A stretch of DNA of 20,836 bases, taken from Candidatus Krumholzibacteriota bacterium. Its GTDB lineage: Bacteria; Krumholzibacteriota; Krumholzibacteriia; Krumholzibacteriales; Krumholzibacteriaceae. A program made the translations under genes and the position numbers. The stretch spans positions 1 to 20,836 of the forward strand of contig JAFGCX010000037.1 of NCBI GenBank assembly GCA_016932415.1, in the 5' to 3' direction. Shown here piece after piece: positions 1 through 20,836 of this stretch. The notes below the pieces were generated by a model. It saw nothing but the letters and a program-made list of their open reading frames with translations. It was not told the origin of the DNA and ran no database searches. Positions within the stretch are counted from its first letter, which is position 1; each line of letters opens with the position of its first letter.

Positions 1-26
1 GCGTTTAATCTCAGGGAAGTTAAATG

Positions 27-58
27 TTTACAAATACCTGTCATACTGTTAGTATAAT
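27..58 (+). promoter_or_regulatory. putative promoter of the ggt gene
   Basis: A perfect -10 hexamer TATAAT lies at 53-58. The best -35-like hexamer, TTTACA at 27-32, is 20 bases upstream, which is longer than the optimal 17, so the -35 assignment is weak. The element TGTTTACAAATA (25-36) recurs almost unchanged upstream of the secreted-protein promoter near 2704. A start about 65-70 bases before the gene at 132 would give a short leader. Inference from sequence only. Confidence 0.4.
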
Positions 59-131
59 ATCCCGTATACCTGATGATACTCGTATTGTCACCCCTGGTTG
101 ATGTCGGCTTTTGTCCGCCGGATAAGATTCA

Positions 132-1868
132 ATGATTGACCCGAAACGGATATTAAGAATACTGACGATCTTAGCGGTCCTGACTGTGTTTCTGGCTGCC
201 GGGGGGGGCGGGGCGCTGGCCGACCGAAACGCGAAGGCTGTATATTCTGATGGAGATATGGTCTCGACTTCTTCTGGGGAAGCGACCAGGGTAGGCGTTG
301 AAGTGCTTAAGGCGGGCGGAAATGCTATCGATGCCGCGGTGGCGGTATCTTTCGCCCTTGCCGTAACGCATCCATCAGCAGGGAATATTGGGGGCGGAGG
401 TTTTCTTCTCTTCAGGGACGATTCAGGGGAGAATCATTTCATAGATTTCAGGGAAAAAGCTCCCGCCGGAGCAACGGAAGATTTCTTTCTGGACATTGAA
501 GGGAACCCGATAGAAGGCATGAGTAGATCGGGACACAACTCGGTAGGAGTCCCCGGTACTGTCGCAGGGATCTATCTTGCCTGGGAGAGATTCGGCAGCA
601 TGCCATGGAAAGCACTTATCGACCCGGCGGTGCGGCTAGCTGAAGAAGGGTTCACTGTTGACGGGGATCTCGCCGCCTCGCTGCTTTGTCTCAAGGAATA
701 TCGGAAGGATTTTCCTCTCCTCGACGGCCTTATTATGCATGAAGGAAGATATGTCAGAGAGAATGACACGCTGTCGCAGCCTCAACTTGCCAGGACTCTG
801 GGACTGATAGCAAGAGATGGTCCTGATGCTTTCTACAGGGGCAAGATCGCGGCGATGATCGTTCGAGAGATGGAAGCTGGAGGTGGATCGATCACCGCTC
901 AGGACCTTCGGGAGTACAAAGCGGTGATGAGGGAGCCTGTTGTCGGTTCTTACAGGGGACATATCATCATCTCAGCTCCTCCGCCAAGTTCGGGGGGGAT
1001 CGTCCTGATAGAGATATTGAATATTCTCGAAGGATTCGATCTTGGCTCTATGGAATATCTGTCCGATCGGTCTGTCCACCTGATCGTGGAAGCGGAGAAA
1101 TTCGCATATCGTGACAGGGCATGTTACCTCGGTGATCCTGATTTCGTTGAAATCCCGATCGCCAGACTTCTTTCCAAAGGGTATGCCCGATCGATGAGGG
1201 ATAAGATCACGGCGAGTTCGACCGACTCGAGGAGTATCGGTCAATCTCGATGTCCACCAGGAAAGGAAAGTGAAGAGACGACTCATTATTCAATAATCGA
1301 CAGAAGCGGGAATGCCGTTGCCGTCACGACTACTCTTAATAGTCCGTATGGATCGAAGGTAGTGGTAAAAGGTGCTGGATTTCTGCTGAACAATGAAATG
1401 GATGATTTCTCGATCAAGCCGGGAGCGCCTAATATATATGGTTTGACGGGTGGAAAGGCGAATGCCATCGCTCCAGGAAAAAGAATGCTCAGTTCGATGA
1501 CTCCGACGATCGTTCTTAGGGACGATAGACCTTTTCTTATACTCGGATCTCCGGGCGGTTCGACGATAATCACAACGGTAGCGCAACTGATAACTGACAT
1601 CATAGATTTCTGCCTGAGTCCGGAAGAAGCAATAGCTTCAGGAAGATATCACCATCAGTGGATACCGGATATCGTATATTGCGAGAAAGGCGTCTTCTCT
1701 TCAGATGTTGCCGGAAGGCTCATGAAGCGTGGGCACAAGCTGAAGGAGAGATCGTCGATCGGCGACGCTCAGTTGATAATGATCCAGGACGGCAGAGTAT
1801 GCGGAGTCTCTGATCCGAGGCACGCCGGGACTTCTGCCGGATCGAAAAGTGAAAGAACCAGGGAATGA
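132..1868 (+). CDS. ggt: gamma-glutamyltranspeptidase precursor
   Basis: Gamma-glutamyltransferase/hydrolase of the N-terminal nucleophile superfamily. It cleaves gamma-glutamyl bonds of glutathione and related compounds outside the cytoplasm. The 578-residue length matches the usual bacterial enzyme. A Sec signal peptide covers about residues 1-30 with a hydrophobic core and an ALA cleavage site. The autoprocessing site is visible as TTHYS at residues 383-387: by analogy with Escherichia coli, Thr383 would become the N-terminal catalytic threonine of the small subunit after self-cleavage. Downstream are the LLNNEMDDF substrate-binding segment, the SSMTPTIV segment and the GSPGG oxyanion motif, all typical. 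The start ATG has only a weak ribosome-binding site (GGATAAGA), but the signal peptide begins directly there. A run of eight G (201-208) falls in the signal-peptide coding region and is a sequencing-error hotspot, although the frame stays open. It is followed after 13 bases by an FG-GAP-like gene, probably cotranscribed. Confidence 0.96.
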   Translation: MIDPKRILRILTILAVLTVFLAAGGGGALADRNAKAVYSDGDMVSTSSGEATRVGVEVLKAGGNAIDAAVAVSFALAVTHPSAGNIGGGGFLLFRDDSGENHFIDFREKAPAGATEDFFLDIEGNPIEGMSRSGHNSVGVPGTVAGIYLAWERFGSMPWKALIDPAVRLAEEGFTVDGDLAASLLCLKEYRKDFPLLDGLIMHEGRYVRENDTLSQPQLARTLGLIARDGPDAFYRGKIAAMIVREMEAGGGSITAQDLREYKAVMREPVVGSYRGHIIISAPPPSSGGIVLIEILNILEGFDLGSMEYLSDRSVHLIVEAEKFAYRDRACYLGDPDFVEIPIARLLSKGYARSMRDKITASSTDSRSIGQSRCPPGKESEETTHYSIIDRSGNAVAVTTTLNSPYGSKVVVKGAGFLLNNEMDDFSIKPGAPNIYGLTGGKANAIAPGKRMLSSMTPTIVLRDDRPFLILGSPGGSTIITTVAQLITDIIDFCLSPEEAIASGRYHHQWIPDIVYCEKGVFSSDVAGRLMKRGHKLKERSSIGDAQLIMIQDGRVCGVSDPRHAGTSAGSKSERTRE

Positions 1869-1881
1869 AAGGGGAAAAGAG

Positions 1882-2658
1882 ATGAAAACGAAATTGATCC
1901 TGTTGCCTGCTATTCTTGTACTGTTTTCGACGATTTATCCGGCTGTCTCCAGCCGCGCGTCGACTGATATCGATCCGTACGAGATGATTGATGCTTGCGG
2001 TCGTTTTCCGTTCGCCAAGGTGATCCCTCTTGATAACGGTGAGGCGTGGGGAATGATATACGCAGACGTCTATGGAAAGATCTACCTGAAGCGATGGACG
2101 TCAAAAGGATGGAAACAGGAGTGGGAACTGACAAACCTTGGATCGAAAGTAAGAAAATTCTTCATCACCGACGTGGAAGGTGATGGCAGGGACGATATAG
2201 TGATAGCGACCGTCTCAGGAAGGATCCTCACCTATTCGATGAATGGATATATCAACACATGGGAAAATATCGAGGATGATTTCACAAGCATAGAAGCGAT
2301 CGAACTGGGAAATATCGACAGCGATCCGCAGGTGGAGTTCATAGTCATCGCTGGCGGGACGATGTATATTATCGACGGGGTCGACAAGAGCCGCCAGTGG
2401 ATCAGCGAGAGGAAATTCAAAGCTGCCGAAATAGTCATAGCAAATGTCGATTCGGATGATGCGATGGAGATAATCCTGAACACGGGGATAATAATAGATT
2501 CTAAGTTTCGAAATATCGAACTGGAATGGGATAAATCATTCGGGGACAGAATAACAGTCTTTGATATGAATAATGACGGGTATCCTGAAGTAATAGGTGA
2601 ATTTACCGATTATTCGCTGCGGATATTCGATATCTATTCGGAGAGGGAAGTCTGGTAG
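1882..2658 (+). CDS. secreted FG-GAP/VCBS-like repeat protein
   Basis: A 258-residue exported protein. The start is set at 1882, not at an upstream in-frame ATG inside ggt, because AGGGGAAAAG lies just before it and the protein then opens with a clean signal peptide (about residues 1-26). Four acidic calcium-loop-like segments recur at 97-105 (DVEGDGRDD), 144-152, 188-196 and 228-236 (DMNNDGYPE). Each is followed by a hydrophobic strand, as in FG-GAP/VCBS beta-propeller blades. The protein is short for a full seven-bladed propeller, so it may be a partial propeller or need a partner. It probably acts in the periplasm or at the surface, possibly binding ligand or calcium, but no enzymatic residues are recognisable. 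It follows ggt by 13 bases and ends before a separate promoter. The repeat fold is fairly secure; the function is unknown. Confidence 0.75.
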   Translation: MKTKLILLPAILVLFSTIYPAVSSRASTDIDPYEMIDACGRFPFAKVIPLDNGEAWGMIYADVYGKIYLKRWTSKGWKQEWELTNLGSKVRKFFITDVEGDGRDDIVIATVSGRILTYSMNGYINTWENIEDDFTSIEAIELGNIDSDPQVEFIVIAGGTMYIIDGVDKSRQWISERKFKAAEIVIANVDSDDAMEIILNTGIIIDSKFRNIELEWDKSFGDRITVFDMNNDGYPEVIGEFTDYSLRIFDIYSEREVW

Positions 2659-2703
2659 GACTGGTTATAAAGACCTAAAAAAACGGCCAGAATACCAATA
2701 AAC

Positions 2704-2734
2704 TGTTTATAAATATTATTAACTATGGTATAAT
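2704..2734 (+). promoter_or_regulatory. promoter of the tandem secreted-protein genes
   Basis: TATAAT at 2729-2734 is preceded by TG one base upstream (TGGTATAAT), which is an extended -10 element. The -35 region is poor (TTTATA at 2706-2711, 17 bases away), as extended -10 promoters allow. TGTTTATAAATA at 2704-2715 differs by one base from TGTTTACAAATA upstream of ggt. The predicted transcript starts about 50 bases before the GTG start at 2793. Confidence 0.6.
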
Positions 2735-2792
2735 ACGCCACGATGTATGGCAAGGTTATGATACTATTATGGAACCTGTGAGGAGGGAAGCT

Positions 2793-3497
2793 GTGAATCA
2801 TAAGCTATTGGTCGTTTGTGCCGCCTTATCCTTCCTGATCCTGTCTTCTTTGAATGTTTCGGCTGTAGAGATGAGGACCGAGACATTCGCGCTTGACGGA
2901 GGGGGCTCTTTCATGAGTTCGCCTGTTATTTGGAGCGGTAATATTACCGGCGGGACGCTTTTCCCCGGTACTTACTGGATCAGGCTCGACGACAGTAACT
3001 GGCCGGATGATAATCCCGTGACTACGGAAAACGAAAGATGGGATTATATCTTCGCCACTTACTTTACCTATGACGATACTCCCGATAACGAGGGATGGGA
3101 CGGCGATTTCAAGGGCGTTATAGGTGATGAGACGCCATACTGGCGGTTCTATACCGAAGCGGGAGACACTCTGGGAGGCCTCTGTTCAAGTTTCAGGGTC
3201 GTGATAAGGGACCTGAACGGAAACGCCATAATGGAAGATAACGAATATCAGAACAAGGCGCTCTCGATCGGTTTTGTCTGTTATATCAATTTCAGCAAGG
3301 GATGTTTTACAAGTTTTTGCGGTCAGGGAAACTGCTCCGGCACGCTTGACCTCGCCGATGAATCGACGATGCAGGAAGAGCTTTACATTCCTTCACCGAT
3401 CTACCCGGGGGGAAGGCTGTATCTCAGAGATGTCAGCTGCGTGACCGATACAGACGCGTCGACATGGGGCTCGATCAAGGCTATATACAGGGACTGA
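2793..3497 (+). CDS. secreted protein with EF-hand-like loop, paralog 1
   Basis: A 234-residue exported protein of a family I do not recognise. The start is taken as GTG at 2793: a strong AGGAGG (2781-2786) sits six bases upstream and the signal peptide (about residues 1-24, NVSA cleavage) begins there. The in-frame ATG at 2769 lacks such a site and would add a charged extension. Residues 140-151 (DLNGNAIMEDNE) match an EF-hand calcium loop in spacing, somewhat degenerate. Other landmarks are RWDYIF (82-87), CGQG (176-179) with several nearby cysteines suggesting disulfides, and a C-terminal WGSIKAIYRD. The next gene encodes a clear paralog in the same order, 28 bases on. It is likely periplasmic, surface or secreted. 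There is no evidence for an enzymatic role. Confidence 0.8.
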   Translation: MNHKLLVVCAALSFLILSSLNVSAVEMRTETFALDGGGSFMSSPVIWSGNITGGTLFPGTYWIRLDDSNWPDDNPVTTENERWDYIFATYFTYDDTPDNEGWDGDFKGVIGDETPYWRFYTEAGDTLGGLCSSFRVVIRDLNGNAIMEDNEYQNKALSIGFVCYINFSKGCFTSFCGQGNCSGTLDLADESTMQEELYIPSPIYPGGRLYLRDVSCVTDTDASTWGSIKAIYRD

Positions 3498-3525
3498 CAA
3501 CAGGAATGGAAAGGAGTGATCGTAA

Positions 3526-4203
3526 ATGATGCATTACACGAAGTTAGTACTGTTCCTGGTTATGATCGTTGTCTCTGTTCCCGTAGCCATGAACGCTCAG
3601 GCCCTGCCTGATACGCTTTTTCTTGAATTCGATTTTGAGGGATTCGGGAATATGATCCTGACATCTCCGCCCGTCTATTCCGGTGATGTCGTTAATGGAG
3701 ATCCGATCGTTCTGGGAGCGACATGGTGGATGCAGATTGACGATACCGGATGGCCCGCCACGAGCAGTCCAGAGACGAGATGGGATTATATCTTTAACAC
3801 ATATTTCGAATATAACGCGATGTCCGGATCATGGACGGCCGAGTTCGACGCTGGAACGCTTCCCACGAAACCTACCTGGGAACTAAATCATCCTGTCAAT
3901 GGCGTGATGGGTGGGACCCTTGTGATCTCTTTCACGATCGGTGACTGGGATTTCGATGGGATACTCGATATCGAAGAGAGGATGTTCGGGACATACGAAG
4001 GCACGATGATGGTTATGAAGTACGGATACGGAAACTTCGCGAAATATTGTGGTCAGGGAGCTTATAACGGAGCTCTTCAGAATGCCGATCCGGTAAACTG
4101 GGCCGATGATTTCGTAAATGGACATTGCGTCCTTGATCTCTATAACTGTCAGATAGAAAACGAGCAGTACAGCTGGGGAAGCGTCAAGTCGTTGTACAGG
4201 TAA
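3526..4203 (+). CDS. secreted protein with EF-hand-like loop, paralog 2
   Basis: A 225-residue exported protein and tandem paralog of its upstream neighbour. AAGGAG (3511-3516), nine bases before the ATG, supports the start. The signal peptide runs to about residue 25 (MNAQA). It shares RWDYIF (85-90), CGQG (175-178) and the C-terminal WGSVKSLYR with paralog 1. Residues 140-151 (DWDFDGILDIEE) fit the EF-hand loop consensus fully: acidic at positions 1, 3 and 5, glycine at 6, aliphatic at 8, glutamate at 12. The loop begins at residue 140 in both proteins. It has fewer cysteines than paralog 1, so the disulfide pattern probably differs. The pair diverged substantially after duplication, so both are likely maintained. 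The gene converges with the tonB-like gene, five bases separating the stops. Function unknown; calcium-stabilised envelope or extracellular protein is inference. Confidence 0.8.
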   Translation: MMHYTKLVLFLVMIVVSVPVAMNAQALPDTLFLEFDFEGFGNMILTSPPVYSGDVVNGDPIVLGATWWMQIDDTGWPATSSPETRWDYIFNTYFEYNAMSGSWTAEFDAGTLPTKPTWELNHPVNGVMGGTLVISFTIGDWDFDGILDIEERMFGTYEGTMMVMKYGYGNFAKYCGQGAYNGALQNADPVNWADDFVNGHCVLDLYNCQIENEQYSWGSVKSLYR

Positions 4204-4208
4204 GATGC

Positions 4209-4859
4209 TCAGCGGGGTTGAAACCCTATTGTGAAACGTATCCACATCGGCGTGGGGACTCCTTTTACTTCGCCGGGGATGAAGCGTATCTCTCTTGCCG
4301 CTGCTATGGCTGTCTCATTAAGGATATTCTGGGGAAGTCCCCTCGAGAGCTTGATCTCGGTGACTTCCCCTTTTTCATTTACATAGAGTAGAAGTTCGAC
4401 TTTGCCGTCGACGTCTTTTTTTATATTCTCCGGATACTTCGGCCACGGGATGAAAAGAGGCTTTGGTTCGACATTGTTCCTTTTAGTTCCCGATCTGCTG
4501 CTGCTTCCCCTGTTTGCGGAGTTGCCTGCCAGCGGTTCGATATTGAGATCGACATCTCCGAATTCCTCGAAAACCGATTGTTTTTCCTGTTCAGTAACGG
4601 CAGGCTCGTCCGGTTGAAGATCCAGTTCAGGGATGATCACCTCGTCAGGATACGGGATGAGGGAGAAAGTCCTCCCATCTCCTGAATAGTCAGAGATACC
4701 TTTATCTCCGGGCACTTCCGTTCTGAAGATCTCAAGATATTCAGGTTTGAGAAGAAGAAAAAGAGCTATATGAAGAATAAGAGCGGCGGATATTATGGTG
4801 ATCCATTCTTTCGATCCCCTGTCGTGTCTGAAAATATTTTTTCGGTACTCAGGACTCAT
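4209..4859 (-). CDS. TonB-family energy-transducing protein
   Basis: A 216-residue protein with TonB architecture. It has a short cytoplasmic N-terminus, one membrane anchor at about residues 19-38, a variable periplasmic linker rich in acidic residues, and a C-terminal TonB domain from about 140 to 214. The C-terminal part shows the family pattern: YPENIKKDVDGKV, then a strand ending in NEKGEV, then ETAIAAAREIRFIPG and a final strand (MWIRFTIGF). TonB proteins pass proton-motive-force energy from ExbB/ExbD to outer-membrane receptors through this domain. The linker lacks the proline-rich run of classical TonB and no exbB, exbD or receptor gene is nearby, so the partner is unknown. It is transcribed divergently from the phosphatidyltransferase gene. 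No strong ribosome-binding site is visible before the ATG. Confidence 0.85.
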   Translation of the reverse strand: MSPEYRKNIFRHDRGSKEWITIISAALILHIALFLLLKPEYLEIFRTEVPGDKGISDYSGDGRTFSLIPYPDEVIIPELDLQPDEPAVTEQEKQSVFEEFGDVDLNIEPLAGNSANRGSSSRSGTKRNNVEPKPLFIPWPKYPENIKKDVDGKVELLLYVNEKGEVTEIKLSRGLPQNILNETAIAAAREIRFIPGEVKGVPTPMWIRFTIGFQPR

Positions 4860-4974
4860 AATCGGATTAACCGCCGCTCGCCTGTGTGAATATACTCATA
4901 TCAGGTTTCAATAGTAGCATCTTAACAGCTTCTGTAGTATATTATCTGCGGGAATATTGTGCAAGAAAGCTAAA

Positions 4975-5607
4975 ATGACAGGAATGATACGCAGGAAAGA
5001 TGTGACCGTGCCGAATTTCCTCACCGTGATGAGGATATTGATGGCGATCTTCGCGATATTCATGATCGGCACGGCAGAATATTCACGGATCGCCGCAATG
5101 ATGCTTATCGCCGCGTCTTTCCTGGATTTTTTCGATGGATGGTATGCCCGGAAATTCAAACAGGTAACAAAACTCGGAACGCATCTCGACCCGTTTGCCG
5201 ATAAGGTCCTTATGGCAGTGATCTTTATTTCTCTCAGCAGGGCGTTCAACTGGGGATGGTTCTACTATTTTGTCGCCGTGATCATGCTTCGCGAGATAAT
5301 AATAACATTTTACAGGATGCGGGTGCGCAGGAGATCAGGCGAATATATACCTGCGAACAGGCTTGGAAAGATAAAAACGATTATTCAGTCCATTGTTGGC
5401 GATACCCTTATTTTCTACATTTTCATCTACCCGAAAAGTATCCCCGGAAATAACTGGCTTATATTCTCCATAATGACAATGGTCGTGTTCATAACCATTG
5501 ATTCAGGACTGCGGTATATACTCCCGCGATGTTCAGACGGAAAGAAAAGATCGGTACTCGAAAGGATATCCAAGTGGGTATTCGGAGTACTGGCAAGGGA
5601 GGTATAG
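4975..5607 (+). CDS. pgsA: CDP-alcohol phosphatidyltransferase (PgsA-like)
   Basis: Integral membrane enzyme that transfers a phosphatidyl group from CDP-diacylglycerol to an alcohol, in PgsA glycerol-3-phosphate on the way to phosphatidylglycerol. The family signature is complete: D51, D54-G55, A58-R59, eight residues, G68, three, D72, three, D76. These residues bind the metal and the CDP group. Several hydrophobic segments follow, as expected for a six-helix fold. The 210-residue length is a little long for PgsA. The start is uncertain: ATG 4975 and ATG 4984 both place VPNFLTVMRI near the N-terminus as PgsA usually has it, while a TTG at 4957 would extend it; none has a good ribosome-binding site. 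The exact alcohol acceptor cannot be read, so pgsA is the best guess. It is followed one base later by the nitroreductase gene. Confidence 0.82.
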   Translation: MTGMIRRKDVTVPNFLTVMRILMAIFAIFMIGTAEYSRIAAMMLIAASFLDFFDGWYARKFKQVTKLGTHLDPFADKVLMAVIFISLSRAFNWGWFYYFVAVIMLREIIITFYRMRVRRRSGEYIPANRLGKIKTIIQSIVGDTLIFYIFIYPKSIPGNNWLIFSIMTMVVFITIDSGLRYILPRCSDGKKRSVLERISKWVFGVLAREV

Positions 5608-5608
5608 T

Positions 5609-6133
5609 ATGGATGTCTATGAGGCGATAAGGATGAGAACGAGCGTCAGGGCATACAAAGCTGATACTGTGGAAGAAGAAAAACTCGGCAGGTTGCTCGA
5701 AGCGGCCAGACTTGCTCCGTCAGGCAAAAACGGCCAGCCCTGGAGATTCATAGTAGTAAAGGATAAAGAAACGAGATCGAGACTTGTACCGGCATGCAAA
5801 AACCAGGAGTTTATAGCTGAAGCCCCGGTAGTCATAGTGGCTTGCGGGTATGAAGAGGAAGCGTACAAAAAGATGGGCGGATACTGGAACAGTCTTCCTG
5901 TCGATATCGGCATCGCTCTGGAGCACCTGATGCTCGCCGCCGAGGCTGAAGAACTTGGAACATGCTGGATTGGAGCTTTTATCGAGGAAGAGGTCAGGGA
6001 TATCCTGGGTGTTCCCGAGGGGGTGAAGATAGTCGCGCTGACCCCGGTCGGTTATCCATCGAAAGGAAGAGTGGTCAGGCCAAGAAAGCCTCTCGGGGAG
6101 ATAGTAATGATGGAGAGGTGGGAAGAAAGATGA
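5609..6133 (+). CDS. nitroreductase-family FMN protein
   Basis: A 174-residue member of the nitroreductase/FMN-dependent oxidoreductase fold, usually a homodimer using NAD(P)H. The N-terminal RTSVRAYK (residues 10-17) and PSGKNGQPWRF (about 37-47) are the typical FMN phosphate and flavin contacts. The middle segment EHLMLAAEAEELGTCWIG and the C-terminal VGYP...RPRKPLGEIV are also typical. At about 170 residues it belongs to the short subgroup common in anaerobes, whose substrates are mostly unknown. AGGGAGG six bases before the ATG fixes the start, one base after the pgsA stop. Its stop overlaps the next ATG (ATGA). Translational coupling through the trio is likely. A specific nitroaromatic or quinone substrate cannot be assigned. 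Confidence 0.9.
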   Translation: MDVYEAIRMRTSVRAYKADTVEEEKLGRLLEAARLAPSGKNGQPWRFIVVKDKETRSRLVPACKNQEFIAEAPVVIVACGYEEEAYKKMGGYWNSLPVDIGIALEHLMLAAEAEELGTCWIGAFIEEEVRDILGVPEGVKIVALTPVGYPSKGRVVRPRKPLGEIVMMERWEER

Positions 6134-6510
6134 AAAACAATCTTTGCAGGACAGTAGTGACGATACTGGTCGTCGGAGCTTTTATATCAGCTCAACAGGT
6201 CTATGCCGGATCTGTATTTCAGGAGAAAGGGATGATAGACCTCAAGGAACTGACCATTCCGGAAGCTCCTTCCTCTTCAACTTACGGTCTCTCTTTTTCG
6301 CCGTCATCCGGAGATTCGATAGAAGTGATGCAGATCGAAATCGAAGAGAAGAACAAGTCGAACATCTACAGGGAACTGGCCGTAGCCGCCGTTGTAACGG
6401 CTTTTGCCGCCTATATCATTGTGACGGTATTTTTCCCGGAAGAAGAAAAAGCTGAAGAAGAGACCGGGGGAAAGGATCTTCCGACTGCGGGATTATCGAT
6501 CGCATTTTAA
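6130..6510 (+). CDS. small membrane protein, unknown function
   Basis: A 126-residue protein I do not recognise. The start is the ATG at 6130 that overlaps the nitroreductase stop. An upstream in-frame extension inside the nitroreductase gene is rejected because the protein begins with a normal signal sequence from 6130 (hydrophobic about residues 8-22, VYAG cleavage region near 27). A second hydrophobic helix lies at about 83-102, followed by an acidic tail (EEEKAEEETGG). The mature protein is therefore probably periplasmic with one inner-membrane anchor and a short cytoplasmic tail. It is the last gene of the pgsA-nitroreductase unit and ends in a four-base tail-to-tail overlap with the minus-strand lipoprotein gene, with TTAA serving both stops. 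Confidence 0.7.
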   Translation: MKNNLCRTVVTILVVGAFISAQQVYAGSVFQEKGMIDLKELTIPEAPSSSTYGLSFSPSSGDSIEVMQIEIEEKNKSNIYRELAVAAVVTAFAAYIIVTVFFPEEEKAEEETGGKDLPTAGLSIAF

Positions 6511-8516
6511 CCACTGACGACAAATATATTTTCTTCCGATACTGCGCCCCCGCTGGTAAGGTCCTCGACCTGCAGCAGAAGAAGGTATTTACCCGGCTCC
6601 AGCGATCCGATCGATATCCTGATCATATCAGAAGCTTCAGAGGAATTCACGCTCTGCTCAAGTGAACTTGATATATAGGGGGATCGTTCGCCACTGTCGC
6701 CCCTGATGCTTCGTTTTATCCAGTAAAGAGTATTCTTTATTCCACTCGACCCTGAACCGTCCTCAGCAGGCCTTCTGATCGAATAGGTGACGCGGTACCT
6801 GGAAAGGTCATCCTCATTCCTTTTCAGATTGTAAATATCATAAGCGATACAGAGGTCATTCCCGGAATCGTAGACGGGGATCGGATCGAGAATGCGCAGG
6901 CAATCTCCGTTTTTGCCGTCGAGCAGGAAACGAATAGTGCTGGTTTTAAGCGAACCTGATCCAAGCGATCGGATCTCGAAGGTGTCTCTCCAGGTGCCTC
7001 TTCTCAGCGGCCTGCCTCCGGAAAATTCGATGCCGAAAACGCATTCACCGATCCTTGCCGCGAGAAGGGCGGAAAGCCCGCAAAGAAAGTATCTGCCACT
7101 GGATTTTTCCATCTGATCCAGAGTATCAGGCCTCAGTTCGATCTTCTTGTCGAGTATCCGTTCCAGATTGTTGTCATAAGCGACAAGGCAGAAACAATAT
7201 CGGTTTTTCGGATCGTCTATGACTGAATCCGGCAGAGCGATTGCGAATTCGATGTCGGTTTTTTCTCCGGGTCCTCTATTCTGGGATATCTGGATATGAA
7301 ATGGCGCGTCGAGGTATTCTACCGGGTATTGATATGCCTGTGGGAGGTTATCAAAAATACTCTGAGTTATGCCAGAAAGACGGCTGTAAGCAGGATCTAT
7401 GGGAATGTGATAATTTCCGTTAAGGAATTCATCCTGGAAATAGAGCCGGAAGTTCGATTCCGAGCGGCTGTATTCCCATACGACGATCGGCCCGTCGGTT
7501 CCATGACCGATATCGTAAAGAAGTTTGTCGGGGAGTCCGTAGCTGATCAGTGCCTGTCCCCTTACAGATTCGGCTCCATCGATACCCAGTCTTTTCAACG
7601 TGAGAAGTTCTCTGGCGAAAAAGACTCTCTCGTAGTGCTCCAGAAGACGTTCATTAATATCAGTCGCTATTGTCGGATCGTTCGTAAACCAGAATCTTCT
7701 GTTCCAGTCCTTCTTTATATCTTCCGGCCAAGTGAGGTAATCATCACGAATTTCCGGAGAGAGCAGGGGAGCGGTATCGACGTAGTAGATCTTCTCCCGG
7801 TCTTTCATCATCTCCAAAGCACGATTAAATCTTTCTTCGGCACGGGCGAAATCGCCAAACCGAAGAGATACCGATGCTGAAAGAAGCCACGAACGTGGAT
7901 CGTCGGGATACAGTTCCAAAAGTATCGAAGAATATTTTCTCGCTGTCCTGTCCATCCTTCTGAACATATGGAGGAATCCAAGGTTGAAGATCGTCTCCCC
8001 GTGGCGGTTATCGATATCGTACGCCTTTTTGTAAAATCGCAGTGCGTTCTTGAGTTCTTCGGTGAAGCACATATTTTCGAGGTATTCTTCTTTTTTCATC
8101 TGGGCGAGATAATACCAGGCATGGAAAGAGCCCGGATCCAGTTTGATCGCTTCCCTGAATGATTCTTCAGATTCACCGGTAAATTGCATCGCGTGGAAAG
8201 TCAGGCCTTTTTCTATGTGATTGAGCGGGTTGTCCGGTTCAAGAAGGATAGCTTTCTCGATTGCTTCTATCGACCTGGACCTGGAATAGGGAGTTCCCTG
8301 TAACCTGTAAAGGACGCAGAGTCTTCTGTAAAGCGCCGGATCGTCCGCGGAGGCCCTCATGAGAGTCCTTACAGCAGATATCTGATCGGCGACCGCGCCA
8401 GGCTCTATTTCGCCCTGGCCATCGAGGAAATCCTCATCAAAGACCGTCTTCTCATATGGGGCGCAGGATAAAAAAAGATAAACGATGACCGAAGAGATTA
8501 TCAATTTCTGTTTCAT
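6507..8516 (-). CDS. TPR lipoprotein with GWxTD-type domain
   Basis: A 669-residue predicted lipoprotein. The signal peptide ends in the lipobox LFLSC, with Cys18 to be acylated. Residues about 45-245 contain tandem TPR-like helical hairpins (for example AIEKAILLEPDNPLNHIEKG and FREAIKLDPGSFHAWYYLA). Residues about 265-372 resemble the GWxTD domain of FCB-type bacteria: DWNRRFWFTNDPT, then NERLLEHYERVFFA, YGLPDKL, VWEYSRS and FRLYFQDE. The name-giving GW-x-TD is degenerate here (GAESVRGQALISYG). The remaining 290 residues look like beta-rich domains ending in a segment about sustaining ligand or assembly contacts that I cannot name. AGGGA seven bases before the ATG supports the start. The function of GWxTD proteins is not established; a scaffold role at the envelope is inference. 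Confidence 0.8.
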   Translation of the reverse strand: MKQKLIISSVIVYLFLSCAPYEKTVFDEDFLDGQGEIEPGAVADQISAVRTLMRASADDPALYRRLCVLYRLQGTPYSRSRSIEAIEKAILLEPDNPLNHIEKGLTFHAMQFTGESEESFREAIKLDPGSFHAWYYLAQMKKEEYLENMCFTEELKNALRFYKKAYDIDNRHGETIFNLGFLHMFRRMDRTARKYSSILLELYPDDPRSWLLSASVSLRFGDFARAEERFNRALEMMKDREKIYYVDTAPLLSPEIRDDYLTWPEDIKKDWNRRFWFTNDPTIATDINERLLEHYERVFFARELLTLKRLGIDGAESVRGQALISYGLPDKLLYDIGHGTDGPIVVWEYSRSESNFRLYFQDEFLNGNYHIPIDPAYSRLSGITQSIFDNLPQAYQYPVEYLDAPFHIQISQNRGPGEKTDIEFAIALPDSVIDDPKNRYCFCLVAYDNNLERILDKKIELRPDTLDQMEKSSGRYFLCGLSALLAARIGECVFGIEFSGGRPLRRGTWRDTFEIRSLGSGSLKTSTIRFLLDGKNGDCLRILDPIPVYDSGNDLCIAYDIYNLKRNEDDLSRYRVTYSIRRPAEDGSGSSGIKNTLYWIKRSIRGDSGERSPYISSSLEQSVNSSEASDMIRISIGSLEPGKYLLLLQVEDLTSGGAVSEENIFVVSG

Positions 8517-8560
8517 AACCGATCCCTGGCGACGTGATAATTTCCCCCGGAACGGGTCAG

Positions 8561-8589
8561 ATGCTAATATATGGAGCTATAACAGTCAA
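8561..8589 (-). promoter_or_regulatory. putative promoter of the GWxTD lipoprotein gene
   Basis: On the minus strand TTGACT (8589-8584) is followed after exactly 17 bases by TAGCAT (8566-8561), matching the sigma-70 type consensus at five and four of six positions. It would give a leader of about 40 bases before the ATG at 8516. Confidence 0.45.
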
Positions 8590-8696
8590 GAATATTAAGT
8601 TATAAAGCTTCTTAATGCTCCGACTTGTCCATTAAGGAATAAAAATTGCATGAAATAACTTCGATGGATTGCGCCAGGCCTTCATCGAGGAAGAAT

Positions 8697-10151
8697 ATGA
8701 CAAGCCAGATAACAGAAACGTTGCCGGCCGAGCTGGGCCAGTTTAACGATGTCATAGATGGTATGGGAAAACTCCTGTTGCAGGCGAAAATCTATCCAAG
8801 AGGTCATCCTTCAGTAGATAAGTATCTCGATTCAGCCTTTGATTCGCTTACAAAGATGCTCAGTAACAAGTACAGCGTGGTATTGAGAGTCTTCAATGAT
8901 TCGATCTGTTACCTGAACTACGAATTCAATTCCAAAGAGCAAAGCAGGAAGGAATTCAGTTTCCTCATCAACTCGCTTGATATGATGTCTGTCGGTGAAC
9001 TGGAGATTGAAAAGGGTATTGGAAAAAATGAATTTCTTTCCTTCATGGAAATAGCGGCAAGCGTTCTTAAAGGGGACCGGGAATTCGATCTATCCGGCGC
9101 GTGGAACAGTATAGAACATATCAAGGTCAGGCACGATATGTCGGGAAGTAATAAAAACGCGCTCATAACTGTCGATCAGGTCAAAACATCTCCGATCTCT
9201 TCAAATGCTGCGAGAAAAAATCATGATCGTGGAGAAGATGGAATCTGCGGAGCGATCGGTGACGTATTGAGGAAACTGGAGAAGATACAATCGAACGACG
9301 GGATGAAAGCTGGAAAACTGATCCTGGATATAGTCGGAAATGAGAACAGGAACAATTCGATAGCCCTGCTCCTGAAATCACTGACGAATTATGACGATTA
9401 TACTTTCAGGCACTCGGTCAATGTCGCCGTCATATCGGCCGCGACCGCCAGACATGTCGGTTTTGGGGAAAGTGAGACCGCCTGGGTCGGTCTGGCGGCC
9501 CTCATGCATGATATAGGAAAGCTTTACGTGCCGAAAAAGATATTGAAAAAGAGCGGCCGGCTTTCTCCAGCCGAATGGCAGATGATCAGGAAACATCCGG
9601 TAGACGGGGCAGAGATTCTAAAGGCGGAGGGAATTGATGACAGGATATGTAAAGTGGCGTACCAACATCATATGCGGCATGATCTTACGGGGTATCCGGC
9701 CCACAGGGGTGAAAAGATCCTTCAGGCAAGCGAGATAGTAAGAATAGCTGACACATACGACGCTCTGACGACAAAAAGGGTATACAGGAAACAGATCAGC
9801 CCCTATGAAGCTATCAAGATGATGGCGAGGACGAGGAAGACGGAATTCCATCCACAGTATTTTGATAATTTTCTCCATATGATGGGAAATATTCCGATCG
9901 GCAGTATACTGGTCCTCGAGTCTGGAGAGACAGTGATAGTCGTAGACATTAACAGGAAAACGGGCGCGTTTCCCAGGGTAAGAGTCATAAGGGACAGCAA
10001 CGGAGTCGAAGTAGACAATGAGATAATTCTGGATCTTAACGAGAGAAATCCCGGAACGAGAAGAGTAAAATACAGGATACGCGGAGTTATCGACGACCCT
10101 GTCCGTAATGTCGAAATAGGAAAATATCTGATAGCCTCGGATGTGGATTGA
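8697..10151 (+). CDS. HD-GYP domain protein, probable cyclic-di-GMP phosphodiesterase
   Basis: A 484-residue cytoplasmic protein in two parts. Residues about 10-130 form an N-terminal domain with IYPRGHPSV and alternating strands, a module I have seen named only as an uncharacterised N-terminal region of HD-domain proteins. Residues about 235-395 are an HD-GYP domain: H239, HD at 271-272 within LMHDIGK, a histidine pair at 324-325, GYP at 332-334, and RIADTYDALTTKRVYRK. Such domains hydrolyse cyclic-di-GMP using a bi- or trinuclear metal centre. The usual HHExxDGxGYP reads HHMRHDLTGYP here, so activity is likely but not certain. A beta-rich tail of about 80 residues follows. Start: AGGA five bases before ATG 8697 is preferred. 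A TTG at 8646 with AAGGA is an alternative adding 17 residues. Confidence 0.85.
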   Translation: MTSQITETLPAELGQFNDVIDGMGKLLLQAKIYPRGHPSVDKYLDSAFDSLTKMLSNKYSVVLRVFNDSICYLNYEFNSKEQSRKEFSFLINSLDMMSVGELEIEKGIGKNEFLSFMEIAASVLKGDREFDLSGAWNSIEHIKVRHDMSGSNKNALITVDQVKTSPISSNAARKNHDRGEDGICGAIGDVLRKLEKIQSNDGMKAGKLILDIVGNENRNNSIALLLKSLTNYDDYTFRHSVNVAVISAATARHVGFGESETAWVGLAALMHDIGKLYVPKKILKKSGRLSPAEWQMIRKHPVDGAEILKAEGIDDRICKVAYQHHMRHDLTGYPAHRGEKILQASEIVRIADTYDALTTKRVYRKQISPYEAIKMMARTRKTEFHPQYFDNFLHMMGNIPIGSILVLESGETVIVVDINRKTGAFPRVRVIRDSNGVEVDNEIILDLNERNPGTRRVKYRIRGVIDDPVRNVEIGKYLIASDVD

Positions 10152-10174
10152 ACCGTCGGTCGTTCATTCCTGCC

Positions 10175-10224
10175 ATAAAGAAAGCCCAGGACGATCATCC
10201 TCACGTATGATGATCCCCCCGGGC
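10175..10224 (-). terminator. intrinsic terminator of the small exported-protein gene
   Basis: On the minus strand, 28 bases after the TAG at 10252, a stem forms between 10224-10209 and 10199-10184. The outer four pairs are GCCC with GGGC and the inner seven are GATCATC with GATGATC, with three mismatches between. TTTCTTTAT follows at once (10183-10175). The plus-strand side has no T run, so it does not obviously end the HD-GYP transcript. Confidence 0.75.
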
Positions 10225-10251
10225 CAAACTCACTTCACCTTCAGTCGAAGC

Positions 10252-10650
10252 CTATACCCTTCCAGCCTTGCCAAGCTGTTCAAGGTCTCCGTGAACACTC
10301 CACGTATATTCGACTTTGTCGACGCTTGAATGGATAATGAATTCGATCGTCTTTCCCGCTTTTACCGGATTAGATCCTGTCCGGGCAAGAAAGTCCTCGC
10401 CGTCAGTCACGACGCACCATCCGGAAGGCGCGTATACATCGACAATAGAGGCTTCGGGGTCAATGATCTTCAAACCGAATATCTTCGACCCCGAAGAGGT
10501 GACTCTCAATTTTATCAAAAACCTTCCGTCTTCCATAACAGTAACGCTTTTGTTGACTGATGCCGCAGCCCCAAATGCCGAATGACTTATCGAGGCGATA
10601 ACCGCAATCGCCGTCAAGACGATAAGAGCTTTCGTTTTTAGCGCATTCAT
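10252..10650 (-). CDS. small exported protein, unknown function
   Basis: A 132-residue exported protein I do not recognise. The start is the ATG at 10650: GGGAG lies eight bases upstream and a clean signal peptide follows (about residues 1-28, AFGA cleavage). A longer in-frame ATG at 10716 is rejected because it would run through a perfect inverted repeat and a promoter leader. The mature protein is about 100 residues, predicted all-beta with alternating hydrophobic residues (RFLIKLRVTS, IFGLKIIDP, KTIEFIIHS), compatible with a single immunoglobulin-like or jelly-roll domain. One cysteine (in GWCVVTD) remains. It is a monocistronic unit with its own extended -10 promoter and terminator, divergent from the barrel-like gene. 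Function not assigned. Confidence 0.75.
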   Translation of the reverse strand: MNALKTKALIVLTAIAVIASISHSAFGAAASVNKSVTVMEDGRFLIKLRVTSSGSKIFGLKIIDPEASIVDVYAPSGWCVVTDGEDFLARTGSNPVKAGKTIEFIIHSSVDKVEYTWSVHGDLEQLGKAGRV

Positions 10651-10691
10651 GTTGTTAACTCCCATCACGTTACAAAAATAACTTAATTTAG

Positions 10692-10715
10692 TGATTGAGA
10701 ATATCATCTCAATCA
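10692..10715. repeat. perfect inverted repeat in the leader of the small exported-protein gene
   Basis: TGATTGAGA (10692-10700) and TCTCAATCA (10707-10715) are exact reverse complements separated by six bases. It sits between the predicted start of minus-strand transcription (near 10727) and the ribosome-binding site. In RNA it forms a nine-pair hairpin; in DNA it could be an operator. A T-rich stretch with six T lies about eleven bases farther along the transcript, too far for a standard terminator. Confidence 0.7.
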
Positions 10716-10733
10716 ATTGCCCTGTACGACATT

Positions 10734-10763
10734 ATTATAGCACAAATGATGATGCCATGTCGA
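10734..10763 (-). promoter_or_regulatory. extended -10 promoter for the small exported-protein gene
   Basis: On the minus strand TCGACA (10763-10758) is followed after 18 bases by a perfect TATAAT (10739-10734). TG one base before it makes TGCTATAAT, the extended -10. It is one of the clearest promoter-like matches in the window and gives a leader of about 77 bases. Confidence 0.7.
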
Positions 10764-10819
10764 GGGGTGAAAAGATTTCCTGCAATAAAAAACAGTGAGA
10801 CATTTTTTCCCCTGACAGA

Positions 10820-10848
10820 TTGTTTACGTATTATGTAACTGTAATAAT
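10820..10848 (+). promoter_or_regulatory. weak promoter candidate for the barrel-like gene
   Basis: TTGTTT (10820-10825) and AATAAT (10843-10848) are 17 bases apart on the plus strand, with only partial consensus matches. Nothing better is visible in the gap before 10906. The segment contains TGTTTAC, reminiscent of the elements before ggt and the secreted-protein pair. Confidence 0.3.
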
Positions 10849-10905
10849 GACAGGGTTATACGTTATTCGCAAAAAGGGAATGATCGTTGCAGCAGGACTA
10901 TCGAG

Positions 10906-11484
10906 ATGAAAAAAATAATAATATTGATGATCTGGATGATTATTATTCCATCATCGATCGTAGCTTCACCCTTTGAAAGCAACGGTGTGGAGACACATAT
11001 CGGTGTCAATACGGCTATTTTCCTTCCATGGCATCACAACGGGATAGGATACGGATATGGATTCAGTCTTGTGATGAGGCCATCGTATGCGCGCTATCTT
11101 TACGATGAGCTGGAAAAATGGAATTTCGGTATCGCCCTGCAATCGACATCGCAGTATATCGCGGAAGGATTTGGGTATTCTGATCTGTGTCTATCCCTCC
11201 GTTATTATTTTAACAGGGAAAGATCAGATGTCGGATGGGAAAGTGGATTCATAGGGGCTGGAGTCGGAGTAGCGTCTGTGTCCTGGAGATCGGATAACGG
11301 ACCGGGAAAACTGAAAGATACTGATTTTATCCTTGAAGCAGGTTATGAGTTCGATCTTCAGAATATACTGCAACTGCCGCTTGTACTGATGTTCAGTTTC
11401 AACTATCGCCTGATCGATATTGAGCCGGTCAGCTATACCGGCGTTGGAGCCGCTTTAAGCTTCTGTTACGGAATCGATCAATAA
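10906..11484 (+). CDS. probable outer-membrane beta-barrel protein
   Basis: A 192-residue exported protein. The signal peptide covers residues 1-20 (KK, then a long isoleucine-rich core, VAS cleavage). The mature part alternates aromatic and small residues in short strands: IGVNTAIFLPW, GYGYGFSLVMRPSYARYLY, WNFGIALQSTSQY, DLCLSLRYYF, GFIGAGVGVASVSW, DFILEAGYEF, PLVLMFSFNYRL and YTGVGAALSFCYG. This pattern suits an eight-stranded outer-membrane barrel of the OmpA/OmpW-like porin-type superfamily. AGGA upstream of the ATG is a modest ribosome-binding site. I cannot assign a ligand or partner, and I recognised no family signature. It lies divergent from the small exported-protein gene and upstream of the receiver gene. 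Confidence 0.65.
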   Translation: MKKIIILMIWMIIIPSSIVASPFESNGVETHIGVNTAIFLPWHHNGIGYGYGFSLVMRPSYARYLYDELEKWNFGIALQSTSQYIAEGFGYSDLCLSLRYYFNRERSDVGWESGFIGAGVGVASVSWRSDNGPGKLKDTDFILEAGYEFDLQNILQLPLVLMFSFNYRLIDIEPVSYTGVGAALSFCYGIDQ

Positions 11485-11576
11485 AGTGTTTCGGCGGATA
11501 TGCTGGCACACAACTCGCTTCTGAATAACCATAACATCGTAAAGTATCATAATTGGTCGAGTCCAAGGGAAATAAG

Positions 11577-11942
11577 ATGGAAACAAGAGTCCTGATTGTC
11601 GATGATGAAGTGCATCTTGCGAAAATACTGCAATTTACGCTTGAACATGCCGGATACAAGGTTGAAACGGCGTTTGATGGCCAGGAGGCGCTCGCGAAGG
11701 TCCCCGTCTTCTCTCCAGATATTATTATCCTTGATCTGTCTCTGCCCGTAATCGACGGGTATGAAGTCTGCAGGATATTGAAATCGGCTGAAAAGACGAG
11801 GGATATTCCAGTAGTTATTCTGTCGGCACGCGATTTCAAAAGGGATGGACTCGAAAAACCCCTGACGGCGGAACTTCTGATCGAAAAACCTTTCAACACA
11901 GAATCGCTATTGAGTGAGCTCTCGAAGCTGCCTGTCAGATGA
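11577..11942 (+). CDS. stand-alone response-regulator receiver
   Basis: A 121-residue protein that is only a CheY-like receiver domain. The acidic pocket is D9-D10, the phosphoacceptor is D53 (in IILDLSLP), and the switch residues are S83 and K104 (in EKPF), all present. There is no DNA-binding or enzymatic output domain, so signalling must occur through protein contact, as in CheY-like or phosphorelay proteins. Start: ATG 11577 has AAGGGA seven bases upstream; a TTG at 11553 would extend it without benefit. No histidine kinase is in the window. A HAMP membrane protein without kinase domain is encoded convergently 29 bases away. Confidence 0.93.
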   Translation: METRVLIVDDEVHLAKILQFTLEHAGYKVETAFDGQEALAKVPVFSPDIIILDLSLPVIDGYEVCRILKSAEKTRDIPVVILSARDFKRDGLEKPLTAELLIEKPFNTESLLSELSKLPVR

Positions 11943-11971
11943 GATCCGGAAAGACCGGTTCGCTGAGGGGG

Positions 11972-12598
11972 TTATACAGGTTGCATGAATACCGCGCCGT
12001 CATCAGGAGCTTCACTGGAATCTGATGATCTGACAATACCGCTCCTCGAATCCTTTTCCCTGGCCATCTCTTCGATTATCCTGCCTGTCTCGACGTCCCG
12101 GTTCTTTTCGGCGAGCATCTCAAGAGATTTATGAAGCCTCAGTGCTTCTTCCGCATTGCGTTGACGAAGCGTCTCTACCATATGAGCAAGCGCCCTCTGC
12201 ATAGACGCGAACAACTGGTCTCCGACAGGTTCTTCGATTTGAGGGAATTTATCCCTGGACACATGGATAATATTCTTGTGGAGGTATAGCAGGGGTTGGA
12301 AGATCCGGTTTGTAACCAGAATTGAGAGCAGGTAGAACGATCCGATTATGATCATGGAAAAAGCGAATGTGTTGATTATAAGCAGATTCTTCATCTTGCT
12401 GACAATGGGAAGCAGCTCAGGGAACTGAGTCGAGACTGCTGAACTGTTGGAGACAAGACCAAAGTAGAAAGATACGCCGAAGGCGATCGCTACCGTCATA
12501 GAGCTGCCGAAGACAAGCAACCTTATCTGTTTCTTGAGTTTTCCAGCCATATTGACATCTGGTTGAAGACGTTCTGAATCTGTTTTTGAATAAGACAT
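11972..12598 (-). CDS. two-helix membrane protein with HAMP-like domain and no output domain
   Basis: A 208-residue inner-membrane protein. Two transmembrane helices at about residues 26-48 and 71-95 flank a short periplasmic loop of about 20 residues. A HAMP-like segment follows from about 93 to 160: the FQPLLYLHKNI helix, a connector, and an amphipathic helix with many charged residues. The last 50 residues are hydrophilic and probably disordered. HAMP domains normally relay signals to kinase, cyclase or methyl-accepting domains, none of which is present. Either it dimerises and passes a signal to a separate partner or it is a structural protein. GGGAG eight bases before the ATG sets the start. 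It is probably cotranscribed with the upstream DUF116 gene (105-base gap containing a hairpin). Confidence 0.7.
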   Translation of the reverse strand: MSYSKTDSERLQPDVNMAGKLKKQIRLLVFGSSMTVAIAFGVSFYFGLVSNSSAVSTQFPELLPIVSKMKNLLIINTFAFSMIIIGSFYLLSILVTNRIFQPLLYLHKNIIHVSRDKFPQIEEPVGDQLFASMQRALAHMVETLRQRNAEEALRLHKSLEMLAEKNRDVETGRIIEEMAREKDSRSGIVRSSDSSEAPDDGAVFMQPV

Positions 12599-12617
12599 AT
12601 TCTGCTCCCGGGATTTA

Positions 12618-12641
12618 CCGGATCGGTTTGTCGCGATCCGG
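12618..12641. repeat. inverted repeat between the DUF116 and HAMP genes
   Basis: CCGGATCG (12618-12625) and CGATCCGG (12634-12641) are exact reverse complements with an eight-base loop. In the minus-strand transcript no T run follows, so this is not a standard terminator. It could be a processing or stability hairpin between two cotranscribed genes, or an operator. Confidence 0.6.
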
Positions 12642-12703
12642 ATAAAATTATAGCTATTATCCTTGATATATCAATAATTGTGCCATAAGAGCCCCCGGAA
12701 AGG

Positions 12704-13501
12704 TCAGCTTTTGGGGGAAAATGCTTCAAGGGCCGATCTGAGTTCATCAATATCGATCAAAGTATCCTTGCAGGGTCCAGAAGGACGGCTGTTTGGAATG
12801 CCGATCACTGCTATCTTTGGAGCGACATCCCTGATCCCGCTGATCAGGTCTCTTTCACACGCAATAGCTACTATTGCCCTTGGGGATATTCTGCTGATGA
12901 TCTTTCTCGCGACGCTGCCTCCCGGAGCGGTATGGACCTCTATGTCCGGGAATTCGCCGCAGACTCTGACAGCTTCTTCGCGGATATCCTTTCTCAGGCA
13001 TCTCGGAAAGAGAGCGAGTACCGGACCTTTATCATCAGGTGCAGGACGGGCGAGAGTATTGGCGACCCTGATAAAAGAATGACTCAACCGGTCACGGGAG
13101 ATACCGAGTTTCGATGCGACTTTGATCACTATCGGCAGTATAAAGAATAACAGGCCGCTGCCTCTCGTGAGGCAGATCTTCAGATAGCTCCTTCTGCTCA
13201 GGACGGAGATGACCAGAAGCAGGTACCAGGCGAGGACGAAGAGAGAAACAAGAAGAAAAGAGACGCTGATAATGGTGGCCCAGTTCTTTCCGAATGATTC
13301 GAATCTGGGAAGGATCAGATACCAGAACAGAGCGGCAAGCAGGATCATAGTAGCAAGGACGATCATTGAAAGGATAATAAAAGTCCCTTTACTTTCCGAT
13401 ATAGTTTCTTCCCCGCTATCATTCTCCCAGTCGGCCCATTCATCTCCCAAGACTCTTTTGTCTTTCAACCGTCCGGGATCACTGTTCTTTTCATCTGTCA
13501 T
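12704..13501 (-). CDS. DUF116 family membrane protein
   Basis: A 265-residue protein. The first 36 residues are hydrophilic and acidic. Helices at about 40-62, 76-100 and 115-130 suggest membrane insertion. The C-terminal 110 residues match the DUF116 pattern: LFPRCLRKDI (C168), GGSVARKII, IVAIACERDLISGI (C215), and IPNSRPSGPCKDT (C244). DUF116 proteins usually carry more cysteines in the stretch after the CL motif; here only C181 is seen, so an iron-sulfur cluster there is doubtful. The family's role is unknown, but the pattern resembles a redox or ligand-binding domain. There is no clear ribosome-binding site before the ATG at 13501, and the gene is divergent from the transporter gene. Family assignment is from memory of the motif order. 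Confidence 0.78.
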   Translation of the reverse strand: MTDEKNSDPGRLKDKRVLGDEWADWENDSGEETISESKGTFIILSMIVLATMILLAALFWYLILPRFESFGKNWATIISVSFLLVSLFVLAWYLLLVISVLSRRSYLKICLTRGSGLLFFILPIVIKVASKLGISRDRLSHSFIRVANTLARPAPDDKGPVLALFPRCLRKDIREEAVRVCGEFPDIEVHTAPGGSVARKIISRISPRAIVAIACERDLISGIRDVAPKIAVIGIPNSRPSGPCKDTLIDIDELRSALEAFSPKS

Positions 13502-13587
13502 AGCAGTAAAGTAACTGAAGGAAGAATTTTGTTCAATAATATAAATCGTTGTGAGAGACTCACCGTGGAAGGGAGAAGAATGAGTGC

Positions 13588-14496
13588 ATGATCAGGAAAA
13601 ATGAATATTTTGCTCTGACGGTCGGACTTGTCTCGATATCGTTCGCCGCGATATTCATCAAACTTGCGCAGGCGCCCGCTCCGGTCGTTTCCGCGTTGAG
13701 AATGATATTCTCAACGCTGCTGATAATCCCATACGCGATGTGTTCGAAAAATTTCAGAAGAGAGATTGCGTCCCTGTCGATCAACGACGCGGCGCTCCTT
13801 GTTTTCTCTGGAATACTGCTCGCCGCTCATTTTCTTTCATGGATAACTTCTCTTTCCCTTACCGGAATAACGAGCAGCATAGTCTTTGTAACGACGAGTC
13901 CGCTTTTTGTCGCTTTGTACACCGTGATCTTTTTCAGGGAGAAGGTGTCCGGGTCTTTCTGGGCCGGGCTGGTGATCGCGGCGACAGGCATTCTGATAAT
14001 GGCGGGAGGGAATATGCTTGCAGGTGGTGAGAATTGGAAGGGAGACCTGCTTGCCGTCGCCGGGGCAGTCTCTGCGGCCGGTTATTTCCTCGTCGGAAGC
14101 CGGCTAAGATCGAGATTATCGTTGATCACGTATATAATGCCCGTATATCTGATTTCGGCCGTGATCCTTACAGCGGCCGTCCCGGTCTGCGGGGAAAGAT
14201 TGACAGGTCATCCCGCGCGGAGTTACCTGTATTGTCTTCTTATGGCAGCCGTCTGCCAGCTGGCCGGGCATACCGTCTTCAACTGGGCTCTGAAAAGAGT
14301 AAAAGCGGCCGTTGTGACCCTTTCGATCCTCGGAGAACCGGTAGGAACGACCCTGCTGGCCTTTCTGATACTTGACAAGACCCCGGCTGCTGCGGAAATG
14401 GCAGGAGGGGTGTTTGTACTGGCCGGGATATTCACGGCGATCTATTGTAATCCTGGAGTGACGGTGGCGCGCCGGGCGAAGCAGGTCCGATCATAA
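13588..14496 (+). CDS. EamA/DMT-family transporter
   Basis: A 302-residue drug/metabolite-superfamily protein of the EamA type with ten predicted helices in two homologous halves (about residues 8-138 and 152-285). Typical family segments are visible: the first-half IVFVTTSPLFVALYTVIFFREK and the second-half WALKRVKAAVVTLSILGEPVGTTLLAFLILDKTP, the paired EamA signatures. Substrates range over amino acids, nucleosides and metabolites, so none can be named. GGGAG lies 13 bases before the ATG; a four-codon ATG-AGT-GCA-TGA frame in that interval ends on the start codon (ATGA at 13588) and may couple initiation. The stop overlaps the minus-strand TPR gene by six bases. Confidence 0.9.
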   Translation: MIRKNEYFALTVGLVSISFAAIFIKLAQAPAPVVSALRMIFSTLLIIPYAMCSKNFRREIASLSINDAALLVFSGILLAAHFLSWITSLSLTGITSSIVFVTTSPLFVALYTVIFFREKVSGSFWAGLVIAATGILIMAGGNMLAGGENWKGDLLAVAGAVSAAGYFLVGSRLRSRLSLITYIMPVYLISAVILTAAVPVCGERLTGHPARSYLYCLLMAAVCQLAGHTVFNWALKRVKAAVVTLSILGEPVGTTLLAFLILDKTPAAAEMAGGVFVLAGIFTAIYCNPGVTVARRAKQVRS

Positions 14497-15639
14497 GGTT
14501 ATAAGTATTTCCTTTATTTCTTCTATAAGTGCCCTGTCACCCTGCCATATCCTGATGAATTCCTCAAAAGATTCGCGGGCTTTTTCCTTTTGCCCCATTC
14601 GCATCCTCGTGTGACCGAGGTAGTACAGAGCCCTGGCCGGAAAATCTTCTTTTTTTATGAGTTTTTCAAGCAGTTTAACCCCATCTTCAAACCGGCTGGT
14701 GTTGATGTATACGATGCTCATACCAAGAGGTATGTCAGTATCGTCCGGATCGAGCATGTAAGCCCTGTCCCAGTATTCGAGAGCCTTTTCATAATTACCT
14801 GTCTTCATATATGTGTTGGCTATCCCGATCAGGGGACGCGAATCGTTCTTATCCTTGAAGATGGCGAGCTGAAAATATTTTTCCGCTTTCGAGAAATCTT
14901 TCAACTCGAAACAGGCATAGCCGAGATATGTGTAGAGTTCGCCGTCGGATCTGCCATTCTCTCCCGCAAAGTGCAGGGTCTCCAGGGCGTCTTCATACAT
15001 GTGTCTCGCGACCATGACCTTTCCCAGGAGCATCAGAAGGTCTTTATCGGTCGGGTAAGTATACCTGATCGAGAGGAGTTGCGCGTACGCTTCAGTGTAG
15101 TTACCCTGTTCATAGTAAGCTTCGGCGAGTATGAGATTGCCGCGAAGATCCCTCGTTGATATGTTCAGGGCGATAGTTGAATATTTTTCGGCTGTTTTGT
15201 ACTGTTTCTGCCTGAGGGCGCATGAAGCCAGGCCCAGGTACGGGGTGAAGAAATTCTTCCTTAAGGCGATCGCCATATTATACGATTTTTTCGCTTCAGA
15301 TATCCTGTCCTGTGCTTCAAGAGCCTGTCCCAGGGCGGCATGGATCTCGGGGTCGGAGTTTCCGGTCTTCGCCGCTTCCTTTAGATAGAATTCCGCTTTG
15401 CTGAACCTTTCGAGTTCGAGCATGGCAATTCCCAGATTATAATTGGTCTCAGTGTCATCGGGCCTTTCCTTCAGGACCAGTTCCCAATTTTTGACGGCCA
15501 GGTCGAGATCTCCCTTTTCGGCGTAATCAACGCCAAGATTATAATGTTTCAGAGTATCGTCGGAACAGGAAGAGAAGAGCCAGGTCGCCAGGACAATCGT
15601 CAATATAAGGATTCCCGAAATATTCCTTTTTAAGTTCAT
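14491..15639 (-). CDS. TPR repeat lipoprotein
   Basis: A 382-residue predicted lipoprotein. The signal peptide ends in LFSSC, with Cys25 as the acylation site. The rest is an array of tetratricopeptide repeats of about 34 residues, starting with HYNLGVDYAEKGDLDLAVKNWE and including TNYNLGIAMLELERFSKAEFYLKEA, GYACFELKDFSKAEKYFQLA and ANTYMKTGNYEKALEYWDRA, roughly nine to ten repeats to the C-terminus. Such proteins act as interaction scaffolds in the periplasm or outer membrane. AAGGA nine bases before the ATG supports the start. It overlaps the transporter tail-to-tail by six bases and is transcribed divergently from the hdr-mvh operon, sharing a 275-base regulatory gap. Confidence 0.88.
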   Translation of the reverse strand: MNLKRNISGILILTIVLATWLFSSCSDDTLKHYNLGVDYAEKGDLDLAVKNWELVLKERPDDTETNYNLGIAMLELERFSKAEFYLKEAAKTGNSDPEIHAALGQALEAQDRISEAKKSYNMAIALRKNFFTPYLGLASCALRQKQYKTAEKYSTIALNISTRDLRGNLILAEAYYEQGNYTEAYAQLLSIRYTYPTDKDLLMLLGKVMVARHMYEDALETLHFAGENGRSDGELYTYLGYACFELKDFSKAEKYFQLAIFKDKNDSRPLIGIANTYMKTGNYEKALEYWDRAYMLDPDDTDIPLGMSIVYINTSRFEDGVKLLEKLIKKEDFPARALYYLGHTRMRMGQKEKARESFEEFIRIWQGDRALIEEIKEILITL

Positions 15640-15678
15640 CTTCGAATATCCTTTCTGGAGAGGCGGATTTTAATCTGA

Positions 15679-15694
15679 TTACAATATAATGTAA
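15679..15694. promoter_or_regulatory. palindromic site before the TPR gene
   Basis: TTACA and TGTAA arms with a six-base AT-only spacer form a 16-base dyad. Its centre reads TATATT-like on the minus strand, so it could overlap the -10 region of the TPR gene about 40 bases upstream of its start. It has the size of a dimeric repressor or activator site, but no known regulator consensus fits firmly. Confidence 0.4.
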
Positions 15695-15810
15695 AAAATA
15701 TCTGATCAAAAGAAGATTTAACAGGTGCCAGGACGCGAAATAGCCATATTTTGAACATATAAATTCATTTGTTTGGTTTGGAAGCTTTAGAGAGGACTTT
15801 CAAATTATAG

Positions 15811-15838
15811 TTGACTTTTTGCTTTATAGGTGTAAAGT
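15811..15838 (+). promoter_or_regulatory. putative promoter of the hdr-mvh operon
   Basis: TTGACT (15811-15816) and TAAAGT (15833-15838) are separated by 16 bases and match the housekeeping consensus at five and four of six positions. The resulting leader of about 70 bases before hdrC contains a nine-T run and a dyad. No better candidate is seen on the plus strand of this gap. Confidence 0.5.
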
Positions 15839-15856
15839 GTTCTCTTGTATTCGTTA

Positions 15857-15881
15857 TTTTTTTTTGCGCGTTACCAGGTAA
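15857..15881 (+). promoter_or_regulatory. T tract and palindrome in the hdr leader
   Basis: Nine consecutive T (15857-15865) are followed by the palindrome TTACCAGGTAA (15871-15881), about 33 bases before the hdrC start. No stem precedes the T tract, so it is not a classical attenuator. The palindrome may be an operator just downstream of the predicted start of transcription. Function is inference. Confidence 0.35.
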
Positions 15882-15914
15882 TACGGGTCAACAAGACGAG
15901 AGGTAAGTGGTTAA

Positions 15915-16493
15915 ATGCTTGAAAAAGAAGTGTGTTACGAAGCCACTCTCGATCATGATTTTCTTGATGAGATCTATTCGCTACCGGGAGGGAAAGAGAT
16001 CAAGAGGTGCATCCAGTGCGGAACATGCACTGGGTCCTGCCCGCAGGCATGTCAGATGGATCACGCGCCGCGGAAGATCTTTTCACTGATCCGGGCGGGA
16101 TTTCGAGATGAAGTACTCCGGTCGAACACGGTATGGCTCTGTTCTTCATGCTATTCCTGCGCCGTGAGATGTCCCAAGGAGATCAAGATCACCGATGTGA
16201 TGTATGCGCTCAAGAGGCTTGCCATCAAGGAAGGAAAAGCGAAAAGAGGAAAGAAGGCGACGATCCTTTCCAGGAACTTCGTTGGGATGGTCAACAAATA
16301 TGGCCGGAATCACGAGACTGAACTGATGACAAGATATATCCTCGCGGCAGAACCGTTCAACCTGTTTAGTTTCGTCCCGCAGGGGATGAAACTGTTCGTA
16401 AACGGACGCCTGCCTGTCATGCCTCACAAGATCAGGAATCTCGATCAGCTGAGAAAGATAATGGAAAAAGTCGAAGAGCTGGGGGAGATATAG
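15915..16493 (+). CDS. hdrC: heterodisulfide reductase-type subunit C, two [4Fe-4S] clusters
   Basis: HdrC carries electrons between HdrA and HdrB through two [4Fe-4S] clusters. The 192-residue protein has both binding motifs: C32-C35-C38-C42-P and C76-C79-C82-C86-P, the second in VWLCSSCYSCAVRCP. The rest is helical, as in methanogen and bacterial HdrC. It lacks a membrane helix, so it belongs to the soluble HdrABC type rather than the membrane HdrE-linked type. GAGAGG about eleven bases before the ATG sets the start. It is the first gene of a six-gene unit (hdrC-hdrB-hdrA-mvhD-mvhG-mvhA) and its stop abuts the hdrB start. The physiological disulfide substrate in this bacterium is not known. 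Confidence 0.93.
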   Translation: MLEKEVCYEATLDHDFLDEIYSLPGGKEIKRCIQCGTCTGSCPQACQMDHAPRKIFSLIRAGFRDEVLRSNTVWLCSSCYSCAVRCPKEIKITDVMYALKRLAIKEGKAKRGKKATILSRNFVGMVNKYGRNHETELMTRYILAAEPFNLFSFVPQGMKLFVNGRLPVMPHKIRNLDQLRKIMEKVEELGEI

Positions 16494-17369
16494 ATGAAAT
16501 ATACATATTATCCAGGCTGTTCAGTCAAGGCCACCGCGAATCTCTACCAGGAATCGATCGACGCGATCGCGCCCGTTATCGGGATCGAGCTCGAGGAACT
16601 CGATGACTGGAACTGCTGCGGCGCCACTGCCTATATGTCAGTGAGAGAATTGATGAGTTTCGCGATCTCGGCTAGAAACCTTGCTCTGGCGGAAAAGCAT
16701 CACCGTGACCTGGTCACTCCATGCAGCGCCTGTTACCTGGTCCTTAACAAGACCAATCATTATTTCGAAGAATATCCAGATATGAGGAAAAAACTCGGTC
16801 AGGCACTGGAAGCCGGGGGCCTGAGTTACAGCGGTAATATCAGGGTCCGACACATACTCGATGTCATAGTAAACGACATAGGTATGGAGAGGATCTCATC
16901 GCTTGTAAAGAAGAGACTCGACGGGCTCAAGGTAGCTCCCTACTATGGCTGCCAGATCGTAAGGCCGGAAATGGGTTTTGACGATCCGGACGATCCGCAG
17001 TCTATGGACGTTCTTATAGAGACACTTGGAGCCGAAGCGGTGAAGTATTCCATGAAGACGAAGTGCTGCGGCGCCTCTCTCATGGGGACCGAGGAGAAGA
17101 TGGCACTCAAACTCTGCCGGGAATTGCTTATGGACGCGGAGAATAACGGAGCGCACTGCATAATCACTCTCTGCCCTCTTTGCCAGATGAACCTCGATAT
17201 ATATCAATCCAAAGTGAACAGTCTTTTTAAAACGAAATTCAATATCCCTGTCATTTACTTTTCGCAACTGATAGGCCTGGCCCTGGGAATCAAATCATCG
17301 GAGCTGGGGATGAAACGTCTTGGTGTCAAAGTATCCGGAGAAATGAAAAGAATTATTGAGGGAGCGTGA
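16494..17369 (+). CDS. hdrB: heterodisulfide reductase-type subunit B, catalytic CCG-domain protein
   Basis: HdrB is the subunit that reduces the disulfide in methanogens using two noncubane [4Fe-4S] clusters held by CCG domains. Both cysteine-rich domains are complete. The first has C9, C41-C42-G43 and C77-x-x-C80; the second has C153, C191-C192-G193 and C227-x-x-C230. The 291-residue length is normal. With all ligands present, heterodisulfide-like chemistry is structurally possible. In bacteria that lack coenzymes M and B the substrate may be another disulfide or a different acceptor; this is inference. GGGGGAG before the ATG serves as ribosome-binding site. The start follows the hdrC stop with no gap, indicating coupled expression. 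Confidence 0.95.
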   Translation: MKYTYYPGCSVKATANLYQESIDAIAPVIGIELEELDDWNCCGATAYMSVRELMSFAISARNLALAEKHHRDLVTPCSACYLVLNKTNHYFEEYPDMRKKLGQALEAGGLSYSGNIRVRHILDVIVNDIGMERISSLVKKRLDGLKVAPYYGCQIVRPEMGFDDPDDPQSMDVLIETLGAEAVKYSMKTKCCGASLMGTEEKMALKLCRELLMDAENNGAHCIITLCPLCQMNLDIYQSKVNSLFKTKFNIPVIYFSQLIGLALGIKSSELGMKRLGVKVSGEMKRIIEGA

Positions 17370-17370
17370 A

Positions 17371-19356
17371 ATGGCTGTACGCATAGGTGTTTACATCTGC
17401 CACTGCGGGACTAACATCGCCGGCAAGGTCAATATCGACGAGGTCGTCGAATTTACCAGGAGCCTCGAGAATGTTTCGCTCGTGAGAGATTACAAATTCA
17501 TGTGTTCTGATCCCGGTCAGGCTCTCCTTCAGAAAGATGTAGAGGATGGTCTGATCGACAGAGTCGTAGTCGCCTCGTGTTCTCCTCTCATGCACGAGAA
17601 CACATTCAGGAAGGCGACCGAGAGGGGCGGATTGAATCCGTACCTCTTCACGATGGCTAATATAAGGGAACAGTGTTCCTGGGTGCATATCGATTCAGAT
17701 CGGACGACTGATAAAGCGAAAGATCTGATATCGGCAGCGGTAAGAAGGGCGTTCCTGCTCGAGCCGCTGACGAAACGGGAAGTTCCGATCAATCCGAGGA
17801 CTGTCGTCATAGGGGGGGGTATTGCAGGCATTCAGGCTGCCCTCGATCTCGCCGAAGCTGGCAAGGAAGTCGTGCTTGTCGAAAGAGAACCTTCGATCGG
17901 GGGGCATATGGCGAAGTTCGACAAGACGTTCCCGACCCTCGACTGCTCCGCCTGTATTCTCACGCCGAGGATGGTCTCCGTAGGGCAGCATCCGAAGATA
18001 GAATTGATGACGTATTCCGAGGTAGAGGATGTCAGCGGATATGTCGGCAATTTCAATATCCGCGTGAGAAAAAAAGCGAGGTATGTCGATCCGGAACTCT
18101 GCAACGGATGCGGAGCATGCTGGGAGAAATGTCCAGGTACGAGGGTCCCGAGAAAAGGGAATGTGCACGAAAAACTCTCCCTCGGACCGACCACATCGAT
18201 ATATATGCCTTTCATGCAGGCAGTCCCCGCTATTCCCGTCATTGATACGACGACATGTCTTTACTTCAAGGATGACAAGCACGCCTGCGGCCTCTGCGCC
18301 AAGGAATGCGAAAGAGGCGCTATCAAATATGACATGGAAGACGAACTTGTCGATTTTGAAGTGGGAAATATAATCCTGGCGACCGGATTCCAGACATTCG
18401 ATCCGTCAGTGATTACACGCTATGGATACGGGAAGTTGGATAACATCATGACAGCGATCGAATTCGAGATCATGAACTGCGCGTCGGGATCGACGGGCGG
18501 AAAGATCCAGATGGCTGACGGCAGCGAACCGAAATCGATCGGTATAGTCCATTGCGTGGGAAGCAGGGATAACCATTATCATGATTATTGTTCGAGAGTA
18601 TGCTGCATGTATTCCCTGAAGTATTCGCATCTGATCAAGGAAAAGACCGATGCCGAAGTATACGAGTTCTATATCGATATGAGGTGTTTCGGTAAAGGGT
18701 ACGAGGAGTTCTATGACAGGCTTCTCACTGAGGATGTAAGGTTCATCAGGGGCAAGGTCGCCGAGATAACCGATGTCGCGGTCAATGACGCTGAAAAAGG
18801 AAAACTTATTGTCAGGGTCGAAGACACGCTTGTGGGCAGCGTAAGGCGGGTCCCGCTCGATATGGTCGTTCTCAGCACCGGGCTTGAAGGGCACGATACT
18901 CTTCCGGCGATCGCGAAAAAATGCAGCGTATCGATAGGAAGAGACGGGTTTATAATCGAGAAACATCCGAAACTCGGTCCGGTATCGACCGCCACCGATG
19001 GCGTCTTCATCGCTGGAGCCTGCCAGTCTCCAAAAGATATTCCAGATACTGTCGCGCAGGCATCAGCAGCTTCAAGCGCCGTGCTTTCGATGATCACAAG
19101 GGAAAAGATCGAGATCGAAGCGGCTACCGCGGAAGTCGATGAAGAAAAGTGTTCAGGGTGCAAATTGTGCAATACGCTATGTCCGTATCTCGCGGTGAAA
19201 TACGATGAAGAAAAGGGTGTATCTGTCGTCAATCAGGCGCTATGCAAGGGTTGCGGGACATGCGTGGCAGGATGTCCCAGCGGCGCGATATCAGCAAAGC
19301 ACTTTGAGGATCGACAGATATTCGCAGAAATAGAAGGTATCTTTTCAGGATTATAA
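17371..19356 (+). CDS. hdrA: heterodisulfide reductase-type subunit A, FAD/iron-sulfur electron-bifurcating protein
   Basis: HdrA carries the FAD that splits electron pairs between ferredoxin and HdrB in the HdrABC-MvhAGD complex. The 661-residue protein shows an N-terminal domain starting YICHCG (C10, C12), the FAD dinucleotide motif GGGIAG (148-153), a ferredoxin insert with C244-C247-C250-C254, a cysteine group in CSRVCCMYSLK, a second FAD-domain half (VFIAGACQSPKDIPDT), and two C-terminal [4Fe-4S] motifs at C594-C597-C600-C604 and C625-C628-C631-C635. These final clusters are the expected ferredoxin exit. No UGA (selenocysteine) codon interrupts it. The start is the ATG at 17371, with GAGGGAG about six bases upstream; a TTG at 17356 lies inside hdrB and is rejected. 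A run of eight G (17812-17819) lies in the FAD motif. Confidence 0.97.
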   Translation: MAVRIGVYICHCGTNIAGKVNIDEVVEFTRSLENVSLVRDYKFMCSDPGQALLQKDVEDGLIDRVVVASCSPLMHENTFRKATERGGLNPYLFTMANIREQCSWVHIDSDRTTDKAKDLISAAVRRAFLLEPLTKREVPINPRTVVIGGGIAGIQAALDLAEAGKEVVLVEREPSIGGHMAKFDKTFPTLDCSACILTPRMVSVGQHPKIELMTYSEVEDVSGYVGNFNIRVRKKARYVDPELCNGCGACWEKCPGTRVPRKGNVHEKLSLGPTTSIYMPFMQAVPAIPVIDTTTCLYFKDDKHACGLCAKECERGAIKYDMEDELVDFEVGNIILATGFQTFDPSVITRYGYGKLDNIMTAIEFEIMNCASGSTGGKIQMADGSEPKSIGIVHCVGSRDNHYHDYCSRVCCMYSLKYSHLIKEKTDAEVYEFYIDMRCFGKGYEEFYDRLLTEDVRFIRGKVAEITDVAVNDAEKGKLIVRVEDTLVGSVRRVPLDMVVLSTGLEGHDTLPAIAKKCSVSIGRDGFIIEKHPKLGPVSTATDGVFIAGACQSPKDIPDTVAQASAASSAVLSMITREKIEIEAATAEVDEEKCSGCKLCNTLCPYLAVKYDEEKGVSVVNQALCKGCGTCVAGCPSGAISAKHFEDRQIFAEIEGIFSGL

Positions 19357-19388
19357 AACCTGTTTCCAAGCCCGAAGGGATAATAGAT

Positions 19389-19877
19389 ATGTCATTTGAA
19401 CCGAAGATCGTTGGTTTCCTCTGCAACTGGTGTTCCTACACCGGAGCAGATCTTGCGGGAACCGCGAGGATAAAGTATTCGCCCAATATCCGATCGATAA
19501 GGGTGATGTGCAGCGGAAGGATTGAGCCGACTTTCATAGTGAAAGCTTTATACGAGGGGGCTGACGGTGTTCTGATAGCGGGATGCCATCCAGGCGACTG
19601 TCATTACCAGGAAGGTAACTATAAGGCTCTGAGAAGGCACAGGATGCTGAGGCTGATCCTCCCAGGTTTCGGCATTGAACCTGAAAGAGTCCGGCTTGAA
19701 TGGGTCGCAGCTTCAGAAGGGGAGAGATTCGCGACGATCGTGGACGAATTTACCGAACAGATCAGGAAGCTTGGCCCCCTTAACGTCCGCGATTCACTTG
19801 AAATGATCCTGAGTGAGGATGTCATTTTAAATCTCGATTCAGCCATGGAAGAAGGCGGTGACGCCAATGAAGCTTAA
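19389..19877 (+). CDS. mvhD: MvhD-type [2Fe-2S] subunit linking hydrogenase to HdrA
   Basis: MvhD (also named VhuD) is the small iron-sulfur protein that hands electrons from the MvhAG hydrogenase to HdrA. The 162-residue sequence has the family pattern: FLCNWCSYTGADLAG with C12 and C15, then VMCSGRIEP with C41, and GCHPGDCHY with C66 and C71, which ligate a [2Fe-2S] cluster. The hydrophobic core ALYEGADGVLIAG is also typical. All five cysteines are encoded as cysteine, not selenocysteine. GAAGGGA eight bases before the ATG sets the start, 32 bases after hdrA, the widest gap in the operon. The last eleven bases overlap the start of mvhG. Confidence 0.93.
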   Translation: MSFEPKIVGFLCNWCSYTGADLAGTARIKYSPNIRSIRVMCSGRIEPTFIVKALYEGADGVLIAGCHPGDCHYQEGNYKALRRHRMLRLILPGFGIEPERVRLEWVAASEGERFATIVDEFTEQIRKLGPLNVRDSLEMILSEDVILNLDSAMEEGGDANEA

Positions 19878-20820
19878 AACTGGAATATATTGGGGAGCAG
19901 GTTGCGGTGGATGCGATGTGGCGGTTCTGGACGTACACGAGAAGATCCTTACTGTGGCCGAGAAAATGGAACTTCTGTTCTGGCCGATCGCGATGGACTT
20001 CAAATACGAAGACGTCGAAGCGATGGATGACAACGAGTTCGACATCGTGATGTATAACGGGGGGATAAGAAACTCCGAGAATGAAGAGATAGCGAGGCTT
20101 CTCAGGAGAAAATCCAAGGTGATGGTCGCTCTCGGAGCCTGCGCTCACATCGGCGGGCTTATCGCGATGGCGAATTTTCATACAAAAGATTCCATATTGA
20201 ACAGGGTATATCTGGAGACTGAATCGACAGATAATCATGATGCCGTGATTCCGCAGGAAAAATGGGTAAATGGGGAAGAGGAACTTACGCTGCCAAGATT
20301 CCATAATCTTGTGAAGACGCTTGATCAGGTCGTCGATGTCGACTATTACATTCCCGGGTGCCCGCCGGTCCCGGCTCAGATCGTCAACGCCCTGTCGCAG
20401 GTCTGGGAAGGAAAACTTCCCCCGAAAGGATCTGTCATCGGAGCCGGAGCACGCACGCTCTGCGATGAATGTCCTCGGAAAAAGGAAGAAAAAACAATCA
20501 CGGGATTCAAACGTCCCGTGGAGATGATCCCGGAACCTGAAAAATGTCTTCTTGAACAAGGCCTCCTATGCCTTGGACCGGTCACCAGGGAAGGCTGCGG
20601 GGCAAGATGCATAAATACAAACGTCCCTTGCAGGGGATGTTACGGACCTCTCGAAGGAGTGCGTGATCAGGGCGTAAGGATGCTCAGCGCTCTCGCTTCA
20701 GTACTTGATCCGAAGGAAGAAAAGGAAATAGATGAACTGATCAGCCAGATCGCCGATCCACTGAGGACATTTTACAGGTTCAGCGCAGCTGCTTCCATAC
20801 TGAGGAGGAAAAAAGTATGA
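19867..20820 (+). CDS. mvhG: MvhG-type hydrogenase small (iron-sulfur) subunit
   Basis: Small subunit of an F420-non-reducing [NiFe] hydrogenase of group 3c. The 317-residue protein has the proximal-cluster ligands of the NADH-dehydrogenase 20 kDa/hydrogenase family: C13-x-x-C16, C92 in GACAHIGG and C165 in PGCPP. Further cysteines, C199-x-x-C202 and then C227, C235, C244, C248, C255 and C258, fit additional medial and distal clusters as MvhG has. No Tat signal is present, so it acts in the cytoplasm, as the complex requires. The start is the ATG at 19867, not the GTG at 19858, because the protein then begins at the usual KTGIYWGAGCGGC. It overlaps mvhD by eleven bases and its stop overlaps the next ATG (ATGA). 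Confidence 0.92.
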   Translation: MKLKTGIYWGAGCGGCDVAVLDVHEKILTVAEKMELLFWPIAMDFKYEDVEAMDDNEFDIVMYNGGIRNSENEEIARLLRRKSKVMVALGACAHIGGLIAMANFHTKDSILNRVYLETESTDNHDAVIPQEKWVNGEEELTLPRFHNLVKTLDQVVDVDYYIPGCPPVPAQIVNALSQVWEGKLPPKGSVIGAGARTLCDECPRKKEEKTITGFKRPVEMIPEPEKCLLEQGLLCLGPVTREGCGARCINTNVPCRGCYGPLEGVRDQGVRMLSALASVLDPKEEKEIDELISQIADPLRTFYRFSAAASILRRKKV

Positions 20821-20836
20821 GGCGCGTAGAAATAGA
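20817..20836 (+). CDS. mvhA: hydrogenase large subunit (MvhA-like), 5' fragment
   Basis: Only the first 20 bases lie in the window: ATG overlapping the mvhG stop, encoding MRRVEI. A good ribosome-binding site, GAGGAGG, is about seven bases upstream (20802-20808). By position and the MRxxxI start this is probably the [NiFe] catalytic large subunit that completes the Mvh module. Metal-binding cysteines cannot be checked here. The alternative is another downstream gene of the operon. Confidence 0.6.

Follow-up and report, generated by a model that had tools for sequence, protein, structure and literature searches.

The question raised by this locus is whether a run of hdr and mvh genes at the end of a bacterial contig encodes a complete hydrogen-driven, electron-bifurcating heterodisulfide reductase and, if so, which acceptor its HdrB subunit would reduce. 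The window analysed here (20,836 bases) is the entire contig C37 of a Krumholzibacteriota MAG of 3.11 Mb, which consists of 38 contigs and is 95.5% complete. In this window, the genes hdrC, hdrB, hdrA, mvhD, and mvhG lie head to tail on the forward strand between positions 15915 and 20820, and mvhA starts at 20817. The spacings from hdrC to mvhA are 0, 1, 32, −11, and −4 bases. Each of the five subunits encoded within the window was assigned by strong family and structure matches, far beyond chance, and most of the length of each is covered by the alignment with a solved homologue. The preliminary description of this DNA had called the operon complete. The five genes and their spacings are indeed as claimed, but the operon is complete only when the next contig is added, since the contig that makes up the window ends inside mvhA.

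The region upstream of hdrC contains a weak sigma-70-like promoter match (TTGACT-16-TAAAGT, 9 of 12 matches) at 15811–15838 on the forward strand. Its first base coincides with the start of the stretch delimited in the preliminary description. The scan of this region found three such sites against 1.1 expected in shuffled sequences, which is not above chance, and the match is no evidence of a functional promoter. Genes for a TPR protein (14491–15639) and an EamA-like transporter (13588–14496) are located further upstream, and apparently the same two neighbours precede the operon in another genome, G022.

As mvhA is represented in the window by just six codons plus two bases (20817–20836, forward strand, MRRVEI-GA, overlapping the mvhG stop by four bases), the rest of this gene was looked for in the other contigs of the genome. 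The matches to the PF00374 profile were confined to two contigs. One of them, C24, starts with CCAATCACC and has a frame that is open from the first base and begins with PITRLEGHGKI. A relative of the same genus, L033, runs unbroken through the junction (GTAGAAATAGATCCAATCACC), which indicates that exactly one base, a T in L033, is missing between C37 and C24. The part of MvhA on C24 has 479 amino acids (frame 1–1440), and the best solved match of the protein is the MvhA of PDB 5odc (5odc_F, E = 6e-117). Both [NiFe] ligand motifs are intact (L1, RICGVCPAAHH; L2, LYDPCFSCATH), and a C-terminal extension follows DPCFSCATH. Group 3c hydrogenases are characterised by the motifs ICGxCxxxH and DPCxxCATH, the published L2 being AYDPC (PMC6085437). 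Both motifs of this MvhA fit the group, with LYDPC in place of AYDPC, and the genes for the small subunit, mvhG, and for the [2Fe-2S] subunit, mvhD, share the mvhA operon, as expected of group 3c.

Downstream of mvhA, C24 carries genes for a maturation protease (TIGR00072) and for hypA, hypB, hypC, and hypD, all of which score over the cut-off; hypE was found apart from them on contig C16. It had been proposed beforehand that a next gene lacking the [NiFe] ligands, or a genome lacking the maturation genes, would point to an Hdr module fed by another donor. Since the ligands are intact and the protease and HypA–E genes are present, neither is the case here.

The small subunit of the [NiFe] hydrogenase, MvhG, is encoded at 19867–20820 on the forward strand (317 aa; PF01058; NF045875 VhuG, E = 8e-70; 5odc_E, E = 4e-72). 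Its start was set at the ATG at 19867; a GTG at 19858 also lies in the open frame. The closest sequence matches of MvhG are 87% identical (a sequence recorded as bacterium) and 85% identical (a MAG called Candidatus Krumholzibacteriota). The mvhD gene (19389–19877, forward strand; 162 aa; PF02662, E = 4e-55; 8rvu_F, E = 2e-56) encodes the [2Fe-2S] link of the hydrogenase to HdrA. Its best NCBIfam model is HdrA2. The alignments of MvhD and MvhG with their solved counterparts include the cysteines of both proteins. The C-terminal tail of MvhD (19775–19877) extends approximately 25–30 residues past the solved homologues, varies among relatives, and overlaps the start of mvhG.

The hdrA gene (17371–19356, forward strand) encodes a FAD-binding protein of 661 aa with inserted and C-terminal ferredoxin domains. 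It is 52.8% identical to the solved HdrA of Methanothermococcus thermolithotrophicus (5odc_A, E = 1.7e-216), and every cluster cysteine of the latter is matched. The alignment of the two proteins places Glu366 (codon 18466–18468) and Lys417 (codon 18619–18621), both on the forward strand, at the positions of Glu356 and Lys409 of the M. thermolithotrophicus protein. This pair of residues separates the bifurcating from the non-bifurcating HdrA flavins (PMC9430772). It thus supports the earlier proposal that hydrogen oxidation, or its reverse, would be coupled to ferredoxin reduction, the activity and its direction being predictions. The inserted domain is reported to bind ferredoxin in the archaeal complex and to be missing from the HdrA of Sporomusa and Moorella (PMC9430772). 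In one cluster of this domain the first two cysteines are separated as C-x9-C; this long spacing is no oddity, as it is common in bacterial HdrA proteins and also occurs in some archaea. The best NCBIfam model for HdrA is again HdrA2, at 804 bits, far under its equivalog cut-off of 1100.

The remaining two subunits would carry electrons to the acceptor. HdrC (15915–16493, forward strand; 192 aa; 8rvv_C, E = 2e-24) has two CxxCxxCxxxC motifs, CIQCGTCTGSCP and CSSCYSCAVRCP, for two [4Fe-4S] clusters. HdrB (16494–17369, forward strand; 291 aa; PF02754; 8rvv_B and 5odc_B) contains two CCG domains with the noncubane cluster ligands C9, C41, C42, C77, and C80 in the first and C153, C191, C192, C227, and C230 in the second. 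All ten cysteines are invariant among the 27 HdrB rows aligned. Together with the HdrA cysteines and the alignments of MvhD and MvhG, these motifs bear out the previous statement that the cluster ligands of the operon are intact. Against the methanogen equivalog models of NCBIfam, both proteins score below the cut-off: HdrC reaches 96.3 of 160 bits (TIGR03290, E = 1.6e-27), and HdrB 214.5 of 345.15 bits. The residues near the HdrB clusters (DWNCCGAT, PGCS, and CPLCQMNL) are common to other bacterial Hdr–Mvh operons and differ throughout from those of four solved methanogen HdrBs.

This HdrB is the only one found in the genome, and its acceptor was left unnamed in the preliminary description. 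That position is now better supported, as neither ComA nor DsrC nor DsrA was found. The ten conserved ligands and the homology of HdrB itself speak for the heterodisulfide CoM-S-S-CoB, the acceptor of the methanogen enzyme. We consider this reading highly improbable, as ComA has no match in the 95.5% complete genome and the cluster-flanking residues are unlike those of the four solved methanogen HdrBs. The CCG motif alone is not exclusive, though: Methanofastidiosum, which is recorded as a methanogen, has an Mvh-linked HdrB that is also of the CCG form. This weakens the motif difference as a proof of a non-CoM substrate. The motif points to a class of HdrB and, judged alone, says little against CoM-S-S-CoB as the substrate.

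For sulfur-metabolising bacteria, the proposed acceptor is the disulfide or trisulfide of a protein such as DsrC; the title of a paper cited in PMC12542636 terms DsrC the bacterial heterodisulfide, and DsrC is present elsewhere in the phylum. We searched for it across the Krumholzibacteriota. DsrC was found in none of the 25 genomes of the order, the host included, yet in 42 others of the phylum, and no genome of the order has a DsrA that exceeds the cut-off of the family model. Across the phylum, the distribution of DsrC is almost the complement of that of the operon. As far as a genome that is 95.5% complete and 24 relatives can show, canonical DsrC was refuted as the acceptor, and we give donation to DsrC or a protein like it hardly any credence.

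By analogy with the acetogens Moorella and Sporomusa, a methylene-THF reductase of the MetVF type could also receive the electrons of HdrBC. In acetogens, the HdrBCA–MvhD genes cluster with metVF, and pull-downs show contact between HdrB and MetF (PMC9430772). The genome under study has no stand-alone MetF: its sole MTHFR domain is fused to a homocysteine S-methyltransferase on contig C1, and neither metF nor metV was found near the operon. This acceptor, therefore, seems very unlikely.

The searches for ComA, DsrC, and a stand-alone MetF having found none of them, the acceptor is neither DsrC nor a CoM-S-S-CoB that depends on ComA for its synthesis, and it is probably not methylene-THF either; the known candidates are, thus, largely excluded. 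With no DsrC in the family and no ComA or stand-alone MetF detected in the genome, we tentatively suggest, as one possibility that the odds do not favour, that the whole family depends on a hydrogen-linked bifurcating Hdr whose acceptor is an undescribed bacterial disulfide, either a small thiol or a small protein.

To see how widely the operon is distributed, we surveyed 80 genomes of Krumholzibacteriota, namely 20 of the same family, 5 of a second family in the same order, and 55 from elsewhere in the phylum. MvhG was found in 17, 3, and 4 of these genomes, respectively. The gene order hdrC-hdrB-hdrA-mvhD-mvhG-mvhA-protease-hypA-hypB-hypD is kept in the relatives with long contigs. In quick trees, the HdrB and MvhG of the family each form one clade among bacterial sequences (SH-aLRT 99 and 100), and so the phylogenetic placement suggested in the preliminary description yielded family-specific clades. 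One genome of the second family lies inside both clades, and G014, a member of the family, lies outside. These clades fit inheritance within the family. The dN/dS values relative to L033 are 0.015–0.066, with synonymous sites near saturation, and indicate that the operon is under strong purifying selection.

The survey also revealed other Hdr arrangements in the phylum. In L147 (G022, contig C110, 6434–12926), which belongs to the family, a second hdrC-hdrB-hdrA set contains a split HdrA. Its halves are separated by NuoE-like and NuoF-like genes, and the latter half carries a fused N-terminus that is Fer2/HoxU-like. This set directly precedes mvhD-mvhG-mvhA and looks like an NADH-linked bifurcating Hdr. 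L161 (G079, contig C64, 9065–12544) has one uninterrupted frame for an HdrA of 1159 aa, in the middle of which there is an apparent GltD-like (NAD(P)H/FAD) insertion; it adjoins mvhDGA and resembles in its make-up the Moorella HdrA of PMC9430772. L136, L139, and L140, from other Krumholzibacteriota, contain HdrB relatives with a CCPDP first motif, which the tree groups with methanogen HdrBs; all three adjoin hdrC-like genes, and two of them also adjoin mvhD-like genes.

The subunit make-up, the ligands, the bifurcation residues, the maturation genes, and the conservation are features of the sequence itself, and we hold it very probable that the operon encodes a cytoplasmic bifurcating HdrABC–MvhADG complex with a group 3c [NiFe] hydrogenase and a disulfide-like acceptor. 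From these features we infer that the subunits assemble and are active, in which direction the complex works, and what sort of acceptor it reduces. In such a complex, MvhA and MvhG would take electrons from H2 and the [2Fe-2S] cluster of MvhD would hand them to the FAD of HdrA, which would split each electron pair. One electron would reach ferredoxin by way of the HdrA ferredoxin domains, and the other would travel through HdrC and the two noncubane clusters of HdrB to the disulfide-like acceptor. When H2 is high, the complex would provide ferredoxin in its reduced form, on which POR enzymes, Rnf, or an Mbh-like hydrogenase could draw. At low H2, it could run in reverse and form H2 from reduced ferredoxin and a thiol. 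The sub-cut-off scores of HdrA, HdrB, and HdrC against the NCBIfam equivalogs of the methanogen enzyme count against this reading.

The ferredoxin-dependent enzymes that the earlier proposal called for were found in the genome, which encodes several POR enzymes, an Rnf, and an Mbh-like hydrogenase. No group-3-type hydrogenase other than that of the operon was found in the genome. The second contig with PF00374 matches encodes a group 4 hydrogenase, the closest solved structure of which is Mbh. This locus (L007, contig C3, 67–4331) lies on a 4.3-kb contig, has intact CGIC and DPCYSC motifs, and also carries NuoC-like, NuoL/Mrp-like, and Mrp-like subunits. This set of POR enzymes, Rnf, and Mbh-like hydrogenase is suggestive of an anaerobe that lives by fermentation, with ferredoxin as the hub. 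It is conceivable, albeit on balance doubtful, that the complex runs mainly in reverse in vivo and confurcates electrons of POR-derived ferredoxin and a thiol to H2 as a fermentative sink. Such an anaerobe would fit this direction, no [FeFe] hydrogenase was found in the genome, and the enzymes of group 3c have been described as working in both directions (PMC8092238). Meanwhile, a second route to H2 seems wasteful because the Mbh-like hydrogenase could already vent the electrons of ferredoxin as H2 with ion pumping, and no thiol donor is known. In the forward direction, the operon suggests H2-dependent ferredoxin reduction in Krumholzibacteriota, of which the titles and abstract openings of nine papers naming the phylum together with hydrogenases make no mention.

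Complexes of this kind are known from several sources. HdrABC–MvhADG has been reported in several bacterial phyla (PMC8092238, PMC12542636, and PMC6085437), HdrABC with a group 3c hydrogenase in particular in Sumerlaeota and WOR-3 (PMC8092238 and PMC12542636). No tested acceptor is named in these three reports. The present lineage narrows the list of acceptors for the bacterial complexes, as its genome has a sole HdrB, the operon is family-wide, and the candidates are largely excluded.

With the methanogen HdrABC–MvhAGD of M. thermolithotrophicus (5odc) and Methanothermobacter marburgensis, the complex predicted here shares the six subunits, all cluster ligands, the glutamate–lysine pair, and the inserted ferredoxin domain. 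It differs from them in that its genes form one operon together with the maturation genes, its MvhD tail is longer, its HdrB has DWNCCGAT where the methanogens have ASCCPAPG, and no ComA was found in its genome. The HdrCBA–MvhD module is common to the HdrCBA–MvhD–MetVF of the acetogens Moorella and Sporomusa ovata (PMC9430772). Unlike the latter, the present operon includes a hydrogenase and has no MetVF neighbour, and its HdrA includes the inserted ferredoxin domain absent from the proteins of Sporomusa and Moorella. In HdrA2/HdrB2/HdrC2 of Methanosarcina acetivorans, HdrA2 is a fused HdrA–MvhD, and its model tops the NCBIfam matches of both HdrA and MvhD; here, these two are separate genes with a hydrogenase attached. 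The bacterial sets of HdrABC and group 3c hydrogenase from Sumerlaeota, WOR-3, Clostridia, Frackibacter, and Chloroflexota have the same genes, often in the same hdrC-hdrB-hdrA-mvhD-mvhG-mvhA order. The operon differs from them in sequence only, its family forming a clade of its own in the trees of HdrB and of MvhG. Thus, judging from its genes, the complex most likely belongs to a kind already reported in methanogens and several bacterial phyla.
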